Part shown: piece after piece, positions 1 through 64,000 of the stretch
Numbering within the stretch: the stretch's first letter is position 1
How the letters are laid out: each line of letters opens with the position of its first letter
From: a virus
Direction: 5' to 3' (one strand)
DNA: 64,000 nucleotides
Virus record (IMG/VR): IMGVR_UViG_3300030202_003049
Span: 1 to 64,000 of that record
Program-made: the position numbers and the translations under genes
Notes under the pieces: model-generated
Database searches by the model: none
What the model saw: only the letters and a program-made list of their open reading frames with translations
What the model was told of the DNA's origin: nothing

Positions 1-877
1 GATCACTAATAGCATTAATAAAAGGTTCTCTATTCTGATCAAATGATTTATCAGATACAATTTCCCATGCTAAAGCAGATTGCTTTTTATTGAAAAAACT
101 CTCTCCCCTTTTAAAGGAGCCTGTCTCGTCGTCGAAGCCGGTGGCTATCTGCTGGACTCCTTTAAAGAATCCGTACACTGCCTCTTTTGGGGTGGTAGAC
201 ATTTCTTCTTCTAATAATTCTATACCACCTTTTTCAATGAATTCTCTTGCAAAATCGCTTAAGGCCTTTCGCTCGGGTGGTGTCAGTTCAGCAATCACAG
301 CCTCAACTTCTTGTTCGCTTGGTGCTTGTGTTGGTGCTATTGCTGTACTAGCGGCTTCCTCAAAATCTAATCCTAATTGTGTAACTATCCCTGGTACACC
401 TTCGTCGCCTTCGTCGGGTATGTCAAAGTTTTCACCCTCTTGTTTGGTAAAATTTTTAAGTGCCGTCGTTGTTCTTTTAAGGTTATCTACCTTTAAATTT
501 TGTGCTGCCTCAAGATATGCTGCTTTCCAATCCTCATAGGATACTTCTTTTTTATTTAATGTTCTTTTTTTATTTGCATTACCCCAGTCGGTAATGTATT
601 GTGCTAAACCTTCCTCGGTTTTTATCTCTTCTAAAAAATTGTTAATGATATTCTCTACTTGATCTTTAACCTCTTGTTGAGTACCTGGTGTTATGTCTTT
701 TAAAAGTTGTCCAAGTTTATTTGATAAAGAACCTTTTGGGTCTTCTTTTAAAACACTAGCGTTAACCTCTTCAGCAATTATTCTATTTAAGACGGAACTG
801 TCAACAGTTTTTGACTCTCTAAGAATCTTCATCATCGGATGATTAAATATCTCTTTTGCTATTTCTCTCTTGTTCAT
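1..877 (-). CDS. Unknown tagged phage protein, 3' end missing
   Basis: An open frame runs from an ATG at 875-877 to the left edge, so the C-terminus is missing. At least 292 residues are visible. The start at 877 has GAGGTG six bases upstream; an in-frame ATG at 883 would leave no spacing. The N-terminus begins MNKREIAKEIFNHP and contains a helical stretch RIIAEEVNASVLKED that resembles the repeated MKFT-type tag of other proteins in this module. The rest is acidic and Gln/Pro/Thr-rich in the middle with no enzyme motif I recognise. It lies last in the virion-type module, so a structural or packaged protein is the best guess. Confidence 0.8.
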   Translation of the reverse strand, partial: MNKREIAKEIFNHPMMKILRESKTVDSSVLNRIIAEEVNASVLKEDPKGSLSNKLGQLLKDITPGTQQEVKDQVENIINNFLEEIKTEEGLAQYITDWGNANKKRTLNKKEVSYEDWKAAYLEAAQNLKVDNLKRTTTALKNFTKQEGENFDIPDEGDEGVPGIVTQLGLDFEEAASTAIAPTQAPSEQEVEAVIAELTPPERKALSDFAREFIEKGGIELLEEEMSTTPKEAVYGFFKGVQQIATGFDDETGSFKRGESFFNKKQSALAWEIVSDKSFDQNREPFINAISD

Positions 878-903
878 TGGCATCACCTCAACCTTAAATA
901 GAC

Positions 904-929
904 AAAAAGCAGGGTTTTCGCCCTGCTTT
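904..929 (-). terminator. Intrinsic terminator after the 939-1184 gene
   Basis: Nine-bp stem (AAAGCAGGG / CCCTGCTTT) with a six-base loop, read on the minus strand into a short U run. It follows directly on the stop of the 939-1184 gene. Confidence 0.8.
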
Positions 930-938
930 GTTTTAAGA

Positions 939-1184
939 TTAATGTTCTGTTTCGGAGTTCATTCCCCGTTGTATTAGATAACTTACAATATCTAAGAACT
1001 CTGGGTTTTGCCCAAGCATAAACCCAGTCTTACAAACTTGTTCCAGTTCTTCAGGTGTTATTCCAGCCTCCGCTGCATCACAACAAGTTAAAATTAAGTT
1101 CTGAATGACCTTCATCAACTTACCGGTCTCATCCTGCTCTGCTCTCACTAACAGTTCTTCGAGTATTGGATCTTCAAGTTTCAT
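939..1184 (-). CDS. Small helical protein, unknown function
   Basis: An 81-residue protein starting MKLEDPILEELLVRAEQDE. The start at 1184 was chosen because TAGGAG sits six bases upstream, inside the stop region of the HNH gene; a longer frame reaching 1244 has no ribosome site. It is acidic and predicted mostly helical, with a CC pair in the middle. No family recognised. It is translationally coupled to the HNH gene and followed by a terminator. Confidence 0.75.
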   Translation of the reverse strand: MKLEDPILEELLVRAEQDETGKLMKVIQNLILTCCDAAEAGITPEELEQVCKTGFMLGQNPEFLDIVSYLIQRGMNSETEH

Positions 1185-1185
1185 T

Positions 1186-1689
1186 TTATCTCCTAATAAA
1201 TTTTTTCCAAGCATCTGGCATCTCAAGATGATGATAAAAATCAAGAATTGAGAACCTTGGCTCTGATGGTTCCTTTAATAACGTCATAGAAGCCTCATAT
1301 GGCGTTTTACAGCCCTTCTTTTGATTACAGCATACACAAGCCGTCACAAGGTTTTCCCAGCCTCCTAGGCCCCCTCTTGACTTCGGAATGACATGATCCA
1401 AAGTTAACTGCGAATGTTTAAATTTGTCACCACAATATTGACAAACGTATTTATCTCTCCAATAAATGTTTCTTCTTGTGGCTGAGGCTCTAACTGTCTT
1501 CTTTCTGATATATGATTTGAGTACTATAACCGATGGAAAGTTATAATCAACACAAGGTCCTTGCTGATGTTCTTCTATCGCTTGCGCACGACCACCATAA
1601 ACCATCGAAAACCCTCTTTCAGCAGTAATGACCTCTAGTGGCTGCCATGCAGCATCCAGTTTTAAGGTCATAAGTTTAGCCAAAATCAA
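1186..1689 (-). CDS. HNH endonuclease
   Basis: A 167-residue HNH nuclease. Two zinc-type CxxC pairs (CQYC and CVCC) bracket the core LTLDHVIPKSRGG...WENLVTAC, where DH is the metal/catalytic pair and the Asn of WENL follows. The N-terminal part (LDAAWQPLEVI..ERGFSMV) is typical of the bacterial and phage stand-alone HNH family with a PSVI..Y/R-rich segment before the zinc core. The start is a TTG at 1689 with AGGAGAGG five bases upstream; an ATG six codons later is possible. In phages such enzymes act as homing-type nucleases or assist packaging; nothing here decides which. The next gene starts within its stop codon region. Confidence 0.9.
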   Translation of the reverse strand: MILAKLMTLKLDAAWQPLEVITAERGFSMVYGGRAQAIEEHQQGPCVDYNFPSVIVLKSYIRKKTVRASATRRNIYWRDKYVCQYCGDKFKHSQLTLDHVIPKSRGGLGGWENLVTACVCCNQKKGCKTPYEASMTLLKEPSEPRFSILDFYHHLEMPDAWKKFIRR

Positions 1690-1705
1690 ACCCTCTCCTA
1701 AGTAA

Positions 1706-2035
1706 CTAGTTCTTTTTAATTAGTTTAGAAGCCGAGCCTTCCGGGGTTAACTTAGAACTAACAATCTCCTTGAGATCAAAGTTATCAATCACCGACTTCA
1801 GTTCTCCACATGCTTTTTTGTAATCAGGTTCCATCTCAAGAGTCGTTTTACCACCATGACCATGGATAGCATGAACTTCTCCAATACTATCATACACAGT
1901 TACACTGGGGTGTTCACTTAGCCATGTCACTGCAACTTTTCCGTTGTCAAAGACAAATCCTTGGGCGACACGTCCCGTTCCTGAGATTCCACTCTCATCT
2001 TCTTCTCTCTTTAAATAAAATATTTTCATAACCAT
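1706..2035 (-). CDS. Small conserved phage-type protein
   Basis: A 109-residue protein with a compact region GFVFDNGKVAVTWLSEHPS..VYDSIGEVHAIHGHGG, recalled from many phage and bacterial small proteins that begin KRxxDxSGxSGTG. Function unknown. Start codons at 2035 and 2029 both overlap the stop of the upstream gene (GTTATGA), indicating coupling. Confidence 0.8.
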   Translation of the reverse strand: MVMKIFYLKREEDESGISGTGRVAQGFVFDNGKVAVTWLSEHPSVTVYDSIGEVHAIHGHGGKTTLEMEPDYKKACGELKSVIDNFDLKEIVSSKLTPEGSASKLIKKN

Positions 2036-2442
2036 TCATCTTCCGATGATTCTTCTTCCCTATGTAGCGGTTGGTTTTTAACTTCTGAGGGGGAAGAAAT
2101 CATCGATTGGGCCTCCCTTCCCCTAAAACTATTGATAAAATTCTCATGTTCCCGTGCGACAAATCTCAAAATGTCAGTTATCACCTCAAAAAGGTCCTCG
2201 TTGTGAGGAATGATGTTTAAACTAGAATGTTCAATTGACACTTCAGCCATGGGAATTCCTTGTCTTGTTTCAATCATACAACTGTTGTTATCAAGAGTTG
2301 CACAATAATAAATAGTATTATCAGAATACCAATCCACAAACAGTTCAAAATAGGCTTCTTCCTCTTCTGGTGATTCTAGTTCTAGATTAATACCATTTGT
2401 CAATATATCCTTAATTCCTTTTAAGATAAAATCTCTTGACAT
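2026..2442 (-). CDS. Acidic protein, unknown function
   Basis: A 138-residue, strongly acidic protein (SPEEEEAYFELFVDWY near the N-terminus, SEDEWL at the end). AGGAGAG precedes the ATG. The tryptophan- and tyrosine-rich first half (DWYSDNTIYYCATLD) suggests a folded domain and the last 30 residues look disordered. No family recognised. It is the first gene after the tRNA. Confidence 0.75.
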   Translation of the reverse strand: MSRDFILKGIKDILTNGINLELESPEEEEAYFELFVDWYSDNTIYYCATLDNNSCMIETRQGIPMAEVSIEHSSLNIIPHNEDLFEVITDILRFVAREHENFINSFRGREAQSMISSPSEVKNQPLHREEESSEDEWL

Positions 2443-2460
2443 TCTCTCTCCTTTAAAAAA

Positions 2461-2534
2461 TACACCTGACAGGATTCGAACCTGTAACCTACGGCTTAGA
2501 AGGCCGTTGCACTATCCAGTTGTGCTACAGGTGC
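2461..2534 (-). tRNA. tRNA-Arg (anticodon UCU)
   Basis: A complete 74-nt cloverleaf on the minus strand: acceptor GCACCTG pairs with CAGGTGT (G-U first pair), T-arm contains GGTTCGAATCC, and the anticodon loop CTTCTAA gives UCU, reading AGA codons. CCA is not encoded. Its first base is also part of the stop codon of the phosphomannomutase gene, so the two are probably co-transcribed and processed. AGA is a common Arg codon in the AT-rich phage genes, the usual reason for phages to carry this tRNA. Confidence 0.95.
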
Positions 2535-3334
2535 TAATCAGAATTTTTTTCATGTAATTCCTTAATAATTTCATAAATAATATCTTTTGTTGCCGCAGGA
2601 CCCGTGGTTTTAAATGATTGACTTTTACAAGCATCATATATCTCCCTGTCATTACCAGCACCTTCGCACTTATCACCAACAAACCAATAATTCCAATTAG
2701 GGAAGTGCTTAAAAGCAAAAGTCTTGTCCCAACCAACAGGAAAAATATCAAAAGATGTTTGTCCACCAATTTTAATACAGATTTTTTCAGACAAGCCATA
2801 TTTTTTCAAATGTAACTTTAATCTTTCTATATACCTCAGTCTAAAAAACTCTCTCTTGTCATATTCAATGAATCTTTTCCTATCTTCTTCATTAGAACAT
2901 CTTCCAATTGGGCACCAATTGATTGTAGAACCCCTAAAATCTATAAAGTTGCCTTTTAACTGTAGTAGTCCAAGATTAGATATTTCATTCTGCATTTTTA
3001 TAAGAACTTTCATCAATTCCTGGAATGAATTAGAGCCTAAAAAATGTTCCATCGAAATATTATAATTTAGAGTATGATTCTTTTCGTGAAAAACAGGAGG
3101 CTTGAACCACTTGGTGCCATTGCACGGCAAAAGATGAATGTGGTAAGAGGCTGCTGAATTTTTAAGAAACTTGCCCATTTGTTGAATTATATAATTATAA
3201 TCTGACCCTGTAACAATCCCCACTTCACACCATTGAGTTAAGTCTCGTAGTGGAGCATCTAAATCCCAATGGAATTTCCTACGAGGTGGCGTTAATGTTC
3301 CATCCATGTCAAAAAATACTATATCTTTTTTCAA
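2534..3334 (-). CDS. Eukaryote-type phosphomannomutase (HAD family)
   Basis: A 266-residue HAD-fold protein matching the Sec53/PMM2 type of phosphomannomutase rather than the bacterial ManB type. Seen motifs: DMDGTLTPPR at the N-terminus (nucleophile and acid Asp), VTGSDYNYI, NGTKWF, then INWCPIGR..EEDRKRFIEYDK, GGQTSFDIFPVGWDKT and FVGDKCEGAGNDREIY. All are in the expected order and the length (about 250) fits. It interconverts mannose-6- and mannose-1-phosphate in that family. The start is taken as the TTG at 3334, six bases after GGAG; upstream TTG/GTG codons overlap the promoter -10. It is the first gene behind a consensus promoter. Confidence 0.85.
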   Translation of the reverse strand: MKKDIVFFDMDGTLTPPRRKFHWDLDAPLRDLTQWCEVGIVTGSDYNYIIQQMGKFLKNSAASYHIHLLPCNGTKWFKPPVFHEKNHTLNYNISMEHFLGSNSFQELMKVLIKMQNEISNLGLLQLKGNFIDFRGSTINWCPIGRCSNEEDRKRFIEYDKREFFRLRYIERLKLHLKKYGLSEKICIKIGGQTSFDIFPVGWDKTFAFKHFPNWNYWFVGDKCEGAGNDREIYDACKSQSFKTTGPAATKDIIYEIIKELHEKNSD

Positions 3335-3354
3335 AATTTTCTCCACTAAAAACA

Positions 3355-3383
3355 ATTATAACATGTTGCTACTTAATTGTCAA
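3355..3383 (-). promoter_or_regulatory. Sigma-70-type promoter
   Basis: TTGACA at 3378-3383, 17 bp, TATAAT at 3355-3360 with a TGT extension. Perfect consensus. Serves the phosphomannomutase, the tRNA and probably the genes to the left. Confidence 0.85.
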
Positions 3384-3542
3384 GTTTTTTTCTAATTTTT
3401 GTTTAGCAAGCCTCACCTCTTCCAAGGCAGTCTTGATATTCCTATCATAATCATCAGCCATGGTACTCCACAACTTGGCACGCATAAGTTTTTTTTCAAT
3501 TGTGTCGAGAATCAACCACAATTTGTCATAAGTTTGGCTCAT
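3369..3542 (-). CDS. Small coiled-coil protein
   Basis: A 57-residue helical protein (MSQTYDKLWLILDTIEKK... ending KLEKNLTIK) with charged heptad-like spacing. The ATG at 3542 has GGAGAAAG upstream and overlaps the end of the preceding gene by 17 bases. Its stop codon lies inside the promoter spacer of the next transcription unit, a packing style repeated in the early region. Function unknown. Confidence 0.7.
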   Translation of the reverse strand: MSQTYDKLWLILDTIEKKLMRAKLWSTMADDYDRNIKTALEEVRLAKQKLEKNLTIK

Positions 3543-3768
3543 TTACTTTCTCCAAATAAATTTCATTTATTTCACTAATTGCACCATCGTTCCACAATAC
3601 CTTAATGACGTTTCTAGTTCCAATGTGAGAACGATAATAGTTAAATTTTATTTCTGAGATGATTCCTATACATCTTTTGTTTTTCAGTTCTTTTTGTATT
3701 GGACCAAGTTTTATAATAGTCTTTGAATTAGTAATTCTAACCAAGTCTCCAACTTCAAACTTTTCCAT
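3526..3768 (-). CDS. GDLV-family SH3-like protein
   Basis: An 80-residue outlying member of the GDLV family that forms the array at 24-34 kb: MEKFEVGDLVRI at the start, CIGIISEI in the middle, then IKVLWNDGAISE and IYLEKV. The pattern of short beta strands suggests an SH3/KOW-like barrel. ATG at 3768 overlaps the upstream stop (TTAATG) and has GGAAG before it; a codon four residues upstream lacks a ribosome site. Function unknown. Confidence 0.8.
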   Translation of the reverse strand: MEKFEVGDLVRITNSKTIIKLGPIQKELKNKRCIGIISEIKFNYYRSHIGTRNVIKVLWNDGAISEINEIYLEKVNEPNL

Positions 3769-4037
3769 TAATACTTCCAAACTTTTATAACAAGATCACC
3801 ATCTCCGCATATTAATCGATGATAAGTCATTTTTGGAATCCAATAACTTTCTCCAATAATCAGAGTTTTTGGCAACTCATTGTCAAGTTGTAATTTCCAA
3901 TTCCTACCTTCAACCAACTCAACCTTTCTGTCTTCTTTGTCTAGATGCCAGATAAGTTCATCTTGAGAAGTTTCTTTTTTAAACTCTCTCAAAAAAAGTT
4001 TTTTTCCAATTCGCATTTCGCTGAATGGGAAATCCAT
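3768..4037 (-). CDS. Cupin-like small phage protein
   Basis: An 89-residue protein with ELIWHLDKEDRKVELVEG, WKLQLDNELP, and IPKMTYHRLICGDGDLVIKV. This order of strands, with IPK..YHR..kG..dL, is recalled from marine phages, where it is taken to be a small cupin-like beta barrel. His and Trp residues are conserved in my memory of the family; no activity is known to me. Start overlaps the stop of the upstream tagged protein. Confidence 0.75.
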   Translation of the reverse strand: MDFPFSEMRIGKKLFLREFKKETSQDELIWHLDKEDRKVELVEGRNWKLQLDNELPKTLIIGESYWIPKMTYHRLICGDGDLVIKVWKY

Positions 4038-4636
4038 TACCAGAACCTACCAGGTACATTCTTGCCAAAATCTTTGTGTGCTCTACAAGCCCAATATCCA
4101 GCCTTGGTTCTATCTTTCTTTTTCTCGCACTGATGACGGGAAGCAAATGATTTGCGTGCTTCTGGGTTGTTCCAGTTTCCTTTAAGGCCACCTTTAGAGT
4201 CCCCATAGGTGATCGTCTTGACGTTTCCGGTCTTTGGATCACGAACATACACTTTGTATTTCTTGCCACCACCAGAATTCTTCATGGGTTTACCAATGGG
4301 CTTCTTCTCTTTGTCTTCTTCGATTTCTGACTTTGATTCCTCGATATACATTGGGAAATCCAAAGGAACCTCTTCTCCCTCAAACATTACCCACTCACCA
4401 AGTTCTGTGTTTTCAAGCATATCTCGTTCTTCATCGTTGACAACTTCGTAAAGACCCATCTTGTAGAACTTACGGCCTTGACTAATTGTGTTAAAATAAC
4501 AAGAAGAACCAACACGAAAAATGTTTTCATGCAAAGGGGTCTTAGTCTTTACGTGTTCCAGCAATCCAGGCTTAAACAAAACCTCTTGGGTTTCTTCGAG
4601 AATAATTCTTTCTATTTGTTCGTTTGTAAATTTCAT
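4037..4636 (-). CDS. Tagged virion-type protein with RHxC...CR domain
   Basis: A 199-residue protein. Residues 1-20 are the shared tag (MKFTNEQIERIILEETQEVL). The C-terminal 75 residues are a basic domain YKVYVRDPKTGNVK..YGD..., RHQCEKKKDRTKAGYWACR and GRFW, recalled from T4-like marine phages as a small putative virion domain with Cys/His that could bind zinc. The acidic middle (residues 85-115) is probably disordered. ATG overlaps the stop of the next gene upstream (ATGA). Likely packaged or structural; role unknown. Confidence 0.85.
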   Translation of the reverse strand: MKFTNEQIERIILEETQEVLFKPGLLEHVKTKTPLHENIFRVGSSCYFNTISQGRKFYKMGLYEVVNDEERDMLENTELGEWVMFEGEEVPLDFPMYIEESKSEIEEDKEKKPIGKPMKNSGGGKKYKVYVRDPKTGNVKTITYGDSKGGLKGNWNNPEARKSFASRHQCEKKKDRTKAGYWACRAHKDFGKNVPGRFW

Positions 4637-5376
4637 CCTTTTTTACCTCTTTTAGCCTTCTTGCCCCATGACTTTCCTTTGCCTCGTTCTTTACAAGCAC
4701 CAGGGGTTGGTCTGCATGCTGGATACTTCTTACGCTTTTCACCAGAACCACGACCGCATGATTTGTAGCCACCCTTGCCGTCAGGAGCATTACAATCAAC
4801 CCAACCTTTCTTCTTGCCCTTGGCTCCTTTACGACCGAACCAATCTCTTAATGAAGATTCTTTGCTTGATTCTGTTCCGGCCTTCTTACGCTTTTTTCTT
4901 TTTTTTTTCTTTTCATCAAGGACTGCATCTAATTCTTCCTCGATAATTTTGTTCAACTGTTCTTTAGTGATCTTAATTTCATCACCATCACCACGGACAT
5001 AATCTCCATGATCATGCTCGCCAACATCTTCCATACTGTCTAGAATTTTCTGAATCTCTTCATCTTTGGCTTTTGTAAAAACCTTCTTGAGAGCCTTCAT
5101 TCCAAGAGCACCACCTTCTTTCTTAAAGACTGCCTTAACTGCATCGGCAGTTAATTCTTTTTCTTCACTGAGGGATTCATTTTTCTTTTTAGATTTGTTA
5201 CCCCAGTTCTTGGCACCGACTTTTCTACATTTAACAAGCGCACCTGAAGCGTATGCTGAAGGCCAAACCTTATACCTTCGCTTAACTTTATGATAGCAGG
5301 CATCACGTTTTACTTTGGCTTTAGCCTTTTTCTTTTTCTTACGTTTCTTTTTTTCTTCCAAATTATCTTCGAGCAT
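4633..5376 (-). CDS. Very basic Cys-rich tagged virion-type protein
   Basis: A 247-residue protein made of modules. Residues 9-20 are nearly pure Lys/Arg. Then comes a domain CYHKVKRRYKVWPSAYASG..VKCRKVGAKNWG. A tag copy follows (IKITKEQLNKIIEEELDAVL), then a second Lys tract. Last is a Cys-rich domain GWVDCNAPDGKGGYKSCGRG...YPACRPTPGAC. Both Cys domains are recalled from marine phage genomes as small uncharacterised phage domains; they may bind zinc or nucleic acid. The charge suggests contact with packaged DNA. Ribosome site AAGGGGTG precedes ATG 5376 in a very AT-rich leader. Confidence 0.85.
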   Translation of the reverse strand: MLEDNLEEKKKRKKKKKAKAKVKRDACYHKVKRRYKVWPSAYASGALVKCRKVGAKNWGNKSKKKNESLSEEKELTADAVKAVFKKEGGALGMKALKKVFTKAKDEEIQKILDSMEDVGEHDHGDYVRGDGDEIKITKEQLNKIIEEELDAVLDEKKKKRKKRKKAGTESSKESSLRDWFGRKGAKGKKKGWVDCNAPDGKGGYKSCGRGSGEKRKKYPACRPTPGACKERGKGKSWGKKAKRGKKG

Positions 5377-5420
5377 TGAAAAGCACCCCTTATATATATT
5401 ATATATTATATTAATAAATA

Positions 5421-5744
5421 TTAATTAAAATAACTTTCAGTCTTATGCTTCTTTAAAAACTTATATAAATCACTTCTATCTATTCCTAATAATCTAGCCA
5501 TATCTTTTTTAGTTTCACATGCAGTATAAGAATATTTTAATAAAGCATCTCTACATATCTCAGGCATTGCTTTCCATAAAGGAAAATTATATAACTTACC
5601 TCCAAGTAATCTAGATGATTGTTCTAACTTAATTGCTATCAGTTCTTCTAAAGAAATAGAGGAGAGAACATTAAGAAAGTTTTCATTCAATCTTTGTTCC
5701 CTCCTCAGTTTATTAATAATGGAGTGGTTCTTTTTATTTGACAT
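5421..5744 (-). CDS. Fis-type helix-turn-helix regulator
   Basis: A 107-residue protein whose C-terminal 35 residues form a Fis-like HTH: ALLKYSYTACETKKDMARLLGI..SDLYKFLKKH. The N-terminal 65 residues are helical and basic. Small HTH proteins of this kind occur in marine phages and are thought to be transcription factors. It sits between virion-type operons, so a late-gene activator is possible but not shown. GTTGAGGTAC precedes ATG 5744. Confidence 0.8.
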   Translation of the reverse strand: MSNKKNHSIINKLRREQRLNENFLNVLSSISLEELIAIKLEQSSRLLGGKLYNFPLWKAMPEICRDALLKYSYTACETKKDMARLLGIDRSDLYKFLKKHKTESYFN

Positions 5745-5764
5745 CAGTACCTCAACGTGTTACA

Positions 5765-6634
5765 TTAAATTGAAGTCTTTGCTTGTTCGTATTCTGGGGT
5801 AGTTGGTTCTGATAGTTCAGTTGCCAGTTCTCCTTCGAACTTATCAAAATACAACTTCATGTTTGTGATGAGGTAATCAACAAAAATCTTTTTGTCTTGA
5901 GGATCTGTTAATAAATCATAAGCATCAAGTATGTACTGACTAACTTTCTTGTGAGTAGTATAAGCCATGTTTTTACCAGTTTCATCCATTTCTTCCAAAC
6001 CAGAGCCAAAATCATCTTTTTCTTGTTCGGCAGGAGATTTTTCTTTCTCCCCTTCAATGTCCAAATCTTTTGTAGGATCAGGATCAACATCAATGTCGAT
6101 ATCCTCTTCCAATTCGATGTCGTCTAAGTTAAGATCATCAATGTCAGCCAACATTTCATCTGATGGACTGGTTGCTTCTTCGCTACCACCAGCAAGACCT
6201 GTAGGTTCGGCCATTAATGCACCAGAGTCTTGTAGGTACATGTCATTGACAAGTGCCGGCATGAGTGATTGTTTAACAGCATGGAGCATGTGTGCCCTGA
6301 ACGAGTCACGTTGTGCTTTTGATGTCGTGAGGCGTTTGTAATCTGTGCGAAGAGTGGTAATCATTTTTTTCAATACATCTTCGAGAACATTAATACCGGT
6401 AGATCGATGAGGATGCATATCAGAGAGGTCACCTTCCTTGAGAAGTGTTTGACGAATAATTTTTCTTAAACGTTCTTCTTGGACTAGTATTTCATCTTTT
6501 TGAGCCATTCTTCTAGAGATTTTTTCTCTAATAATTTTTCTTAATCGCTGCTCTTGGATAATTTCATCTCTCATTGATTCTTCCTTTAGTGTATTAAACA
6601 ATTGCTTAAATGAAGTAACTTCAACTATGCTCAT
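5765..6634 (-). CDS. Tagged virion-type protein
   Basis: A 289-residue protein. Two copies of the helical tag lie near the start (QRLRKIIREKISRRM and ERLRKIIRQTLLKEG). A helical domain with TTLRTDYKRLTTSKAQRDSF follows, then a long Asp/Glu-rich linker (residues 150-210) and a C-terminal helical domain. Frame overlap ATGA couples it to the metallopeptidase gene upstream. The tag and position suggest a capsid-associated protein; the acid tract is scaffold-like. Function unknown. Confidence 0.8.
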   Translation of the reverse strand: MSIVEVTSFKQLFNTLKEESMRDEIIQEQRLRKIIREKISRRMAQKDEILVQEERLRKIIRQTLLKEGDLSDMHPHRSTGINVLEDVLKKMITTLRTDYKRLTTSKAQRDSFRAHMLHAVKQSLMPALVNDMYLQDSGALMAEPTGLAGGSEEATSPSDEMLADIDDLNLDDIELEEDIDIDVDPDPTKDLDIEGEKEKSPAEQEKDDFGSGLEEMDETGKNMAYTTHKKVSQYILDAYDLLTDPQDKKIFVDYLITNMKLYFDKFEGELATELSEPTTPEYEQAKTSI

Positions 6635-8025
6635 TTGAGTAACCTTTTGATAAGTTTTTTATTTTCTTTAAGAATACTGTTGATTGACTCTTTAAGATCT
6701 TCCCTTGATATAGCACCACTAACAGCACCGCCACTAGAGGTTTCTTCAAGGCCTCTCGACAAACGGTCTGATGCTCGACTAAATGCAGCATTCATATATT
6801 TTTTAGATAATGTTTCATCGTCTTTAAAGGCAATAAAACCTTCATCTTCCCTTAGTCTGTTCACTATGTCAATAATTTTCTTAACAAACGGTTTTTGTCG
6901 CTCAGGTGCGCCTCTATTTGCTTTGAATCTCTTCTGCGCTGCTTCAAGGGCCTCTTCGGGTTCACTATTTCCCTGATCGGCTAAGTACCTAACATAGCCC
7001 ATAATAGGTGAACTTTTATACTGATGCCCACCTGGTCCCGGGAAGCCAATCTTTTTCAAGTCAGTAGTCCCCCAATAATCTTTATTAAAATCTTGTTCAA
7101 GTGCGCCTTTAAATCCCTGAGCAATATTGGAAACATCTCTCTTGATCGTTCCTCCAATACCTCTGAGTGTGTCCATAATGCCTTCTTCAATCTCTTCTTT
7201 CTTTGGACACTTGCATTCCTCACCTTTACCTTCACATTCAGGACACTTTATGCCCATCTTTTCCAAGTCAGCATCAGTTGGTGTATCACGTCCACTCGAG
7301 GTGAGACTTTGGGTGTATAGATCTTCTATTTTTTCGGCAGTTCTTTCTTTCTCTCCGTATTTTAAATTTACATATTTCTTCATAAAATCGGGATCTACAC
7401 TATAGGTTACATTGGCTTCCTCGAGTTCTTCACCTCCAGAGGCACTAATAACATCAGCGCGTGTCACTTTGTCCTTTGGCGGCTCTAGTGCTGCAAGTTC
7501 ATCCTGTGACAACTTCTTTTCATTAAGGATGTTTGTCTTGATTCCCCACTTCTCCATAAGGTTTTCAAATAATTCTTTGTTTTTCCATTCTCTAAGTGAC
7601 ATTTGATTCTCCTGTGTCTTTAAAGTATCCTCGTATTCACGAAGATAGTGATTACCTTCAAGCATTGCTTCTTGCTCTAATTCTTTTAAGGCTTCATTGT
7701 GTAAATAGTATCCTTCTCCATGATAGCCTCCAACGTCCAATCTGCCCTCTAAATTCTGTTGATGATGAATTAATTCATGGGCAATTGAACGAAGCATGTC
7801 TTTTGGATGTCTACCATCAGTGTAAACATGTATCTCAAACGTCTGAGGATCGTAATACGCTGTCTTTCCAAGAGTATTGGGGGCATTACTAGGGTCGGAG
7901 TCTAAGAAGAGCGTAGGAGGCCTAGAGAAGCCAATCTGATCATCGAAATGTTTGTACATTCCTTGAATATGCTGTTCAAGATCTCCGAGATCCATACCAG
8001 AATTGTTTATAACCTTACAATGCAT
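6631..8025 (-). CDS. Zinc metallopeptidase-like virion protein
   Basis: A 464-residue protein. Residues 1-140 form a metallopeptidase-like domain with HELIHHQQ (residues 83-89, HExxH) and downstream Glu residues (NEALKELEQEAMLEG) that could give the third zinc ligand. A four-Cys cluster CPECEGKGEECKC is near residue 250. The C-terminal half is helical with a PGPGGHQYKS segment, and the last 25 residues (ESINSILKENKKLIKRLLK) resemble the shared helical tag. Similar HExxH proteins are recalled from marine phages as virion-associated. Substrate unknown; it might process phage or host proteins. Confidence 0.8.
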   Translation of the reverse strand: MHCKVINNSGMDLGDLEQHIQGMYKHFDDQIGFSRPPTLFLDSDPSNAPNTLGKTAYYDPQTFEIHVYTDGRHPKDMLRSIAHELIHHQQNLEGRLDVGGYHGEGYYLHNEALKELEQEAMLEGNHYLREYEDTLKTQENQMSLREWKNKELFENLMEKWGIKTNILNEKKLSQDELAALEPPKDKVTRADVISASGGEELEEANVTYSVDPDFMKKYVNLKYGEKERTAEKIEDLYTQSLTSSGRDTPTDADLEKMGIKCPECEGKGEECKCPKKEEIEEGIMDTLRGIGGTIKRDVSNIAQGFKGALEQDFNKDYWGTTDLKKIGFPGPGGHQYKSSPIMGYVRYLADQGNSEPEEALEAAQKRFKANRGAPERQKPFVKKIIDIVNRLREDEGFIAFKDDETLSKKYMNAAFSRASDRLSRGLEETSSGGAVSGAISREDLKESINSILKENKKLIKRLLK

Positions 8026-8032
8026 ACACTAA

Positions 8033-8293
8033 TTAGTCCTTTGAATCCATTTTACGTAACATATGAATTAAGACATTTGTCGATATGTTTTGTCCAAACG
8101 GTACTATTTTTGCCATCACAACATACCGGGACCCTTCAGGTATACTAATGATATCTGTTATAGTGCCATAATTGATCACATTTTCGTAACCATTAGGTCC
8201 ATAAACAAATTCAGTCCAATAAACTAAGTCACCTATGTCAAATTTTGACACAAATGACTCTCCAAATGAGTTATTTTTAACTGAATTGATCAT
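8033..8293 (-). CDS. GDLV-family SH3-like protein
   Basis: An 86-residue family member with a longer N-terminus: KFDIGDLVYWTEFV, YGTITDII, RYVVMAKIVPFG and VLIHMLRKM. The strand pattern matches the array proteins but divergence is high and it stands alone in the virion-type module. Ribosome site is weak. Confidence 0.7.
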   Translation of the reverse strand: MINSVKNNSFGESFVSKFDIGDLVYWTEFVYGPNGYENVINYGTITDIISIPEGSRYVVMAKIVPFGQNISTNVLIHMLRKMDSKD

Positions 8294-8300
8294 AAATAAG

Positions 8301-8432
8301 TTATTTTATAAAGCACAGATAGAATAAAAGACAAATTGAAACAAACTCTGCTCCAAAAACTACGTAGAATAACATTGTTACGAGAAGCAAAACGGTTAAG
8401 GTAAAATAATTTTTTATTTTTTCATCCAACAT
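8301..8432 (-). CDS. Single-span membrane microprotein
   Basis: A 43-residue peptide starting MLDEKIKNYFTLTVLLLV. Most of it is hydrophobic, enough for one or a tightly bent pair of membrane spans. ATG 8432 overlaps the stop of the upstream gene (TGATG), which supports real translation. Function unknown; small membrane proteins of this kind in phages include holin helpers and exclusion factors. Confidence 0.7.
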   Translation of the reverse strand: MLDEKIKNYFTLTVLLLVTMLFYVVFGAEFVSICLLFYLCFIK

Positions 8433-8758
8433 CAATTAAATCCTAGCAAAATCACTTCTTCTTTAGGTACTCTGATGATTAAACCACTTGCGGCAACATA
8501 ATGAGAGTATAAATAGTAGTATTTGTCTTCATCTGGGTCTTTCCAAGGCATAACGAAGTATTCAGACCGTCTTGGGACCCTAACTGGCTTCTTATCAGTA
8601 AAAGAATAGTAGTGACCGTAGCCTTCCCCTTTTATAATTGCCAAAGGAAGCAACTGACCAGTGTCAGAGATGGTAAATGATTGCATTTTCGTGGCTAAAG
8701 CACGCGGTTTTTTGTAAAGACTCTCTTTGCTTATCTTGTTTAAGAGTTTTTTCTTACT
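8432..8758 (-). CDS. Unknown small protein
   Basis: A 108-residue protein starting at a GTG (8758) that overlaps the stop of the HAD-Nudix gene and follows a GGAGGAGACGGTGG region. It has basic N-terminal residues (SKKKLLNKISKESLYKK) and a beta-rich remainder (GHYYSFTDKKPVRVPRRSEY, YYYLYSHYVAASG). A longer frame to 8833 only reads through the glycine tail of the neighbour in another frame. No family recognised. Confidence 0.7.
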   Translation of the reverse strand, partial: SKKKLLNKISKESLYKKPRALATKMQSFTISDTGQLLPLAIIKGEGYGHYYSFTDKKPVRVPRRSEYFVMPWKDPDEDKYYYLYSHYVAASGLIIRVPKEEVILLGFN

Positions 8759-9983
8759 CACCGCCGCCACCGTCTCCTCCGCCGCCGTCTCCGAACGAAC
8801 CATCAGAAGATGAGGTGTCATAATAGCCTCCATAAGGCCAGTATGCTACTTTACGTCTTCTTTTTTTAGATTTTTTCTTCTTTTTCTTGCGTTTTTTCTT
8901 TTTTTCATCCAAATCATTGGTGATTTTAATTTTTATTTTTCTTTTTTGCTCTTTTTCTTCCTCAAAAACACCAAAACCAACAGGAGCATTCTCTCCTCGG
9001 TTATAATCCTTGACTCTTTTGAGTCCTTGCGCCCCAGTTGACTTAGCGCCCCCCTGTCCGATCAGCGCTTTCTTTTTTTTGGCATACCCTTTCTTCATTC
9101 TTTTCTGAAAAGTGTACGATTCTTCAAGGGTTGCATCACTTTCATACAGGTCAATGCATCTTTTAAGCAACTCAGTGGCGCCTTCTTTGGCTTTTATCAT
9201 GATATGTTCAATATCATGGACATAATATTCAGTATTTTCCTGATCCAGTTGTATCACACCGTCCAATTCATCGCTTGAATAGTTTGTTCTGCCGAGAAAA
9301 TAGTGTATTGTTTCATCTTTTCCTCTAAAACTGAACTCTTGTGACTCAATATACTGCAGGTGGACCATTTGAAAACCAATTTCTTCCCTTACTTCTCTAA
9401 AAAACCCATAGTTTGGAGTCTCACCAGAGCGACAGTGACCACCTGGAACATCCCATTCGCCTGTATCTGCTCTTTTAAGGATGATTAAGCGATCATCTGA
9501 AGTCTTAACAAAGCCTTTTGACACATTATCGGTGTCTTCAAGCCCTTCATCAGGATACTTGACCACAATATCAAAGTCATCATGCAGTTTTCTAAAGGCA
9601 ACTATGCCTTCGTGTTCTTTAGGACAGTCATCAAAGTGTAGAGACGACCCTAATTCGTATAGTTTTTGTGCTTTTAACTGACCTTCAGTGTAATAAACAG
9701 GCACATCGATTTCTAGTTTCTCTAAATATGTGCTAACTGCGAAGCGTGGCTTCTCTAAAGCCTTTCTTCTAGCGGTCACAATCAAGACAGAGTAACCTTT
9801 TTTCTGAAATTGTTTTAAAGTGGCAACCATTTGTTGGTTAATCCCACCAAAACGCCAGTCATCTTCACCTTCTTCGTCAAACATTTCGTGATGAAAGACT
9901 AAAGTGTTGTCAAAATCAAAGGTGACAACCTTTCCGTTTTTATTTTCGTTAAGATTTTCCATAATTTTTAAATATTTTTTCAT
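8754..9983 (-). CDS. HAD phosphatase-Nudix hydrolase fusion with basic tail
   Basis: A 409-residue fusion. Residues 18-125 are HAD-like (TFDFDNTLVF; LIVTARRKAL; FDDCPKEH). Residues 160-280 are a Nudix domain with a complete box GGHCRSGETP..FFREVREEIGF (181-204; GX5EX7REUXEEXGU). After residue 300 come a basic segment, the KIKIKITNDLDEKKKK tract similar to the tag plus poly-Lys, and a Gly/Asp tail. HAD acts on phosphoesters and Nudix on nucleoside diphosphate derivatives; ADP-ribose, capped RNA or nucleotides are possible substrates. The poly-Lys tail and module suggest packaging with DNA. AGGTGA lies seven bases before ATG 9983, behind a good promoter. Confidence 0.85.
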   Translation of the reverse strand: MKKYLKIMENLNENKNGKVVTFDFDNTLVFHHEMFDEEGEDDWRFGGINQQMVATLKQFQKKGYSVLIVTARRKALEKPRFAVSTYLEKLEIDVPVYYTEGQLKAQKLYELGSSLHFDDCPKEHEGIVAFRKLHDDFDIVVKYPDEGLEDTDNVSKGFVKTSDDRLIILKRADTGEWDVPGGHCRSGETPNYGFFREVREEIGFQMVHLQYIESQEFSFRGKDETIHYFLGRTNYSSDELDGVIQLDQENTEYYVHDIEHIMIKAKEGATELLKRCIDLYESDATLEESYTFQKRMKKGYAKKKKALIGQGGAKSTGAQGLKRVKDYNRGENAPVGFGVFEEEKEQKRKIKIKITNDLDEKKKKRKKKKKKSKKRRRKVAYWPYGGYYDTSSSDGSFGDGGGGDGGGGE

Positions 9984-10002
9984 TTATAAGTCACCTATTA
10001 TT

Positions 10003-10031
10003 AATATAACACATTTGTGTTAAGTTGTCAA
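10003..10031 (-). promoter_or_regulatory. Sigma-70-type promoter
   Basis: TTGACA at 10026-10031, 17 bp, TATATT at 10003-10008 with TGT extension. Drives the HAD-Nudix gene and those to its left. Confidence 0.8.
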
Positions 10032-10040
10032 GTTGTTATT

Positions 10041-11531
10041 TTAACTAACTTGGCTAAAATTACCAAAATCAATTATAACTATTTCTCCGGTATCGTCCTT
10101 TACCATCACATTAAGGCTGTGAAGGTCTCTTGGTACCAATCCAACCTCATCTCTAAGGGCAACAAATGATCTTTCAAGCGATTTTGCTGCTTCTGGCATG
10201 TCCTCACGTCTCCCACCGGCAGTGTTATCCAGTGTAGATGAGTAATACCCAGTAGGGATCACTGTAAACTGTCTCGGATACTGAACGGCATCCTCAATCA
10301 TCATGATAATTTCGCTAACCATGTCCTCTCTGTAGGGTAATCTGGCAATTACTTCAACAATTGAAGCAATAACAGCCATAATTCCAAGTTTTGACACCAT
10401 TCTGTCGCCATAATCTGAGTTTATGACCCTTTCTGTGTTGTCAATTGCTCTTGCGGTCCTAGGAAACGCCTCTAAAACGTTATTTTTGGCAATATTGTAC
10501 CTTGTAAGCATCGCATCGTCAGAAATTCTATCAATATTTACAAAATAATTGTAAAAAACGCCCATTGCGGCATCACGAAAGCCTTGAGCAATCTTAACTT
10601 CCTCTGGACCCATCGCAGACCAGTCTAATTCTGACATTAAGCCTTGATATAGATCAGCAACCATGTCTTCGACCTGTCCTATGCTGTGTAAAAAGACATT
10701 TTCTACTCTTCTATCAACACTAACCTCTCTATCTTGCAGTTGAGGTTCGTCTGAGAGCGGCAATGGTTCATTAAAACCCAAATTATCTCTCTGCAAGTAA
10801 TATTCAAGGCCAGCAAACAGACTATTTACAATTTCTTGAGAGTAAGGACTAGGCTTAACCAGTTCCATGATGACATAACCAAGTATTCCATCGTCAATTA
10901 TCTTCATTCCGCCTTCATAAACCTTTGGAAAGTGCTTTGCAACCTTTTCATTGGCATCTACAGCAATACCTACGTTCTCATAATTACTGATTTCCTGCTG
11001 TATCTTGAAAGTATCGGCAGATCCTGGTTGGTTTCCAGTCTCACTGCTAAGAATCTTTACCGCAACCACTCCAAACTCAGGGTGATTTCCCTTGTAAACG
11101 TTACCAAACTTACCAGATGCGATGTATTCGAGGCCAGAAACTCCAATTAAGTTCTCTATCTCCATCGCATTCAACTCTTCTTTGATAACTTCCTTTAATT
11201 CACCCATGTCTCTTAGCACGGAGGCAACATAAGCAGAAGCCTTTTTTTTAGATAGACCCTTGGTTCGCTTAATGCAACGCACTTTGCCATCAAAAGTTTT
11301 GTTATCAAAACAATCTTTTTTCTTTTCCTCTAGGGTTCCATCTCCATAACCACCACCGTATTCCCAATCGGGTTCATCCCAGTGAAATGCTTTGGCTTCT
11401 AGTTCCAACTCATCTTCCATTACATTTTGAAGACCTTGGTGTTGAGATCTTTCAACATGCCCCGCATGCTCTGCCTCTCCAGAATGAATTTTTATCCTGA
11501 AATATCCCTTTGTCCCGCTGGTTGAAAACAT
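10041..11531 (-). CDS. Protein-kinase-like tagged protein
   Basis: A 496-residue protein. Residues 1-40 hold YFRIKIHSGEAEHAGH, a segment recalled from marine phage structural proteins. Residues 84-107 have CIKRTKGLSKKKASAYVAS. A tag-like helix LKEVIKEELNAM spans 112-123. Then come kinase motifs: glycine loop ASGKFGNVYKG (138-148), VAVKIL with Lys159, a catalytic loop PRDLHSLNVMV near residue 467, and IIDFGNFS at the very end. About 250 mostly helical residues separate the N-lobe from the catalytic loop, and no activation segment or APE motif follows DFG. It may be an atypical kinase delivered into the host; substrate unknown. Confidence 0.75.
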   Translation of the reverse strand: MFSTSGTKGYFRIKIHSGEAEHAGHVERSQHQGLQNVMEDELELEAKAFHWDEPDWEYGGGYGDGTLEEKKKDCFDNKTFDGKVRCIKRTKGLSKKKASAYVASVLRDMGELKEVIKEELNAMEIENLIGVSGLEYIASGKFGNVYKGNHPEFGVVAVKILSSETGNQPGSADTFKIQQEISNYENVGIAVDANEKVAKHFPKVYEGGMKIIDDGILGYVIMELVKPSPYSQEIVNSLFAGLEYYLQRDNLGFNEPLPLSDEPQLQDREVSVDRRVENVFLHSIGQVEDMVADLYQGLMSELDWSAMGPEEVKIAQGFRDAAMGVFYNYFVNIDRISDDAMLTRYNIAKNNVLEAFPRTARAIDNTERVINSDYGDRMVSKLGIMAVIASIVEVIARLPYREDMVSEIIMMIEDAVQYPRQFTVIPTGYYSSTLDNTAGGRREDMPEAAKSLERSFVALRDEVGLVPRDLHSLNVMVKDDTGEIVIIDFGNFSQVS

Positions 11532-11559
11532 AAATTACCCTTTAAACACTATAAATAGT

Positions 11560-13110
11560 TTAACAACCCCAAACTGCATACTCTATTTCGATTGTTTGAC
11601 CCTCTGCTGGAACGTGGCCTTCATTGAAAGTAACTGAATTAGTGACAGAATCATAAGTCCATTCAGATGAGACTTGACCATTGACAGTCACGATTATCGT
11701 ATCTAGTATTGGATCTTCTTCATCTAGTCCGTATGTAACACGGTCAGTTAAGGTAGAACCTAGTGCCTGCAGTTGAGTGCCCCAATCAACAGCGCACAAT
11801 GAATACCAGTCTCCACCATAGTGATTAACAAGATCCCAATAGCCAGCACCAAACTCAATGTTTCTAGGGAACGCATGTACGGTTGATTGACACCCTGTTG
11901 GAGGGTCTCCAATAACAGCATAAGGAACAAACATGCCGGTATCCTTGAGGCCATCGAAGAATTGAAGATAAGTAACCCATGGAGCAGACCAGTCCTTCTC
12001 ATCAGAAACAAAAATCACAATGAGCGAAGCCTCGTCCCTAAAAAATTGTGATCCAGGACCGGCAATTGCAGGGTTCGATAGCGCTTGAAATGCCATCTCT
12101 ATGCCTTGTTCCATCCCGGCACCCATGATACCTACGTTAACCATATTGGCGAGTGCCATCTCCGGCATAGGCGTTCCATTGTTGATAATTCCATGGAGGT
12201 AAGGACTAGTAGTTGTTATTACAGACATATTGTAGTCAGGCGCACTAGCAAGAAATGCTTGGAAAAAAGAAAATATTTGATTTGCCAATAGAGATTGGTA
12301 AGGATTCATAGAACCAGAATCATCGATAACCCATAGAATGTCAAGAATCTCAATGGGAGTTTGCTCGTGTCTTTGATAATGCCATTGCTCAACGTCACCA
12401 CTTCCTTCTTGTTCAGCAGTAACCTCAGGACGAATAGGATCATTTGATTCAATAACGACTTCGCTTCGATCCCACCCAACATCACTCGGAACATAGGTGA
12501 CAAGAAAGTCAATCTCGGTATCAGGTTCAATCGTCCAAGGAGGCGGAGGCATCGACCCAAAATTTATTTTTATATCAACGGGATTGTTTACCATTTGAGA
12601 TACATTCTCGATAACCAAAGGCATATTGCCATCATTTCGAAGTGTAACTCGCTCCTCATTGTCACAACCTATCGATACATCGCCATAATCAAACAGAGAC
12701 GGCGTTACAGACAAGACCGGGGCATTACCATAGCCTTCCAAGTTAATGCGCACTACAGGCTCATCAGGGTCATTAGATGCAATCTCAATAAACCCACCAT
12801 TGGATTCAAATGTCTGGGGAATGTATGATACATCAAATACAAGATGTTCTCCTGGTGCAATCACCCATGACTGTTCCGGAATACCACCCAGAGAGAAGCG
12901 ATCATTTCCCGATACCAATTGAGGAGTCTGGATTGTAAGATCGCGTTGCCCACTGTTAATAACGGCAAACTCTTCCAGTGCGGTTTCTTCACCGGAGGTG
13001 AGATGCCCAAAATTTATATGCTCCGGAAATGCCATGATGTTTTGCACATCAGGTTTTGCGGTTAACGCAATGTCCGAGCACCCCAGTAAAGCAAGTAAAA
13101 TCCATAACAT
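11560..13110 (-). CDS. Surface lipoprotein with ASH-type repeats and VWA domain
   Basis: A 516-residue predicted lipoprotein: MLWILLALLGC forms the signal with lipobox ALLGC. Two ASH/choice-of-anchor-type beta domains follow (INFGHLTSGEET...; LFDYGDVSIGCDNEERVTLRN). A VWA domain with MIDAS DDSGSM is near residue 260. The C-terminus is beta-rich with a final Cys. Such lipoproteins are usual in myxococcotes and bdellovibrios and are rare in phages. It could modify the infected cell surface (superinfection exclusion, adhesion) or be a virion tip. An RBS-containing hairpin lies in its leader. Confidence 0.8.
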   Translation of the reverse strand: MLWILLALLGCSDIALTAKPDVQNIMAFPEHINFGHLTSGEETALEEFAVINSGQRDLTIQTPQLVSGNDRFSLGGIPEQSWVIAPGEHLVFDVSYIPQTFESNGGFIEIASNDPDEPVVRINLEGYGNAPVLSVTPSLFDYGDVSIGCDNEERVTLRNDGNMPLVIENVSQMVNNPVDIKINFGSMPPPPWTIEPDTEIDFLVTYVPSDVGWDRSEVVIESNDPIRPEVTAEQEGSGDVEQWHYQRHEQTPIEILDILWVIDDSGSMNPYQSLLANQIFSFFQAFLASAPDYNMSVITTTSPYLHGIINNGTPMPEMALANMVNVGIMGAGMEQGIEMAFQALSNPAIAGPGSQFFRDEASLIVIFVSDEKDWSAPWVTYLQFFDGLKDTGMFVPYAVIGDPPTGCQSTVHAFPRNIEFGAGYWDLVNHYGGDWYSLCAVDWGTQLQALGSTLTDRVTYGLDEEDPILDTIIVTVNGQVSSEWTYDSVTNSVTFNEGHVPAEGQTIEIEYAVWGC

Positions 13111-13117
13111 AAAAAAC

Positions 13118-13139
13118 CCTCCTATAGTTAAATAGGAGG
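13118..13139 (-). promoter_or_regulatory. Hairpin containing the ribosome binding site
   Basis: CCTCCTA and TAGGAGG pair (13118-13124 with 13133-13139). The 3' arm on the minus strand contains AGGAGG, seven bases before ATG 13110, and is followed by GTTTTTT. It can act as a weak terminator or as an RBS-masking hairpin. A TTGACA lies upstream at 13153-13158 but no convincing -10 follows. Confidence 0.5.
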
Positions 13140-13174
13140 ACTTTCACACAATTGTCAATTAAGAGGCAATTTTA

Positions 13175-13840
13175 TCATACATACTGGCCCGGAGACGTAC
13201 TGCGTTGATTTTGTTCGATTTGCGCATTTTCGAATCCAACGTAGTATCTATCCTGCTCTTCATCGGTTAAGTCATCAGGGTTAATTTCATTTTGACCTTC
13301 CATTTTACCACCAGCGGCACCATCAGCCCTACCGGCCATTTCAATATTCAACAAGTGCTCGGCTTCCAACTCTTGCAGTGCTGGAAGAAGAGGCGAATTA
13401 AGAACGCTTTGGATAAATTCGAGTCGTTCCTTTAAATCTTCAATGTCTTCGGGACGATCAAAGGCTAGGTCATAGGACATATCCACCATTTGATTATAGT
13501 GTCGCTCATCCGTTTCATCCATCAAGGGAGAAAGAAGCGGCTCAACTTGGCTAATGTAACCACCATACGGTTGCAGCAGTTTTGGTAGCCCACCATTGTC
13601 TTCACCTGGGGCACCGTCTAACACATGCTCAAGAGCACTCTCAATAAATTCTTCTTCTTCGGTTATATAGTCATCGAGGTTATTGATTTGCACCAGTACA
13701 GCACTGATTTCACCGATTGCTTGCACGGCACCGTCTGCCATTTGTTTAATAAGATAATATATATTATCTTCTCCTTCATTCATCACGGCATCAATCTCTT
13801 CCTTGATGATTTGCAATATTTGTTTTTGTGTAAATTTCAT
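13175..13840 (-). CDS. Tagged virion-type protein
   Basis: A 221-residue acidic protein starting with the tag MKFTQKQILQIIKEEIDAVM. The rest is largely helical (YYLIKQMADGAVQAIGEI; DIEDLKERLEFIQSVLNSP) with an unstructured, Gln/Asn-rich tail. No enzyme motif. It is third in a run of three tagged genes reading from 14743. Likely packaged; function unknown. Confidence 0.8.
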   Translation of the reverse strand: MKFTQKQILQIIKEEIDAVMNEGEDNIYYLIKQMADGAVQAIGEISAVLVQINNLDDYITEEEEFIESALEHVLDGAPGEDNGGLPKLLQPYGGYISQVEPLLSPLMDETDERHYNQMVDMSYDLAFDRPEDIEDLKERLEFIQSVLNSPLLPALQELEAEHLLNIEMAGRADGAAGGKMEGQNEINPDDLTDEEQDRYYVGFENAQIEQNQRSTSPGQYV

Positions 13841-13850
13841 TGTTTATTCC

Positions 13851-14156
13851 TTATATTAATGCGAATGCATCATCGCCGTCGTCATCTTTTACCATTTTAA
13901 TCGCTTCGTTTTCAAGCATTTCTTTAAGTGCTTCTTCAAGTTGTTGTGTGAGTTTTGGTATAGCGGTTGGACTTGGTGCTGGATTTCCTGGTGAGTCATC
14001 ACCATATATTTCATCAAACAATTCTTTGAAAGTAAAATTTCCAAATTGTAATTCATCTTTTATTTCTTGTTCTAGATCCATGTGATCATCTTCACTAAGC
14101 ACGGCGGCGATTTCTTCCTTGATTATTTGCGTTATTTGTTCTAATGTAAACTTCAT
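13851..14156 (-). CDS. Tagged virion-type protein
   Basis: A 101-residue acidic protein starting with the tag MKFTLEQITQIIKEEIAAVL. A short acidic segment, TFKELFDEIYGDD, a proline-rich linker and a C-terminal helix (KLTQQLEEALKEMLENE) follow. The start overlaps the stop of the next tagged gene by four bases (ATGA). Function unknown. Confidence 0.8.
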   Translation of the reverse strand: MKFTLEQITQIIKEEIAAVLSEDDHMDLEQEIKDELQFGNFTFKELFDEIYGDDSPGNPAPSPTAIPKLTQQLEEALKEMLENEAIKMVKDDDGDDAFALI

Positions 14157-14743
14157 GATAATTCTTTCTCAATTTTGTCGGCAAGTTTTGGATTAATTTC
14201 TCTAAGATCCTGCATGGTAAAATCTAAATCTTGGGGGTTTGGAATTTGTATACTGTTTAGTGATTCTAAAAGCACTTGTGCTAATTTTATAATCTCTGGC
14301 ATTCTAAAATATCTTGGATTGAGATCGCCCGCTGTACCAGGAATCATCGCATCCGAATTCATAAAGAGACCTTTCATATAGGATTGCGTTTTTTCATCTA
14401 CACCAGATTCTTCAATCGCGTATTTCATAGTGTAATCAACCGCATTCGGGAGAAATCGTTGGTCAAAAATATCTAATGCTTTCTCATTTGCGGGTGGCCT
14501 CATTCGTGGGAGGTCTTGTAGAGCGGCTACATCTTTTGTAGGTTCACCCGTGTAACCGGTTTGATCATCAGGCTCAAAATAAGTTAAAGCGTTAGGGCTT
14601 GCTGCATCTGCGAGAAAAAACTTCACCATCATAATAGGAATTATCGGCAACGACGGACCCCTTTGATCGTTCACTTCTTCTCCCAATACAGCAGCAATTT
14701 CTTCTTTGATAATATTCATCACTTGTTCTTGTGTAAACTTCAT
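14153..14743 (-). CDS. Tagged virion-type protein
   Basis: A 196-residue protein starting with the tag MKFTQEQVMNIIKEEIAAVL. The body is helical with FDQRFLPNAVDYTMKYAIEE and no enzyme motif known to me. GGAGATTTAA precedes ATG 14743. It is the first gene of the tagged trio and lies just after a strong terminator; the leader contains TATAAATG about 50 bases upstream, which resembles a T4-type late promoter box, but this is speculative. Confidence 0.8.
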   Translation of the reverse strand: MKFTQEQVMNIIKEEIAAVLGEEVNDQRGPSLPIIPIMMVKFFLADAASPNALTYFEPDDQTGYTGEPTKDVAALQDLPRMRPPANEKALDIFDQRFLPNAVDYTMKYAIEESGVDEKTQSYMKGLFMNSDAMIPGTAGDLNPRYFRMPEIIKLAQVLLESLNSIQIPNPQDLDFTMQDLREINPKLADKIEKELS

Positions 14744-14811
14744 TTAAATCTCCAAAATTTTTTCCCGGAATTTTTCGGGGTTCAACATTTATAAGTAGTG
14801 GCTTTAAACAC

Positions 14812-14848
14812 AAAAAAACGGCTCTTAACCCAAATGAGTTAAAAACCG
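14812..14848 (-). terminator. Strong intrinsic terminator
   Basis: An 11-bp stem with two or three G-T pairs between 14819 and 14848 and an eight-base loop, followed on the minus strand by seven U residues (14812-14818). It ends transcription coming from the early region on the right before the virion-type module. Confidence 0.85.
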
Positions 14849-15014
14849 AAATCTGGCAAAATTTCTTAGCGATGTTGAATGTACCTCCGCTGCGCTACGG
14901 CCCGCGACCCTATTGTAAGTACTTATTTCGGACGGCCCTGGGTGGCAGGGGGGAGGGGGGAGGACCCCCCACCGTCGAAACGTGTTTCGGTCTGTTTCGG
15001 TGTTCGTTGTTTCG
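14849..15014. other. Gene-free, GC-rich boundary segment
   Basis: No ORF with a ribosome site was seen. It has a run of G/C tracts (near 14947-14972) and several copies of GTTTCG in the right part (14977-15017), some inside the 3' end of the next gene. It marks the boundary between AT-rich virion-type genes and the less AT-rich early region. Confidence 0.5.
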
Positions 15015-15659
15015 TTATGCTTCGGGCTGCATCTCGGTGAACTGCTCACCCAACTCGGCAAGCATCCACTCGGGAACGTCGGCATCCTCGGCATCGTCGT
15101 ACCCCCCGTCTACGGTAGCGGTGCGCTGGGCTTCGTCGGCAATCTCTTGCAACTTGCGAGCCTTGACTTCAGCGATAGGCTCAGGCTTGACACAGCCACG
15201 CCCAGTGAACTCGGCTTCAAAGGTATCGTAGCGGTCGTCACCAACGAGGATCACGCTGTCGATAGAACGGTCAAGCAGCCACAACTCCTTTTCTGACTTG
15301 GAGCCGAAAGAGATACAGTCAGCAATCTGGCGTAGTGTCTCAGTGACGAAACCACCAAGGCCAAACTTAGCGACACGCTCAACGTCGAAACGCAAGGTAT
15401 CGATTTGCTCACACTGAAGCAGGGTAATACCGGCACCTCCCATAACGCCATTGAAAAGAACGTAGCAGTCACCGTGGAACATAGAGTAAGCAGCATTGCC
15501 ATTATCGCGCACGCTCTGAGCAGGGTAACGTCGGTGTTCAAGAACCTCGTCAATGGTATTGGTGATAAGGGTACGTGCTTCCACACGGTCCTCGATGCTG
15601 ATAGCAGCACGTCGGTTAGCAAGTTCGTTAGCGATGAAAGTTTCTACTGAGTTAGGCAT
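15015..15659 (-). CDS. Unknown early-region protein
   Basis: A 214-residue protein starting MPNSVETFIANELANRRAA with AAGGAGAAATC before ATG 15659. It contains a Gly-rich central stretch (LFNGVMGGAGITLL) and a basic/acidic helical C-terminus (EVKARKLQEIADEAQRT). Base composition is richer in GC than the left module. It is the last gene of the early region and has its own promoter. No family recognised. Confidence 0.8.
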   Translation of the reverse strand: MPNSVETFIANELANRRAAISIEDRVEARTLITNTIDEVLEHRRYPAQSVRDNGNAAYSMFHGDCYVLFNGVMGGAGITLLQCEQIDTLRFDVERVAKFGLGGFVTETLRQIADCISFGSKSEKELWLLDRSIDSVILVGDDRYDTFEAEFTGRGCVKPEPIAEVKARKLQEIADEAQRTATVDGGYDDAEDADVPEWMLAELGEQFTEMQPEA

Positions 15660-15699
15660 GGATTTCTCCTTGAGTGTTGTTGTTGTTTTCTATACTAAT

Positions 15700-15728
15700 A
15701 ATGTAACAGGTTCTAAAATGGTTGTCAA
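15700..15728 (-). promoter_or_regulatory. Early cassette promoter
   Basis: TTGACA at 15723-15728, 17 bp, TACATT at 15700-15705, TGT extension, A-rich upstream box. Drives the 15015-15659 gene. Confidence 0.85.
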
Positions 15729-15747
15729 GTGAAAAGATAAACTTTTT

Positions 15748-15840
15748 TCAATCTTTTTCGATGGTCATCATAATGCTATCGTAAGCGTACCAGAAACCAA
15801 GGGCACAAAATACCATAATGAAACAATCTACTGCAGCCAT
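15748..15840 (-). CDS. Membrane microprotein
   Basis: A 30-residue peptide (MAAVDCFIMVFCALGFWYAY...) with one membrane span. GGAGGTTCAA precedes ATG 15840 and it is the only frame behind its own promoter, so translation is likely. Its stop codon lies in the upstream box of the next promoter. Function unknown. Confidence 0.7.
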   Translation of the reverse strand: MAAVDCFIMVFCALGFWYAYDSIMMTIEKD

Positions 15841-15868
15841 TTGAACCTCCTTTGTTGTTCATACTAGT

Positions 15869-15897
15869 AATGTAACAAACCCGATAATCCTTGTCAA
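15869..15897 (-). promoter_or_regulatory. Early cassette promoter
   Basis: TTGACA at 15892-15897, 17 bp, TACATT at 15869-15874, TGT extension. Drives the 30-residue membrane peptide. Confidence 0.85.
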
Positions 15898-16151
15898 GTG
15901 TTTTTTGTTACTTTTCTCACTTTTTTTGTCCTCCACGATAATCCACGTTCTAACTGTATTCTCACAATCGCGCTATCATACCCTCCCCTAAGAGACGGAA
16001 GAAAATAGTAGGTGCTGGGAACCATAGGCCTTGACCACAGGGGCAAAAGCACGGGGAGTCATTAGGGGCCTTGCACGATCCCCAACACCGCTCCGTTGCA
16101 TCCGCACGGAACCACACGGTTCATTAGATAGGAGAATAATGAAAAAAAATG
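15898..16151. other. Gene-free structured segment
   Basis: No convincing ORF on either strand. Possible stems include GGTG.TGGG near 15994 with CCCAACACC near 16080, the repeat GGCCTTG (about 16027 and 16067), and AACC/GGTT near 16111. It could hold structured RNA, an origin or a regulatory region. Confidence 0.4.
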
Positions 16152-16180
16152 TTGACAAAATCTGCCGATAATGTTAGCCT
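16152..16180 (+). promoter_or_regulatory. Plus-strand promoter of a candidate RNA gene
   Basis: TTGACA at 16152-16157, 17 bp, TAGCCT at 16175-16180 with TGT extension. It is the only good promoter found on the plus strand. Confidence 0.6.
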
Positions 16181-16186
16181 GAACTA

Positions 16187-16379
16187 TTTACTTATGTAAT
16201 AAGCGATTGGCATCATTCTTGCGCCTGTTACACAGGCCATCGGGCGGTACTCACACAATACACACAGTCCCCCACTGCATCCACCGCTCCCTCTCAGACC
16301 CACAAAGCCTACACGGGTTCACACACGGGTCTTTTTTGTTCTCTCCTGTCAGCATTTGCTCTTGACAGGGTTTTTTTTT
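16187..16379 (+). ncRNA. Candidate plus-strand non-coding RNA
   Basis: Transcription from the promoter at 16152-16180 would give an RNA of about 150-190 nt before one of two terminators. No ORF of note lies inside. Internal pairing is visible: CGATTGGC near 16203 with GCCATCG near 16237, GCCTG/CAGGC inside that stem, and two copies of ACACGGGT near 16311 and 16323. It runs against the minus-strand operon ending at 16431. No RNA family recognised; a regulatory RNA or 6S-like mimic are only guesses. Confidence 0.5.
16345..16379 (+). terminator. Plus-strand intrinsic terminator
   Basis: CCTGTCA (16345-16351) pairs with TGACAGG (16363-16369) over an 11-base loop, followed by nine T. Only the plus strand has the T run. 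A weaker AGACCC/GGGTCT stem with six T lies at 16296-16336. Confidence 0.75.
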
Positions 16380-16430
16380 CTTTGCTTGCCCGTCACACAG
16401 GCGCTTGCAGGCGGGTGGGGTAGCCGGGTA

Positions 16431-16646
16431 TCAGTCCGGTAGGCCATACTCCGTTGCGGGGTCGTTTGGTCTGATGAAATACAGCATAGAGTAAGGTAGG
16501 TCAATCTGTTCTCCTGAGGTTACTACGTTTAGGGTCACCATACCCGCCTGTTCATCTACTCTAACTATCCTACCAGCGATTATCGTTCCTGTAGTGATAA
16601 TGTGCTCTAACTTGAGTATGGCTTGTTGTCCATAAAATATTTTTAT
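16431..16646 (-). CDS. Small beta-rich protein with ATA start
   Basis: An open frame of 71 residues (KIFYGQQAILKLEHIITTGTIIAG..., ending EYGLPD) follows GGAGGACAC. The only codon at a sensible distance is ATA (16644-16646), a rare start; an ATG at 16633 is out of frame and stops early. The strand pattern (TIIAGRIVRVDEQAGMVTLNVV) looks SH3-like. Either a true ATA start or a base error could explain it. It ends a four-gene operon. Confidence 0.55.
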   Translation of the reverse strand: MKIFYGQQAILKLEHIITTGTIIAGRIVRVDEQAGMVTLNVVTSGEQIDLPYSMLYFIRPNDPATEYGLPD

Positions 16647-16661
16647 GTGTCCTCCAATGTT

Positions 16662-16733
16662 TCAGTCGTTGATGGTTCTAATGTCATATGCCAGCAGGGC
16701 AATGCAAGCGGTCAGGCATAGGGCGATGGTCAT
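16662..16733 (-). CDS. Membrane microprotein, 23 residues
   Basis: MTIALCLTACIALLAYDIRT-type peptide, essentially a single membrane span. Its ATG overlaps the stop of the upstream gene (TGATG). Short, but the overlap style matches other real genes here. Function unknown. Confidence 0.5.
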   Translation of the reverse strand: MTIALCLTACIALLAYDIRTIND

Positions 16734-16921
16734 CACAGCACCCTAAGGATTTGATAGTCGTATCCCCAGACACCGAAGTGATCCGATGGGGCATCCACCA
16801 AGTTACCAGTGAACCCAGCGCAACCGTTCTTGATGTCAACTTCTTTGTTATCGACAAGCACTCGTCTAACGCTTCCGTCAAATGTGGTGTACTCGATTAT
16901 GTCTCCGACTTGATAGTTCAT
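16733..16921 (-). CDS. Small conserved phage protein (VGDIIEY type)
   Basis: A 62-residue protein, MNYQVGDIIEYTTFDGSVRR...VDIKNGCAGFTG...VWGYDYQILRV. This family, with DIKNG.PGF.G and VWGYD.QI, is recalled from many actinobacterial and other phages and is uncharacterised. It may be a distant relative of the GDLV fold. Start overlaps the upstream stop (TAATG). Confidence 0.8.
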   Translation of the reverse strand: MNYQVGDIIEYTTFDGSVRRVLVDNKEVDIKNGCAGFTGNLVDAPSDHFGVWGYDYQILRVL

Positions 16922-17151
16922 TATTGCTCCTTGGTTGGAAGTAGGTGGAATGAGATTTGAGTGTAGATGTGATAGAACAACTCAGCAAACTCGGTGTAAT
17001 CGTCATAGTCCCAGTCGGTGGTGTCCATGTGTGAAACATTGGCATAATGACCGAGATACTCAACGGCTGCTGCCTTGGCTTCCTCTTCGCTTGACCATAC
17101 TGTCACGTCGTTGTTGTCCATTGAACTGATAAGCAAAACTACTGCGTTCAT
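16921..17151 (-). CDS. Unknown small early protein
   Basis: A 76-residue protein starting MNAVVLLISSMDNNDVTVW with AAGGAGAGACAA before ATG 17151. Acidic, with EEEAKAAAVEYLGHY and DYDDYTEFAELFYHIY. First gene of a four-gene operon behind a cassette promoter. No family recognised. Confidence 0.75.
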   Translation of the reverse strand: MNAVVLLISSMDNNDVTVWSSEEEAKAAAVEYLGHYANVSHMDTTDWDYDDYTEFAELFYHIYTQISFHLLPTKEQ

Positions 17152-17179
17152 TTGTCTCTCCTTGTTTAGGTTACACTGT

Positions 17180-17208
17180 AATGTAACAAGGTTTGTTTTA
17201 GTTGTCAA
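17180..17208 (-). promoter_or_regulatory. Early cassette promoter
   Basis: TTGACA at 17203-17208, 17 bp, TACATT at 17180-17185, TGT extension. Confidence 0.85.
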
Positions 17209-17226
17209 GTGAAAAGGCAAAGTTTT

Positions 17227-17493
17227 TTAGAAACTAAATGAGTGTCTCGTGGTCACCGCCATTACAGCAGTCGGGTCTTGACTTCTCTTTGCATCCTGAG
17301 AGAGTTTCTTATGTGTTACCCACTTCTCTTTGGCCTCAGTTGTCTCGTAGGACACAAGGAACCTACCATAGAGCCAATCCATTTGCTCCGCGTGGGTTTG
17401 GTCATCCTTGAGCAAGAGTTGTGTCTCCATCACCACACCGTCGATAAAGGTCAAGGTCACGTCGTGCAGTGTCATTCCGTCATAGTGAAGCAT
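17227..17493 (-). CDS. Unknown small early protein
   Basis: An 88-residue protein starting MLHYDGMTLHDVTLTFIDG with AGAGAGACACA before ATG 17493. N-terminal half is beta-rich (EETQLLL..FLVSYETTE) and the C-terminal half basic. A longer frame to 17532 would start inside the promoter. No family recognised. Confidence 0.75.
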   Translation of the reverse strand: MLHYDGMTLHDVTLTFIDGVVMETQLLLKDDQTHAEQMDWLYGRFLVSYETTEAKEKWVTHKKLSQDAKRSQDPTAVMAVTTRHSFSF

Positions 17494-17522
17494 TGTGTCT
17501 CTCTTTGTTTGGGTTACACTGT

Positions 17523-17551
17523 AATGTAACACGGTGGTTTTGAACTGTCAA
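17523..17551 (-). promoter_or_regulatory. Early cassette promoter
   Basis: TTGACA at 17546-17551, 17 bp, TACATT at 17523-17528, TGT extension. Confidence 0.85.
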
Positions 17552-17755
17552 GGAAAAAGGTAAAAATAATCGTAGTGAGATTTTGAAATGGGCAGGCTCT
17601 CACTCGGCATCACATACGCCCTTAGTTGGGGATTTTCATTTGTCCTCGGTGTTGGGGTTGTCTCGTTGTGGGGTTACAGGTTTGTCGGTTACAGTCAACT
17701 ATTCCGACCTCAGTTGTTACTCGCTTGCAATGTGAACCTCCTCGGCTATGTTAGT
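17552..17755 (-). other. Transcribed stretch with no visible gene
   Basis: It follows a good cassette promoter (17756-17784) and has GAGGAGG near 17740, but the frames behind it stop within a few codons. One minus frame is open for about 39 codons without a start. Either a decayed early gene or a short RNA. Confidence 0.45.
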
Positions 17756-17784
17756 AATGTATCACGTTCATTTTAGTTTGTCAA
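17756..17784 (-). promoter_or_regulatory. Early cassette promoter
   Basis: TTGACA at 17779-17784, 17 bp, TACATT at 17756-17761. The unit behind it has no clear gene. Confidence 0.8.
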
Positions 17785-17803
17785 GGAAAAAGATAAACTT
17801 TTT

Positions 17804-18010
17804 TCAACCCCAGACAGGTGCGTTATGCTTCACGTCGTGGATTGCGACAATGAGATCCTGCTCTTCAACTTTCCAAGTATCACAGATAATGTTGATTAGG
17901 TCTTGAGCACCATCGGCCCATGTTTCGTTGGATTGGTTTGCTAGGAATGATTGAGCACCATTGGTCAATCGCTCTCGGTAAGTGAAAAGATTTTCAATCA
18001 GTACGGTCAT
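17804..18010 (-). CDS. Unknown small early protein
   Basis: A 68-residue protein starting MTVLIENLFTYRERLTNGAQ with AAAGGAGAGACA upstream. Acidic and helical (WADGAQDLINIICDTWKVEE). Single-gene unit. No family recognised. Confidence 0.75.
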   Translation of the reverse strand: MTVLIENLFTYRERLTNGAQSFLANQSNETWADGAQDLINIICDTWKVEEQDLIVAIHDVKHNAPVWG

Positions 18011-18037
18011 TGTCTCTCCTTTGTTGGTTACACTAGT

Positions 18038-18065
18038 AATGTATCACGTTCAGATTATTTGTCAA
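18038..18065 (-). promoter_or_regulatory. Early cassette promoter
   Basis: TTGACA at 18060-18065, 16 bp, TACATT at 18038-18043, TGA extension. Confidence 0.85.
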
Positions 18066-18085
18066 GGAAAAAGGCAAACTTTTTT

Positions 18086-18307
18086 TCACTTTTCTCTCTC
18101 GGCAAGTTGTGCCCTTGCGAGTTTCACGAACAGGGGAGCATATTCTTTCTGCTCTACGAAAAGGTCAACCGCATCAATGTGATCCTGAATGTCGAAAGCA
18201 TCGACCGTAATCCTGTCTGACAGCCAGTTAGCATCGCGTTGAAGTTGGATGGCAAAGTCAGGGTTCGCTCGGCAAAGTGCAACGAGCATATCGTAGAATG
18301 AAAGCAT
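18086..18307 (-). CDS. Unknown small early protein
   Basis: A 73-residue helical protein starting MLSFYDMLVALCRANPDFAI with GGAGACACA upstream. Acidic middle (DRITVDAFDIQDHIDAVDLF), basic end. Single-gene unit. No family recognised. Confidence 0.75.
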   Translation of the reverse strand: MLSFYDMLVALCRANPDFAIQLQRDANWLSDRITVDAFDIQDHIDAVDLFVEQKEYAPLFVKLARAQLAEREK

Positions 18308-18339
18308 TGTGTCTCCGTTGTTGTGTTGTTCTCTCTAAT

Positions 18340-18368
18340 AATGTAACAAGGTCATCTAAACTTGTCAA
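18340..18368 (-). promoter_or_regulatory. Early cassette promoter
   Basis: TTGACA at 18363-18368, 17 bp, TACATT at 18340-18345. Confidence 0.85.
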
Positions 18369-18390
18369 GCGAAAAGGCAAACTTTTTTGA

Positions 18391-18489
18391 TTATTTTTTG
18401 TTTGGCTTGATGCAGTGCTGGTAGACGGTATCGGCAATGATGAAACCGGGCAGGATCACGAGCAGCAAAAAGGAAATAGCGAAAAGCAT
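18391..18489 (-). CDS. Membrane microprotein
   Basis: A 32-residue peptide (MLFAISFLLLVILPGFIIAD... ending KPNKK) with one strong membrane span and a basic tail. CAGGAGCAACC lies before ATG 18489. A longer frame to 18609 would run through the upstream gene and is not preferred. Confidence 0.7.
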   Translation of the reverse strand: MLFAISFLLLVILPGFIIADTVYQHCIKPNKK

Positions 18490-18508
18490 GGTTGCTCCTG
18501 TTTGGGGT

Positions 18509-18712
18509 TTAGAGATTGTCCATCGCTTGGATATGTCGATACTTGATGGCACGAACACGATACCTGTGACTATACCCTTGGTAGGTCTGACCAACTTTCC
18601 GACGGTCATGGAGATTAGAGACGTATCGGTCCTCGACTACCGCTCCCTTGAGTGCCCCAGACAAGATTTCTTTTTCGATAATGACAGTTTGCATTTTAGG
18701 TCTAAGTTGCAT
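18509..18712 (-). CDS. Unknown small basic early protein
   Basis: A 67-residue basic protein starting MQLRPKMQTVIIEKEILSGA with CGGAGGAACA before ATG 18712. Contains VEDRYVSNLHDRRKVGQTY and many Arg/Tyr residues. No family recognised; first gene of a two-gene unit with the membrane peptide. Confidence 0.75.
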   Translation of the reverse strand: MQLRPKMQTVIIEKEILSGALKGAVVEDRYVSNLHDRRKVGQTYQGYSHRYRVRAIKYRHIQAMDNL

Positions 18713-18739
18713 TGTTCCTCCGTTGTTGGTTATGTTCAT

Positions 18740-18767
18740 AATGTAACAGGTTCAAAAGATTTGTCAA
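18740..18767 (-). promoter_or_regulatory. Early cassette promoter
   Basis: TTGACA at 18762-18767, 16 bp, TACATT at 18740-18745. The stop codon of the upstream gene (TGA) is formed by the -35 box itself. Confidence 0.85.
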
Positions 18768-18904
18768 GGAGAAAGTTCAAAAAAGTTTCCAAACCATTCG
18801 CCAAGTTCCATTCCTAGGACGATGCAACCAAAAGCACTTCCAATCATAATCAGCCAAAAAACAAGTGCTTTCTCGTAACTGTCAATGTATCTGAAAAGGT
18901 TCAT
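18764..18904 (-). CDS. Membrane microprotein
   Basis: A 46-residue peptide (MNLFRYIDSYEKALVFWLIM...) with one or two membrane spans. AAGGAGACATA precedes ATG 18904. Its stop TGA lies within the TTGACA of the next promoter, so end and promoter cannot vary independently. Confidence 0.7.
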   Translation of the reverse strand: MNLFRYIDSYEKALVFWLIMIGSAFGCIVLGMELGEWFGNFFELSP

Positions 18905-18931
18905 TATGTCTCCTTGTTTGGGTTACACTGT

Positions 18932-18960
18932 AATGTAACAAGGTAGGAATAATCTGTCAA
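18932..18960 (-). promoter_or_regulatory. Early cassette promoter
   Basis: TTGACA at 18955-18960, 17 bp, TACATT at 18932-18937. Confidence 0.85.
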
Positions 18961-18978
18961 GGAAAAAGGCAAACTTTT

Positions 18979-19338
18979 TTAGTTTTTTTCTACGCTTCCC
19001 GACAGACCGCCATCAATGACCCTTAGCCCCGGTTTAGGTTCCTCCACCGGTGGGGATAACTCTTCAATAAGATTATCAACAATGTCGCGAACGCGGGAGG
19101 TTACCAAGTCATCCAAGGCTTTGAGTGTCTCCTCGAAAATCTCAAGGTCTTGCTCGACTAACTTCGTTTGCAACTGGCCCTCTCGCTCTCTCCGGCTTTC
19201 ATAGATTTCTTCGCATCCATCGAAGATTTCATCATTATGTTGTGCTCGTAGGGTGCTGATGTATTTCCAAGTCAGCAGAAACAATCCATAGTCGCTGATT
19301 GCAGCGAGATTGTCGGCTAGGTCTCTGGGGTTACGCAT
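18979..19338 (-). CDS. Unknown helical early protein
   Basis: A 119-residue protein starting MRNPRDLADNLAAISDYG with CGGAGAGTAGTT before ATG 19338. Mostly helical, likely coiled coil (EQDLEIFEETLKALDDLV), with a Pro/Gly-rich tail. Overlaps the upstream gene by eight bases. No family recognised. Confidence 0.75.
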   Translation of the reverse strand: MRNPRDLADNLAAISDYGLFLLTWKYISTLRAQHNDEIFDGCEEIYESRREREGQLQTKLVEQDLEIFEETLKALDDLVTSRVRDIVDNLIEELSPPVEEPKPGLRVIDGGLSGSVEKN

Positions 19339-19483
19339 AACTACTCTCCGAGATGTAACCGTCAAACCAGTCAAGGCCTGAAGTGCTGGGGTCGTTACAG
19401 TGTTCTTGTGCTTCCTCTAAGGTCACTCCTGCTTTGATAACTTGACTAGGGCCGTCTCTGTGGTAGCGGATGATAAGATACAT
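19331..19483 (-). CDS. Small conserved phage protein
   Basis: A 50-residue protein: MYLIIRYHRDGPSQVIKAGV, then LEEAQEHCNDPSTSG and DWFDGYISE. This short family (TLEEAQEHC.DP.TSG.DWFDGY) is recalled from many phages, where its role is unknown. CAGGAGCATCC precedes ATG 19483. Confidence 0.85.
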   Translation of the reverse strand: MYLIIRYHRDGPSQVIKAGVTLEEAQEHCNDPSTSGLDWFDGYISESSYA

Positions 19484-19511
19484 GGATGCTCCTGTGTGGG
19501 GGTGTGGTAGT

Positions 19512-19540
19512 AATGTAACAGGTTGATTTTAGTTTGTCAA
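19512..19540 (-). promoter_or_regulatory. Early cassette promoter
   Basis: TTGACA at 19535-19540, 17 bp, TACATT at 19512-19517. Confidence 0.85.
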
Positions 19541-19558
19541 GGAAAATGGTAAACTTTT

Positions 19559-20065
19559 TTAGATTGTGCTCCTACTGTAAAACTTTTCTCTTTGTTCTTC
19601 CTCTCGTTTCTTTCGAGCAGTATGAACGGTTTTTGGTGCCCTAAGGGGTAGTTTTTTTATCTCTCTGAGAGGGACACAAAAGTGTCTAGCGCATCTATCT
19701 ACCAACTTATGATAAGAGCCTGATTTTTTCGAGTTAGACCAGTCAAAAAGTCTCTTGGTTTCAATACCGATTTTTTTTCCAACCCGAATAACACCGTCGC
19801 TTTCCCTGATAAAATCGTATTCATGGCCAACTTGATAAAGGTCGTCAGCGTTTGATTGACATTTCTTGATGATCTCACGTCTTAGCATTTCACCGCAATC
19901 CTCTCTCGTTACTGCCGTATCATTGCATTTCAAAAACATCATTAGAAAATCTTCACGCGAAAATGCAGGAGTGCCCACCGTTGTTATGTTGCCTGTTGAG
20001 AATGAAGTTGCTATTTTGTCGGGTGCGCCAATCTGCGAGGACCAAGTGATAAAAAGTTTTCCCAT
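19559..20065 (-). CDS. Unknown early protein with basic tail
   Basis: A 168-residue protein starting MGKLFITWSSQIGAPDKI with CGGAGAAACA upstream. It holds Cys residues (FLKCND..EDCGEML), a region IETKRLFDWSNSKKSGSYHK and a basic C-terminus (HTARKKREEEQREK). No family recognised. Single-gene unit. Confidence 0.75.
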   Translation of the reverse strand: MGKLFITWSSQIGAPDKIATSFSTGNITTVGTPAFSREDFLMMFLKCNDTAVTREDCGEMLRREIIKKCQSNADDLYQVGHEYDFIRESDGVIRVGKKIGIETKRLFDWSNSKKSGSYHKLVDRCARHFCVPLREIKKLPLRAPKTVHTARKKREEEQREKFYSRSTI

Positions 20066-20093
20066 TGTTTCTCCGTTATGTGGGTATGGTAGT

Positions 20094-20122
20094 AATGTAA
20101 CAGGTTGATTTTAGTTTGTCAA
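20094..20122 (-). promoter_or_regulatory. Early cassette promoter
   Basis: TTGACA at 20117-20122, 17 bp, TACATT at 20094-20099. Confidence 0.85.
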
Positions 20123-20141
20123 GGAAAATGGTAAACTTTTT

Positions 20142-20444
20142 TTATGTTTCGATTACTTCCTCGAACAATGCGGTGACAGCAGCAAATAACTCGTCCGTGC
20201 TTTCGTAGTCATTATCTTTCCATCCGTCATAGTGATGTTCGCCCATATATTTCACGCAATCCACAACTTTAGGGCCGAATAGAGCGTGTAGTTGCTGTAT
20301 TTTTGGTATGTCGCGTGTTTGCATAACATAGTTGAATGCTTTCACAAAAGCCTCTCTACCCTCGAACGATAGGGTGTCTGTATCAACAGACCGTAGGTAA
20401 CTAATCAAAACGTCCAGTTGACCTTGGGTTATTGCTTGGCTCAT
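20142..20444 (-). CDS. Unknown helical early protein
   Basis: A 100-residue protein starting MSQAITQGQLDVLISYLRSV. Helical, with HALFGPKVVDCVKYMGEHHY and an acidic C-terminus. ATG 20444 overlaps the stop of the upstream gene (ATGA), so translation is coupled. No family recognised. Confidence 0.75.
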   Translation of the reverse strand: MSQAITQGQLDVLISYLRSVDTDTLSFEGREAFVKAFNYVMQTRDIPKIQQLHALFGPKVVDCVKYMGEHHYDGWKDNDYESTDELFAAVTALFEEVIET

Positions 20445-20755
20445 TGGCCCCCCAACAGTTGACCAACGCGGGCCTGTGCTGGGTGCATAACACACTTGCT
20501 TGGAAGTTTTCGCTTTATCATCCCAACGTGCTTGGACGTGGTGCTTGAGATATATTCGCCCGAAGCGGTGAAGTCGAACACCAAGAAGCCGCAACCCTCA
20601 TCATATCGAGCGATGAGTTGGTTGTAAGACCGCAAGAACCCTCGCGGGGGGAGTGTGCCCATCTGTGGGTAGTGGGTAGAAGTCAGGCTCAAACCATAGG
20701 CATCACGGCCATCAAGGAATGCTTTGATTACTTCTGCGTTTGTTGCTCTAGCCAT
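20441..20755 (-). CDS. Small conserved phage-type protein
   Basis: A 104-residue protein starting MARATNAEVIKAFLDGRDAY with AGGAGGACACA upstream. Middle part LRSYNQLIARYDEGCGFLVF is beta-rich with STTSKHVGMIKR. Similar small proteins are vaguely recalled from phages; function unknown. Confidence 0.75.
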   Translation of the reverse strand: MARATNAEVIKAFLDGRDAYGLSLTSTHYPQMGTLPPRGFLRSYNQLIARYDEGCGFLVFDFTASGEYISSTTSKHVGMIKRKLPSKCVMHPAQARVGQLLGGQ

Positions 20756-20804
20756 TGTGTCCTCCTAGGACTGTTGTGTTGTTGTTGTTGTTGATTATGT
20801 TCAT

Positions 20805-20833
20805 AATGTAACAAGGTGGTTCTAACTTGTCAA
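20805..20833 (-). promoter_or_regulatory. Early cassette promoter
   Basis: TTGACA at 20828-20833, 17 bp, TACATT at 20805-20810. A run of GTT repeats (20772-20790 region) lies between it and the gene. Confidence 0.85.
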
Positions 20834-20861
20834 GGAAAATGGTAAACTTTTTTTTTGTTTT

Positions 20862-21059
20862 TTAGTTGGCTCCGGGTATCTCGCGATAGTCAAGAAAGGT
20901 ATCAGATGCTGGTATTGAGAAAGGCCCGTCTGGTCCGACAAACTTTGCAAGTCTCCAATCCACCCCTCTCCGTCGAGTGTTCTGGTATCCCCTAAACATC
21001 GCAACTATCCATTTCTTGTCTTTCTTTACGGCATACAGATTTCCCTCTACTAACCCCAT
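20862..21059 (-). CDS. Small SH3-like early protein
   Basis: A 65-residue protein: MGLVEGNLYAVKKDKKWIVA, then RRGVDWRLAKFVGPDGPFS. The EGNLYAV..WIVAMF pattern looks like a beta barrel distantly similar to the GDLV family. Its ATG overlaps the upstream stop by ten bases. Confidence 0.75.
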   Translation of the reverse strand: MGLVEGNLYAVKKDKKWIVAMFRGYQNTRRRGVDWRLAKFVGPDGPFSIPASDTFLDYREIPGAN

Positions 21060-21427
21060 CCTTTCGTCTCTCTAATCATTTTTGCTATCTCCTGTCTGTT
21101 TGGACCATTTGTCACTTGTTGAGTATCAGCAAGCAAGAAGTCCGGAAACTCCGAAAGTCTCTCGACTAAACCGATCAGTCTACTCTTGCAATCAATCATA
21201 CGTCCCCCAGCCCATCGGGGCATTATGGTTGCTATGCTCTTACCAGTAAGTAGATGGGTTGCCACATATCCCCTAGTGTTCGGGGCATTGTCAATAATCC
21301 ATTTCTCCCCTCTCTGTTTCATTCTGCGGTGAATGGCGAACGGATAGACAATCTTGCACCGTAAAGGCACTGTAACAGTCTTGTCGCCTGTCACTAGCAT
21401 CGTAATGTTGTGGATGGGTGCTGGCAT
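21050..21427 (-). CDS. Unknown early protein
   Basis: A 125-residue protein starting MPAPIHNITMLVTGDKTVTV with ATGGAGCGATT upstream. Basic centre (AIHRRMKQRGEKWIIDNAP) and helical end. It is the second gene after the VWA gene, so probably part of the MoxR-VWA unit. No family recognised. Confidence 0.75.
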   Translation of the reverse strand: MPAPIHNITMLVTGDKTVTVPLRCKIVYPFAIHRRMKQRGEKWIIDNAPNTRGYVATHLLTGKSIATIMPRWAGGRMIDCKSRLIGLVERLSEFPDFLLADTQQVTNGPNRQEIAKMIRETKGWG

Positions 21428-21484
21428 AATCGCTCCATATATGCGTTCTAACGTATGGGTAGGTGGGTACTAGGGTGTTACCCC

Positions 21485-22702
21485 CTAGTCGATTGCAATC
21501 ACGCGTTCACGGGTCTGGAAGTATTGTCGCTGGATGCATTCTGGTGTGGTCATCCACATACGCTGGCACTTTGACGGAACAGGCTTTGGGGCCTCCATGT
21601 CTGTAAGTACGATGTGACCGTCAAACTGTCGCTCATTGACCCAACGAGTAGGAGCATTGAAGTCGGTCCCACCGAAAGATACACGCTCCCAAGACCTGCG
21701 CTTGCCCTTTTTCCAAACAAAAACCTCTGCTTCCTGTACCTCGGTATCAAAGGGAATAACGGTAAACTCGGCATACTTGGCTAGACCCTCCAGTTCAGAG
21801 AAGAATGAAGCCAACATAGTATCCGAGACAGAGCCGGACTGGTCGATGCTGATAGCAATCTTAGCGGTCCGGGTAACTCTCTTACCAGCATGGATGTACG
21901 GAAATCGCTTGTTGATACGACGAACGGTTGACCGCTTACTAGCACGCTGCGATGTTTTGATGAAGTAACGAAGCACAGACCGCCAGTTTACGCGAGGGGT
22001 AATCATTTCTTGTATCTGCTTTCGACAGGCTGCCGACACAGTACCCCAACCGCGACCACCAGCATTGACTTCCTCGCTGGCCTTACGGACGGCATCCTTG
22101 AGACGTTCCTCAGCCAGAGCACGAGTCTCTTGGTCAACCTCGCCCCAGCCTGAGTGATCATCAAGGCTATCAGGCAGGCCACCACCGCCTTGGCCATCGC
22201 CCGGTTCACCGTCGCCATCACCTTGACCTTGGCCGTCGCCATCACCATCATCGGGCTTGAACTGATCGTCATTCTGAAGTTTTGAGAAATACCATTCTGC
22301 CGACTGTTCTGCCGGGTATTCTTCGAACGGTGCAACACCGGGGATACACCCGCCCTCTGGTAGTTCCTCGGCAATGAAACTGTTGATAGCAAGGTCAGTC
22401 GCTACGTTCCACATTTTAGACATACCCTCGGTAGGTAGGCGACCAGTGACGTGCTGAAAAATCAAGTGATAAAACTCGTGCTTGAGAACACCGCGTTGTT
22501 GCACTGGAGTGAGATCCTCGAAGAACGCGGGATTGTACACCATTTCAAACTGACCAGTGTTCTTGTTGATCTTGACACCAGCAGTTGGAATAGCAGTAGT
22601 TGATGACTTGTGGATGCGACGAGAGAGTGCAGCGAAGAATGGTTCATTCTGTAGCAGTTGCCACGTCACTTTGTTCAAGTCAAATGGTTGGTTGGTAGTC
22701 AT
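21485..22702 (-). CDS. VWA protein with metallopeptidase-like N-terminus
   Basis: A 405-residue protein of the DUF2201 type. The N-terminal part contains KHEFYHLIFQH (residues 74-84; HExxH-like). A Gly/Asp-rich linker (about 150-185) follows, then a VWA domain with IAISIDQSGSVSD (MIDAS DxSxS), GGTD and VLTDME. It is followed by a small hairpin after the stop. In bacteria and phages this protein is paired with a MoxR ATPase, as here (22827-23888), and the pair is thought to work as a chaperone or metal-insertase-like system. GAGGTCTGA lies before ATG 22702. Confidence 0.88.
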   Translation of the reverse strand: MTTNQPFDLNKVTWQLLQNEPFFAALSRRIHKSSTTAIPTAGVKINKNTGQFEMVYNPAFFEDLTPVQQRGVLKHEFYHLIFQHVTGRLPTEGMSKMWNVATDLAINSFIAEELPEGGCIPGVAPFEEYPAEQSAEWYFSKLQNDDQFKPDDGDGDGQGQGDGDGEPGDGQGGGGLPDSLDDHSGWGEVDQETRALAEERLKDAVRKASEEVNAGGRGWGTVSAACRKQIQEMITPRVNWRSVLRYFIKTSQRASKRSTVRRINKRFPYIHAGKRVTRTAKIAISIDQSGSVSDTMLASFFSELEGLAKYAEFTVIPFDTEVQEAEVFVWKKGKRRSWERVSFGGTDFNAPTRWVNERQFDGHIVLTDMEAPKPVPSKCQRMWMTTPECIQRQYFQTRERVIAID

Positions 22703-22734
22703 TCAGACCTCCAATGTTTGATGGTTACACAAGT

Positions 22735-22762
22735 AATGTATCACGCTGCTGTGATTTGTCAA
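22735..22762 (-). promoter_or_regulatory. Early cassette promoter
   Basis: TTGACA at 22757-22762, 16 bp, TACATT at 22735-22740. Drives the VWA gene separately from MoxR. Confidence 0.85.
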
Positions 22763-22794
22763 GTAAAATGGCAAAGAAAAATGAATAAAAGTGA

Positions 22795-22819
22795 ATGACC
22801 CCGGACTAGCCGGGGTCAT
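22795..22819 (-). terminator. Intrinsic terminator after MoxR
   Basis: Ten-bp stem ATGACCCCGG / CCGGGGTCAT with a five-base loop, followed on the minus strand by TCACTTTTATT. It lies just after the stop of the MoxR gene. Confidence 0.8.
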
Positions 22820-22826
22820 CAGCCAC

Positions 22827-23888
22827 TTACTTCTTGGTGGCTAACACTTCCATCATGAACTCCTTGACAGTCGGCAGGTCAGGACCGAGATCAACTTTGT
22901 GGATACCACCGGCATTCTCGATAGCCTTTTCGCCACTGGTGATGTGCTTCCACAGGTTCATCGCTAACTCAGATGGCAACTGGACCATGTACGTGGCAAT
23001 GTTGACACGTTGGTTCTCGTCTAGTTCGGCATCGAAGCACTTTTGCTGTACCATACTCTCGATAAGAGCGTTGTGGTCGTTGATCTTGAAGTCAACAACA
23101 AGGTCGTGCTTGCCGTCATCAATGATGTCCTCTGGGGTAACGATGGCCTTGTAGTTATCAACAAAGTCACGGAGAGCAACGGCAGCCTCGAAGCCGACAA
23201 AAGAACTGGCAACGTGGTACAGAGTTGGGGTCGCTTCGATTTTGCCGAGACCAGCGAGGGCCTTGTCCAATCGCTCCCAAGAACGACGAGACGGATAGAC
23301 CTTGTTAGGCTCGTAATCATCGGTGTGCTCAAGGTGCTGGTGATTGTTGTTGATGAAGTCCCAAACAACTTGCGATACACGACCATCAGCCCAAGAGAGC
23401 CAGTCCTCGATAGTAGGGGACACGTCGAACACGGTGTAACGGTCTAGTTCAGCAGGGTCCATTTCACCAACCTGATACTGAGCACCGTGTTCACCACCAT
23501 TGACGGCAGCGAAGATAAGGGTGTCGGGGTGCAGTCTCTGACCAGCAATCTTGCGACTGTCGCACAACTCGAAGATACCTTGACGTACCTCCATCGTAGC
23601 ACGGTCAACCTCATCCAAGAACAGGATGACCGCTTCGTTGCAAGCGGTGGCAAGCCATTCTGGTGGTAGCCAAGTAGTGACATTGCCCTCGACCTTGGGC
23701 AGACCAAGCAAGTCACCCTCAGTCATCTGAGAAGCACGTCGTTCTACGACAGGGAGATCACGCTCTTCAGCATACTGATAGACGATGGTAGACTTACCGA
23801 TACCGTGACGGCCACGGATAAGTACAGGGTAGCGTGCATCAGTGATGACAGGCAGGACATTGAGCATAGTTTTGAAGTCGATTGACAT
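22827..23888 (-). CDS. MoxR-type AAA+ ATPase
   Basis: A 353-residue AAA+ protein. Walker A GRHGIGKS (26-33), Walker B VILFLDEVDRA (87-97), sensor-type AAVNGGE and arginine-containing ELCDSRK are visible. GDLLGLP (59-65) and ATTWL-type loops are typical of the MoxR branch. It hydrolyses ATP to remodel partner proteins and usually works with a VWA protein, here the next gene. CGCGAGGTTAC precedes ATG 23888. Role in the phage unknown; remodelling of host complexes early in infection is a reasonable guess. Confidence 0.9.
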   Translation of the reverse strand: MSIDFKTMLNVLPVITDARYPVLIRGRHGIGKSTIVYQYAEERDLPVVERRASQMTEGDLLGLPKVEGNVTTWLPPEWLATACNEAVILFLDEVDRATMEVRQGIFELCDSRKIAGQRLHPDTLIFAAVNGGEHGAQYQVGEMDPAELDRYTVFDVSPTIEDWLSWADGRVSQVVWDFINNNHQHLEHTDDYEPNKVYPSRRSWERLDKALAGLGKIEATPTLYHVASSFVGFEAAVALRDFVDNYKAIVTPEDIIDDGKHDLVVDFKINDHNALIESMVQQKCFDAELDENQRVNIATYMVQLPSELAMNLWKHITSGEKAIENAGGIHKVDLGPDLPTVKEFMMEVLATKK

Positions 23889-23931
23889 AAGTAACCTCGC
23901 GGTTTTGGGTTGTTGTTTAGATTGTGTCTAT

Positions 23932-23960
23932 ATTATAACTAGTTTGAAAAGGTTTGTCAA
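23932..23960 (-). promoter_or_regulatory. Consensus promoter for MoxR
   Basis: TTGACA at 23955-23960, 17 bp, TATAAT at 23932-23937. A perfect consensus and thus probably the strongest in the early region. Confidence 0.9.
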
Positions 23961-23980
23961 GGAAAAAGATAAACTTTTTT

Positions 23981-24121
23981 TCAAGGTCTAACTTTCTTTC
24001 GGCAGGCTCGACGACTGCTTTCCTTGCGCTTGTCCTTGTGCCTACCAGCACCGGATCGTTGAAAGGCAGCAACAGCAACAAGGTTCCTGTTCTTCAGTGT
24101 TTTTGTCTTTTTCTTTTTCAT
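23981..24121 (-). CDS. Very basic microprotein
   Basis: A 46-residue protein, MKKKKTKTLKNRNLVAVAAF followed by GAGRHKDKRKESSRRACRKK, with over 40 percent Lys/Arg. GGAGGGAACA precedes ATG 24121. Small basic proteins of this KNRNxVA..F..SGAGxHxD type occur in many phages; nucleic-acid binding is likely. Confidence 0.8.
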   Translation of the reverse strand: MKKKKTKTLKNRNLVAVAAFQRSGAGRHKDKRKESSRRACRKKVRP

Positions 24122-24143
24122 TGTTCCCTCCGTTGATGTTAGT

Positions 24144-24171
24144 AATGTATCACGGTATTTAGATTTGTCAA
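24144..24171 (-). promoter_or_regulatory. Early cassette promoter
   Basis: TTGACA at 24166-24171, 16 bp, TACATT at 24144-24149. Drives the basic microprotein. Confidence 0.85.
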
Positions 24172-24196
24172 GGAAAAAGATAAAGTTTTTTTGAGA

Positions 24197-24394
24197 TTAT
24201 GCTATGACTTCGAGCGAACGGATGTTTACCCAAGTGCAAAGTGCTCCAGTTGGGCGGTTGAGCCATCTTACCTTTGCTTGCACACAGGTTGTATCGACAA
24301 CTAGGGCTAAGTATTGTCTATCAGTAAATCCATTCCTATCCACCCAACCGTATCTTACAAGATCCCCGACCCTTATCAAGTCGCCTATTTGCAT
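24197..24394 (-). CDS. GDLV-family protein with doubled N-terminal motif
   Basis: A 65-residue member, MQIGDLIRVGDLVRYGW..., in which the family start motif appears twice in a row, probably a small internal duplication. Core DTTCVQAKVRWLNRPTG and end LEVIA. It is the closest relative of the gene at 24814-24984. Start lies inside the 3' end of the next gene upstream. Last gene before a promoter. Confidence 0.85.
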   Translation of the reverse strand: MQIGDLIRVGDLVRYGWVDRNGFTDRQYLALVVDTTCVQAKVRWLNRPTGALCTWVNIRSLEVIA

Positions 24395-24561
24395 ACTACC
24401 TCCAAGTCACGATTATCAGCCCCCCATCGCTGGCCAGTATCAATATAAGAGATCAGCCAATCGAATGAAGTTCCAATGGTTGTAACATAATCCTTAGCAA
24501 GGATAATCGCTATTCTTCTTTTGCTGATTGAGCGATCAATAACTAAATCACCTACTTGCAT
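24385..24561 (-). CDS. GDLV-family protein
   Basis: A 58-residue member: MQVGDLVIDRSISKRRIAII, IGTSFDWLISYID, end LEVVCK. Nearest relative is 25187-25363 (VGDLVIDRS and IGTxFDW shared). Its last codons contain the GGAGGTA and ATG of the gene at 24394. Too short for many gene callers but the start and overlap are clear. Confidence 0.85.
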   Translation of the reverse strand: MQVGDLVIDRSISKRRIAIILAKDYVTTIGTSFDWLISYIDTGQRWGADNRDLEVVCK

Positions 24562-24731
24562 ATCTTCTCCAGTTGTTCAGGGTATTTCCAGTTTGAACAA
24601 TCTCCAACTAACCAACGAACTTTCAAGACAAGCGCGAGGTGGTCATTGAAACTTGTCTCTGTAATAATCCCGATGACAAGGGGTGTATTGTCACGATAGG
24701 TTATGTTTCTTACTAAATCGCCTACTTGCAT
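24552..24731 (-). CDS. GDLV-family protein
   Basis: A 59-residue member: MQVGDLVRNITYRDNTPLVI, GIITETSF, LKVRWLVGD, end LEKICK. First gene of its sub-operon; GGAGACACA before ATG 24731. Overlaps the following gene by ten bases. Confidence 0.85.
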   Translation of the reverse strand: MQVGDLVRNITYRDNTPLVIGIITETSFNDHLALVLKVRWLVGDCSNWKYPEQLEKICK

Positions 24732-24759
24732 TGTGTCTCCTTGTTTGTGTTACATAGGT

Positions 24760-24787
24760 AGTGTATCACGGTAGTAGGATTTGTCAA
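24760..24787 (-). promoter_or_regulatory. Early cassette promoter, variant -10
   Basis: TTGACA at 24782-24787, 16 bp, TACACT at 24760-24765, TGA extension. Confidence 0.8.
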
Positions 24788-24813
24788 GAAAAAAGATAAA
24801 GTTTTTTTTGAGA

Positions 24814-24984
24814 TTATGCTACGACTTCGATTGCTTCGAAGTATACCCAACTTGAAAAAGTATCACCAGACGGAGAAGTGAACCAGTGAACATTAGCCTG
24901 AACACAGGTCGTATCAAGTACAAGGCCCAAGCGAGCAACAAAGTTAGGGTCAGGTCTGAGTGTTACTAAATCGCCTACTTGCAT
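24814..24984 (-). CDS. GDLV-family protein
   Basis: A 56-residue member: MQVGDLVTLRPDPNFVARLG, LDTTCVQANVHWF, end IEVVA. Shares DTTCVQA with 24197-24394, showing a recent duplication. Start chosen at ATG 24984 behind GGAGTTAGT; upstream in-frame codons are inside the neighbour. Confidence 0.85.
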   Translation of the reverse strand: MQVGDLVTLRPDPNFVARLGLVLDTTCVQANVHWFTSPSGDTFSSWVYFEAIEVVA

Positions 24985-25190
24985 ACTAACTCCAACTCGT
25001 GCCATACGAACCATTCAAGGTTCTCTCCATCTATGTGTATCTTGAACAGTGTGCAGGGGGTCGGCTCTATGTGGTCATCCTTGGCCTCAATGATAATACC
25101 TATCTTGCCCTTGTAATGCTTTGCGTTGCTGGGGCCGAGAACGTAGGGCAAACGCTCTTCGTTGAACTTTACTAATGAACCTACATTCAT
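24975..25190 (-). CDS. GDLV-family protein
   Basis: A 71-residue member: MNVGSLVKFNEERLPYVLG, KIGIIIEAK, TLFKIHIDG, end LELVCK. Ser replaces Asp in the GDLV motif. Overlaps genes on both sides. Confidence 0.85.
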   Translation of the reverse strand: MNVGSLVKFNEERLPYVLGPSNAKHYKGKIGIIIEAKDDHIEPTPCTLFKIHIDGENLEWFVWHELELVCK

Positions 25191-25363
25191 ACTACCTCCA
25201 AATAACGGCTATCTACGCCCAGTATGTCTCCGGTCACGAAGTAGAAAACACCCCAGTCAAACGGGGTTCCAATGTCTGTATAGAACCCATTAGTGACAAT
25301 CATCCCGATTGCTTGATTGTTATTACCTAATGAACGGTCAATAACTAAATCTCCTACTTGCAT
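25187..25363 (-). CDS. GDLV-family protein
   Basis: A 58-residue member: MQVGDLVIDRSLGNNNQAIG, IGTPFDWGVFYF, end LEVV with TGA overlapping the next ATG. Close relative of 24385-24561. Confidence 0.85.
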   Translation of the reverse strand: MQVGDLVIDRSLGNNNQAIGMIVTNGFYTDIGTPFDWGVFYFVTGDILGVDSRYLEVV

Positions 25364-25539
25364 ATTACCTCCAGATCACCTGTGTGTTCCCATGCCCTCA
25401 GTGATGCCACACCCAGTCCGTTAGGACAGAACCAATGGACCAAAACGCATCCGTTGTCTCTTTGTCCTTGTTCTAGGATAATACCAATGCTGTACCCTCT
25501 CCCGCTAGGGCTTATCTGTACTAAATCACCTACTTGCAT
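25354..25539 (-). CDS. GDLV-family protein
   Basis: A 61-residue member: MQVGDLVQISPSGRGYSIGI, VLVHWFCPNGLG, end LEVICK. GGAGGTAAT precedes ATG 25539 within the upstream gene. Confidence 0.88.
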   Translation of the reverse strand: MQVGDLVQISPSGRGYSIGIILEQGQRDNGCVLVHWFCPNGLGVASLRAWEHTGDLEVICK

Positions 25540-25706
25540 ATTACCTCCAAGTCATTGGGTTGTTTCCAGTGTTTCATTCCGTTGCTGTACTGGACAAGGA
25601 TGGGTGCGCCACCGACACGAGTGTTATCAATCACTATTCCAACCCAGTCTATCTTCATACCATCTGGGTATTCCTTCCTGTATCTTACCAGACTTCCTAC
25701 TTCCAT
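25530..25706 (-). CDS. GDLV-family protein
   Basis: A 58-residue member: MEVGSLVRYRKEYPDGMKID, WVGIVIDNTR, ILVQYSNGMKHW, end LEVICK. First gene of a five-gene sub-operon (25530 down to 24814) with GGAGACAATA before ATG 25706. Confidence 0.85.
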   Translation of the reverse strand: MEVGSLVRYRKEYPDGMKIDWVGIVIDNTRVGGAPILVQYSNGMKHWKQPNDLEVICK

Positions 25707-25737
25707 TATTGTCTCCGTTCTTGTTGGTTACATAGGT

Positions 25738-25765
25738 AATGTATCACGGTAGGAGTATTTGTCAA
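25738..25765 (-). promoter_or_regulatory. Early cassette promoter
   Basis: TTGACA at 25760-25765, 16 bp, TACATT at 25738-25743. Confidence 0.85.
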
Positions 25766-25766
25766 G

Positions 25767-26000
25767 TCAAAAGGCAAAGTTTTTTTCTTTTTTTTCAATG
25801 ACCTCGAAGTCTTCGGCTTCCTCTTCCCATTGTTCTCCGTTGCACCACTGAATGAGATACTGACGGATGCCGATGAGAGAACAATCACTTCCGTCATCCT
25901 CGGCAGGGTCGCGATAGTCCATCACAATGCCGATAAGTTTAGTGTTAGGGGTCCAGACCTCTCTTAGTTTTACTAGGTCGCCAATCTCAATGTTATCCAT
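25767..26000 (-). CDS. GDLV-family protein
   Basis: A 77-residue member: MDNIEIGDLVKLREVWTPN, LIGIVMDYRDP, YLIQWCNGEQW, FEVIEKKEK. Acidic (EEEAEDFE). ATG 26000 overlaps the upstream stop and has GAGGTGATTG before it. It ends in the A-rich box upstream of the next promoter. Confidence 0.85.
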   Translation of the reverse strand: MDNIEIGDLVKLREVWTPNTKLIGIVMDYRDPAEDDGSDCSLIGIRQYLIQWCNGEQWEEEAEDFEVIEKKEKNFAF

Positions 26001-26181
26001 CAATCACCTCCACATTCTTTTGTCGAACAAAACCCATTGAATGGTCGTTCCAGTAGATTTTGCACATTTGATACCTCTTTTCTGCCCAGTTCTGACCGAG
26101 CGTTTCAGTCCACATTTTTACTACGACACCTATCATTTCGGGACGGCCAGCCCTGTATTTTACTAAATCTCCTACTTGCAT
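25993..26181 (-). CDS. GDLV-family protein
   Basis: A 62-residue member: MQVGDLVKYRAGRPEMIGVV, CKIYWNDHSMGF, end VEVIDG. Start ATG 26181 behind GGAGTTATT. Confidence 0.85.
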   Translation of the reverse strand: MQVGDLVKYRAGRPEMIGVVVKMWTETLGQNWAEKRYQMCKIYWNDHSMGFVRQKNVEVIDG

Positions 26182-26405
26182 AATAACTCCAGCCATTCAG
26201 GTTCGTAGTGACATTCATTGCCGTTAGCCCATTGCACATTGACATACTCGTGGTCGCGGACACCATTGGGATGGTTCACTTGTCGCCCCCATTTCTTGGT
26301 CACGATACCGATGAGTTTTAGACCATCCTTGCCCTTGATGTACCCAGCCGATGAGGGCAGCATCACTAAATCTCCGACTTCTATCTTCATTGTGTCTATC
26401 TCCAT
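26172..26405 (-). CDS. GDLV-family protein
   Basis: A 77-residue member: MEIDTMKIEVGDLVMLPSS, LIGIVTKKWGR, VNVQWANGNECHY, end LELLCK. Two starts are possible (26405 behind AGGTGAAAC, or 26390). Confidence 0.82.
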   Translation of the reverse strand: MEIDTMKIEVGDLVMLPSSAGYIKGKDGLKLIGIVTKKWGRQVNHPNGVRDHEYVNVQWANGNECHYEPEWLELLCK

Positions 26406-26662
26406 GTTTCACCTGTGCTAATGTTGGTTAGTGGAAAACCACCAGAGTTATGTTGTCTCCAACCACCGACGTGCTTAGGGCTGAGATAGATGTGTCTCGT
26501 ATGGAAGTCGCTCACGTCTGGGTGTGGGGTAGGTATGTACAAGACCACGATAGCAAAGTCGGGCATCTGTGCCGTCAGTATCTCTTGCACAATACCAAAC
26601 TCTTCCTCTGGTCCAAATGTGCATAGGTCAGAGACAGTAAATGGGATTGAATAATCAGTCAT
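26396..26662 (-). CDS. Diverged GDLV-like protein
   Basis: An 88-residue protein starting MTDYSIPFTVSDLCTFGPEE. VSDLCTF..EFGIVQEI and AIVVLYIP follow the family pattern but the glycine is lost and the rest is unlike. CGGAGAAACA before ATG 26662. First gene of its sub-operon. Confidence 0.75.
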   Translation of the reverse strand: MTDYSIPFTVSDLCTFGPEEEFGIVQEILTAQMPDFAIVVLYIPTPHPDVSDFHTRHIYLSPKHVGGWRQHNSGGFPLTNISTGETWR

Positions 26663-26689
26663 TGTTTCTCCGTTGTTGGTTACATTCAT

Positions 26690-26717
26690 AATGTATCACG
26701 GTTGAAAGATTTGTCAA
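26690..26717 (-). promoter_or_regulatory. Early cassette promoter
   Basis: TTGACA at 26712-26717, 16 bp, TACATT at 26690-26695. Confidence 0.85.
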
Positions 26718-26725
26718 GGATTTTC

Positions 26726-26935
26726 TCAAACTTTTTTTATCTCGTACCTCTTCATCCTGAGTGTATCACCACTGGAGTACAATCCGACAATATTGAACCA
26801 GCGAATGTTTATTGGGTATTTCACCTCTGGTCGTTCACTGATTTCAACGATAACCCCCATCTTCCCACGAACTAAGTCGTTGCCTTTGTTCTTGTTGCCG
26901 GCTGCCGATAGTGTTACTAAATCGCCTACTTGCAT
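26726..26935 (-). CDS. GDLV-family protein
   Basis: A 69-residue member: MQVGDLVTLSAAGNKNKGND, KMGVIVEISER, INIRWFNIVG, end YEIKKV. GGAGGTAAT precedes ATG 26935 within the upstream gene. Confidence 0.85.
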   Translation of the reverse strand: MQVGDLVTLSAAGNKNKGNDLVRGKMGVIVEISERPEVKYPINIRWFNIVGLYSSGDTLRMKRYEIKKV

Positions 26936-27078
26936 ATTACCTCCACGTTTCGCACCAGTACCCAAAATACAACACCATCACTCCAGCGCACCCCAACTCT
27001 ATTGCCCAGCAGGCCAGTCTCTGTGATGATACCTATTCTGTTCATAATCTTATCCCTGACCAGTGATCCTATTTCCAT
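26926..27078 (-). CDS. GDLV-family protein, minimal
   Basis: At 50 residues one of the shortest members: MEIGSLVRDKIMNRIGIITE, VGVRWSDGVVFW, end VEVICK. It shows the minimal domain: four or five short strands. GGAGGTCTGC before ATG 27078. Confidence 0.85.
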   Translation of the reverse strand: MEIGSLVRDKIMNRIGIITETGLLGNRVGVRWSDGVVFWVLVRNVEVICK

Positions 27079-27087
27079 GCAGACCTC

Positions 27088-27846
27088 CTACTTTACGAGT
27101 TTTATGTCACTTTCACAGACCCAAGTCTCATCAGATTGACCTGCACTAAATGCCACAATCTTGTACAGACGGGTGCTGCCTTTAGATTTGTGCATCTGGC
27201 GGCAGGCAAACGTAGCGTTTAGAACCTCGGCAACTAGGGCTGTCTTGTAAGGCTTTGCAACTTTACGGTCTTGATAGCCGTGCAGACCGTTACGAAACTC
27301 ATCGTGACTGTAACTGATAATGCGCCAAGACGAGAATGTGGGAGCAGTTCCTCGTATGGACACTAGGTCACCTACCCCATACAGGGGGGTAGAGTTGAAG
27401 CAGGCCCACAGTTTATCACGCAGTTTGCTACCCTCCAATCTCTCAAGGCGCGGCATGTGGAGATCAATGTCATGACCTTTACGATACATCCCTAACTGCC
27501 GTCGTAACTCCACCGCGCAGTTTCTGTACCATTGAATGTGGCCCTCGTTTGGGACACTACGTCGCGACACATAGAACAAGGTCAAAAAGTCAATCCATTT
27601 GAGAAACTGCTCGTCTTTAGCATCCCACAATGCTTGCCATTCGTTACGCTTTCTTACCTGCTCCTCGTACATTTCAACAGGGAATGCTTCGATTTGCTCC
27701 TGACACCATTCAATCTGCCGAGAACTGATTTGTCCTTTCTCAAGGTACTGGTCAGCGATGCTTCGTAAAACGTGCGCCTTACTTGCTTTGCCAAGGCCCT
27801 CGCAAATGTCAGCAGTTTTTCTGATTTGTCCGATTGTGATAGTCAT
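27088..27846 (-). CDS. Two-domain protein with C-terminal GDLV domain
   Basis: A 252-residue protein. The N-terminal ~150 residues are helical (GLGKASKAHVLRSIADQYLE; QALWDAKDEQFLKWIDFL) and unrelated to other genes. The C-terminal 95 residues carry YGVGDLVSIRGTAP, RIISYSHD, ALVAEVLNATF and KIVAFSAG, the GDLV domain in a longer form. It shows that the array domain can act as a module attached to another domain. Function unknown. GGAGGTCAA before ATG 27846. Confidence 0.8.
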   Translation of the reverse strand: MTITIGQIRKTADICEGLGKASKAHVLRSIADQYLEKGQISSRQIEWCQEQIEAFPVEMYEEQVRKRNEWQALWDAKDEQFLKWIDFLTLFYVSRRSVPNEGHIQWYRNCAVELRRQLGMYRKGHDIDLHMPRLERLEGSKLRDKLWACFNSTPLYGVGDLVSIRGTAPTFSSWRIISYSHDEFRNGLHGYQDRKVAKPYKTALVAEVLNATFACRQMHKSKGSTRLYKIVAFSAGQSDETWVCESDIKLVK

Positions 27847-27876
27847 TTGACCTCCATCTTTCTTGGTTGTGTTTGT

Positions 27877-27904
27877 AATGTATCACGCTGCTGACATTTG
27901 TCAA
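27877..27904 (-). promoter_or_regulatory. Early cassette promoter
   Basis: TTGACA at 27899-27904, 16 bp, TACATT at 27877-27882. Confidence 0.85.
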
Positions 27905-27920
27905 GGAAAAAGATAAAGTT

Positions 27921-28142
27921 TTAGAGAAAATCTTTGTGGAATGCGAGCAGAACGCTGTCAGGATCACGGAATGACCACATCCCTAACACGATTGTGTCGC
28001 CTGTGCGGTTGCACTTTATCTCAAAGTTATCGCCAATGACGACATTGTAGGTGAAGTTATCAGGACAATGATCGTAGATGTGATTGAGTATGTCTATGGC
28101 TTCCTCAGTGGTTGCTCGGTATGGTTTTAGTTTACTAGTCAT
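27921..28142 (-). CDS. Unknown small early protein
   Basis: A 73-residue protein starting MTSKLKPYRATTEEAIDILN with GAGGAGAGTACAA before ATG 28142. Mixed alpha/beta with FEIKCNRTGDTIVLGMWSF. No family recognised. Confidence 0.75.
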   Translation of the reverse strand: MTSKLKPYRATTEEAIDILNHIYDHCPDNFTYNVVIGDNFEIKCNRTGDTIVLGMWSFRDPDSVLLAFHKDFL

Positions 28143-28368
28143 TTGTACTCTCCTCGTTGTTAGTGGTTTCAGGGCGACCAAACCCTATTGGTGTTCTATC
28201 TTCTTTGTTTGGTTTTTTTGATGGTGGTGGACCAGCCAAGGCTCCAAGCATCGCTGCTGGTATTCCCATCGGTGCTGGTTGATTGAGGGTAACCATCATA
28301 CCCATTACTTTCTTTAGCAGGTCATCACTTAGATTGATGCTAATGTTGATTTCGTTATTTGCTTCCAT
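28135..28368 (-). CDS. Unknown small early protein
   Basis: A 77-residue protein starting MEANNEINISINLSDDLLKK with CGGAGGAAACA before ATG 28368. A helix of Met-rich residues (VMGMMVTLNQPAPMG) is followed by a Pro/Asn-rich disordered tail. No family recognised. Confidence 0.75.
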   Translation of the reverse strand: MEANNEINISINLSDDLLKKVMGMMVTLNQPAPMGIPAAMLGALAGPPPSKKPNKEDRTPIGFGRPETTNNEESTND

Positions 28369-28600
28369 TGTTTCCTCCGTCCTCTGGTTGTTTGGGCATA
28401 GTACAGAGACCATTCTGTACCATACTTGCTGCTGCTCGGCCATAGAAACCCTGTAGTTTCCAAGCATGCTCAGTGTCGATTAGCCACTGCCACGTTGCAA
28501 TGTACTTGTCCTCCTCTACTTCCACCTCACCCTCAGCAATCTGCACTGCTTCAGTTAGTGTGAGGTTGTAAGGGTTTTTGATTTTCTTTTTCTTACCCAT
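28355..28600 (-). CDS. Small conserved phage protein
   Basis: An 81-residue protein: basic start MGKKKKIKNPYNLT, then ATWQWLIDTEHAWKLQGFYG and RAAASMVQNGLC. The LIDTG..WkLQGffGR.A..lI..GlC pattern is a common uncharacterised phage family. First gene of a three-gene unit. Confidence 0.85.
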   Translation of the reverse strand: MGKKKKIKNPYNLTLTEAVQIAEGEVEVEEDKYIATWQWLIDTEHAWKLQGFYGRAAASMVQNGLCTMPKQPEDGGNNGSK

Positions 28601-28630
28601 CGTATCTCCTGTGTTCGGGGGGGTACTAGT

Positions 28631-28658
28631 AATGTATCACGTCTCAAAGATTTGTCAA
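28631..28658 (-). promoter_or_regulatory. Early cassette promoter
   Basis: TTGACA at 28653-28658, 16 bp, TACATT at 28631-28636. Confidence 0.85.
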
Positions 28659-28663
28659 GTATT

Positions 28664-28903
28664 TTAGGAAACTTTTCTTAGCCAACTGTAATGTATGTCG
28701 CGTGTCTCACCATTGAGCAGAATGACCACATCATTATCGCGACAGTTATCAGGTGCTTCCACAACATACCCGACCACAAACATCGGCATATCAGAGCCAA
28801 AAAACAAAGTAGTCTTTACGATTACAAGATCGCCTGTTTGGGGCACTATCCCGTAGTCAAATCTGTAAGGTGTTGCGTTTTCGTAGTGAGCGAATGAAGC
28901 CAT
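28664..28903 (-). CDS. GDLV-family protein with extended N-terminus
   Basis: A 79-residue member in which a 20-residue aromatic segment (MASFAHYENATPYRFDYG) precedes PQTGDLVIVKTTLFF. Then VVGYVVEAPD, VVILLNGETRDI and WLRKVS. GGAGGAAAAC before ATG 28903. Confidence 0.82.
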   Translation of the reverse strand: MASFAHYENATPYRFDYGIVPQTGDLVIVKTTLFFGSDMPMFVVGYVVEAPDNCRDNDVVILLNGETRDIHYSWLRKVS

Positions 28904-28924
28904 GTTTTCCTCCTTGGTGTTAGT

Positions 28925-28952
28925 AATGTAACACGCTGCTTATGTTTGTCAA
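28925..28952 (-). promoter_or_regulatory. Early cassette promoter
   Basis: TTGACA at 28947-28952, 16 bp, TACATT at 28925-28930. Confidence 0.85.
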
Positions 28953-28957
28953 GTATT

Positions 28958-29110
28958 TTAGGAAACTTTTATCAAAGACCTCGGAGAACACAGACACACA
29001 CCACCATCAACAAACTCTACCACGTAAAATGGATAGTTGTCTTTTGCTAACCTTGTTATGACACCAAATCTCCTATCCTCGGAGTGCATCACTAAATCAC
29101 CTATTTTCAT
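28958..29110 (-). CDS. GDLV-family protein, minimal
   Basis: A 50-residue member: MKIGDLVMHSEDRRFGVITR, YVVEFVDGGVCL, end SLIKVS. Last gene of a run of six; start overlaps the upstream stop. Confidence 0.85.
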   Translation of the reverse strand: MKIGDLVMHSEDRRFGVITRLAKDNYPFYVVEFVDGGVCLCSPRSLIKVS

Positions 29111-29268
29111 AATACATCCAGTTCTCTCTCATCAAAAACTCTCTTTTCCCCATTTATCATAAGGGTTACCAACCTAGGGTACATAGGATAATCCCAACCC
29201 AACACTGTACCGACATGAACTTTAGATCCAGAGAGACCCTTTACTATAACTAAATCACCTATTTTCAT
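29107..29268 (-). CDS. GDLV-family protein
   Basis: A 53-residue member: MKIGDLVIVKGLSGSKVHVG, TVLGWDYP, VTLMINGEKRV, end LDVL with the stop overlapping the next ATG. Confidence 0.85.
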   Translation of the reverse strand: MKIGDLVIVKGLSGSKVHVGTVLGWDYPMYPRLVTLMINGEKRVFDERELDVL

Positions 29269-29459
29269 AATACATCCAAAACACGGAATGGAACCCAACC
29301 GGCTCTCATTTTTTGAAACCAGTGGACCCTAATGATTGGTGCTTTCTTGCCCCGTACCTCCAGCACCACACCAAGAGATTTTCCTTTTATCGGTTCCCCG
29401 GTGACTGTACAGAAAGTTCTGGATCGTCTATTGTATTTTACCAAATCACCTATTTTCAT
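29265..29459 (-). CDS. GDLV-family protein
   Basis: A 64-residue member: MKIGDLVKYNRRSRTFCTVT, SLGVVLEVRGK, IRVHWFQKM, end LDVL. GGAGGTATT precedes ATG 29459. Confidence 0.85.
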   Translation of the reverse strand: MKIGDLVKYNRRSRTFCTVTGEPIKGKSLGVVLEVRGKKAPIIRVHWFQKMRAGWVPFRVLDVL

Positions 29460-29620
29460 AATACCTCCAGTAAAGCAGCAACCCACCATTCACGCTCACC
29501 AGCAAACTGGCCACCTGTCCATTGGACATAGATCATGTCATCATCTTTTCCATTACCAATCTGCACAACTAGACCAATCTCTCGCTTACAGGGTAGGCAC
29601 ACTATATCTCCTATCTGCAT
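29456..29620 (-). CDS. GDLV-family protein
   Basis: A 54-residue member: MQIGDIVCLPCKREIGLVVQ, MIYVQWTGGQF, end LLEVL. Ile replaces Leu in GDLV; a CxxC-like pair (VCLPCK) follows. Confidence 0.85.
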   Translation of the reverse strand: MQIGDIVCLPCKREIGLVVQIGNGKDDDMIYVQWTGGQFAGEREWWVAALLEVL

Positions 29621-29766
29621 AATAACTCCACTTCATCACCATAGATTAGTTCATATTCGCCATTACCAAGAAATATGGTGGCCATATCAGAGATCAGACC
29701 AAACACTTCTGTGACAACACCGATGCGGCCATCGTATGTGTATCGTACTAAATCGCCTACTTTCAT
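29611..29766 (-). CDS. GDLV-family protein
   Basis: A 51-residue member: MKVGDLVRYTYDGRIGVVTE, ATIFLGNGEYEL, end VELLCR. Ribosome site is less clear (upstream GTGTTGG) than for its neighbours, so translation is probably coupled to the upstream gene. Confidence 0.82.
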   Translation of the reverse strand: MKVGDLVRYTYDGRIGVVTEVFGLISDMATIFLGNGEYELIYGDEVELLCR

Positions 29767-29933
29767 GCCAACACCTTACACTGGATGGGGGTCAATATAA
29801 TCTCTGCACCGTTTGCAAGTATTACTGTGTGTTGTGCTACAAACCCCGGTCTCTTTTCAATCTTCACGATAGTACCGAACTTCCCATTGCAACGTCCGTG
29901 GAATAGAACCCTTATCAAATCGCCTATTTGCAT
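29763..29933 (-). CDS. GDLV-family protein
   Basis: A 56-residue member: MQIGDLIRVLFHGRCNGKFG, TIVKIEKRP, HTVILANGAEI, end CKVLA. First gene of the six-gene sub-operon with GGAGACACA before ATG 29933. Confidence 0.85.
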   Translation of the reverse strand: MQIGDLIRVLFHGRCNGKFGTIVKIEKRPGFVAQHTVILANGAEIILTPIQCKVLA

Positions 29934-29963
29934 TGTGTCTCCGTTCTTATTGGTTACATAGGT

Positions 29964-29991
29964 AATGTATCACGGTGGAAGTATTTGTCAA
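29964..29991 (-). promoter_or_regulatory. Early cassette promoter
   Basis: TTGACA at 29986-29991, 16 bp, TACATT at 29964-29969. Confidence 0.85.
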
Positions 29992-30009
29992 GGAAAAAGA
30001 CAAACTTTT

Positions 30010-30195
30010 TTATATTTTTCTCAAATCCTCAGCATCATAAAAGTATTGAAACCCAAACCATCGGGGCCAATACACTTTGACTGACTTCGTTGTTCTACTG
30101 ATTTCCACGACGATACCCAAGGAACGCTCGCCTTTCGGTTCATCAATGTAAATGTGTGGGTCGCAATGCGTAACTAGATCGCCAACTTCGAACAT
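30010..30195 (-). CDS. GDLV-family protein
   Basis: A 61-residue member: MFEVGDLVTHCDPHIYIDEP, SLGIVVEISR, VKVYWPRWFG, end DLRKI. GGAGAAACTATA before ATG 30195. Confidence 0.88.
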   Translation of the reverse strand: MFEVGDLVTHCDPHIYIDEPKGERSLGIVVEISRTTKSVKVYWPRWFGFQYFYDAEDLRKI

Positions 30196-30356
30196 TATAG
30201 TTTCTCCAAACTGCGATAATCAACATAGAACTTTCGAGAATGGTCAGCAGACTTGACATAATAACTGTCCTCGTAAATGTCGCACTGGCCAGTAATGATA
30301 CCAATGAGCCAGCCATAATGCTTTGATTGCCATCTAACTAAATCACCTACTTGCAT
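30195..30356 (-). CDS. GDLV-family protein
   Basis: A 53-residue member: MQVGDLVRWQSKHYGWLIGI, ITGQCDIYE, YYVKSAD, end SLEKL. GGAGTTAGT precedes ATG 30356 within the upstream gene. Confidence 0.85.
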   Translation of the reverse strand: MQVGDLVRWQSKHYGWLIGIITGQCDIYEDSYYVKSADHSRKFYVDYRSLEKL

Positions 30357-30526
30357 ACTAACTCCAGATCGTAATAAGGGAACCAGTCCCATTGTTTCTC
30401 AGTGTTTGCGAAAAAAACAAGAAAGGAGTTAGGCAACTGCTTTTTGTTGCGACACTTAGTAATGATCCCAACTTGGTTTGTTCTCGTGAATAAGTTTGTG
30501 ACTTTCACTAAGTCTCCTACTTGCAT
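30347..30526 (-). CDS. GDLV-family protein
   Basis: A 59-residue member: MQVGDLVKVTNLFTRTNQVG, IITKCRNKK, SFLVFFANTEKQW, end LELVCK. First of three genes; GGAGAACAAG before ATG 30526. Confidence 0.85.
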   Translation of the reverse strand: MQVGDLVKVTNLFTRTNQVGIITKCRNKKQLPNSFLVFFANTEKQWDWFPYYDLELVCK

Positions 30527-30556
30527 CTTGTTCTCCTTTCTTCGTCTTGTGTAAGT

Positions 30557-30584
30557 AATGTATCACGAACAAAAGATTTGTCAA
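30557..30584 (-). promoter_or_regulatory. Early cassette promoter
   Basis: TTGACA at 30579-30584, 16 bp, TACATT at 30557-30562. Confidence 0.85.
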
Positions 30585-30603
30585 GGAAAAAAGATAAAGT
30601 TTT

Positions 30604-30771
30604 TTAGAGTGTCTCACACCAATCCTCAGGGACAGTGTAAATCTTCCCATCCTGTGGGCAGTAGACTTGCAAGAAGAATGGGCTAACGTGCATAACCAAA
30701 GCGATGAAAGAGAAGTCTGGTGCTTCATCCGGGGTGTCAACATGCACTTTGATAAGGTCACCTGCTGTCAT
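30604..30771 (-). CDS. GDLV-family protein (AGDLI variant)
   Basis: A 55-residue member: MTAGDLIKVHVDTPDEAPDF, SFIALVMHVS, LQVYCPQDGKIY, end WCETL. Ala replaces the usual Val/Ile before Gly. Start lies inside the 3' end of the upstream gene. Confidence 0.8.
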   Translation of the reverse strand: MTAGDLIKVHVDTPDEAPDFSFIALVMHVSPFFLQVYCPQDGKIYTVPEDWCETL

Positions 30772-30949
30772 TGATCACTTCTAAGTCAACAGATGGCCAT
30801 CGGTTCCTTGTACCATCACCCTTTGCAACCTCAACAATGTAAACTTTATCGTAGATACCGGGACATAGTCTACTTTCAGTCCGCTGAAGTGACATAATAT
30901 GTCCAAACCAGTGCTGTCGTTTGTGTCTTACTAGGTCACCGACTTTCAT
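30758..30949 (-). CDS. GDLV-family protein
   Basis: A 63-residue member: MKVGDLVRHKRQHWFGHIMS, YIVEVAKGDGTRNRW, LEVINDSR. Start ATG 30949 is within the 3' end of the zinc-knuckle gene. Confidence 0.85.
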   Translation of the reverse strand: MKVGDLVRHKRQHWFGHIMSLQRTESRLCPGIYDKVYIVEVAKGDGTRNRWPSVDLEVINDSR

Positions 30950-31868
30950 TGCTCTGCTCCGGATCTTCGTAACGTGCAGCCCATCCATCAATCAGATCAG
31001 ACAGACCGTTCTTTTTTATCCACTCAAGGTTTCTTTTCTTAGACAGCCAATCAAAGGCATCTTGTCTCGCCTGTTGTACCCACCCCTCATCTAGGGGAGT
31101 AGGAGACGGAGAGATGACCTGTGAAATGTATGGCTTTCGAGATGGAGTGTACCTTACATCTGCATCTACTTTAGGTAATACACCCTTATGTAGTTCAATC
31201 TGGACCTTGCCACGGAAGCCGTCTGGTGTGATGAATGATACTTCAATCGGTGTCCTAAGTTCCCAAGACAGTGCTCTATTGTTGGCCAAAGCCCAGTCCG
31301 ATGTTACACTGACCTTTTCCCAGTTTACGTCAGTTACCGTGCAAATACCATAAGAGTCTTGCACATATTCTCCGCTTGAATAATGATACTTATGTACTTT
31401 AGGTTCGATCAAAGCCCCAACATCAATACCATGCTCAGAAACAAGCAGGTCATAGACATACTTTCGGATGGCTTGGTTCGCTCTGTTTGCTTTCTCACGA
31501 AACACTAACAACTCTGCACAGGTTCTACGAGTGTGTCCGGTTTCTCCGCAAAACCCACACTTGCGTTCAGCCTTGGCCCTACGGGGAGTACTCTCTCTTT
31601 CTTGTGCTCTCTTTTGTTTGTGACTAGCAATCATAGTTGCCTGATACCACTCACCCCAAAACCTTGGGTACTTGAACGGGTGCATCCTGTGATAGGGCGA
31701 TTGGGCAGTATGAACCCAGCAATCAGGATCTTTGAGAGGAACTTCCATTCTCTGCCAAGATGCCCAGTCCGGAGCAACGTGTGGGCACTTTGTGACATTA
31801 TGCCCCGGCTGTCTACAATAACTGCAAGAGTTAGGTGAGCGTTTATCCTTTTGATCGTAAATCTGCAT
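30936..31868 (-). CDS. Zinc-knuckle protein
   Basis: A 310-residue protein with two CCHC zinc knuckles: CSYCRQPGHNVTKC (15-28) and CGFCGETGHTRRTC (104-117), each CX2CX4HX4C as in retroviral nucleocapsid proteins. Between them lies a Trp/His-rich region, and the C-terminal 180 residues are a mixed fold with a beta-rich part (VSVTSDWALANN; VSFITPDGFRGKVQIELHKG). Knuckles of this kind bind single-stranded RNA or DNA. ATG 31868 follows GGAGGGCATA; four residues longer is possible. It is transcribed with two GDLV genes, which may suggest a nucleic-acid role for them too. Confidence 0.82.
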   Translation of the reverse strand: MQIYDQKDKRSPNSCSYCRQPGHNVTKCPHVAPDWASWQRMEVPLKDPDCWVHTAQSPYHRMHPFKYPRFWGEWYQATMIASHKQKRAQERESTPRRAKAERKCGFCGETGHTRRTCAELLVFREKANRANQAIRKYVYDLLVSEHGIDVGALIEPKVHKYHYSSGEYVQDSYGICTVTDVNWEKVSVTSDWALANNRALSWELRTPIEVSFITPDGFRGKVQIELHKGVLPKVDADVRYTPSRKPYISQVISPSPTPLDEGWVQQARQDAFDWLSKKRNLEWIKKNGLSDLIDGWAARYEDPEQSNESR

Positions 31869-31907
31869 TATGCCCTCCAAGGCTATGCGGTTGTTGGTTA
31901 CATAGAT

Positions 31908-31935
31908 AATGTATCACGGTAGTAGGATTTGTCAA
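31908..31935 (-). promoter_or_regulatory. Early cassette promoter
   Basis: TTGACA at 31930-31935, 16 bp, TACATT at 31908-31913. Confidence 0.85.
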
Positions 31936-31948
31936 GTAAAAAGGGAAA

Positions 31949-32248
31949 CTATTTTTTCTTTTCTTTGAACATAATGTCTAGTAGTCCGTATGGAACGTTG
32001 TAGTAGATACATCGCCAGCCCATAAATCTAACTGGTAGATCAGCACCCTCTTTGTATGATGATGGTACAATCTTCCTATAGCCGGCTGGACCCTCTGGTA
32101 ATGTGTCCGATCCCTCCGCATAAACACACAGTGCCCCATCTTTTTGCTTTATCTCAAACGCGCCATCGGTCTGGTCGAGTATGTGTTTTGTCATTGCACG
32201 ATGCGCTTCTTCCCAAGGTTCTTTTTTACTGAATGCTAGATTGGCCAT
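31949..32248 (-). CDS. Small unknown early protein
   Basis: A 99-residue protein starting MANLAFSKKEPWEEAHRAMT. Contains FEIKQKDGALCVYAEGSD and GWRCIYYNVPYGLLDIMF. Mixed alpha/beta; no family recognised. GGAGGGCCA precedes ATG 32248. Confidence 0.75.
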   Translation of the reverse strand: MANLAFSKKEPWEEAHRAMTKHILDQTDGAFEIKQKDGALCVYAEGSDTLPEGPAGYRKIVPSSYKEGADLPVRFMGWRCIYYNVPYGLLDIMFKEKKK

Positions 32249-32261
32249 TGGCCCTCCTGTG

Positions 32262-32447
32262 TTAGTCCCTGTATCCAGGGGAGTAAGGTATTAGTTCATA
32301 AGCATATTCCAAGACATGCTCGTCTACTTTAGCGTAAAACACGAGATAGATAAGGCCATCAAAGTCATTATCATCAACCATAACTTCGGTAACTAAACCA
32401 ATGCCTAGGTCAGGATCAATAACAAGGTCTCCTATCTCAAACTCCAC
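32262..32447 (-). CDS. GDLV-family protein
   Basis: A 61-residue acidic member: MEFEIGDLVIDPDLGIGLVT, LIYLVFYAK, YELIPYSPG. Isolated from the main runs. The upstream gene ends just before it, and GGGCTGATGTGG precedes ATG 32447. Confidence 0.85.
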   Translation of the reverse strand: MEFEIGDLVIDPDLGIGLVTEVMVDDNDFDGLIYLVFYAKVDEHVLEYAYELIPYSPGYRD

Positions 32448-32448
32448 A

Positions 32449-32649
32449 TCAGCCCTCCGCGATTAGAACTCCGCTCTCGCGTGCGCCCTCTATCAAAAGC
32501 AGGATTGCGTGCCAAGCACTCTCTTGTTGGTCCTTTGGTAGTGTCTCAATCATCTGCATACTAGTAACTAGTAAGTGGGTGAGAGTAAATCTTTCGCCCA
32601 TCTCTTTCATTTCTTTCTCAATACCTGTAAGTCTTGTCTCGTTCAACAC
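32449..32649 (-). CDS. Small helical early protein
   Basis: A 66-residue helical protein, LNETRLTGIEKEMKEMGERF..., starting at GTG 32649 with AAGGAGTACAAA upstream. A TTG at 32676 would start within the 5' end of the transcript and has no ribosome site. No family recognised. Confidence 0.7.
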   Translation of the reverse strand: MLNETRLTGIEKEMKEMGERFTLTHLLVTSMQMIETLPKDQQESAWHAILLLIEGARESGVLIAEG

Positions 32650-32680
32650 TTTGTACTCCTTTTTTATTTGTGTCAATAAT

Positions 32681-32708
32681 ATTGTAACACGTTTGAAAAA
32701 CTTGTCAA
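32681..32708 (-). promoter_or_regulatory. Early cassette promoter, near-consensus
   Basis: TTGACA at 32703-32708, 16 bp, TACAAT at 32681-32686, TGT extension. The stop codon of the upstream gene falls in its -35 region. Confidence 0.85.
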
Positions 32709-32875
32709 GCGATAACTGTTGTTTTCCAATACCTCAAATCAAAATCAGCGACCTTACCACCATCATACATAAACTTACAGAAAAGATCAGAGTGATAGGT
32801 TGAACCTAAGTAAACGCCAATCATCCGTAGTTGTTCGCATCTGGAAACTATCTGTACTAAATCACCTACCTGCAT
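32705..32875 (-). CDS. GDLV-family protein
   Basis: A 56-residue member: MQVGDLVQIVSRCEQLRMIG, VYLGSTYHS, CKFMYDGGKVADF, end TTVIA. Its end overlaps the -35 box of the next promoter. Confidence 0.85.
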   Translation of the reverse strand: MQVGDLVQIVSRCEQLRMIGVYLGSTYHSDLFCKFMYDGGKVADFDLRYWKTTVIA

Positions 32876-33036
32876 ATTACCTCGCAATACTGTTTGGACC
32901 ACCAACGAGTATCATTCTCGTTTGGTATCCAAACCTCAATGTGGTGAGATACTGATGGACCATCGGGCGAAACATAAATAACTATTCCTATCGTACCGTT
33001 CGATTTGTGAAACACTAAAGAGCCAACACTAACCAT
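32866..33036 (-). CDS. GDLV-family protein
   Basis: A 56-residue member: MVSVGSLVFHKSNGTIGIVI, HIEVWIPNENDTRWW, end CEVICR. GGAGCGTTTGTG before ATG 33036. Confidence 0.85.
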   Translation of the reverse strand: MVSVGSLVFHKSNGTIGIVIYVSPDGPSVSHHIEVWIPNENDTRWWSKQYCEVICR

Positions 33037-33233
33037 CACAAACGCTCCAGTTCTTCTTGTAGTGCTTCTAAAAGTTGTCCGTCTGAGGCTGTAACTTCAT
33101 AAAACATAGCACCGTCCTCTAAATAGATTGCGCCTGTTACATGGCCAATACCCTCTCGCCAAGACCAGAAAGAACCAGAGCCATCATAACCCATTAGTAT
33201 CCTGTACTTCACCAGATCGCCTACACTAAACAC
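33036..33233 (-). CDS. GDLV-family protein
   Basis: A 65-residue member starting at GTG 33233 behind GGGAGCAAAA: FSVGDLVKYRILMGYDGSGS, GIGHVTGAIY, MFYEVTASDGQ, end ELERL. Confidence 0.85.
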   Translation of the reverse strand: MFSVGDLVKYRILMGYDGSGSFWSWREGIGHVTGAIYLEDGAMFYEVTASDGQLLEALQEELERL

Positions 33234-33242
33234 TTTTGCTCC

Positions 33243-33419
33243 CTATAGCACCTCAAGCACAACGTCTATGAATACTCTACAAAACCCTTTCTTGAACCAA
33301 AAGACATCTGCTGTCCTGAATGGGTCAGAATATGTAACTACCATGCCGACACCCCAATCCTGTACAAACTCTGGCTCGTAAGTTTCACTACATAGGATTA
33401 CAAGGTCGCCTACATTCAA
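33243..33419 (-). CDS. GDLV-family protein with TTG start
   Basis: A 58-residue member starting at TTG 33419 behind AAGGAGCAGCCA: NVGDLVILCSETYEPEFVQD, GVGMVVTYS, ADVFWFKKG, end LEVL. Start overlaps the end of the upstream gene. Confidence 0.8.
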   Translation of the reverse strand: MNVGDLVILCSETYEPEFVQDWGVGMVVTYSDPFRTADVFWFKKGFCRVFIDVVLEVL

Positions 33420-33727
33420 TGGCTGCTCCTTGTTGATAATGTAACACGTTCATCATCATTGTCAAGGTGTTTTCTAGTCTTTTTTTTATTATTCATATAA
33501 ACATCGTATGGCACGAGTACAAACATAGCATCCCAGCCAGTAACTATATCCTTGCCGTGAGGCATCATAACAATGTAAAGCGGGTATCCACCGGGATCAT
33601 AATCATCCTTTACCGCTTCTACTACAATACCAACCTCATCGTGCGTACCATCAATAACATCCATCCAAACAACTAAATCACCCGGGCTGTATGTGTATCC
33701 ACGGTGGTCGACTCGAGGTTTTCTCAT
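33416..33727 (-). CDS. GDLV-family protein with extended tail
   Basis: A 103-residue member: MRKPRVDHRGYTYSPGDLVV, GIVVEAVKDD, LYIVMMPHGKDI, FVLVPYDVY. A basic 25-residue tail (NNKKKTRKHLDNDDER) follows and is encoded across the next promoter, so the tail may simply be a by-product of that overlap. Right end of the array. Confidence 0.8.
   Translation of the reverse strand: MRKPRVDHRGYTYSPGDLVVWMDVIDGTHDEVGIVVEAVKDDYDPGGYPLYIVMMPHGKDIVTGWDAMFVLVPYDVYMNNKKKTRKHLDNDDERVTLSTRSSH
33438..33465 (-). promoter_or_regulatory. Early cassette promoter inside a gene end
   Basis: TTGACA at 33460-33465, 16 bp, TACATT at 33438-33443. Lies within the last codons of the 33416-33727 gene. Last of the 26 promoters of the early region. 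Confidence 0.85.
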
Positions 33728-33807
33728 ACTTTATCTAGTTTTTTGTACAAATTTTCTTGACAAATTAAAAAAATGACCTTATTGATAATCATTCTCAAAA
33801 AGGATTT

Positions 33808-34194
33808 TCACTCATCCGAGTCGGTTCCTGAGAGATCAAAGATGGGTTTCACTTCATCCTCGTGATCGTCACAATGTTCAAAATCTTGTGGGTTGGTCGA
33901 GGAATTTGGTATCCAACGAAAAGGGTTGATAGAATAACCCTCGGCCACACCTAGGTCTGAGTATTCTACCTTTACATTATAGCGTGTCGTGTCATCTAGC
34001 ACGGTCATGACCTCATCATCATACACAAGTATGCACGAGTCTATGGTCATAGACCACGCATAATAATACGAGAAGATCGAGTCTATCATTACACTTGAGT
34101 AATCCGTTATGACTACGCACGTATGTACAGTTTCACCCTTGCGTGCGAGTATAAGCGCACCCTCGGGGATGCTTCTGACTAGGCGCGATCTCAA
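33808..34194 (-). CDS. Unknown acidic protein
   Basis: A 128-residue protein starting at TTG 34194, eight bases after GGAGGTG: RSRLVRSIPEGALILARKGE, then a beta-rich middle (CVVITDYSSVMIDSIFSYYY) and acidic tail ending SGTDSDE. First part could be SH3-like. No family recognised. No clear promoter directly upstream. Confidence 0.7.
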   Translation of the reverse strand: MRSRLVRSIPEGALILARKGETVHTCVVITDYSSVMIDSIFSYYYAWSMTIDSCILVYDDEVMTVLDDTTRYNVKVEYSDLGVAEGYSINPFRWIPNSSTNPQDFEHCDDHEDEVKPIFDLSGTDSDE

Positions 34195-34267
34195 CTGTTG
34201 GTCACCTCCCACAAGCGTATGTCGGGCAGGCAGGGGGGTAGTAGGGTAGTAGTAGGGTAGTAGGAGT

Positions 34268-34498
34268 TCATGGCTTATCCTCTAGGATCTTGAAGGATCC
34301 CAGTTCCATTAGTCTACGTACAGTCTCTTCTCCGATAATTGTGACATCTCCAGTGGAAAAAAAATAAATTTCATAATTCGTCCTCCAGTTGAAAAGCGGT
34401 GCTTCTGACCATGTTCCAGATTTTATCTCCTTTACAATGATACCTACCTTTCCATTATCACTTATCAGCATCCCCTCTTTTAACACTATCTCTTGCAT
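34268..34498 (-). CDS. Diverged GDLV-like protein
   Basis: A 76-residue protein: LKEGMLISDNGKVGIIVKEI, YEIYFFSTGDVTII. EGMLI replaces GDLV but the following strands match. The start codon lies within the 3' end of the protease gene (overlap about 41 bases). A repeat of GTAGTAGG units lies just after its stop (34235-34265). Confidence 0.75.
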   Translation of the reverse strand: MQEIVLKEGMLISDNGKVGIIVKEIKSGTWSEAPLFNWRTNYEIYFFSTGDVTIIGEETVRRLMELGSFKILEDKP

Positions 34499-35186
34499 AC
34501 TTCAATAAGTCCTCCAAAACTTCTATGTCAAGCGTATTGATGTCAGATAACAAAGCAATGTTTGGTATCAGATCAACTCCGAAAACATCTTGCTTCATCA
34601 TAACACTTGATACAACGCCAACTATTCCATCGTCTGAGAAGACAACTGAACCGCTGGATCCTGGCCATGCGAAGATGTTTGTCAAAATGTAATTACCTCT
34701 TTTCTCTACCGCAAGACCTTGCGATGGATAGAAAGCCGTACCGGCTGGTGCTCCCACATAGCAGATTGGTTCTGCATACTCTAGTTTTTTGTCTACGTGG
34801 TAATGTATTGGCTTGGTGTACTTCAACTGTTTTTCGGTAACCAGAACCGCCAAATCGTTTACTGGGTCTGTGTAGATAACTCTGGCAAACTCAATGTTTG
34901 GACCCCTCTCTTGGATCGCAATGTATTCTCCTTTGTCAACAACGTGTGCAGCCGTAATGATAAACAAGTGTCCTTTGTGTCTAAAATAATTCCCTGATCC
35001 GTTGCTTATTGGATTAGTTTCTTTGTCTAGGATTGTAATGATAACCGATGATTTTACTGCCTTGAACATCCCTGTCGGTGCAAAATCGTAAACGTCCGGT
35101 ACATAAGTTTCATCATAGTTGCTCCACCAACCAAATGATGTTCCTAGCGTTAGAATCATAAAATAGAATAGAATTTTTCTCACCAC
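34458..35186 (-). CDS. Secreted trypsin-like serine protease
   Basis: A 242-residue protein with a signal peptide (basic start, then ILFYFMILTLGTSFG) and a chymotrypsin/trypsin-fold domain. Triad: His81 in IITAAHVV, Asp111 in DPVNDLAVLV, Ser178 in WPGSSGSVVF, with oxyanion-loop glycine. DegP/HtrA-like in spacing but no PDZ domain; length fits a lone protease domain. Exported, so it would act in the periplasm or on the surface, perhaps against host envelope proteins. Start is GTG 35186 (tandem GTG codons) behind a G-rich run. Confidence 0.87.
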   Translation of the reverse strand: MVRKILFYFMILTLGTSFGWWSNYDETYVPDVYDFAPTGMFKAVKSSVIITILDKETNPISNGSGNYFRHKGHLFIITAAHVVDKGEYIAIQERGPNIEFARVIYTDPVNDLAVLVTEKQLKYTKPIHYHVDKKLEYAEPICYVGAPAGTAFYPSQGLAVEKRGNYILTNIFAWPGSSGSVVFSDDGIVGVVSSVMMKQDVFGVDLIPNIALLSDINTLDIEVLEDLLKYARDSVKRGDADK

Positions 35187-35224
35187 ATCAGTGCCCCCCG
35201 TATTTTAAATAGGGGCAGAAAAAT

Positions 35225-35255
35225 AAAAAAGTCCGTAGCGCTCGGGCTTACGGAC
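35225..35255 (-). terminator. Intrinsic terminator overlapping a stop codon
   Basis: GTCCGTA (35231-35237) pairs with TACGGAC (35249-35255), then six U on the minus strand (35225-35230). The TAA stop of the 35248-35826 gene is inside the stem. Confidence 0.85.
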
Positions 35256-35826
35256 GTATGTTACTAAATAAAATCTTGATTGATTGTCTCAAAGATTTTG
35301 ATAGTAGGCGTGGATACACCTCTTTGCACTCCTCTGGTGGGTCATAAGGAACTGATCCTTGAGTGGGGTGTGGCACCCTTCTGCGCGGGGGAGTTCGGCA
35401 CTCTGTCTTTACAACTTCAGTGGTTGAGGATGCGGCCCTGAGTTTACCGTAGTTATCATAAATCTTCATTGATACACCAAGCATTTCCTTCGTCAAGTGT
35501 ATGTTGGTCATTACATACCAGTGATCATTATTGAGAGAGCATTCATAAGTGCTGGCTTGATAGTCACAATCCTTTGCGTAAAGATTGCTTAGGTCATCAA
35601 AGATAACTGGTTCAAGGTCTGTTGGGAAATAATGGTGAGCATACTGTGCTGCCATACCACTAATGATTGAATTAGTGTGTGTCTCATTCAGAACTCTTGT
35701 TTCGTCAACAATTATTGCACTGTCTATGTAAACTTCTGGTGGCTTATCTTCTACGACTATCGTCTCTTTTGCGACAGTCTCAGGTGGCTGACCGGCAAGG
35801 GCTGTTAGCATTAGCAATAAAATCAT
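35248..35826 (-). CDS. Secreted protein, unknown function
   Basis: A 192-residue protein with a signal peptide (MILLLMLTALAGQ) and mature region rich in Glu/Pro and Tyr, with Cys pairs (CDYQASTYEC; ECRTPPRRRVP). ATG 35826 follows CGGAGGAGAGA and overlaps the upstream stop. A frame to 35871 would lose the signal peptide. No family recognised. Co-transcribed with the MYXO-CTERM-like protein. Confidence 0.78.
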   Translation of the reverse strand: MILLLMLTALAGQPPETVAKETIVVEDKPPEVYIDSAIIVDETRVLNETHTNSIISGMAAQYAHHYFPTDLEPVIFDDLSNLYAKDCDYQASTYECSLNNDHWYVMTNIHLTKEMLGVSMKIYDNYGKLRAASSTTEVVKTECRTPPRRRVPHPTQGSVPYDPPEECKEVYPRLLSKSLRQSIKILFSNIRP

Positions 35827-37001
35827 TCTCTCCTCCGTAAAACGAATGGTGTAACCAAAAGACCTAGCCAAACTGCCTTGTCCACTGAATTACATCCAGT
35901 TTTGACTGGTGCTGGAGTATCTCCATCTAATTCTAGTTCCCCCTCAGAGGCTTCAGAATCGCCTGTGTCTTCTTGTTCAGGTGCAGCAGTGTCTTCTTCC
36001 TCCACTTCCTCTACCGGCTCTTCAGCAGGCTCAGAGGACGGCTCAGGCTCCTCATAGAATGGTGGCGCAATCTCTACGCCTTGAAGACTAAGGCCTAACT
36101 CATAGGCGAACGGGTTTATGTTTCCGATGTCAAAGTTAGACACAAAGTTGAACTGGTCCATGTAAAAGTTGTGACCAAACTCTACCTGAATTGGTAGAAA
36201 GTATTCATAGTATGCAGATTGGTTAGCACGCTCTCCTAAGTTGAGGTAGGTGTCCCATGCCATCAAGTCTGCTCGACCGTTCACAAACACATCCCACTCA
36301 TACAGTGTGGTTTCGTATTGTGTCTGAACCATAAATTCAGAGTTAAGGTAACCTTTTGATTGTATCTCCGCAGATCCGGCTATATTTCCACCAACAGGAA
36401 CACCGTTGATGTTTGTTCCATCAGGTAAACTCAAAGCCGTCATGGCTGAACCCTCGGCTCCAGCAGATACATTAGCACCTATGCCATACTGGTTCGATAC
36501 GCTAATCTGCCCATAAGCATCAATGCCATAGTTCTCAAAAGGAACGGCCCAGTCCCAACGGAATGCACCTTGCTCTCGTGACACGTCAGTAATTGCTTCA
36601 ACGGAGACAACAGGGTATTCTCCCCAGTCTTGCCAGTCATCAGCCCATAACTCACAGTCAGTGCCGCCAAGATACCAAGGACAATCTCGTCCCGGTGTTG
36701 CTCTTACTTTGACCACTGCAACATAAAAGTCCGAACCTCTATCTATCGAAGACTGAAACCAGAAAAACTCTATGATACCATCAACAGAGTTTCCGTAGTT
36801 GTCTGAGTTTCCGACATAAAGAGTGTTTCCCTCAAAGAAAGCATAAGCCTGGTCTGACTGTTCATAGTTTGCATCTGTTACTTCGTTGAACCAGACATCG
36901 GTATCGCCCTCCAAGATTGTTGCGCCAGTGTATGAAGTCTCTGGAACATTGAGGGCATCTGCCGAAGCAATGCCCAGTAGTGAACTTAGTAACCAAATCA
37001 T
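35823..37001 (-). CDS. Secreted surface protein with MYXO-CTERM-like tail
   Basis: A 392-residue protein. Signal peptide MIWLLSSLLGIASA is followed by a beta-rich body (about 290 residues) with TFP..YEVDV-type strands. Then comes an acidic Pro/Glu/Thr linker (EEVEEEDTAAPEQEDTGDS) and a C-terminal segment CNSVDKAVWLGLLVTPFVLR-RRE. A Cys, a hydrophobic span and an Arg tail form the sorting signal of myxococcote surface proteins (MYXO-CTERM type). Probably displayed on the host surface late in infection. AAGGATAAAAAA precedes ATG 37001. Confidence 0.82.
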   Translation of the reverse strand: MIWLLSSLLGIASADALNVPETSYTGATILEGDTDVWFNEVTDANYEQSDQAYAFFEGNTLYVGNSDNYGNSVDGIIEFFWFQSSIDRGSDFYVAVVKVRATPGRDCPWYLGGTDCELWADDWQDWGEYPVVSVEAITDVSREQGAFRWDWAVPFENYGIDAYGQISVSNQYGIGANVSAGAEGSAMTALSLPDGTNINGVPVGGNIAGSAEIQSKGYLNSEFMVQTQYETTLYEWDVFVNGRADLMAWDTYLNLGERANQSAYYEYFLPIQVEFGHNFYMDQFNFVSNFDIGNINPFAYELGLSLQGVEIAPPFYEEPEPSSEPAEEPVEEVEEEDTAAPEQEDTGDSEASEGELELDGDTPAPVKTGCNSVDKAVWLGLLVTPFVLRRRE

Positions 37002-37011
37002 TTTTTTATCC

Positions 37012-37284
37012 TTAATCTGCTGTGTGTTGGTATTTTTTACCATCGAAGTAATTCATAAGATCAGTGTAGCCACCAATAAACTCTTCGGTGTTCTTCTCAT
37101 CATTATAAACACTTATCATTGGCACTGTTGGCCAACGATTGTTTTTTAGGCTATGAGCCTCTCGTAAAGACTGATTGCCTGAGACATCTATTATCTCAAC
37201 GCTATGCTTGCGCTTCAATAATTCCTCTACTGCTTTCTTGCAAAAGCCACAATCGCCCTTGAATACAACTTTGAACTTTGTCAT
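37012..37284 (-). CDS. Glutaredoxin-like protein
   Basis: A 90-residue thioredoxin-fold protein with CGFC (residues 12-15), EIIDVSGN, and RWPTVPMISV where the cis-Pro follows Thr-Val as in glutaredoxins, then GGYTDL. It would supply electrons to ribonucleotide reductase or other thiol enzymes. Overlaps the start of the upstream gene. Confidence 0.9.
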   Translation of the reverse strand: MTKFKVVFKGDCGFCKKAVEELLKRKHSVEIIDVSGNQSLREAHSLKNNRWPTVPMISVYNDEKNTEEFIGGYTDLMNYFDGKKYQHTAD

Positions 37285-37550
37285 CCTTTTAATAATCCTC
37301 TATTTTTTATTCTTCTGCTTAGTGAACCCGGGTCACCAACCACAACGTGCTGTCGTGGCTCTGCATAACCAGTTGAAACAACAACTCTTGAGTATTTTGC
37401 CTGTGGTGCGAGGCCAATGGCTTGCGACTCTCTTATTACTTCTTGGCTTGGCGGCTCTTCGGTTATTGATAAGATCCAGTCTGGGTTGACGTAGAATTCT
37501 TTGAGACGGTATCTGCCGTCCTCTTTTACAATTTCAACCAAACTAACCAT
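37281..37550 (-). CDS. Unknown small protein
   Basis: An 89-residue protein starting MVSLVEIVKEDGRYRLKEFY with AGAGGTGTGCT before ATG 37550. Beta-rich first half and a basic tail (GSLSRRIKNRGLLKG). No family recognised. Located between a GDLV gene and glutaredoxin. Confidence 0.75.
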   Translation of the reverse strand: MVSLVEIVKEDGRYRLKEFYVNPDWILSITEEPPSQEVIRESQAIGLAPQAKYSRVVVSTGYAEPRQHVVVGDPGSLSRRIKNRGLLKG

Positions 37551-37782
37551 AGCACACCTCTTTTTTGTTCTCTGCAAAGTATCTTATCTCTCTATTCTCG
37601 ATCTCCCAAATCTTTGAGTCGATCATGACCCTGCTGTAACCTCTTTTGTTTTGACCAGCATAAACACCAATCTGAGGTTTTGCAGTTACACTTATTGGAG
37701 AGAACAGGTTGTCATTCTCGGACCACTTCCGGTGCAGGACTGTCCCCTGCGGAATCCATACTAGGTCTCCCTTCTCGTACAT
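37543..37782 (-). CDS. GDLV-family protein
   Basis: A 79-residue outlying member: MYEKGDLVWIPQGTVLHRKW, IGVYAGQNKRGYSRVMI, REIRYFAENKK. ATG 37782 lies six bases after AGGAG; an ATG two codons upstream has no spacing. Shows that the family exists outside the array. Confidence 0.82.
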   Translation of the reverse strand: MYEKGDLVWIPQGTVLHRKWSENDNLFSPISVTAKPQIGVYAGQNKRGYSRVMIDSKIWEIENREIRYFAENKKEVCYG

Positions 37783-38059
37783 CTTCATCTCCTGTATAAA
37801 AATCTATTAGCCCAGTCAAGATTGACTGTACATCATTGAGGATCGCATCGGCATCAGCAATCTCTAGTCGTGTACTGTCAATCTTAGAATTAACTAGGTT
37901 TAAAGTATTAGAATCACCATCGCTTTCAACTATTGTTTCGAGGTTTTTTTCCAAAACGTCAATGCCTTGTTTCAATTTGATGATCGATCTAATTGTCAAG
38001 TCTCTCAATTCGCTTGGAACATCATCCAGTTCCACGCCATAAGATATTCTAACTCTCAT
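37712..38059 (-). CDS. Small conserved phage-type protein
   Basis: A 115-residue protein: MRVRISYGVELDDVPSELRD, then helices (IKLKQGIDVLEKNL; IADADAILNDVQS), and an acidic/Pro tail. The MRVkIsYgVeldevP start is recalled from T4-like marine phages. Function unknown. TGGAGGAAAA before ATG 38059. Confidence 0.8.
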   Translation of the reverse strand: MRVRISYGVELDDVPSELRDLTIRSIIKLKQGIDVLEKNLETIVESDGDSNTLNLVNSKIDSTRLEIADADAILNDVQSILTGLIDFYTGDEDVREGRPSMDSAGDSPAPEVVRE

Positions 38060-38080
38060 TTTTCCTCCAGTTATAAATGT

Positions 38081-38109
38081 AATATAACCGATTAGTAATT
38101 GTCTGTCAA
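38081..38109 (-). promoter_or_regulatory. Sigma-70-type promoter
   Basis: TTGACA at 38104-38109, 17 bp, TATATT at 38081-38086. Confidence 0.82.
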
Positions 38110-38113
38110 GTAT

Positions 38114-38377
38114 TTATTGGAAGATTCCCAAATAAATAGAGTTTATGACCAAGCCAGTGACAGCAAGGCCAACGGTCCAGATAACTCTAGATACACTGGC
38201 TTGCCATTGCTCTAAGTCTCTAAGGCGAGCATAGAGTCCTTGATCAGGGTTATAAATGGCTTCCTTGATCTTCTTAACGTCTTCGATCATTTCGTCTTGT
38301 TTGTCTGCCATTCTTTCAATTGTCATTGTCAAACGAACGATAGCATCTTTCAGTTCTTGAATCTCTTTCTCATCCAC
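38114..38377 (-). CDS. Coiled-coil protein with C-terminal membrane span
   Basis: An 87-residue protein: coiled-coil (ELKDAIVRLTMTIERMADKQ), a short conserved turn NPDQGLYARLRDLEQW, then a membrane span (SRVIWTVGLAVTGLVINSIY). This order is like the XhlA/holin-associated small proteins of phages. It may help lysis together with the amidase and the holin-like protein at 50229. Confidence 0.78.
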   Translation of the reverse strand: MDEKEIQELKDAIVRLTMTIERMADKQDEMIEDVKKIKEAIYNPDQGLYARLRDLEQWQASVSRVIWTVGLAVTGLVINSIYLGIFQ

Positions 38378-38403
38378 AATCTAACCCTCCACACTAATTA
38401 GTA

Positions 38404-39972
38404 TCAGTCCGAAACAATAGCATGCGAAGTTGTCAGTAAAGTTCCTGCTGCTGATGCAGCATTCTTCAAAGCCGAGGTTGTAACTTTACAAGGGTCGATA
38501 ATACCTGACTCGTACATATTGGTTATTTTTCTTCTCAAGAAGTCATAGCCATTATCACCTGTCTCATCTTTAATCTTTGAGACAATAATATCAGCAGACT
38601 CTCCAGCATTTGTTGCCATTTGTCTGATTGGTGCTTGGCATGCCATGAGAATAACTTGTGCCCCAATTGATTGTTCATCATTATCTGTCTCAACGAACAA
38701 GTCGGTTGTCGCACGTAACAGGGCCACGCCCCCACCCGGGAGGGTACCTAGGTCCCTTGCGGCCCTAACGGCCTCCAGTGCATCATCAATACGATGCTTC
38801 TTCTCAATCATTTCGATTTCTGTGGCTGCTCCGACTTTGATGACTGCGACTCCCGAAGCAAGTCGAGTGATACGTTCTTGAAGTCGTTCACACTCAGATA
38901 GGTTGTCAGTCTGTTGTATCTCGTTCTTAATCGCCTCAATGCGCGTATCGATCTCCTCACCATTACCTTTTCCTCCAATGATTGTTGTCCATCCTTTCAT
39001 GATCCTAATGTTTTTACATCCACCAAATTGAGGTAACTCAATCTCTTTCAAGAGCAGACCATCCTCCCTGGTGATAAATGTTGCACCAATTGTGGCGCAA
39101 AGGTCTCTAAGGATATTTCTTCTTTCTTCTCCGTACTTTGGAGACTTAACGGCACAGATTTTCATTGTTCCACGTACAGCGTTGGCAATCAAAGCAGCAA
39201 GTGCTTGTCCTTCAAAGTCATTACCAATAATGAGAAGCGGACGGTTGTCTCTTGCTGCAATCTCTAGAGTTGGCATGATCTGATCTATTTGTTCAATCTT
39301 TTCATCAGTAACAAGAACCAGTGGGTTGTCGTAATCAACAGTCCCAGTCCTCTCGTTGTTGATAAACTTGCTAGAAACATACCCAGAATCAAATCTAAAG
39401 CCCTCAATCAAGTCAAGAGAGGTCTCCATGCTTCGTGCTTCTTCCACAAGAACAGAGCCATCCTTGCCTGCCTTATCAACTGCTGTTGCAATCAGTGTGC
39501 CAATCGCTTCATCATTATTTGCTGAGATTGTGGCAATGTGCTTAATATCATCAACTGTCTGAATTGGTCGCGACATGTCCGTCAGACGTTCGCAAACTGC
39601 TTCAACCGCCTTGTCCATACCTCTCTTCATTTCCACAGGGGAAACACCAGATACGAGGTATTGCTGTGCAGTCTTAAGGATGCTGCGCGCAAGTACAGTT
39701 GCGGTGGTTGTTCCGTCACCAGCAACGCTGACTGATTGCTCTGCCGCTTGCTTGATGACTTGCGCACCAAGGTTCATGAACGGATCTTCGCAGGTAACAA
39801 ACTTTGCTACGGTCACTCCGTCTTTTGTAATTACAGGAACGTCTTGCCCCTTGTGATATAATGCTACGTTACGCCCACGGGGGCCTAGGGTAGTAGCAAC
39901 GTTATCTGCTAAAAGATCAACGCCCTCAATGATTTTCGCATTAAGGGGTTGACCGTTCTTAAAATGTTTCAC
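38404..39972 (-). CDS. groEL: Phage chaperonin GroEL
   Basis: A 522-residue 60-kDa chaperonin. Motifs: TTLGPRGRNV (ATP region), VAGDGTTTATVLAR, IDDALEAVRAARDLGT and LPGGGVALLR. The Asp that activates water (IDDAL) is present. It is shorter than the bacterial protein and ends ...LLTTSHAIVSD without the GGM tail. Many jumbo phages carry a chaperonin to fold large capsid proteins; the GroES partner is at 59354. Starts at GTG 39972 behind TGGAGGAAAA. Confidence 0.93.
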   Translation of the reverse strand: MKHFKNGQPLNAKIIEGVDLLADNVATTLGPRGRNVALYHKGQDVPVITKDGVTVAKFVTCEDPFMNLGAQVIKQAAEQSVSVAGDGTTTATVLARSILKTAQQYLVSGVSPVEMKRGMDKAVEAVCERLTDMSRPIQTVDDIKHIATISANNDEAIGTLIATAVDKAGKDGSVLVEEARSMETSLDLIEGFRFDSGYVSSKFINNERTGTVDYDNPLVLVTDEKIEQIDQIMPTLEIAARDNRPLLIIGNDFEGQALAALIANAVRGTMKICAVKSPKYGEERRNILRDLCATIGATFITREDGLLLKEIELPQFGGCKNIRIMKGWTTIIGGKGNGEEIDTRIEAIKNEIQQTDNLSECERLQERITRLASGVAVIKVGAATEIEMIEKKHRIDDALEAVRAARDLGTLPGGGVALLRATTDLFVETDNDEQSIGAQVILMACQAPIRQMATNAGESADIIVSKIKDETGDNGYDFLRRKITNMYESGIIDPCKVTTSALKNAASAAGTLLTTSHAIVSD

Positions 39973-39986
39973 TTTTCCTCCAAAGG

Positions 39987-41216
39987 TTATTTCTCTTTAC
40001 TTATTATAACCTCTTCTATGAGTTTGTCAAGGGAAAAGTGTAACTTTTTTTCTTTTTGTTCCATTACACCATCAGCAACTTTATCATCACATGATCCAAC
40101 ACTGAATGCTTTGAAAGTAAAATCAGAGCCAGAACTTAAGTGGTCCTGTAATTGATCAAAGTTTTCTCTCTCAAGTGTTGATATATAACTAACAATCAGT
40201 TGCTTCATTTGTCCATACCAAGCATCGAGGACAGAGAGAGAATCGAACACCTCTTGCATTTCGCTACGAAGTGCATTGTTAAAACTCTCTGGGGTTAACA
40301 GAGATTGCAATTCGTAAGTTGCTTTCTCTGCAACATCAGGGTCATTGCTTGACAGCACGTTATTCAGAGAGTCTATGTCATAATACTCAACTCCCTTAAC
40401 TTCCTGTGGTATTGCCGAGCCGATGATGTCAGCCTTAGTGATCTTGTAAGCGTTGATTGAAATGTCACCACCACTACCAACAAATGAAAGATAATAAAGT
40501 CCCCCATCGTTTATTGGATCAGTAGGTGGGTTAATAAATTTTCTATCTTCACTCTTTGCTACAGTAGAGTTACGTATGGTGCGGTGACCTTTGTCCAGCG
40601 GCATTGAGTAAGGTATTGATAGGGTCTCCAATAAGTTACCAAAAGAACCTCCGAGTTTTGACTTGGCCTTTACTTTAAGTGAGACACCAACTCTGAGGCC
40701 TCCACGTTCGACGATGATGTCTTCAACACCACCAGTACGTGAGGGAACAGTCTGGCCACCCATAAGAGTTGCCATATAAGCCTCGTTTACATAACCACCA
40801 GCAGACCTATTGAACTGCTCAGTGATTGAAATCAAACCAGCAGATAAAGCAATCTTTGACATCAATCCGCCAAGGCTTGAACAACGCTCGCTCAAGACCT
40901 CTTGAGACTTAAAATCAAAGAAACTAAACGAATCAACCAAAGATTGAGCAGAAGACAAGTCAATACTGACATTCGCGCTAGACATCAGGGTGTTTAATGC
41001 TGCACTGGATGATTTGAGAATCTTATCTGATTCAGTTCCAGTAACAAGAATGTCTGCTATCTCTGCTAAGTCAAGCCCAAGATTGTCCATACTCTTTGGC
41101 GCTGCTGCTTTCTTCTCAACACCACCTTTCTCTTCCTCGTTAAGGACGGGGCTTTTGTGAAGTTCGCGCTTTTCTGCTAGCAATTTATCAACTAATTCAT
41201 CCAGAATGCTTCTCAT
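39987..41216 (-). CDS. Unknown virion-type protein with nuclease-like core
   Basis: A 409-residue protein. The N-terminus (RSILDELVDKLLAEKREL) and C-terminus (HFSLDKLIEEVIISKEK) are tag-like helices. A middle segment GGVEDIIVERGGLRVGVSLK fits a PD-(D/E)xK core (D...vSLKvK). This arrangement is recalled from marine myoviruses near the prohead genes. The 3' end contains the GroEL promoter. Function not known. Confidence 0.7.
   Translation of the reverse strand: MRSILDELVDKLLAEKRELHKSPVLNEEEKGGVEKKAAAPKSMDNLGLDLAEIADILVTGTESDKILKSSSAALNTLMSSANVSIDLSSAQSLVDSFSFFDFKSQEVLSERCSSLGGLMSKIALSAGLISITEQFNRSAGGYVNEAYMATLMGGQTVPSRTGGVEDIIVERGGLRVGVSLKVKAKSKLGGSFGNLLETLSIPYSMPLDKGHRTIRNSTVAKSEDRKFINPPTDPINDGGLYYLSFVGSGGDISINAYKITKADIIGSAIPQEVKGVEYYDIDSLNNVLSSNDPDVAEKATYELQSLLTPESFNNALRSEMQEVFDSLSVLDAWYGQMKQLIVSYISTLERENFDQLQDHLSSGSDFTFKAFSVGSCDDKVADGVMEQKEKKLHFSLDKLIEEVIISKEK
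40003..40030 (-). promoter_or_regulatory. Consensus promoter for GroEL
   Basis: TTGACA at 40025-40030, 16 bp, TATAAT at 40003-40008. Nested in the last codons of the upstream gene. Confidence 0.88.
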
Positions 41217-42106
41217 TTAATGTCCTCCAATAACTTTTTAATGTCCAAACCAGCACAATCTATCTTTCGATTGGTCAAATGATAGTGGCTTACAAAGCCT
41301 TCAAATCTTCCATCAGCCACCGGTTTACTTACTTTGGTACTAGTGTTGCCTTTTCTATCCAAAGGGGCCTTCAGGGGGATTCCTGTGGCTGTATGGACGG
41401 CTTTCATTAGTGCTTGCAGTGCTTGAAGTTGAACTGGGTAGAAACCAAGGTGAGTCTCCAGTTTTTTACCATGAACCATAGCATCTCTGACCACTGGTCT
41501 TTCTCCGAAACCTTTTCTCTTGTACCAATCTTGATACTTTGGATAGAAAGCGTTAGCAATCTCAACACCAACAGAAGCATTGTTCCATTTGCGAGAACCA
41601 GCATGGTAAGCAACATCATTCATGTCCATGAATTGATAGATGGTTCCATCGTTGTCAATGGCGAAGTGAACAGAGATGCCTCTCTTCTTCAGTACTTTAA
41701 AGCAAGTCTCGGAAGAAAGGCAAACGTCCCAATGACACACGAAAAACTTTGGGTCTCTCTTCTGTGTCATCTTTCTGAAGCCTTTGGTCAACTTGTAACC
41801 ATCGCCCTCAAAGAAAAGACGGACGTTTGGCCATTCAATCGGTAGATAGTCTGAGTTATAGACAATGAAAGACTCTCTGTTCTGCTTCATTGACTTTGGC
41901 TGATAGTCTTCGAGGTTAGCCACTCTATCGTTGTAAACACGTCGATAGGTGGTAGGACCCATAAGGCCATCTGCCGTTAGATTATGCTCTTTTTGGAACT
42001 TTATGATAGCATTGATGAGATCCTCATCAAAATCATCGCAACCAAACCACTCAGGTGTCCACCCAAGTTTTGCAGCAGAGCCTTCATTGTAAAAAACCTT
42101 ATCCAT
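41213..42106 (-). CDS. Phage lysin: amidase with peptidoglycan-binding domain
   Basis: A 297-residue endolysin-like enzyme. The N-terminal PG_binding_1-type domain is near residues 20-60 (LINAIIKFQKEHNLTADGLM-GPTT). The C-terminal amidase_2 domain has zinc ligands in VCHWDVC, YHAG and VSHYHLT..KIDC. It cleaves the MurNAc-L-alanine bond to release progeny or to enter. No signal peptide is visible, so a holin would be needed. Start overlaps the ClpP stop (TGATG). Confidence 0.9.
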   Translation of the reverse strand: MDKVFYNEGSAAKLGWTPEWFGCDDFDEDLINAIIKFQKEHNLTADGLMGPTTYRRVYNDRVANLEDYQPKSMKQNRESFIVYNSDYLPIEWPNVRLFFEGDGYKLTKGFRKMTQKRDPKFFVCHWDVCLSSETCFKVLKKRGISVHFAIDNDGTIYQFMDMNDVAYHAGSRKWNNASVGVEIANAFYPKYQDWYKRKGFGERPVVRDAMVHGKKLETHLGFYPVQLQALQALMKAVHTATGIPLKAPLDRKGNTSTKVSKPVADGRFEGFVSHYHLTNRKIDCAGLDIKKLLEDIK

Positions 42107-42777
42107 CAGTAAACCTCGTCAGCCAAGCCTTTCTCAATGGCTTCTTCAGCGCTTAGATACACGTTAACCTTTCTGTTAATTAGGCTTTGAATTTGCTTTT
42201 TGCTCATCTCAGTCTCATCAGACATAGCCTGAATGTAAGATTCTTGCAGTAGGTTCATTTGCTCAAGTTCATTTTTGATTGAATGTAACTCTCCCATAGA
42301 ACCGCCGGCCACAGAGTGAATCATAATTCTTGTATGTGCCCCAACTCTACGATGCCCTTTCGTTCCACAAGCCAACATCAGCGTTCCTGCCGACATTACC
42401 TTTCCAAGGCCAATAGTTTCAATAACGACACCCTGGGCTTTAATGTGGTTTATTACATCATAAATTGCAAACATCTCGTCTGCTGCTCCACCATAAGTTG
42501 AGACATAAAGTTTGATGGGGTCAATTTCACCCTCTGAGTTCTTTTGTTTTGATAGAACGAGTAGGGCTGTGATAATTTCTGCACCTCTTTCTTCGTTCAA
42601 GTCTCCACTGAAATAGATTGATCGAGCCTCAGGATTTTCTTCAGCGGCTCCTGCTAATAATGTCAATAAGTCGGCTGCAGTTGCTTCCTCTGACTCTTCC
42701 ACTTCTTCCACTTCCGGTGGTACTTCTTTTTCTTTATCTTTTTTAGTTTTCTTTGTCTTCTTAGTAACCTTTGTCAT
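42106..42777 (-). CDS. clpP: ClpP-type protease with altered catalytic Asp
   Basis: A 223-residue S14 protease: basic, acidic N-terminal extension (KKTKKDKEKEVPP), then ClpP core with YFSGDLNEERG, STYGGAAD, GKVMSAG (Ser129), RIMIHSVAGG (His154). At the position of the triad Asp the sequence reads KVNVYLSAEEA, giving Asn205, so activity may be reduced or structural. Phage ClpP-like proteases often process prohead proteins; the acidic scaffold-like gene next door fits. GGGAGTTAAA before ATG 42777. Confidence 0.9.
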   Translation of the reverse strand: MTKVTKKTKKTKKDKEKEVPPEVEEVEESEEATAADLLTLLAGAAEENPEARSIYFSGDLNEERGAEIITALLVLSKQKNSEGEIDPIKLYVSTYGGAADEMFAIYDVINHIKAQGVVIETIGLGKVMSAGTLMLACGTKGHRRVGAHTRIMIHSVAGGSMGELHSIKNELEQMNLLQESYIQAMSDETEMSKKQIQSLINRKVNVYLSAEEAIEKGLADEVY

Positions 42778-42809
42778 TTTAACTCCCGTGTTTGACAATT
42801 TCACAAAAT

Positions 42810-42834
42810 AAAAAGGAGAGGATTGCTCCTCTCC
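42810..42834 (-). terminator. Terminator nested beside the ClpP promoter
   Basis: GGAGAGG (42815-42821) pairs with CCTCTCC (42828-42834), followed on the minus strand by five U. Lies directly downstream of the -10 at 42837-42842, so it stops the upstream gene while the new start begins within it. Confidence 0.75.
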
Positions 42835-42836
42835 CT

Positions 42837-42864
42837 ATTATAACACATATTTAAGGGGTGTCAA
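42837..42864 (-). promoter_or_regulatory. Consensus promoter for the ClpP-amidase unit
   Basis: TTGACA at 42859-42864, 16 bp, TATAAT at 42837-42842 with TGT extension. Confidence 0.88.
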
Positions 42865-42871
42865 GTGATAA

Positions 42872-43405
42872 TCACTTGTTTCCAAGAGCGCGGTTAAGTC
42901 TTCTTTGTGCTCTTTTGGCTTCGTTGAGACGACGTGCAACTCGACGTGCAACTTCCTCAACAACTTCTTTTCGGCTTGGCTCTACAGAAACACCTTCGAG
43001 CATGTCTTCAGGCATCTCAGGCTCAGGCATATCCATTGCATCCTCAGCGCCAGCCAATTCAGCATCGGCCTCCATGTCATCCATTTCAGCATCAGCGCCC
43101 ATGATTCCCTCAAGTTTCTTGCCAAGTTCAATCAAAACTCGTGCTTCTTCCTCAGTGAGGTCAAGATCGCCACTAGGTGCATCCATTTCTGGTTCCATTT
43201 CTGGTGCATCCATTGGTTCCATATCCATCTCTTCTTTTTCTTCTTCGTGCATATCTTCTTTCATTTCATGCTTTTCTTCGTCCATGTGAGCACCTTCTTC
43301 AAGGTCCTCATCTTTCTTGGCATAAGCCATTTCGTTTACGACAGGCATGTTGGCAAGTGATTGAAAGCGACGGATTTGTGCTTCTGATAATAATTTCTTA
43401 GACAT
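42872..43405 (-). CDS. Acidic prohead-core/scaffold-like protein
   Basis: A 177-residue protein: SKKLLSEAQIRRFQSLANMP, EMAYAKK, a Glu/Asp/Met-rich stretch, then helices and a basic end (RRVARRLNEAKRAQRRLNRA). The SEAQIRRFxxLAN start is recalled from myoviral core/scaffold proteins of marine phages. Highly acidic with basic ends, as expected for a scaffold degraded by a phage protease. ATG 43405 has AAGGAG at about ten bases. Confidence 0.72.
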   Translation of the reverse strand: MSKKLLSEAQIRRFQSLANMPVVNEMAYAKKDEDLEEGAHMDEEKHEMKEDMHEEEKEEMDMEPMDAPEMEPEMDAPSGDLDLTEEEARVLIELGKKLEGIMGADAEMDDMEADAELAGAEDAMDMPEPEMPEDMLEGVSVEPSRKEVVEEVARRVARRLNEAKRAQRRLNRALGNK

Positions 43406-43474
43406 AACAGTAATTCTCCTTATATTATGTGTTACTGACATAAATAGAACTTAAAAAAGAAAAAAGACTCTCTT

Positions 43475-43798
43475 TCACAGTTCTGGGTGCTCTTTTGCTA
43501 TGATGTCAAAGATGTTATCAATTTCATCGTCACCTAAGCCAAGTTTATTTACCAATTCTTCGCCCTGGTTTCTTTCGGAGCGGATTCTTGATCTTGCTTT
43601 CTTTTGCCTAGCGGTGCCTTTCTTGTCTTTGTAATCCTCGATAAAATCCTCAATGAGGTCTTCTCTTTCAATTACTGCTTCCACACAGGCTCGGAAGAAC
43701 TCAGATTGAGACATAGAGTGATACTCCATTCTCAACTTAAACTGAGCATGGTACTCTTCCTTGCCATAGAATGTGAACTTCTTTTTGTATTCAGACAT
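43475..43798 (-). CDS. Ribbon-helix-helix-like small protein
   Basis: A 107-residue protein: YKKKFTFYGKEEYHAQFKLR, MSQSEFFRACVEAVIEREDL, then a basic stretch (RQKKARSRIRSERNQ). The strand-helix-helix order with QSEFFR is like RHH DNA-binding proteins recalled from marine phages. Probably a DNA-binding regulator. Its start overlaps the dUTPase stop region. Confidence 0.75.
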   Translation of the reverse strand: MSEYKKKFTFYGKEEYHAQFKLRMEYHSMSQSEFFRACVEAVIEREDLIEDFIEDYKDKKGTARQKKARSRIRSERNQGEELVNKLGLGDDEIDNIFDIIAKEHPEL

Positions 43799-44259
43799 TA
43801 TGAGCCAGTAGAGCCAAACCCGCCTTCTCCTCTGTCGGAAATGCAGACTGGTCGATTATAAATAGTACCACTTGGCTCTTCTTGACACTGAAAATGATAA
43901 ACAGGCAATAAAACTAGTTGGGCTATCTTATCGCCAGGCGCTATCATTTGAGGCCTCATACTTACATTATGGAGATTTATGAAAACTTCTCCGCTGTAGC
44001 CGGGATCAATTACACATGCTCCAACAAGCAGTTGTTTCTTTGATGCCATTGAGGATCTGTTCTTGACTTCCAGCATAAAACCATGTGGAACTTCAAACCT
44101 TAGTCCCGTCTCTAGAACTACAGATTCTCCTGGTCCAACGGTTAGTGGAGAAGAATCTGCTGTCGAAGGACAATAGAACACGTCAAGCCCGGCATCAGAG
44201 GGATTTGATCTAGAGGGTGCTTTCACACCCAATCTGGTTTTTTCATACCTCAGGATCAT
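43798..44259 (-). CDS. dut: dUTPase
   Basis: A 153-residue trimeric-type dUTPase with all five motifs: SDAGLDVF (I), KNRSSMAS (II), GACVIDPGYSGEVFINLHN (III), GDKIAQLVL (IV) and RGEGGFGSTG (V). It hydrolyses dUTP to dUMP, sparing the phage DNA from uracil and feeding ThyX. ATG 44259 follows GGAGGAAACAA; the longer frame to 44418 runs into the upstream gene. Confidence 0.95.
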   Translation of the reverse strand: MILRYEKTRLGVKAPSRSNPSDAGLDVFYCPSTADSSPLTVGPGESVVLETGLRFEVPHGFMLEVKNRSSMASKKQLLVGACVIDPGYSGEVFINLHNVSMRPQMIAPGDKIAQLVLLPVYHFQCQEEPSGTIYNRPVCISDRGEGGFGSTGS

Positions 44260-44488
44260 TTGTTTCCTCCGATGGCATGGATTTAAGCAAAGAATCAAAC
44301 TTAATAAATGCTGTTCGCAAATGATTAAGAGATGTTTCGTATTGCTCTTTAGACATTTCTCCAAACTCTTCAGCCTGGTATGCTCCAAGATAAGCATTGA
44401 ATGTCTCAGACAAAGCAAATGCTGCTACGGCAAGATCTGCCTTTGTCAGACGAAGTGTATCCTCCGCATTTTCATTAGTTACTTCCAT
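44243..44488 (-). CDS. Small helical protein
   Basis: An 81-residue helical protein: MEVTNENAEDTLRLTKADLA, FALSETFNAYLGAYQAEEF. No family recognised. The end overlaps the dUTPase start; four to five small genes in this unit are coupled this way. Confidence 0.75.
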   Translation of the reverse strand: MEVTNENAEDTLRLTKADLAVAAFALSETFNAYLGAYQAEEFGEMSKEQYETSLNHLRTAFIKFDSLLKSMPSEETNDPEV

Positions 44489-44697
44489 TATGAAACCCCC
44501 ATGCTCATTGATGCTGCACGTTGAATGTAATCAACTGCTGCTTCGATTGATGTAAATTTTGTGGTGATTGCTTTGCCATTAGAGTAAATAACAGCACAAC
44601 TGTGCATAGAATCTGACCAGAACTCTACATGACCAATACTATCTGTATTAATCGCTATTATTTCATTTTTTTGATTTTTTATCGTAATAAATCTCAT
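44488..44697 (-). CDS. Unknown small protein
   Basis: A 69-residue alpha/beta protein: MRFITIKNQKNEIIAINTDS, HVEFWSDSMHSCAVIYSNGK, and a helix (SIEAAVDYIQRAAS). No family recognised; overlaps neighbours on both sides. Confidence 0.75.
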   Translation of the reverse strand: MRFITIKNQKNEIIAINTDSIGHVEFWSDSMHSCAVIYSNGKAITTKFTSIEAAVDYIQRAASMSMGVS

Positions 44698-44993
44698 TTT
44701 CCCTCCTTTTTTCTAAGTGATTCGTAGATGTCAATCAGTTGGTCAAGATCTACTTCTGTCTTCAGTAGACGATAAGCCTTTACTGTGAGGCTGATGTCTT
44801 CTTTTGTTAGCCAACCATTTTCAATGTAGTTGCCTTTTAGTTCTCGCTTCTGCTCTTTGTAAGGTTCCATAGCCTCTTCAAGTGCTTTTATTGATGCAAT
44901 GTAGTCAGCCATATGCTGTTCTTTACTTTTCTCTTCCTCTACTTGCTGATGCATTGCGACTACGTTCTGTAATCCTCTCTCAAATCTAGTCAT
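44694..44993 (-). CDS. Small coiled-coil protein
   Basis: A 99-residue highly charged helical protein starting MTRFERGLQNVVAMHQQVEE with AGGAGGTGAAA before ATG 44993. Long coiled-coil likely (AEEKSKEQ..IKALEEAMEP). First gene of the dUTPase unit. Confidence 0.75.
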   Translation of the reverse strand: MTRFERGLQNVVAMHQQVEEEKSKEQHMADYIASIKALEEAMEPYKEQKRELKGNYIENGWLTKEDISLTVKAYRLLKTEVDLDQLIDIYESLRKKEGK

Positions 44994-45024
44994 TTTCACC
45001 TCCTGTTTTTTTGACTATAATATT

Positions 45025-45053
45025 AATGTAACATACCCTCGACAATTTGTCAA
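45025..45053 (-). promoter_or_regulatory. Cassette-type promoter
   Basis: TTGACA at 45048-45053, 17 bp, TACATT at 45025-45030, TGT extension. Same form as in the early region. Confidence 0.85.
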
Positions 45054-45069
45054 GGGCTTTTTGTTACTT

Positions 45070-48000
45070 TCATGCTAACCTTGCCCAGTTCTCATCAATA
45101 CGACCAGAGGTTGAGAAGCCCCAGTCCTCAGAGTATCTTGGCTTCAAGAAGTATGGCACATTAACCTGTGGTTGATCCTCGTAGTCATTACCGATGTTCC
45201 AGCATCTGACCTGGGTTGTGACAGAGTTAGAGTCAATCACAGTTACAACGTGATACCACTTCTTGTTCTTGGTTTTCTTTGAATTGACATTTATCGGTAT
45301 GCACCAACAGAACTCTTCACCACTCTCAACATACTCGCTGATTGGTGGCAAACCTTTCTTTTCAAATCTCTTGAGCAGTTCGTCGGGAACCACCAAGTTC
45401 ATTGGGTAAATGCCTGTAAGATTCTGGATGTGTTCGATGAACTCATTCTTGGAGAAGTCTCCCTCTGGTAAATACTTTTCAATGTTCTCATTAAGTTTCT
45501 TCTTGGTCTTCGGCTTATCAACCACAACAGCAGACCAGAAGTGCTTGGCTCCACTGAAGCGTTCATCAATCAAATCAGTCATTGCATTAGAGCGGCATAA
45601 AGCATCCAGAGACTTCTTGTTTAGTTTCCGAGCCACTACACCCTTGTCGAACAATAAGTCCTCTGGTGAATGGAAAGGTCGCTTCTCTATGATCTCATCT
45701 ATGGCTGCATCACCTAGGCCTTTGATTGTCGTGAGAGGAGCAACAAGAGTTGTACCGTCAAGAACAGTCCAGTTACGTCCTGAAGTGTTGATGTTCAATG
45801 GCTTCACGTTGTAACCTTGAGCCTTTACAATGTTGATGGCTTTTTCTTTTCTTGTCTCCGGCTCTTTGTCCAAGAACGCACAGCACCACTCTGCATTGTA
45901 ATAAGTTGCAAGCCAAGCGCACTGATAAGACACGATAGAATAAGATACAGCGTGAGACTTGTTGAAACCGTAACCAGAGAAGTATTCAAACTTCTGCCAC
46001 AGTTCATCCGCCATGTCTTCGGTCATACCTTTCTCAACACAACCAAGAACAAACTTGTTGTAAATCTCTTCTTTCTTTGCTTCCTTTGCAGGATCGAGGC
46101 CTTTCTTAGTCAGAAGTTTACGAAGCAAGTTGGCATCATCAAGACCAAGGTCTTTACCAAGATGGTGAGCCAATAGAGCAATCTGCTCCTGAAAGATAAG
46201 GAAGCCATTTGTTTCTCTTGTGTATTCCTCAATAATCTCATTCTCATAGCGAACGCTTAGCGGATCTCTGATGGCAGCAACATAGTCGTTGTGAACACCG
46301 GCAGACAAAGGTCCAGGTCGAAAGATAGATGTGATGGCAGAAATGTCAACGATAGACTTTGGCTTTGCTTTCTTTGCAAACTTCTGTGCTCCTCGCTCAG
46401 CAAACTGGAAGATACCAACCCACTTGCCCTCGTGAAAGATGTTCTCGTAGACTTCTTGGTCATCCAGGTTAATAACGTCTGGGTGGAGGTTCTTGTCGTA
46501 GTACTCCTTGATGTCAGCAAACGTTGGGTTCTCAACACCGTGATGGCGTTCAAGGATCCTGCGGATGCACTCTTCCATCATTCTAAGTGTTGCGAGACCA
46601 AGGATATCAAACTTAATGAAACCCATTGGCTCAAGTTGACGAACGTTCTGCCCCTCAGACCAAGGAGTCTGTCGGACACCCTTGGAAGCAATCAATGGCA
46701 TGAACTGGTCTAGTTGCTCACCAATAACCACACCACCAGCGTGACGAGAAGTTGAACGAATCTGTCCCATCAAACCCTCAACGTGAGACTTGACACGAGG
46801 ATACTGTCGGAAGAAAGCCTGGAGTGACGGTGAAAACTCGCACACTTCCTCAAAGTTAGGAGTGTACATACCTGCTTTCATACCTCTGCGCTTCTTAGCA
46901 GGGCCTGTCGCTTCACGCATCATCACAGCAGTCACTTTGTTTACCTCAGTGAAAGGGATGTCGTAGAACTTAGATATGTCCTTGATAAGAGAACGTAGTT
47001 GTAGCGTATTGAAGTTAGAGATAGGAACAACAGTGTTGGATCCCCACTCCTCAATCAGTTTCTCTTTGAGAGTCATTGGATCAGACACATCAAAGTCGAT
47101 GTCCGGATAGTCAGTTGCATCCGCTCGTAGGAAACGAGAGAACAGCAAGCCGTATTTGATAGGATCAACCTGTGTAATGCCGAGGGCATAGGCCACAAGA
47201 GAACCAGCAGCAGAACCACGGCCAGGACCAGCGAGTTGAACCTCGTCAGTCTTGTCCACGATTGCTTTCATAGTAAGAAAATAACGGCTAAAACCACGGT
47301 CAGAAATAACAGAGAGTTCATGATTGAGACGGTTATTGTAAAGTTCAAGCACTCCCTCAGCATCTTTAGTTCCTCTTCGTTCAAGGATTCCGAGAAGACC
47401 CTCGAAAGCCAACTGTGATAGGTAATTATCAGCGGTATGGCCAGCAGGGACGACAAAGTTAGGTAAGCGGACAGTATTGTCTGGGATAAAGTCTTCAATT
47501 CTGTCAAAAGCAATTTTATGTGTCTCTTCAAGAGATTGCAATATAAGGTCATCATTGTATTTTACTCCACATTGTTTAGAATATTTTAAGTAGTCCTCCC
47601 ACATTTGATTACCGTTCTTTGGATACAGTTCGTATTCCATTTCGTCAATGTGGTCAGGAATGTTGTTATCAAGCCATTCGGGCGCACCCTTGCCGAGCCA
47701 ACCGATACGCTTGTAAAGTTCGCGGTCTTGCCACGCAGTTGGATTTGGATAGTGTGAATCGCAAGTAGATACAAGAGGAATACCAAACTCCTCGTGCATT
47801 TTGATAATGTATTGGTTTAGTTCGTGCTGTTCTGAGATACCATTCCATTGCAGTTCGCCGTACCAACGGTCACCAAAGATGTCCATCATCTTGGTGGTCA
47901 TTTCACGCATGCAACTAAGGACTGCTTCTTCACCTTGTTCTCGGTTCTCCCAGTAACAACCAGCATAAACACCACCAAGACAAGCGGACATAGCGATGAC

Positions 48001-48522
48001 ACCCTCGCTGTTTTCACGGAGGAGGTCAAAGTCGATGCGTGGCTTACGATAGAAGTAATCGCCTGAATAAGAGGTTGATACCATCTTGAAGATGTTGTTC
48101 AAGCCAGTCTGGTTCATTGCAACAAGAACAAGGTGTCTCTTGCGGTTGATGTCGTGCTTGGTGGCAGACTTTGACTCCGCTTCGTTCTCAACCGTGGTTC
48201 CAGAACGTGCGTTATCAATCTGCTTAGACTTAACCTTGTCGGCTTTGTACTCCTCTAGTTTTGATCTCCATCCATCGAGAGACTCGATGAAGTATGCTTC
48301 GACACCAAAGATAGGCTTGAAGTCCTTACCTTGCTTTTTCATACGCTTAGCGTGAAGAACCTGATAGGCAAAGCCATTCATATTCCCGTGGTCGGTCAAG
48401 GCCAGAGCCTCTGACCCGTTCTTGTAAGCAAAGTCCATGTGATCTGCTGGGTAGCCAAAACCATCAAATGGTGAGCCGACACCAGAGTGAGCGTGCAATC
48501 CTACAAAATTAATCTTTTTCAT
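45070..48522 (-). CDS. dnaE: DNA polymerase III alpha subunit (DnaE type)
   Basis: A 1150-residue C-family polymerase. The N-terminal PHP domain (VGLHAHSGVGSPFDG; ALTDHGNMNG) retains the metal-binding His/Asp pattern. The palm has GRGSAAGSLVAYALGIT and the catalytic acid cluster YPDIDFDVSD. Fingers and HhH-type (TIKGLGDAAIDEI) regions follow, and a C-terminal OB-like part. It replicates the phage genome. No beta clamp or epsilon subunit is in the window; proofreading may come from the PHP domain or another gene. It has its own promoter with an inverted repeat. Confidence 0.95.
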   Translation of the reverse strand: MKKINFVGLHAHSGVGSPFDGFGYPADHMDFAYKNGSEALALTDHGNMNGFAYQVLHAKRMKKQGKDFKPIFGVEAYFIESLDGWRSKLEEYKADKVKSKQIDNARSGTTVENEAESKSATKHDINRKRHLVLVAMNQTGLNNIFKMVSTSYSGDYFYRKPRIDFDLLRENSEGVIAMSACLGGVYAGCYWENREQGEEAVLSCMREMTTKMMDIFGDRWYGELQWNGISEQHELNQYIIKMHEEFGIPLVSTCDSHYPNPTAWQDRELYKRIGWLGKGAPEWLDNNIPDHIDEMEYELYPKNGNQMWEDYLKYSKQCGVKYNDDLILQSLEETHKIAFDRIEDFIPDNTVRLPNFVVPAGHTADNYLSQLAFEGLLGILERRGTKDAEGVLELYNNRLNHELSVISDRGFSRYFLTMKAIVDKTDEVQLAGPGRGSAAGSLVAYALGITQVDPIKYGLLFSRFLRADATDYPDIDFDVSDPMTLKEKLIEEWGSNTVVPISNFNTLQLRSLIKDISKFYDIPFTEVNKVTAVMMREATGPAKKRRGMKAGMYTPNFEEVCEFSPSLQAFFRQYPRVKSHVEGLMGQIRSTSRHAGGVVIGEQLDQFMPLIASKGVRQTPWSEGQNVRQLEPMGFIKFDILGLATLRMMEECIRRILERHHGVENPTFADIKEYYDKNLHPDVINLDDQEVYENIFHEGKWVGIFQFAERGAQKFAKKAKPKSIVDISAITSIFRPGPLSAGVHNDYVAAIRDPLSVRYENEIIEEYTRETNGFLIFQEQIALLAHHLGKDLGLDDANLLRKLLTKKGLDPAKEAKKEEIYNKFVLGCVEKGMTEDMADELWQKFEYFSGYGFNKSHAVSYSIVSYQCAWLATYYNAEWCCAFLDKEPETRKEKAINIVKAQGYNVKPLNINTSGRNWTVLDGTTLVAPLTTIKGLGDAAIDEIIEKRPFHSPEDLLFDKGVVARKLNKKSLDALCRSNAMTDLIDERFSGAKHFWSAVVVDKPKTKKKLNENIEKYLPEGDFSKNEFIEHIQNLTGIYPMNLVVPDELLKRFEKKGLPPISEYVESGEEFCWCIPINVNSKKTKNKKWYHVVTVIDSNSVTTQVRCWNIGNDYEDQPQVNVPYFLKPRYSEDWGFSTSGRIDENWARLA

Positions 48523-48551
48523 TTAGTCTCCTTGTTTTGTTGTGTGTAAAT

Positions 48552-48580
48552 AAAGTAACACGCCACTCAACATCTGTCAA
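48552..48580 (-). promoter_or_regulatory. Promoter of DnaE with inverted repeat
   Basis: TTGACA at 48575-48580, 17 bp, TACTTT at 48552-48557, TGT extension. Six-base inverted repeat CACGCC (48559-48564) / GGCGTG (48583-48588) flanks the -35. Confidence 0.82.
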
Positions 48581-48600
48581 GGGGCGTGCGTAAGTTTTAT

Positions 48601-49521
48601 TTAATTTTGTTGCATAAGTTCTCGCATCTTGAACAGGCCAATCTCCTTGTGCTTGCACTCAAGCATAATATCCATACGGTGACCAAAGGTATCAATTGAA
48701 TCCCAGTAAGAGTCACTGTGTGCTTGAGGCTTGATCTTTGGATCGTTGTGCTCAACAGCACGAGACTGACTGTAGTGAACGACAGGGACGACATCGCCCC
48801 ATGTTTGAAGAGCCAACTCAACGGCATCCTGTTGCGACAAGCCACCGGTACACATTGTGTGGTGATGGTAGTCATGCACGATGGGGATGCCTAATTCTTT
48901 GAATATACCATCGTACAACTCTTTGGTTGAGTAAAGCGACTCTTTATCGTCATTCTCCACGGTCAGTCGAGACCGTACAGACTCTGATAATCGACCGAAG
49001 TTCCGGCAAAAATTGCCAAGGGCCATAGGTTTATCATTGTATGCTCCTCCTACATGAATGTTTAGTTTTGCTTGCGGTGTGCGCGGTTGACACAACAAGT
49101 CCATAAGACGACCATGGATCTCCAGATCGCGAATGGTATTGAGAACAACCTGCTCGTTTGGCGAGCAAAGTTTGTTGAACGGGCCAGGATGCATTGTAAG
49201 ACGAATGCCGTGCTCTTCCGCATACAAGCCGCAGTCAAACAAGGTCTCCTCGATCATCTCGAAGTCCGGAAGATCCTCAAGGGCATACTCGGATGCCCAA
49301 GGGAATATCTCGGATGACATCCGAAAGAATGTGATGTTGTTTGCAACATTCCACTCAAGGATTGTCTTTAGATCCTTTACGTTCTGGGTAATTAGTTCCG
49401 ATGCATAGTTGATACCTTTCTCTTGAAAGGTTTTCTTGCGCATTGTGCGGTTGGTTGAAACCTTTGGTTTTAGACCAGATAGTTCCATATTGATGCACGC
49501 ATAACCAAGTCGATAATTCAT
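48601..49521 (-). CDS. UV damage endonuclease (UvsE/UvdE type)
   Basis: A 306-residue TIM-barrel repair enzyme: LGYACINMELSG start, SSEIFPWAS, TMHPGPF, NIHVGGAYNDK, LTVENDD, IVHDYHHHT and VPVVHYSQSR are the family's metal-ligand and active-site blocks. It cuts 5' of UV photoproducts. ATG 49521 is preceded by GGAGGACAAC; four codons upstream is another ATG. In phages it would protect DNA under sunlight. Confidence 0.92.
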   Translation of the reverse strand: MNYRLGYACINMELSGLKPKVSTNRTMRKKTFQEKGINYASELITQNVKDLKTILEWNVANNITFFRMSSEIFPWASEYALEDLPDFEMIEETLFDCGLYAEEHGIRLTMHPGPFNKLCSPNEQVVLNTIRDLEIHGRLMDLLCQPRTPQAKLNIHVGGAYNDKPMALGNFCRNFGRLSESVRSRLTVENDDKESLYSTKELYDGIFKELGIPIVHDYHHHTMCTGGLSQQDAVELALQTWGDVVPVVHYSQSRAVEHNDPKIKPQAHSDSYWDSIDTFGHRMDIMLECKHKEIGLFKMRELMQQN

Positions 49522-49539
49522 GTTGTCCTCCATGAATGT

Positions 49540-49567
49540 AATGTATCACGTTGTTGGTTTTTGTCAA
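49540..49567 (-). promoter_or_regulatory. Cassette-type promoter
   Basis: TTGACA at 49562-49567, 16 bp, TACATT at 49540-49545, TGA extension. Drives the UV endonuclease. Confidence 0.82.
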
Positions 49568-49573
49568 GTTATT

Positions 49574-50155
49574 TTAGAAAAATTGCGAAGTATATTCGTC
49601 TTGAATTCTTCTCTTCTCACCGGCATAATTTAGGATATCATCTCGAAGCGCAAGATATGAAACCTCTTCTGGTCTTACAAGGAACTCGAGTTTATCAATT
49701 GGAATTTGGCACTTAAACCCGTCTGATAATTCTGTTGAATAGTTATCAACAACTTGTTTATAAGATATTATTGCCATTGAATGATTCGTGCTATCAATTA
49801 TAATAAGATAGTCAGCGGTTGCCCTTAGGTCTTTTTCTTCGCTATTTTGCATTGTATTTGTTAATTTAATATCACTAGTTTTCTTTGGCTTAATATTACC
49901 GCCTTTAGTATACAAAACATTTCCTTGTGATTTTATTTCAAACTTTTTTCGCGTAGCAGGGCAAATCATATCATAACCGATTTGATCAACCCATTCCAGT
50001 TTTCCTTTTGTTGCTTTCTCTAAACCACTCTCAAAAACGTCCGCCTTATCAAATCGATTTTTTCTTTCATTCAGGGTAGGCCCGACGTGCTTTACCATTG
50101 TAAAAAACCCATCGTAATCAAAGTCATACTTTTCATAAAATTCTTGACGGTTCAT
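49574..50155 (-). CDS. Restriction-endonuclease-like protein
   Basis: A 193-residue protein starting MNRQEFYEKYDFDYDGF. The segment WVDQIGYDMICPATRKKFEI-KSQ gives a D-x10-ExK pattern typical of PD-(D/E)xK nucleases of the type II restriction fold, followed by DYLIIIDSTNHSMAIIS. No methylase neighbour is present. It may degrade host DNA or be a homing-type nuclease. GGAGGTAAT before ATG 50155. Confidence 0.72.
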   Translation of the reverse strand: MNRQEFYEKYDFDYDGFFTMVKHVGPTLNERKNRFDKADVFESGLEKATKGKLEWVDQIGYDMICPATRKKFEIKSQGNVLYTKGGNIKPKKTSDIKLTNTMQNSEEKDLRATADYLIIIDSTNHSMAIISYKQVVDNYSTELSDGFKCQIPIDKLEFLVRPEEVSYLALRDDILNYAGEKRRIQDEYTSQFF

Positions 50156-50171
50156 ATTACCTCCATACAAT

Positions 50172-50209
50172 AAGATAACACGTCCCCCAACATTTGTCAA
50201 GGGACGTGT
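50172..50209 (-). promoter_or_regulatory. Promoter with long inverted repeat
   Basis: TTGACA at 50195-50200, 17 bp, TATCTT at 50172-50177, TGT extension. Nine-base inverted repeat ACACGTCCC (50178-50186) / GGGACGTGT (50201-50209) flanks the -35, a candidate operator. Confidence 0.8.
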
Positions 50210-50228
50210 GCAAGTTTTTTTGTTTTAC

Positions 50229-50501
50229 TTACTGATTTTTCATGCGAAGCATTCTGTCCTCGGCATATTTCTCTTTCATCGCATCAAGACCTGCATCTAA
50301 CTTATCCAGTGCTTTCTCAAGCATTATCTCCTGGTCTGTTAGTTTCTCTGCGATCTTGTCCTGGTGATAGCGAAGTGCTTCGGCTGCTCTTTTCTCGTCT
50401 GCTTCCGCATCTTTGCGTTGTTGCCAGTTCATCCACAGCAGTGATGCCGTCCATAAACCAAGCGGACCGTATTGGGCCAAGCCCTCAATTATAGCCTCCA
50501 T
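50229..50501 (-). CDS. Holin-like membrane protein
   Basis: A 90-residue protein with an N-terminal membrane span containing YGPLGLWTASLLWMNW and a C-terminal coiled coil rich in Glu/Lys. This layout (short span after QYGPLG..W) resembles BhlA/UviB-type holins. It may open the inner membrane for the amidase at 41213. Function inferred. Confidence 0.65.
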   Translation of the reverse strand: MEAIIEGLAQYGPLGLWTASLLWMNWQQRKDAEADEKRAAEALRYHQDKIAEKLTDQEIMLEKALDKLDAGLDAMKEKYAEDRMLRMKNQ

Positions 50502-50532
50502 TCATAAACCCTCCATGATTTACAATAATTAG

Positions 50533-50613
50533 TTACTTGTTACCGTAATATCTGTAGAACCACGTAGCGCTCGCTGCTGTTGCAAGGAAAAATATAAGAT
50601 TAAAGTCGATCAT
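50533..50613 (-). CDS. Membrane microprotein, 26 residues
   Basis: MIDFNLIFFLATAASATWFY and a short basic tail; one membrane span. AGAGGTGCTAC before ATG 50613. It lies directly before the holin-like gene, so a lysis or membrane role is possible. Confidence 0.6.
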   Translation of the reverse strand: MIDFNLIFFLATAASATWFYRYYGNK

Positions 50614-50702
50614 GTAGCACCTCTTTTTTACAAAAACTCATCCGAGTCCTTTAACTAGCGCCCGGAATAGAAAAATTTTGGCGCCGTGCTGCGCTAAGGA
50701 AG

Positions 50703-50888
50703 TTAGTCACAATCAAGTCTAGAGAGAGTCTCTTGAACGTGATAATCAAAGACACCTCTGTTTGGCCAAAACACTTTGTAAAGCCCTACCCACTTATCAT
50801 AGGACGTTACGATCCCTATCCCATAGGTTAATTCATGATAGAGTGCCCGATGCATAACCAAATCTCCCTTTTCATAAACTTTTATCAT
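50703..50888 (-). CDS. GDLV-family protein
   Basis: A 61-residue outlying member: MIKVYEKGDLVMHRALYHEL, YGIGIVTSYD, YKVFWPNRGVFD, end LSRLDCD. Similar to 37543-37782 (YEKGDLV). GGGAGAGCAA before ATG 50888. Confidence 0.82.
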   Translation of the reverse strand: MIKVYEKGDLVMHRALYHELTYGIGIVTSYDKWVGLYKVFWPNRGVFDYHVQETLSRLDCD

Positions 50889-50897
50889 TTGCTCTCC

Positions 50898-51173
50898 CTA
50901 ACAACAATCTTCTTCGCACTCTTCTATTTCTTCTTTCATCCTGTCGGTCATTCCTTTAAGAAATTCCGCTTGACTCTCTAGGTCTTTGATAAGCAACTCA
51001 TTGTATGCATCTGTGATTTGCGCTTCAAATCTTGCAAAATGTCTTTTTAACATTCTGTGCGTGAAATACGTAAACACCAAGTAGATTAATGACGGGATTA
51101 GCATTCCGTAAAAGAACGCACGCCAATACAGCGCCGAATAATAAGTGTCTATAATGATTTCTAAGTTTTCCAT
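50898..51173 (-). CDS. Membrane protein with coiled coil
   Basis: A 91-residue protein: Tyr-rich N-terminus, a membrane span (FFYGMLIPSLIYLVFTYF) and an acidic C-terminal coiled coil ending EECEEDCC. No family recognised. CGGAGGAAAC before ATG 51173. Confidence 0.75.
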   Translation of the reverse strand: MENLEIIIDTYYSALYWRAFFYGMLIPSLIYLVFTYFTHRMLKRHFARFEAQITDAYNELLIKDLESQAEFLKGMTDRMKEEIEECEEDCC

Positions 51174-51478
51174 GTTTCCTCCGTGTTTTTAAAACTTATA
51201 ATTGGTGCCCCGGTAATGGGACAATACTTCTCTGTTAATGCTCCGCAGAAATATGTGCGATGCCAAATATAATCAGGGGCATCTTCAACATATACCACAA
51301 GAGTATTGTTTATCCGCTTTACTTCAAGTATTTTTGTCTCAGAAGCAGATATAATATTATCTTGGTCTACAAATTCCAAGAAAGTTTCTAAAATTGGTTC
51401 CCACCCTATTGGACAGTAGAACTCTATCAAAATAGGTGACATAAGGTGTTCGTACTTGTCATACAGTCTTTGGCTCAT
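51161..51478 (-). CDS. Unknown protein
   Basis: A 105-residue protein starting MSQRLYDKYEHLMSPILIEF. Cys residues (CPIGWEP; FCGALTEKYCPITGA) may form a small metal site. ATG 51478 overlaps the upstream stop (TAATG). No family recognised. Confidence 0.75.
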   Translation of the reverse strand: MSQRLYDKYEHLMSPILIEFYCPIGWEPILETFLEFVDQDNIISASETKILEVKRINNTLVVYVEDAPDYIWHRTYFCGALTEKYCPITGAPIISFKNTEETWKT

Positions 51479-51708
51479 TATATTTTTTTCACCTCGGAAC
51501 ACCAAACGTCTATCTCGTTACCGTCGCAGTCTGAGATTCTGTAATGGAAACCATCCACCAGTTCTTCTTCAACATAATGCTCGGGCGGATAGACTTTAAT
51601 AACAACACACACTTTGTCTAAATATTGATTGATCATTAGAATTTCTGGACCAACGACAACAACGACAAGATCCCCAACCTCACAACGAAGTCGAGGACTT
51701 ATATTCAC
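51478..51708 (-). CDS. GDLV-family protein
   Basis: A 76-residue outlying member: LRCEVGDLVVVVVGPEILMI, VCVVIKVYPPE, YRISDCDGNEIDVW. Starts at GTG 51708 behind GGGGTGATCA. Confidence 0.8.
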   Translation of the reverse strand: MNISPRLRCEVGDLVVVVVGPEILMINQYLDKVCVVIKVYPPEHYVEEELVDGFHYRISDCDGNEIDVWCSEVKKI

Positions 51709-51863
51709 TGATCACCCCAATGGCAATCACAAGGTGTGCATTCGCAGACTGGGCAAGATTCTTTGGCTTGCTTGGCGCTTTCCTCTTGCTTTCTTCTTCG
51801 TCTCATTGAGTAAAATTCGGAAACTCTTCTTGAACTAGCGACTGCTCTTCTAATGTTCCTCAT
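51705..51863 (-). CDS. Small Cys-rich basic protein
   Basis: A 52-residue protein: MRNIRRAVASSRRVSEFYSM, Arg/Lys-rich, then CPVCECTPCDCHW, a compact zinc-binding pattern. Start overlaps the amidohydrolase stop. Probably binds nucleic acid or metal. Confidence 0.7.
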   Translation of the reverse strand: MRNIRRAVASSRRVSEFYSMRRRRKQEESAKQAKESCPVCECTPCDCHWGDQ

Positions 51864-52831
51864 CAATCTACTCCTATTATTTTCTTACCATTTGTCGTGG
51901 CTATTTTAACTAGTTCTTTCATATTGTAAAAATGGGTTGCCTCAAGCATTACCCTTAATTCAGTCGCCATGTTTCCGTCTGAATATGGCTTGTATATATC
52001 GTGAATGTTGTCAGAACCGATAGCAACGACCAATTCATTCTCTACCAATTCCTCGACTGGGGTGATCGCATTATGGTCAACTGACATCTTATCGCTTCTT
52101 CTATGGTCTATCCATGCAGTTGGACAGGTAACGAATGAAAGGTCAGCATCTTTACTAAGATCATAGATATACTGTCGGTAATTTTTTGGATGGGCTGCCA
52201 AACTAATGCTATGCACTGCCGTTACTCTTCCTTCAAGTCCGTGCTCAATTGTTTTTCTGGCCAAAAGTTCTGTTTCTTTCTCCGAAATATCATTTAGTTG
52301 ATCAACGTGGGCATGAAGTCTTTTGCCAGTTTGTTTTGCCCATTCCATAACAACGTCAAGGTGTTCAGCCTCTCGGCCCTCGTCTGCTCTTGGCAAACAC
52401 CCAATGACATCAAAGTCTTCAATGCGAGACTCCAATAACGCTCTGGGTTGTGGTGTTAACACCCCTTTCAGAGTCTGGTTTGCTATTCTTAGGTCAATTC
52501 CAAGTTCTTTAGCAAGAACCTTAGCGTGAATTGCTGCATTTAACGCACGTTCTCCACAAACAGGATCTAGATCCACGAAAGATAAGGCTGATGTTACACC
52601 AAAGTGTTTTTGTCTTGTCAACGCCTTGTCAAAATTAATAAAATATCTCTCCATCATAGCAGATTTCTTGAACTTATCAACTAACTTCCATTTTTCAAAC
52701 AAATGATTGTTGACTGTTTCATTCAAGTCTTCTCTGGTAACAGTATAGGCCCTATCAAAATGAGCATGAGCATTACAAAAACCTGTCTTGTAGATTTTAT
52801 CTAGCAGATCCTGAAGCGGGGAATATGTCAT
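51863..52831 (-). CDS. CodA-like amidohydrolase
   Basis: A 322-residue TIM-barrel metal-dependent hydrolase: NAHAHFDRA (HxHxD), a central HAHVDQ (His), AVHSIS (His) and VAIGSDNIHDIYKPYSDGNM (Asp). This order matches cytosine-deaminase-type amidohydrolases. The Glu that follows His-x-Asp in CodA (HxDE) is a Gln here, so the substrate may differ. It may serve pyrimidine salvage. Starts just before the lipoprotein stop. Confidence 0.8.
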   Translation of the reverse strand: MTYSPLQDLLDKIYKTGFCNAHAHFDRAYTVTREDLNETVNNHLFEKWKLVDKFKKSAMMERYFINFDKALTRQKHFGVTSALSFVDLDPVCGERALNAAIHAKVLAKELGIDLRIANQTLKGVLTPQPRALLESRIEDFDVIGCLPRADEGREAEHLDVVMEWAKQTGKRLHAHVDQLNDISEKETELLARKTIEHGLEGRVTAVHSISLAAHPKNYRQYIYDLSKDADLSFVTCPTAWIDHRRSDKMSVDHNAITPVEELVENELVVAIGSDNIHDIYKPYSDGNMATELRVMLEATHFYNMKELVKIATTNGKKIIGVD

Positions 52832-53703
52832 TGTATGTATCCTGTTCCTATAACTTCGTGTTCCATGTGGGTCTCAACAAAAGTGTTTCTGTCCTCCCAC
52901 AAAACATTTTCAATCTTGTGTCTCGCAAGATGTACAGCAACGAGTGAGTTTGAAGGATATCTGGACAAATATTGTCCGGGAATTGTTATCATGCCATTGT
53001 CGCCTGTCGCACATGCAACGTACCCAAGAAGTTGGGCGCCATCATAAGAATAAACTGCAATGGTAACCATGAACGTAGAATTTGTTCCAGATGGAGACCA
53101 CCAGAAATTTGTGCCATTTCTATTGATTGGTGCAGCAAATGCATAAGATGGATCGGTGTAAAGCAGTTCCTGTGGTGTAATCGAGTCAAACCCATGAAAA
53201 GAGCGAAACTTAAAACTTCCCTCTTGGGTGTTTACTTCATGCTCTGTGTCTCTGTCGTATTGGGTCTCGTAAATACCAGCATCATAATCATCGCCAACCT
53301 TGGCCATTACAATCTCTCTAAAGTTGTTGATAACATTGATGTTTGGCCCCACGTTGATTGATTGAACAGAGGGGTTGGTAAATGTTAGGTTCTCAGTGCA
53401 TTCGCCTTGAGGAACAACCCACTCAGTGTGAGATTGATTGGTCGGATCATGAAACTCAGCATGAAGAGTAATTGAAATCTCCTGTGGTTCTCCGACACAC
53501 GCTGGGCATGCGACCTGACGTGCATAATAACTAAAGTACCCTCCGATACCCTCTGGTCCTGGGTTTGGAGAGGTACCGGGTTGGGCTTCTGGTTGTGGCG
53601 AGACAGATGTGTCAATCACTGTTGTATCGTTTGTATCAGTAGGATTGTTTTTATACTTTACTAATCCAACCTCGGTACACGCTAATAAAATTGCTAATAA
53701 CAT
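52828..53703 (-). CDS. Secreted lipoprotein, unknown function
   Basis: A 291-residue predicted lipoprotein: MLLAILLAC (lipobox LLAC), a low-complexity linker (NPTDTNDTTVIDTS, Pro/Gln-rich), and a beta-rich body with a Cys pair (CPACVG). The Thr/Asp linker is typical of myxococcote surface lipoproteins. GAGGAGAAGAAA before ATG 53703. It is in a unit with the amidohydrolase; a hairpin GGAAG/CTTCC lies in the leader. Confidence 0.78.
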   Translation of the reverse strand: MLLAILLACTEVGLVKYKNNPTDTNDTTVIDTSVSPQPEAQPGTSPNPGPEGIGGYFSYYARQVACPACVGEPQEISITLHAEFHDPTNQSHTEWVVPQGECTENLTFTNPSVQSINVGPNINVINNFREIVMAKVGDDYDAGIYETQYDRDTEHEVNTQEGSFKFRSFHGFDSITPQELLYTDPSYAFAAPINRNGTNFWWSPSGTNSTFMVTIAVYSYDGAQLLGYVACATGDNGMITIPGQYLSRYPSNSLVAVHLARHKIENVLWEDRNTFVETHMEHEVIGTGYIQ

Positions 53704-53756
53704 TTTCTTCTCCTCACTTTATCTCACTGGAAGTCGTTCTGCTTCCGTATAATTAT

Positions 53757-53785
53757 AGTCTAACATAACAAACAGGCATTGTCAA
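53757..53785 (-). promoter_or_regulatory. Promoter of the lipoprotein unit
   Basis: TTGACA at 53780-53785, 17 bp, TAGACT at 53757-53762, TGT extension. Confidence 0.7.
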
Positions 53786-53793
53786 TAAATAAT

Positions 53794-54831
53794 TCATCTA
53801 TTCTTCACAAACACCGAGTTAAACTGCTGAGTACATCGAACGAATGTGGTACATTTGCTTAGTTGCTTTAGGGTTGGTGCGCCAACATACGTACAAGTTG
53901 AACGAATGCCTCCCAATAAATCTCTAATTGTATCTTCAACGCTTCCTTTATATGGAATCTGCACTGTTCTTCCCTCTGAAGATCTGTAGTCTGCAACGCC
54001 GCCAGAGTGTTTATTCATCGCGGTATCGGAAGACATTCCGTAAAACTGTATCATCTTTTGGCCGTCAACTTCTATTATTCGTCCTCCGCCCTCTTCATGA
54101 CCAGCCAACATACCACCAAGCATTACGAAGTCAGCACCAGCGCCAAAAGCCTTTGCTACATCGCCAGGACAAGTGCATCCACCGTCGGCTATAATGTGCC
54201 CTCCAAGGCCGTGTGCAGCATCAGCGCACTCAATGACCGCAGACAGTTGTGGATAGCCTACACCGGTCTGTATGCGCGTTGTACAAACAGATCCAGGACC
54301 AATACCAACCTTTACAACGTCTGCTCCAGCGAGGATCAACTCCTGGGTCATGTCAGCAGTCACAACGTTTCCTGCTATGATGTTCTTCTCAGGATAGTCG
54401 GCTCTAACTTGTCTTACAAAGTCAACGAAATGTTCTGAGTATCCGTTAGCAATGTCAATACAAATCCAGTAAAGATCAAACTCATCTATTATTTCTCTTG
54501 CTCTAATGTATTCTTCTTGGTTTGTCCCAATGCTAATCGCAGCGCATGATTTAGTAAATAGTCTCCAGATGTTTCTGTTCCAATCGCCAAACGTATGTTG
54601 CTTTGTAATACAGGTAAACATACCTTCTGAACTTAAAGCCTCGGCAATCCCAAATGTTCCGACTCCATCCATATTTGCAGCCATAATTGGCACACCTTTC
54701 CAGGTTTTACCACTATTGCGAAAAGTAAACGTTCTGTTTAGATTTACTTCTCCTCGACTCTTTAAGATGCTCCTCTTTGGGCGAATAAGCACGTCCTTGT
54801 AGTCAAGTTTAATTTCATTGTCAATTCTCAT
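53794..54831 (-). CDS. guaC: GMP reductase
   Basis: A 345-residue IMPDH/GMPR-family barrel, matching GMP reductase rather than IMPDH (no CBS domains): [20 protein letters not shown], catalytic Cys183 in [64 protein letters not shown] and [12 protein letters not shown]. It converts GMP to IMP with NADPH, useful for salvaging host purines. AAGGAGACATC before ATG 54831. Confidence 0.95.
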
Positions 54832-54853
54832 GATGTCTCCTTGTTGTGTTAGT

Positions 54854-54882
54854 AAGATAACACGACATCATAAGTTTGTCAA
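54854..54882 (-). promoter_or_regulatory. Promoter of guaC
   Basis: TTGACA at 54877-54882, 17 bp, TATCTT at 54854-54859, TGT extension. Confidence 0.83.
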
Positions 54883-54885
54883 GTA

Positions 54886-56382
54886 TTAATCCTCATCTTC
54901 TTCTAGATCTTTAAGTCTTCTCTCTATCTTTTTGACCTTTCTCTCTAACAAGTCTGCATCAAAATCAGCAGTAAGAGCAAGTTTCTTATCTACATTGGCA
55001 AGTTTTGATTTCATCTCTTTTAGTTCCGCTTGAATCTTGGCATTAGCAGTTTGACATGGTGGAGGTTGAGCACCTGCCAATCCATCGGCTTTTGCCTGTA
55101 ATTCCATCTGCTTCATTTTCTGCTCATGCTTTTGTTCACTGTATTGAGTGTAAAATTTCCAAGCGGCTCCACCACCAACAACCGCTATGATTGCGAGCAG
55201 CAAGCCAAGAGTTCCGTCTCCACCGGTTGATTGAGATAGTTGGGTTAATTGCTCAGGTGTTACGGGTGCTGCTGGTTGCAGTTCGTATGACTCTGTCTTA
55301 GGTCCTAGTTTTGGGTCTTTCATTGATTTTTCTCCGCTTGATTTGTTAACATCAGACCTTGAGCGTTTAGTTTTGGTTTTTTTTGATACAATGGGTGATT
55401 CTGCCGGAGCAGTTGTTACCACTTCAGTTGTATCTTTTTCAAGATCTTCAATTACGTCATATTTAATTAGTTCCTCAGAGGACACTTCTTCTTCTGGTTC
55501 TTCAGTAACTTCTGTTTTCTCTTCAACGGGTGAAACTTCTTCTGTTTCCTCCTCCTCTTCCGTTGGTTTCTCTTCCTCCTCCACAGGCTTTTCTTCTTCC
55601 ATTGGTGGTTGTTTTTTCTTGCCAAAATCCATTGAGATGGACAGCATAAAATTAGTTGAACTTCCCAGGTTAGAGTTTGTTCCAATAGAAAACGCTGGCA
55701 TTACAAAAACTTTACCAACCTTGCTTCTCGCCGCTATTGTAACCTGTGAAGGTATTTTGTCTTGTGTAAATCTAGTTGTGTATTCTAAGTTAAGTCGGTG
55801 CTTCTCTGTTCCAACATAAGTTCCAAAAGATGTCTCTAAAGAAACAGAAGACACGTCGTGTGTAATAGCGGAGACAGCAACACCATACTTCTCTTTTTTA
55901 ATACCAGCAGATAACATAAACCCATTGGTAGAGTCTTTATTTACAGCATCAAACGATTTTATACCAGCAAGACCGATCTCAGATTCACCAATGGCACCAA
56001 AGGCAATACCCGCAATCACATCAGTTGTTTGGAAAAACTCTGGTGGTGCTCGGGTTCCTGATGACTTTTGACCTGCTACATTTAAAGAAACAAACGGGTG
56101 CAAGTAATCGTCGCCGAATGATTTTTGGATGGATGCATCAAAATGACCTAAGTGCTCGATGTAAGGATCAAGTATCTCGCCGGTCGTTGTGCTCATAGAA
56201 ACATAGGGGGTCGGTGAATAACCCATATTGATTCTAGTTGTTAGTTTGCTACTGACATGAGGAGAGTTAACTCTTGCATAATCATCACCAACTGGGACAT
56301 CATAAAGAAGATAATCTGGTACATCTTCTGCCTTCGCTACGAGCATTAGGGAGAAAAATAAAACTAAGACTTTAAACAGCAT
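54886..56382 (-). CDS. Putative envelope-spanning protein
   Basis: A 498-residue protein. Signal peptide (MLFKVLVLFFSLMLVAKA) is followed by a ~260-residue beta-rich domain with strands like an outer-membrane barrel (LTTRINMGYSPTPYVSMSTT; FMLSISMDFGKKKQ). Then come a ~110-residue Glu/Pro/Thr-rich and basic linker, a membrane span (LLLAIIAVVGGGAAW), and a C-terminal coiled coil (MKQMELQAKAD; KLANVDKKLAL). Outer barrel, long linker, inner span and cytoplasmic coiled coil would allow it to bridge the envelope. No family recognised. Confidence 0.72.
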   Translation of the reverse strand: MLFKVLVLFFSLMLVAKAEDVPDYLLYDVPVGDDYARVNSPHVSSKLTTRINMGYSPTPYVSMSTTTGEILDPYIEHLGHFDASIQKSFGDDYLHPFVSLNVAGQKSSGTRAPPEFFQTTDVIAGIAFGAIGESEIGLAGIKSFDAVNKDSTNGFMLSAGIKKEKYGVAVSAITHDVSSVSLETSFGTYVGTEKHRLNLEYTTRFTQDKIPSQVTIAARSKVGKVFVMPAFSIGTNSNLGSSTNFMLSISMDFGKKKQPPMEEEKPVEEEEKPTEEEEETEEVSPVEEKTEVTEEPEEEVSSEELIKYDVIEDLEKDTTEVVTTAPAESPIVSKKTKTKRSRSDVNKSSGEKSMKDPKLGPKTESYELQPAAPVTPEQLTQLSQSTGGDGTLGLLLAIIAVVGGGAAWKFYTQYSEQKHEQKMKQMELQAKADGLAGAQPPPCQTANAKIQAELKEMKSKLANVDKKLALTADFDADLLERKVKKIERRLKDLEEDED

Positions 56383-56402
56383 AATACTGTAAATAGTTAC
56401 AC

Positions 56403-57008
56403 TTACTCACTGTATCTAAAAACAGCAAACAAAAAGTTTTTTATCACACGTTCCGTACAGTCCTCTGTTTCCTCGCACTCGTAAAGTGCCCAAGAAAAAG
56501 TTTTCTTTTCGTTATCAATCTTCGCTGTGATTTTTTCTATCTCTTCCTTCAGAGAATCACAGAGAGGACCGAAATTTCTAGCGTTAACATCAAAGCGTTC
56601 AGCAAGATCAAACAAATCCCCCCACGAACCGTTATCAAAGGCCGCAGCAGCATCCTTAAAGGCTTGTTCATATTCATCATACCTTGGGTCTCCTTCTGGT
56701 AGACGATCAGGATGAAGTTTTTTGGCGAGATCTCGATACAACGACTTGTGTCTTACTTCTTTTGCTTTGTTCTCTACTATCTCTTCCTCTTCTTTAGGCA
56801 CAGGTTTGTTAGAAAATAGTTTTTCAACCTTCTCTTGGTTCTGTTCGTGAAGAGCCTGTAGGTCTATGTCATTCTCTGCACAGTACTTCCTATAGGTTCT
56901 CTCAAAGATAAGATGATACTCGCTCAATACGTCCTCAACAAACTCAAGTTCAAAACGTAACGAACGATACTCACTCAATAATTTTTTAAACTTAAGTTTC
57001 TTCCTCAT
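56403..57008 (-). CDS. J-domain protein
   Basis: A 201-residue protein. Residues 1-85 are helical and charged. Residues about 88-140 form a J domain: LYRDLAKKLHPDRLPEGDPR-Y with HPD, EQAFKDAAAAFDNG and DLFDLAERFDV. The C-terminus is a coiled coil. J proteins stimulate Hsp70 ATPase; this one could recruit the host DnaK for phage proteins. No glycine or zinc region, so a class C type. Confidence 0.85.
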   Translation of the reverse strand: MRKKLKFKKLLSEYRSLRFELEFVEDVLSEYHLIFERTYRKYCAENDIDLQALHEQNQEKVEKLFSNKPVPKEEEEIVENKAKEVRHKSLYRDLAKKLHPDRLPEGDPRYDEYEQAFKDAAAAFDNGSWGDLFDLAERFDVNARNFGPLCDSLKEEIEKITAKIDNEKKTFSWALYECEETEDCTERVIKNFLFAVFRYSE

Positions 57009-57912
57009 CGTATCCTAAATAGTCATTCCCGATTCCACGGGCCTTGTCGTTAACCAAAATGAAGTTTGGACGTTTGATTGGCTTCTCCATTGCTTTAAAG
57101 AATGCCATGTATTCTTCCCAAGATCCAATACTATGATAATTTTCAATTTCAATGCCATTTGCATCATCAAGATCAAACGGCTCAAACACTTTCTCTACCT
57201 CAAAGAATCTTGCCGACCATCTGTCTTCAACCGGAAGACGTTCTCTATCTTTGTAGTCCACATACCCTTTCCCAGGAACATGTATCCCTGATCCGGTTCT
57301 TATCACTCTACGAAAGTTTAAGAAGTCGTCTTTGCCAAATGTAAAAGAAGTGTAGAGGTTATCCTTTATGGTCTCGCCATTATGGGAAATGTAGAAGTTT
57401 TTATCAGATGAAATCAGACCACGATGCTCTCGCAACTGCCATGATGGAAAGTATCCATAAGGGAAACTGACATAGTATTTGTTCGGCACAACCCAGGTTG
57501 ATAAGTCACTAGCAATCTTAAAGCACACTAGTGAGCCATAAATAACAGACCATGATAAACAGTCTCTCTTGTCCCTATCTTTTGGATGAACCGGAACATA
57601 ATAGATTGGAATAAATTTTTTCTTCTCGGAAGGGTTCCAATCGTGTCTTCGATAAGAATAAACAGGATCCTCAACAAAGTCTCCCAGTTTCTCGCGTATT
57701 AAAGGCGATGCATCATCATTACAAATAACCCAAATTGTGTCACAGCCAGCGTAAGCACACTCCACCACCGCTGCTTCAATCAGCGTGTAATCCGGCGCTA
57801 TTGGCATCAAACAATCAGGGAGAACCTGGTTGAAGTCTAACTTTTGACCTGCAACTGGTACTATGCCAGCGAGGTGGAAGTAATTGGTATTATGCTCCTT
57901 AGTAACTTCCAT
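56992..57912 (-). CDS. Nucleotidyltransferase-like protein
   Basis: A 306-residue protein whose start, HLAGIVPVAGQKLDFNQVLPD, with TLIEAAVVECAYAGCDTIWV and ICNDDASPLIREKLG, has the Rossmann-type fold of sugar nucleotidyltransferases (GxxxPVAG..L.FN; lys-like). The second half is aromatic-rich (HPKDRDKRDCLSWSVIYG; SFPYGYFPSWQLREHRG). Such proteins are recalled from marine phages. May make NDP-sugars with the phosphomannomutase. Substrate unknown. Confidence 0.7.
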   Translation of the reverse strand: MEVTKEHNTNYFHLAGIVPVAGQKLDFNQVLPDCLMPIAPDYTLIEAAVVECAYAGCDTIWVICNDDASPLIREKLGDFVEDPVYSYRRHDWNPSEKKKFIPIYYVPVHPKDRDKRDCLSWSVIYGSLVCFKIASDLSTWVVPNKYYVSFPYGYFPSWQLREHRGLISSDKNFYISHNGETIKDNLYTSFTFGKDDFLNFRRVIRTGSGIHVPGKGYVDYKDRERLPVEDRWSARFFEVEKVFEPFDLDDANGIEIENYHSIGSWEEYMAFFKAMEKPIKRPNFILVNDKARGIGNDYLGYDEEET

Positions 57913-58646
57913 GCGTATGACTCCTCCTGTGTCAAATTGTAAATCTCATCAAAGGTCATTGGTGACTCAAAACGGTTAAGGACAATTCTTTTTTCCCACT
58001 CAATTTTAGTTCTGTGGATGATTGGATTGCCATTGTCTCTGTAACCGCTAATTTTACCTTTTAAACCGGCATCAGACATCATAGAGAGGCTTTTAAGTCT
58101 AGAGTAGACAGATGACACCTCTAGATCATCCAACGATGTCTCAGGGCATTGTGAGACCGCTATGAGGTCTCTAATGTTTGGCTTGGTTGGTCTTGGATAA
58201 AAAATGATTTTGTTTACGAAATCATTCTCTGTGTCCTGGATGTAATCTCTATCATGAGCGCCACCAACTCTGCACCAAAAATAGTCGTATACATCAATAA
58301 TTTTGCTTTTGTTTGTATCAAAATGCTGAACCTTGTCGCATTCAACAACAAAGTTTCTGTTCCTCTTGTTAATAATCTCAACTTGACCTCCTTCATGTCT
58401 TAAAGATTGTATATTGTCTGGGAATAAAAGAAGACCGGAAGCGTTCATTACGAAGCACATCCGATCCCATAGAGATATTGGTGTCACGTCACCAAACATA
58501 GAAAAATCGTAAAGATCAAAATTCGAACAAAACTCAAAAGGTCGCTGCGCCTCATGCAAAATGCAGTGACTGTTTGTTCTGAAAGCGTAAAGAAGCGTTG
58601 AAAACGTTTTCCCAATAACTAAATTTTCAACTCTTATCTTCTTCAC
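57861..58646 (-). CDS. Unknown protein next to nucleotidyltransferase
   Basis: A 261-residue protein starting MKKIRVENLVIGKTFSTLLY. NLVIGKTFSTLLYAFRTNSH looks like a nucleotide-binding start without a complete P-loop. Other parts: DYFWCRVGGAHDRDYIQDTE and RPTKPNIRDLIAVSQCPETS. Its 3' end overlaps the nucleotidyltransferase gene by about 50 bases, which suggests a functional pair. No family recognised. Confidence 0.7.
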   Translation of the reverse strand: MKKIRVENLVIGKTFSTLLYAFRTNSHCILHEAQRPFEFCSNFDLYDFSMFGDVTPISLWDRMCFVMNASGLLLFPDNIQSLRHEGGQVEIINKRNRNFVVECDKVQHFDTNKSKIIDVYDYFWCRVGGAHDRDYIQDTENDFVNKIIFYPRPTKPNIRDLIAVSQCPETSLDDLEVSSVYSRLKSLSMMSDAGLKGKISGYRDNGNPIIHRTKIEWEKRIVLNRFESPMTFDEIYNLTQEESYAWKLLRSIIPITSTSLA

Positions 58647-59361
58647 TTAGGCCTCTGACTTTTCTGTACGATTCAATTGCAACCGGCCATCTTTCTCTCG
58701 CTATTTCCAAGCATGCTTTTGCCACCTGTACTATTTCCCATTGGGCACCTTCGTGAATTCTCAAATCGATAAACTTTAGCAAGTTGTTCAAGTTCACAGT
58801 ACCATAATATTCTGTGTAAAGGTTCTGAGGAAGTACTCCTCTTGCCTGTTCTCTGCAAACACCAGCGGCCAATAAGTCGTCAAACAGTTTAACACTAGCA
58901 TTGTGATGGTTGGCTATCATAGTGGATGCCAAAACAGGTATTGGGTGAGAACAAGCAGGGTTATATCTTTGCAGCATTGGATTACAAGTATCATCAGGAT
59001 TACTTGCCTGTCTATTACTCTTGTGCTGGCTTCGGAACTCTTTTGGTTCGTAAAATCGGAGATCCTTATCTGTATATCGGCGAGAAATCTCATTATAAGA
59101 CCACGTTCTGTGTCTATGGTGTTGTGAACGGATAAACAAGGGCACTGTGAACTTAAATGTCATAACATTGTGTTCAAACGTGCTAGTGTGTTTGTGTTTG
59201 ATAAGGTAATTAATTAATTTCTTATCTCGACCATTCAGTTCTTGCTTTTCTACTCCAAATGATACTCTGGCAGAATTTACTACGGTGAGATCCGAACCCA
59301 TATGGTCAATGTATTGAACTTTTCCAATACCATCTCCAAACAATTCAATTTCGTTACTCAC
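58627..59361 (-). CDS. thyX: Flavin-dependent thymidylate synthase
   Basis: A 244-residue ThyX with the signature RHRTWSYNEISRRY (RHRxxSxNxxSxR), plus THF/FAD parts (SFGVEKQELNGRDKKLINYL; HTSTFEHNVMTFKF) and the C-terminal LRIHEGAQWEI. It makes dTMP from dUMP with FAD, so it takes the dUTPase product. The start was set at GTG 59361 behind GGGAGAGCAA; an ATG six codons upstream is the alternative. Overlaps the groES stop. Confidence 0.93.
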   Translation of the reverse strand: MSNEIELFGDGIGKVQYIDHMGSDLTVVNSARVSFGVEKQELNGRDKKLINYLIKHKHTSTFEHNVMTFKFTVPLFIRSQHHRHRTWSYNEISRRYTDKDLRFYEPKEFRSQHKSNRQASNPDDTCNPMLQRYNPACSHPIPVLASTMIANHHNASVKLFDDLLAAGVCREQARGVLPQNLYTEYYGTVNLNNLLKFIDLRIHEGAQWEIVQVAKACLEIARERWPVAIESYRKVRGLSEEDKS

Positions 59362-59629
59362 TTGCTCTCCCGAATACATAATTCTGTAGCATTAAATAGT
59401 GTGTCGTATCGTTTGTTTTCACTTCGTGAAGCATACGACGTTCACATACAATAATGTCTCCTACTTCAACCGGTATGTCAACATTTTTTGCTTTTGCCAG
59501 TACTTGAGCATGCAAGTAAGGCGACTTTTGCGGTTTGTATTCATTTGGCAGAACAATTACATTCTGCTCTTCTTCATTGTCTTCAATAGGCTCAATTAAT
59601 AGATGCCTGTTCATTGGTTCAAAGTTCAT
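59354..59629 (-). CDS. groES: Co-chaperonin GroES-like
   Basis: A 91-residue protein: NRHLLIEPIEDNEEEQNVIV-LP (mobile loop with IVL), YLHAQVLAKAKN, VEVGDIIVCERRMLHEVK. It matches the GroES fold and length. It would cap the phage or host GroEL. It is encoded 20 kb from the phage GroEL and directly upstream of thyX. GGAGGTAAC before ATG 59629. Confidence 0.88.
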   Translation of the reverse strand: MNFEPMNRHLLIEPIEDNEEEQNVIVLPNEYKPQKSPYLHAQVLAKAKNVDIPVEVGDIIVCERRMLHEVKTNDTTHYLMLQNYVFGRASE

Positions 59630-59648
59630 GTTACCTCCATAAAAAACT

Positions 59649-59690
59649 CCAACGTACTAATAATATAATACGTTGGAGGGTGTTTGTCAA
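59649..59690 (-). promoter_or_regulatory. groES promoter with inverted repeat
   Basis: TTGACA at 59685-59690, 17 bp, TATATT at 59662-59667. Eight-base inverted repeat CCAACGTA (59649-59656) / TACGTTGG (59669-59676) flanks the -10, a candidate operator. Confidence 0.8.
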
Positions 59691-59702
59691 GTTATTTTTT
59701 AA

Positions 59703-59891
59703 TTATTGATGAGAATTTTTAACTTCTTGAACTTGCTTTCTGACTTCTTTTAGTTCCTTTGAGGCCTCAAGGGTTGCTCGTCGTGCGCGAACTGCAGCAG
59801 CCTTGTACCCTCTGGTTCCTTTCTCAACTAACTCAAGATCCAAAAGTGACTCTTGAAGTTCAGCAATAATTTTTTCTACTTGTTCTCTCAT
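59703..59891 (-). CDS. Histone H1-like small protein
   Basis: A 62-residue protein: MREQVEKIIAELQESLLDLE, GTRGYKAAAVRARRATLEAS, KELKEVRKQVQEVK. It matches the small bacterial histone H1/Hc1-like family (GNKAAAxRARKxxLE). Such proteins condense DNA. AAAGGAGAAAAAC before ATG 59891. A frame to 59933 starts in the RNR 3' end. Confidence 0.8.
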   Translation of the reverse strand: MREQVEKIIAELQESLLDLELVEKGTRGYKAAAVRARRATLEASKELKEVRKQVQEVKNSHQ

Positions 59892-59902
59892 GTTTTTCTC
59901 CT

Positions 59903-61759
59903 TTAGAAAATTTCGCAAGCACCACCGGCGCAAGCCAATTCGCCCTGCAGATCTGTATTATCTTCTTCTTCCGATACTTTTGATAAATCAACAGATTTCA
60001 AAGATGGAAGCAGTGTCTCATATTCTTCTTTTGTACAGTCCTCAAAAGGTGCTTGTTTATAACTATGGTCCGAATGAGGTAAAACACTAAGACCGTTGTA
60101 AACTTTTCTGTTCAACCACATCCATTCACCTACTGCTCCCCACTCATCTGGCTTGATTGTAATGGTCGCAGAAACATTATGTGAATTCTGGCCTTTAATG
60201 TGCCCTGTACGTATCCATTCTTGTGACACTTGTCTTACCCTTTCTAAGAGTTGAAGCGCGGTCTCATGGCGTGTTATGGCTCCCTCTGGGGCTTTTTGAG
60301 GCACACTAATCACTGCTGTATCATGTGGTCTGAAATACTCATCCTCAATCATGGCAGGGTGATTTTTTGCCAAGTAATTGTAGATCGCTTCATTCTTTCC
60401 AACACGAATTCGACGAACGTAATATTCATTGTGCCATGCATGGATACCACTTGACGTTCCAAGAGTAAGAGAAGTTGTTCCTGCAGGTTTTACACAAGTT
60501 GTTCTTGCGGCTGGATTGATGCCAATCATTTCTGCAACTCTTTTATTCTCCTCCTTGACCGCCTTAGCGGCTGCTTTCATATCCAAGTTCAATACACCAC
60601 CGGAAGCGATACCAGTCATAGATACTCCAATCAAAGCATCTTTCTCTGTATTTCGTTGCCATACTGGTCGTAAGTAATGAAAGTCAGTGTAACTGGCCTG
60701 TAGTGTTCCAATGAACGCTGCTGCTTTGACTCTGGCCTCGTACTCTTCTTGTGTGTCAACATCACTAACGTTTACTTCTGTTAAATTACAGAATTGGTAT
60801 GGTCTTAAACCGATCTCACAGCAAGGGTTGGTTCCCCAGTCTTTATCATTGGAGAAGTAGAAGCCTGGTTCTCCGGATCCACTTGCTTTAACTCTGTCCC
60901 AGATATCCAAGAACGTATCACGGTCAATACGATGGCGCATAATAACCACACTGTTATTTGCACGACCTCTCTGAGGGTTAGTCTCCCACCAACTACCAAC
61001 TTTGGCAGACAGCATATCTTGATCGTCAGCACTGAAAAGAGAGATAAGAGCGGCTCTGCGAATACCGCCAGCAAGCACAGCATCAGCGATGTGACAAACG
61101 ATATCGTGTACTTCAATAGGCGCAAGAGTCTCTCCATTTTCTTTGTGATCTAAAATTCCTTTAATCTTCAACAAACACTCTTTCAGTGGCTGGGAGCCTG
61201 GTGCTTTTCCACCACTAGTTACCAGTCTAGCGCCTTTTGGGCGAATATCTGAGAAATCAAATCTTAACTGTGATGTTCCCTTGAAATAAGAAAGAACAAG
61301 GGCCTTAACGGCATCTGCCCATCCTTCAATTGAGTCTCCAATGAGATAACGCCTAGTTCTTTTGGTCGATGGTCTACGGATCTCTGGTAGTTTCTCGACG
61401 TGATGCTTCTGCACTGAGAAGCCCACTCCGGTTCCTCCTAAGAGAAGAAACATAATTTCACCAAAGACTCGAGGGTCATCAATAGGAGCAAAAGCACAAT
61501 TGAAAACACGATTGGGAGATACTTGGATTGGCTTACCACCGAACTGCATTGAACGCATAGATGGCAAAACTTTCTTATCAAGCACCATTTGATAATTATC
61601 TTTTATCTCTTTTCTCATCTTAGGGAATTTCTCTAAGTGCATATTCATGTTGCGAGTAACCAGTTCCTTCCAGTTCTCACGACGATTCTCGCTGTCTATG
61701 TATCTCGCATACTTCATATGGACAGTGATGTCCGATAGTATTTTCTTCTCCAAATCCAT
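59903..61759 (-). CDS. Class II ribonucleotide reductase
   Basis: A 618-residue B12-dependent monomeric-type RNR: FNCAFAPIDDP (first active Cys), GGTGVGFSVQ, NPCCEIGLRPYQFCNLTEVN (active-site Cys, Glu, and Cys), PAGTTSL, and C-terminal CAGGACEIF (redox Cys pair). Short length (bacterial type about 700-740 residues) fits the RTPR group found in many marine phages. It makes dNTPs without oxygen. Co-directional with the H1-like gene, which follows. Confidence 0.92.
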   Translation of the reverse strand: MDLEKKILSDITVHMKYARYIDSENRRENWKELVTRNMNMHLEKFPKMRKEIKDNYQMVLDKKVLPSMRSMQFGGKPIQVSPNRVFNCAFAPIDDPRVFGEIMFLLLGGTGVGFSVQKHHVEKLPEIRRPSTKRTRRYLIGDSIEGWADAVKALVLSYFKGTSQLRFDFSDIRPKGARLVTSGGKAPGSQPLKECLLKIKGILDHKENGETLAPIEVHDIVCHIADAVLAGGIRRAALISLFSADDQDMLSAKVGSWWETNPQRGRANNSVVIMRHRIDRDTFLDIWDRVKASGSGEPGFYFSNDKDWGTNPCCEIGLRPYQFCNLTEVNVSDVDTQEEYEARVKAAAFIGTLQASYTDFHYLRPVWQRNTEKDALIGVSMTGIASGGVLNLDMKAAAKAVKEENKRVAEMIGINPAARTTCVKPAGTTSLTLGTSSGIHAWHNEYYVRRIRVGKNEAIYNYLAKNHPAMIEDEYFRPHDTAVISVPQKAPEGAITRHETALQLLERVRQVSQEWIRTGHIKGQNSHNVSATITIKPDEWGAVGEWMWLNRKVYNGLSVLPHSDHSYKQAPFEDCTKEEYETLLPSLKSVDLSKVSEEEDNTDLQGELACAGGACEIF

Positions 61760-61769
61760 TTACGTCTCC

Positions 61770-63122
61770 TTATTTGCTTTGTAATTCTGAATATTTGTTT
61801 TTTAAATAGGATAATGCATCACCTGTTGACTGCATCCCTTCGCTTTTTTCTTCTTTGTCGAGGACCTTGATTGTAACGTCAGACCAATCGACAAAGCAAG
61901 GAAACACCAAACCATCAGGACCATTTCGGTTTTTTGCAATAAAAATGCGACCTTTGTTTGCTTGTTTGTCCGTAACAGTTCGAGACAACGAAAAAATAAA
62001 ATCAGCAACAAAACACTTGTTAAAAGCCTCAGAAATTGCCTCCATTGTAATAACTTCCGCATTAAGACCACCGCGATTGGTCTGAGAAGCAGTCCATACA
62101 GGCATTTCGTAGATTTGAGCCAATGCACGAAGGCTTTCATATGTCTCCTCAAGTTCGTGTCTTTTTTCGCCAGATGATCTCGTTGGTCTTAGAAGATCAG
62201 CATAATCTACAAGGATCATGTCTGGTTTCATTCCTTTCTTAATCAAGCGGTCAACGTGTCCACGAATTGTTTGAACAGAAGCAGACTTTGTTGGGTACTC
62301 TTTAATAATTAGTGTCCCTTCAACATCTTGGATCATGTCCATAATCATTTCTTGTTGATCCAGCAATTCGTTCAAAGGCACCTTTGTAAGGGCACTATCG
62401 AAACGTCCGCCAACTACGGTATCCTTGAGTTCTAAGGTATAATAGACAACAGTCTTGCCTTTTTTAAGAGCCTCGGCTGCAAGGTGAACAAGAACCATAG
62501 ATTTACCAGCACCTGTTGGAGCGATAACAACACCAAGTTCATTCTTCCCTAAACCGCCCTTTACAATATCATCAATACGTTCCCAGCCTGTAGTGATTGG
62601 TGATCTATGAATCCTCTGAAATCTCTTGAGGGCATCAACGTGATAATCATGTCCAAAGTTATTATCTGTACCAAGTTTCATGGCATCTTCAATAACCTTT
62701 GAAATCTCATCAAAAGAAGATGATTTCAACAACTTAACCGACTTTATCATAGCACCCTTGAGGGTTTGTTTACGGCAGAAGTCGATTGCCTTGTCCTTGA
62801 TGTATTCTGCTTCTTGCACTCCTTCAGAGTTGTAAATTCTGGCATAGAAGTGACGTACTTGGTCAGCAACAACCTTATCTTGGTTTTGCATACCTGATTT
62901 AAGTTCTGTCATCATAATCTCGTGATTAGGATGGCTACGGTATCTTTCTCTATAACTTAGCAAAACCTCAATGAAAACCTGTAAATACTTCAACTCAAAA
63001 AAGGCTACATCGATTACTTCTGATACTTGGTCACAGAATGGTCGATCATCTAGCATAAGTTGGCAAAGATTTTCTTGAAAAGATTTTCCAAAACGTAGAA
63101 AAGTCTCTTTCTCGTCTAACAT
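61770..63122 (-). CDS. DnaB/gp41-type replicative helicase
   Basis: A 450-residue hexameric helicase. The N-terminal ~180 residues are helical. The RecA-like core has Walker A APTGAGKS (201-208), YYTLELKDT, Walker B MILVDYADLL, and ASQTNRGG. Length and layout are like T4 gp41 and other phage DnaB-like enzymes. It unwinds the fork for DnaE. No primase domain is in the protein. Has its own promoter. Confidence 0.92.
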   Translation of the reverse strand: MLDEKETFLRFGKSFQENLCQLMLDDRPFCDQVSEVIDVAFFELKYLQVFIEVLLSYRERYRSHPNHEIMMTELKSGMQNQDKVVADQVRHFYARIYNSEGVQEAEYIKDKAIDFCRKQTLKGAMIKSVKLLKSSSFDEISKVIEDAMKLGTDNNFGHDYHVDALKRFQRIHRSPITTGWERIDDIVKGGLGKNELGVVIAPTGAGKSMVLVHLAAEALKKGKTVVYYTLELKDTVVGGRFDSALTKVPLNELLDQQEMIMDMIQDVEGTLIIKEYPTKSASVQTIRGHVDRLIKKGMKPDMILVDYADLLRPTRSSGEKRHELEETYESLRALAQIYEMPVWTASQTNRGGLNAEVITMEAISEAFNKCFVADFIFSLSRTVTDKQANKGRIFIAKNRNGPDGLVFPCFVDWSDVTIKVLDKEEKSEGMQSTGDALSYLKNKYSELQSK

Positions 63123-63152
63123 AATTTCTCCAGTGTTTGTGTGTGTGTTTTA

Positions 63153-63180
63153 ATTATAACATGACCGCTTGAAAAGTCAA
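63153..63180 (-). promoter_or_regulatory. Promoter of helicase
   Basis: TTGACT at 63175-63180, 16 bp, TATAAT at 63153-63158, TGT extension. Confidence 0.83.
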
Positions 63181-64000
63181 GTTGTTTTTATTTTTTTCAT
63201 AACTCGATTTAAATTATCAAAGTTTAAATGCCCACAATCGTCTTCAAACAACATCTTGACGAAGCCCATTTTACTGTATGCTGGTTCGAAGTTTTGCAAA
63301 GCATATTCCAGTTGCATTTTGCCCTGAATAGAGATGTTTGGGTGCTTTAATTGCATGATCTGATAATTGTTTTTTATACGGGAATCCAGCCTGATAATGT
63401 TCTCGTGTAACTTGAGCCTTTTTGCAGCCATGTGGCAGTTTTTGAGAATCGTCTCGCAATCAAATTCTTCTTTGAGAGACAAGAAAGGAAAACGTTTGGC
63501 AACTGTTTTGATACCAGCACCAGGAACACCTTCCAGGTTATCTGATTTGTCTCCCACAATTGCTCTAGCAAGGGCAAAATTGTTGGGATGAATGCTGAAC
63601 TCATCAATAATGTCTTGTTCGCAAACCAGTTTGTCTTGAATCGGTCTATAAACGCAAGTGTCCTCTGAACAGAGTTGAAAGAAGTCTTTATCTGAGGAAA
63701 CAATAATTTTATTCCATCCGTCATACTTAATGTTCCTTGCTCCAAAAGCAATAACATCGTCTGCTTCAACAAAGTCAATAACCAATTGAATGATAGGTAA
63801 TTCATTTAGATACTCCATAAGCCTAAGAAGTTGATAGGCTTTATTCTCCTCTTGTTTCTCTGGTGGTAGATCTATTAATCTCCGATTGAATCGGATGGGT
63901 GCTCGACCTGCCTTGTAATTTTTGTTTAGTTGCTTACGTTTTTGAGAGCCACCATGACCATCCCAACAAACTACAACCTCATCTGGGCTGAACTTATTAC
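63177..64000 (-). CDS. 5'-3' exonuclease / FEN-like nuclease, 5' end missing
   Basis: The frame runs to the right edge without a start; 273 residues are visible. Motifs: VVVCWDGHGGSQKRKQLNK and YKAGR, FVEADDVIAF, VSSDKDFFQL, GDKSDNLEGVPGAGIKTVAK (helix-hairpin-helix), typical of T4 RNase H and bacterial Pol I 5' nuclease. It removes RNA primers and flaps. An internal ATG at 63818 is not the start, since the N-terminal catalytic residues lie upstream. Confidence 0.93.
   Translation of the reverse strand, partial: NKFSPDEVVVCWDGHGGSQKRKQLNKNYKAGRAPIRFNRRLIDLPPEKQEENKAYQLLRLMEYLNELPIIQLVIDFVEADDVIAFGARNIKYDGWNKIIVSSDKDFFQLCSEDTCVYRPIQDKLVCEQDIIDEFSIHPNNFALARAIVGDKSDNLEGVPGAGIKTVAKRFPFLSLKEEFDCETILKNCHMAAKRLKLHENIIRLDSRIKNNYQIMQLKHPNISIQGKMQLEYALQNFEPAYSKMGFVKMLFEDDCGHLNFDNLNRVMKKIKTT

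Follow-up and report, generated by a model that had tools for sequence, protein, structure and literature searches.

Several proteins encoded in a 64,000 nt stretch (the window) of a 64,021-base virus record begin with nearly the same short peptide, and this raises the question of what a leader common to otherwise unrelated proteins might do. A sequence-only reading of the window had suggested a capsid-targeting or prohead-protease signal. Judged from the sequences, this interpretation is the best supported one: a predicted junction of the form (L/I)xE, a T4-type protease, a site with the same motif in a head protein, interchangeable leaders on the same cargo, and unrelated bodies behind the leaders were all found. 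The window itself carries what we take, from the sequences, to be jumbo-like replication genes (DnaE, ribonucleotide reductase, ThyX, GroEL and ClpP). On its 64 kb no prohead protease (Peptidase_S77, here S77) was found and no capsid gene is in view, and none of its proteins is a recognised virion protein, so that the description of the tagged proteins as virion-type was not upheld.

Tagged proteins of the window

The tag, here called class 1, is present at the N-terminus of four window proteins, all encoded on the minus strand. The 196 aa protein encoded at 14153..14743, the body of which has no Pfam or PHROG match, starts with MKFTQEQVMNIIKEEIAAVLGE (aa 1-22; 14678..14743), including IKE at residue 12 and LGE at residue 20. 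The leader of the 101 aa protein at 13851..14156 is MKFTLEQITQIIKEEIAAVLSE (14091..14156), and the homologue of this protein in L031 (5192-5635) carries MRLTKEQLKQIIKEEIDVIMNE. The 221 aa protein at 13175..13840, again with no PHROG match to the body, has the leader MKFTQKQILQIIKEEIDAVMNE (13775..13840). The fourth protein (4037..4636, 199 aa) ends in a basic Cys module (phrog_7595) and its leader, MKFTNEQIERIILEETQEVLFK (4571..4636), which includes IILE as the first site but no LxE at residues 20-22, is retained in the homologues in L124 and L132. The end motifs are IKE/LSE, IKE/LGE and IKE/MNE in the other window leaders, and this protein has ILE alone. A single consensus had been proposed for the four N-termini. 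All four do have the tag start, but the exact consensus is not found in the proteins at 13175 (MKFTQKQI) and 4037 (MKFTNEQIERIILEETQEVL).

Three further window proteins have an internal copy, one strong and two weaker. The strong copy, IKITKEQLNKIIEEELDAVLDE, is at aa 134-155 (4912..4977, minus strand) of the basic protein encoded at 4633..5376 (minus strand), where it separates two basic Cys modules (phrog_727-like). Because the copy lies in the linker, and the linker contains Phi-x-x-Phi-[LIV]-x-E in 10 of 14 homologous sequences, the window protein included, it would fit a cut site between two cargo modules. The weaker copies keep the pattern but fall below the cut-off of a hidden Markov model (HMM) of the tag, and are possible members. 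One, LKEVIKEELNAM (11160..11207, minus strand), includes LKEVIKE at aa 112-118 and directly precedes the kinase-like domain (weak kinase matches) of the 496 aa protein at 10041..11531 (minus strand). The other, LNRIIAEEVNASVLKE, is at aa 33-48 (743..793, minus strand), near the N-terminus of the protein encoded at 2-886, a gene truncated by the end of the record. Variants had also been claimed twice in the protein at 5765 and at the end of that at 6631. None of these was recognised by the HMM; the repeats in 5765 were left uncounted for this reason and because orthologues keep the helix but lose the glutamate (ENVRKAIRHVL), and the tail of 6631 is not convincing. In relatives, apparent internal tags were mostly start-codon miscalls.

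Spread of the class 1 leader and its end motif

In IMG/VR phage contigs the class 1 peptide, with the consensus MKITKxQLKQIIKEEL or, in a longer form, MKITKxQLKQIIKEELxxxLxE, heads hundreds of unrelated proteins. The HMM matched 665 times in 20,792 ORFs and twice when the proteins were reversed. With a relaxed DNA pattern there were 137 matches in 37 phage records, vs 0 with the pattern reversed. The pattern MK(I/F)TxxQxxxII(K/R)EE was found in more than 120 stretches among the IMG/VR matches listed. By contrast, 84,980 prokaryote genomes yielded just 8 such stretches, on 5 contigs, of which the largest (306 kb) also encodes S77. The phages that carry it appear to form a large T4-like group, uncultivated and for the most part marine. 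A tblastn search of 50,697 phage records, which is insensitive with such short queries, gave one weak match to the tag, in LR756508 (a metagenomic phage of 484 kb), whereas the other two queries had no match. No phage paper came up in a literature search for these strings, which says little since the same search also missed MKTYQEFIAE of T4.

Up to 15 class 1 starts occur in one contig, and 80 of 101 tags are within 1.5 kb of another, where 10 would be expected. At invariant residues, tags of one contig share the same codon in 67 % of cases vs 46 % predicted by codon usage. This sharing and the clustering indicate that 5' ends have been copied, and they would also suit a family of paralogues that arose by recent duplication, or a repeat at the DNA level (a start region, promoter or mobile element), with no shared targeting role. 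However, the 447 tagged cargo bodies fall into 307 families and only 9 of 730 same-locus pairs of bodies are related, in agreement with the initial view that the proteins are otherwise unrelated. About one third of the invariant codons differ synonymously between tags of one contig, the 20 bases upstream of tagged genes share no sequence, and phages that differ greatly retain the same peptide, in both N-terminal and internal positions. We therefore regard simple duplication as very improbable. Rather, it seems that one gene acquires its leader from another by copying, and that the leaders are maintained at the protein level. When 110 tagged proteins were compared with Pfam and PHROG, most bodies matched no family and few could be named, with a polynucleotide-kinase-like ATPase, a tRNA-ligase phosphodiesterase (2H) domain, a FliG C-terminal domain and an EF-hand protein as single cases.

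Beyond residue 16 the information in the tag alignment fades, except for a floating (L/I)xE. When each body family is represented by a single sequence, 147 of 307 families have an (L/I)xE that begins within residues 17-21, vs 10-15 for equally wide windows deeper in the proteins. This approximately tenfold enrichment is confined to residues 17-21. Given L or I at residue 20, E is found at residue 22 in 79 % vs 22 % (p=1.4e-23). The coupling is exclusively at +2, and floats over registers 17-20 (17 and 19 included), being weak at 21. An I-x-E is also present at residues 12-14 of nearly all tagged proteins, though this was partly imposed by the search. Near the tag end there is no enrichment of SxE or (A/G)xE, and the P1' residue is frequently not small. 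L/I-X-E is the cleavage motif of T4 gp21 (PMC9026906). Class 1 can be described as a doubled Phi-x-x-Phi-(L/I)-x-E. Coupling of the two copies was also considered, but position 16 is uncoupled from the second site, and the doubling was kept as a description only. The hydrophobic moment of class 1 is not above that of shuffled sequences, and AlphaFold run without homologues gave no confident model of the helix (pLDDT 43 for the protein at 14153 and 33 for that at 10041).

The tag might instead be a docking helix for an intracellular hub, such as a replication, transcription or host-takeover complex, on proteins that never enter the virion, with LxE as the helix end. The cargo, mostly small uncharacterised proteins and a few enzymes, is what would be expected of early takeover proteins. 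However, a coupling at +2 only that floats over several registers suits a protease site better than the end of a helix, and we consider a docking role improbable.

A second leader class and exchange of leaders

An unrelated leader, MKLLLENWRKYLNE, here called class 2, was found in the same gene clusters as class 1 (99 matches vs 1 in reversed sequences). Among 109 class 2 sequences picked by their first residues only, 85 have [LIV]xE at one fixed offset, and few have it elsewhere. The spacing is W8xx[FY]11 [LIV]12xE14. In the capsid-targeting sequence (CTS) of the T4 internal proteins, targeting depends on residues 4 and 7 and processing on residues 8 and 10, and the propeptides are 10-19 aa long (PMC9026906). 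The N-termini of IPII and IPIII read MKTYQEFIAE, and the aromatic-x-x-aromatic-[LIV]-x-E spacing of class 2 is that of T4 (Y4xxF7 I8xE10). It is plausible, from sequence, that class 2 belongs to the T4 CTS family, although likeness of mechanism is a stronger claim than membership by sequence. In contrast, class 1, the tag of the window, resembles the T4 CTS clearly only in its end motif. As here, the T4 CTS (IPI, IPII and IPIII) is a short N-terminal peptide common to unrelated proteins and ends in (L/I)xE.

In six body families the leader is of class 1 or of class 2, depending on the phage. For example, a protein of L068 reads ...SYVLRE followed by NMGLKMFVLVGPPSVG, and its counterpart in L077 reads ...RKYLNE followed by QDEPTAKKKIFVLVGPPSVG (64 % over 210 aa). 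The body of the window protein at 4037 is 73 % identical to one in L174 that follows a class 2 leader. That a second, unrelated leader with the same end motif replaces the first on the same cargo also argues against a docking helix. In the best pair the homology begins just past LxE. This bears on a further possibility, that the signal directs proteins to the capsid but is left uncut as an anchor on the cargo, as encapsulin cargo peptides are. An LxE at residues 17-21 is missing from about half of the tagged class 1 proteins, and some of these are perhaps not cut there. However, a floating (L/I)xE coupled at +2, from which body homology begins, points to cleavage, and a permanently uncut anchor appears as improbable as a docking helix.

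There are hints of further leader types. In proteins with neither class 1 nor class 2, [LIV]xE is slightly overrepresented at residues 11-14, unlike [LIV]xD and [AGST]xE, and three window proteins, all encoded on the minus strand, are candidates. Comparison with homologues revealed a different N-terminal leader, MKKYLKIMENLNE (9945..9983), on the HAD-NUDIX protein encoded at 8754-9983, the domain of which follows a class 2 leader, MKLLLENWREYLKE, in L192 (8434-8904) and has no leader in L173. In the protein at 39987-41216 a variant of the tag had been placed internally. The pattern is indeed present, and twice (MRSILDE and VDKLLAE in tandem, 8 residues apart), but this stretch is an N-terminal leader (41136..41216, from the pattern and orthologues), in which VLNE then precedes the conserved body; orthologues have EQALNE and EQIVRE at the same border. 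The protein at 42872-43405 has a leader-like N-terminus, MSKKLLSEAQIRRFQSLANMPVVNE (43331..43405), and its orthologues keep PALNE, SPVNE or PVVNE at the border. In the orthologues of both proteins (L/V)xE is conserved at the border and the remainder of the leader is variable. Leaders of the MKKSQLREIIRKEL and FDLKKFLVENKLT types were also found in Flavobacterium phage immuto, upstream of the head genes.

Prohead protease, capsid protein and a proposed role for the leaders

Of the 18 tag-bearing contigs with a length of 100 kb or more, 17 encode S77. However, it was equally frequent in control contigs of at least 100 kb chosen regardless of the tag (11 of 12), and as nearly all large controls are positive, co-occurrence failed as a discriminating test and shows compatibility rather than association. 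The window is a 64 kb fragment, and hence the protease was found only in relatives. These have a DnaE 61 % identical to that of the window, and as the nearest large ones (G038, G048 and G049) all encode S77, the phage from which the window comes probably does so too. One tag-bearing contig of 147 kb (G013) has neither S77 nor gp23.

The 18 gp23-type capsid proteins from 16 tag-set phages include LLENQAxx(L/V)L(R/K)E, followed by (A/S/T), near residue 60, where the T4 capsid protein is processed. The (L/V)L(R/K)E in these proteins is a putative processing site, and that phages with the tag also have this site in their capsid protein again disfavours a docking helix. In several phages of less than 190 kb, the tag cluster is 8-16 kb from the S77 protease and adjoins gp17-gp20-gp21-gp22-gp23, just before the terminase and portal. 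In relatives of jumbo size, the tag clusters are distant from the head genes, as a docking role in the cell would allow. A small head-module protein beside the protease (MKKSELKNIIKECVKEVIFEEGVLSG...) has a tag-like look but no match to the class 1 HMM.

We think it very probable, on the evidence of these comparisons, that the tag is a capsid-targeting propeptide. During head assembly, the N-terminal leader (14-22 aa) of each cargo would bind the prohead core, made of scaffold and core proteins, and the cargo would be enclosed in the head. The S77 (gp21-type) prohead protease would then cleave the leader off behind the glutamate of its terminal (L/I)xE, and internal copies would provide cut sites between cargo domains. 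The freed cargo would be ejected with the DNA, a step modelled on T4. Core binding, cleavage, packaging and injection are all inferred.

T4 Alt, an ADP-ribosyltransferase, is a packaged, protease-processed effector and in this respect parallels the kinase-like cargo at 10041; no Alt-type (ADP-ribosyltransferase) family match was seen among the tagged window proteins. The phiKZ-like phages and SPN3US also package and eject proteins from which a gp21-related protease removes propeptides (PMC9026906), as is proposed here from sequences. However, the phiKZ site is S/A-x-E, and S.E or [AG].E are not enriched near the tag end in the tag phages. Nor does the PMC9026906 review describe phiKZ-like propeptides as one shared short tag on unrelated cargo. 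The tag phages differ from T4 in having many more cargo proteins per genome, at least two interchangeable leader classes, and internal copies. The comparisons support a system like that of the T4 internal proteins, much enlarged and with interchangeable leaders. Whether it extends to a general combinatorial loading, in which several interchangeable leaders, copied from one gene to another, are recognised by the same prohead core and bring more than 10 unrelated proteins (kinase-like, NUDIX/HAD, 2H phosphodiesterase-like and basic DNA-binding-like) into each virion, some of them as polyproteins cut in the head, we judge to be evenly balanced.

If this is correct, a sequence signature would predict which of hundreds of marine phage proteins ride in the virion and are probably injected early, and would turn hypothetical genes into a testable catalogue of candidates for host takeover and anti-defence. 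The leaders would also offer tags, ready for use, with which foreign proteins could be loaded into phage heads, and the principle of the T4 internal proteins would be much wider than the three proteins of T4 suggest.

Kinase-like and lipoprotein-like products

The product encoded at 10041-11531 is kinase-like, with the motifs PRDLHSLNVM and IDFG. The protein stops only a few residues past IDFG, and the usual kinase C-terminal part is therefore absent. At 11560-13110, a predicted secreted, lipoprotein-like product contains an LLGCS motif, and homologues of it are encoded by approximately 30 ORFs among the fetched phage loci.

Intergenic repeats and MQVGDLV ORFs

An intergenic repeat is present in more than 20 copies between 16000 and 34000. 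Read on the minus strand, the unit consists of an A-tract followed by TTGACA, about 17 bases and TACATT, and with this sequence the repeats resemble strong early promoters of the sigma-70 type arranged in an array. On the minus strand between 24300 and 33000, at least 15 small ORFs share the start MQVGDLV and a Shine-Dalgarno-like stretch. They are a family of small SH3/KOW-like proteins, distinct from the class-1 tag, the leader found on unrelated phage proteins.

The prohead protease neighbourhood and phage immuto

A small conserved gene, with a product of the MKKSELKNIIKECVKEVIFEEGVLSG type, lies near and downstream of the prohead protease in five fetched loci (L201, position 11515; L217, 10330; L397, 9371; L398, 10313; L400, 12317). 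These proteins combine a helix resembling the tag with IxE, and are possibly prohead core proteins. In the cultured Flavobacterium phage immuto (L412), protein starts resembling leaders (MKKSQLREIIRKEL, MENFDLKKFLVENKLTTNSKILKE and MKKQILSEQFRRMQKLAGIITES) are located ahead of T4-like head genes, and immuto is a practical system for testing the leaders.

Follow-up and report, generated by a model that had tools for sequence, protein, structure and literature searches.

Gene organization and the noncoding gap

The window analysed here comprises bases 1-64,000 of an IMG/VR virus record of 64021 bases, from an uncultured marine phage. Each of the 41 ORFs of 150 aa or longer in the whole window is encoded on the minus strand, which bears out the initial annotation of nearly all of it as minus strand coding. 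The encoded products include GroEL, a DnaE-type polymerase and a DnaB-like helicase. A MoxR-like protein (22827-23888) has more than 200 relatives in viral contigs, many of them on contigs of 130-205 kb, and among annotated phages only distant relatives with less than 60% identity. In two relatives of 191 kb, the coding strand is nearly uniform along the whole record.

A gap of approximately 530 bases, 15898-16430, lies where a gap of about 500 bp had been reported before the operon ending at 16431, and we found no gene in it, with the reservation that prediction of small genes is imperfect. The gap is bounded by a minus strand ORF ending at 16431 and by the minus strand promoter of the next operon (15897-15869). 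The ORF (16431-16646, minus strand) is the last of the upstream small-gene operon, and its product shows weak SH3/RimP-like similarity. It has a good Shine-Dalgarno sequence, GGAGG, before what appears to be an ATA start; the homologue in the relative L091 starts with ATG. The ATA may be genuine, as a rare start codon, or may stem from a sequencing error.

Candidate promoter and terminators on the plus strand

The phage promoter, TTGACA-N13/14-TG(A/T)TA, is common to 34 minus strand sites and is followed by CATT in most of them. The plus strand of the window holds one perfect phage promoter, at 5738, compared to which the site at 16152 in the gap is much weaker. The perfect promoter (5738-5767), TTGACA-N14-TGTTACATTA, is opposed to all large genes and enters the gene at 5765-6634 from its 3' side.

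The candidate promoter in the gap (16152-16180, plus strand) consists of TTGACA (16152-16157), a 17 nt spacer, TG (16172-16173) and TAGCCT (16175-16180), with a predicted transcription start at approximately 16187. The -35 is perfect and the -10 is poor, with three of six matches. Using simple scores, the weights of which are our own for promoters and terminators alike, it is the best general sigma-70 site in the gap, with 14.0 against a 95% line of 12.7 for base-shuffled gaps. On the phage's own matrix it scores 5.7, whereas the range is 16-37 for most genuine minus strand sites, and shuffled 64 kb strands reach 8-16 with their best sites. The extended promoter of the initial annotation is thus present as far as TTGACA, spacing and TG are concerned, but it is weaker than claimed, given its -10 and its score on the phage matrix.

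Two plus strand terminators, also reported in that annotation, were recovered with hairpins and U runs. The first (16296-16337, -10.9 kcal/mol) is the hairpin AGACCC...GGGTCT with a U run, and the second (16345-16379, -9.8 kcal/mol) is the hairpin CCTGTCA...TGACAGG followed by a G and nine U. Both tandem terminators stop just short of the 3' end of the operon.

Among 1000 dinucleotide-shuffled gaps, a promoter as good as the 16152 site occurred in 0.1% and a terminator with a U tail in 0.2%; the score and U run of the second terminator were reached in none, and the ordered promoter-terminator pair occurred in none. The thresholds were the observed values, so these figures flatter the case. On the plus strand of the 64 kb window there is no second ordered pair. 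It should be noted that a scan with stricter hexamers listed neither the promoter at 16152-16180 nor the terminators at 16296-16379. It is unlikely that the promoter and the terminators are accidental together, and a predicted plus strand transcription unit in this one genome is statistically supported.

A possible, if unlikely, alternative is that no functional plus strand RNA is made, the promoter being a chance match and the terminators being remnants or blocking stray antisense transcription into the operon. On the phage matrix the 16152 site is no better than sites in shuffled 64 kb strands, a shuffled 64 kb strand holds about three strong terminators of this kind, and L091 has neither feature. 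Against this, finding both features together in the gap by chance is very unlikely.

Properties of the candidate RNA

From the promoter and terminators we infer a candidate counter-transcript at 16187-16379 on the plus strand, of approximately 150 nt if ended by the first terminator or 190 nt if ended by the second. A counter-transcript of 150-190 nt from the gap is credible as a prediction. The candidate RNA would be C-rich, and its 3' end would fall short of the operon's stop codon at 16431. The fold proposed in the initial annotation, that of 16187-16379, was only mildly unusual on the plus strand (z -2.0, both terminator hairpins included); the minus strand gave z -1.1.

An RNA polymerase-binding RNA had also been considered possible. 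6S RNA forms a long hairpin that opens into a bubble at its centre. The candidate RNA resembles 6S RNA in being noncoding and of comparable length; it differs in that we found no long bulged hairpin in 16187-16379 and no match to any Rfam family. A search of the window with Rfam 15 gave a tRNA elsewhere as the sole match at gathering score, and in the gap weak sub-threshold matches only, even at permissive thresholds. The suggestion thus finds no support here.

A trans-acting regulatory RNA, either a base-pairing sRNA or one binding RNA polymerase, is in our view very improbable. The nine U of the second terminator and a CA-rich, little-structured middle, as in many sRNAs, are consistent with such an RNA, and one gene start, near 32447, pairs with it at -45.1 kcal/mol. 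However, this best target is at the edge of the range of shuffled RNA but still within it (lowest -45.4), mean pairing to 93 start regions of the window was -23.0 compared to -23.2 for shuffled RNA, and the Rfam and 6S comparisons speak against it as well. An anti-Shine-Dalgarno role of the candidate RNA was not supported either; its pairing to phage translation starts was no greater than that of shuffled RNA.

Comparison with a close relative and minus strand hairpins

The only close relative found to hold the locus is L091, in which the neighbouring proteins are mostly 56-93% identical. Searches of viral contigs with the flanking proteins encoded at 15015-15659 and 14153-14743 gave no match. 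Three further searches with flanking proteins gave the L091 contig alone, as did a search with the conserved DNA motif described below, and a search with a VWA-like protein gave L091 and 11 loci lacking both the phage promoters and the gene context. DNA searches of annotated phages, both near and distant, gave no match, and a DNA search of 15 relatives with the whole record returned short, chance-level pieces only.

The initial annotation had named a lack of conservation of the stems in related genomes as grounds for its refutation. In L091, the sole comparison, the plus strand promoter and terminators are absent; the antisense strand of its gap holds no promoter above chance and no terminator. 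The plus strand unit is therefore not conserved in the one available case and fails this check there. The annotated plus strand RNA gene is supported as a promoter-terminator pair matched in none of the shuffles of the gap, but it does not extend to L091, the single genome with which the candidate RNA itself was compared.

The structure that is conserved between the window and L091 is on the opposite, minus strand. When aligned in gene orientation, both gaps contain CGTGTGGTTCCG, a small hairpin and then a long hairpin that differs in sequence. In the window, CGTGTGGTTCCG and the small hairpin A (GUUCCG/CGGAGC) are located at 16090-16118 on the minus strand, with 12 bases identical in L091. 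Hairpin B (16011-16089, minus strand) has a 15 bp stem, GGUGUUGGGGAUCGU/AUGGUUCCCAGCACC, with four G-U pairs; a plus strand RNA would have A-C mismatches in their place. Folding of 15990-16145 gave z -3.66 for the minus strand and -0.58 for the plus strand. The 250 bp adjacent to the candidate RNA had been described as structured, and this is correct for the minus strand only.

These observations bear on a second alternative, in which the functional RNA is on the minus strand and the plus strand features are incidental. The double hairpin at 16011-16118 would belong to the 3' tail of the upstream operon mRNA, or to a separate minus strand RNA, and would stabilise or process it. The strand difference in folding, the G-U pairs that are possible on the minus strand only, and the arrangement of motif and hairpins common to L091 despite the differing long hairpin all favor it. 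In addition, the L091 gap folds at -37.2 kcal/mol on the gene strand and at -23.1 kcal/mol on the other. On the other hand, only two sequences are compared, and the L091 gene strand fold, with z -1.7, is not itself unusual. There is no above-chance minus strand promoter in the gap and no U run after the hairpins, and such an RNA would thus need read-through from the operon. We regard this explanation as unlikely.

The same gap in a wider phage group

A gap is found at the same position in L091 and in L004, L033, L007, L009, L010 and L011. In the latter six, the small-gene operon is separated from the next promoter by a long gap, which contains two to four copies of the repeat CTTKACATAAYTAT in gene orientation. 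The copies are mostly spaced 28-60 bp apart (often 28 or 37-39), and up to approximately 160 bp. The clusters are located, for example, at 15021-15128 in L007 and at 17340-17419 in L004. We found no copy of CTTKACATAAYTAT in the window or in L091.

In the 191 kb genome G006, all four exact copies of CTTKACATAAYTAT are in the gap, and one site with one mismatch is found at 38.6 kb. G003 has three copies in the gap and a second cluster near 100.3-100.5 kb, and G007 has several clusters. The GC skew of G003 and G006 did not switch clearly at the gap, but in one-directional genomes such a result counts for little in either direction. Among genome contigs, a scan for the MoxR-like protein found only four distant relatives, and the three that were checked all lacked the repeats. 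On the antisense strand of the relatives' gaps, no promoter was clearly above shuffles (that of L004 was just below the 95% line) and no terminator had a clear U run.

The CTTKACATAAYTAT array resembles a set of binding sites at an origin or control region, and the near restriction of the repeat to the gap in G006 likewise suggests a replication or regulatory locus. We regard the clusters as a candidate origin or regulator-binding array of phages of approximately 190 kb. The repeats in the relatives are evidence on the locus as such and do not speak to the mechanism in the window itself.

Comparison with known systems

The OOP RNA of phage lambda is a 77 nt RNA made from the promoter pO against the early operon (PMC3640518). 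The candidate RNA would likewise be short, with a predicted promoter and terminators of its own (16152-16180 and 16296-16379, at sequence level only), opposed to an early phage operon and near the presumed replication region. OOP pairs with coding mRNA (cII-O), whereas the candidate RNA would end at approximately 16379, before the stop at 16431, so that only the 3' tail of the operon mRNA could pair with it.

RNA-based replication origins occur in mycobacterial prophages (PMC7157519). These, and the RNA I/RNA II pairs of ColE1 type, resemble the present case in that a noncoding RNA comes from a phage or plasmid control locus. An RNA I/RNA II origin uses two overlapping, opposed RNAs, one of them as primer, and the prophages are another phage group, whereas here there is a single candidate RNA. 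The plus strand unit is plausible; the minus strand of the gap has no promoter above chance, though transcription of that strand by read-through from the operon is possible.

Noncoding origins bearing iterons are also known, for example the PLE origin (PMC8263062). An iteron origin has an array of direct repeats to which an initiator binds. The likeness lies in the two to four direct repeats, often 28-60 bp apart, that L004, L033, L007, L009, L010 and L011 carry in their noncoding gap at this position. The difference is that the window and L091 lack a direct-repeat array and that some relatives have repeats elsewhere too.

A putative control locus

We tentatively suggest, at less than even confidence, that the gap, which separates the end of the small-gene operon from the promoter of the next operon, is a noncoding control locus with a possible short cis-acting counter-transcript. 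The iteron-like repeats at the same position in relatives indicate that it is probably a replication origin or a regulatory site, and we consider a regulatory or replication-control site more likely than a new kind of RNA gene. In brief, a short unit opposed to every gene would start from the promoter at 16152-16180 and give an RNA from approximately 16187 to approximately 16337 or 16379, ended by the two tandem terminators just before the operon stop at 16431. The RNA, if made, would most likely act in cis as a counter-transcript, either by pairing with the tail that read-through adds to the operon mRNA or by interfering with transcription through the locus, in a manner resembling lambda OOP or the counter-transcripts of plasmids. 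We infer transcription, pairing and any replication role of the locus from the features above. The lack of the plus strand promoter and terminators in L091, the lack of repeats in both the window and L091, the additional repeats in G003 and G007, the GC skew without a clear switch and the poor -10 all speak against this suggestion.

A broader speculation, which we consider rather improbable, is that one noncoding locus controls replication or the early operon throughout a lineage of marine phages of approximately 190 kb with near-unidirectional genes. Its members would use non-homologous cis devices, repeats in some and hairpins with a counter-transcript here, and the counter-transcript would represent a novel phage RNA that has no known relatives.

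Should the gap prove to be an origin or master control site, it would provide a concrete handle on how replication starts in a large group of uncultured phages with near-unidirectional genomes, and the repeat motif makes this reading testable across many contigs. The counter-transcript, if real, would add one more phage RNA directed against an operon of the same phage; such RNAs are known, though thinly sampled.

Other sequence features of the relatives

C-rich, G-poor tracts of TACCC repeats follow directly on the operon's last small ORF in L004 (16830-16900), L011 (15015-15110) and L007 (14325-14400). These tracts resemble Rho-utilisation sites, and the window has a short version after the operon at 16431. 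In L004, L007, L010 and L033, many promoters have palindromes such as GGACATTTTTTGTCC that overlap the -35 or lie immediately upstream of it.
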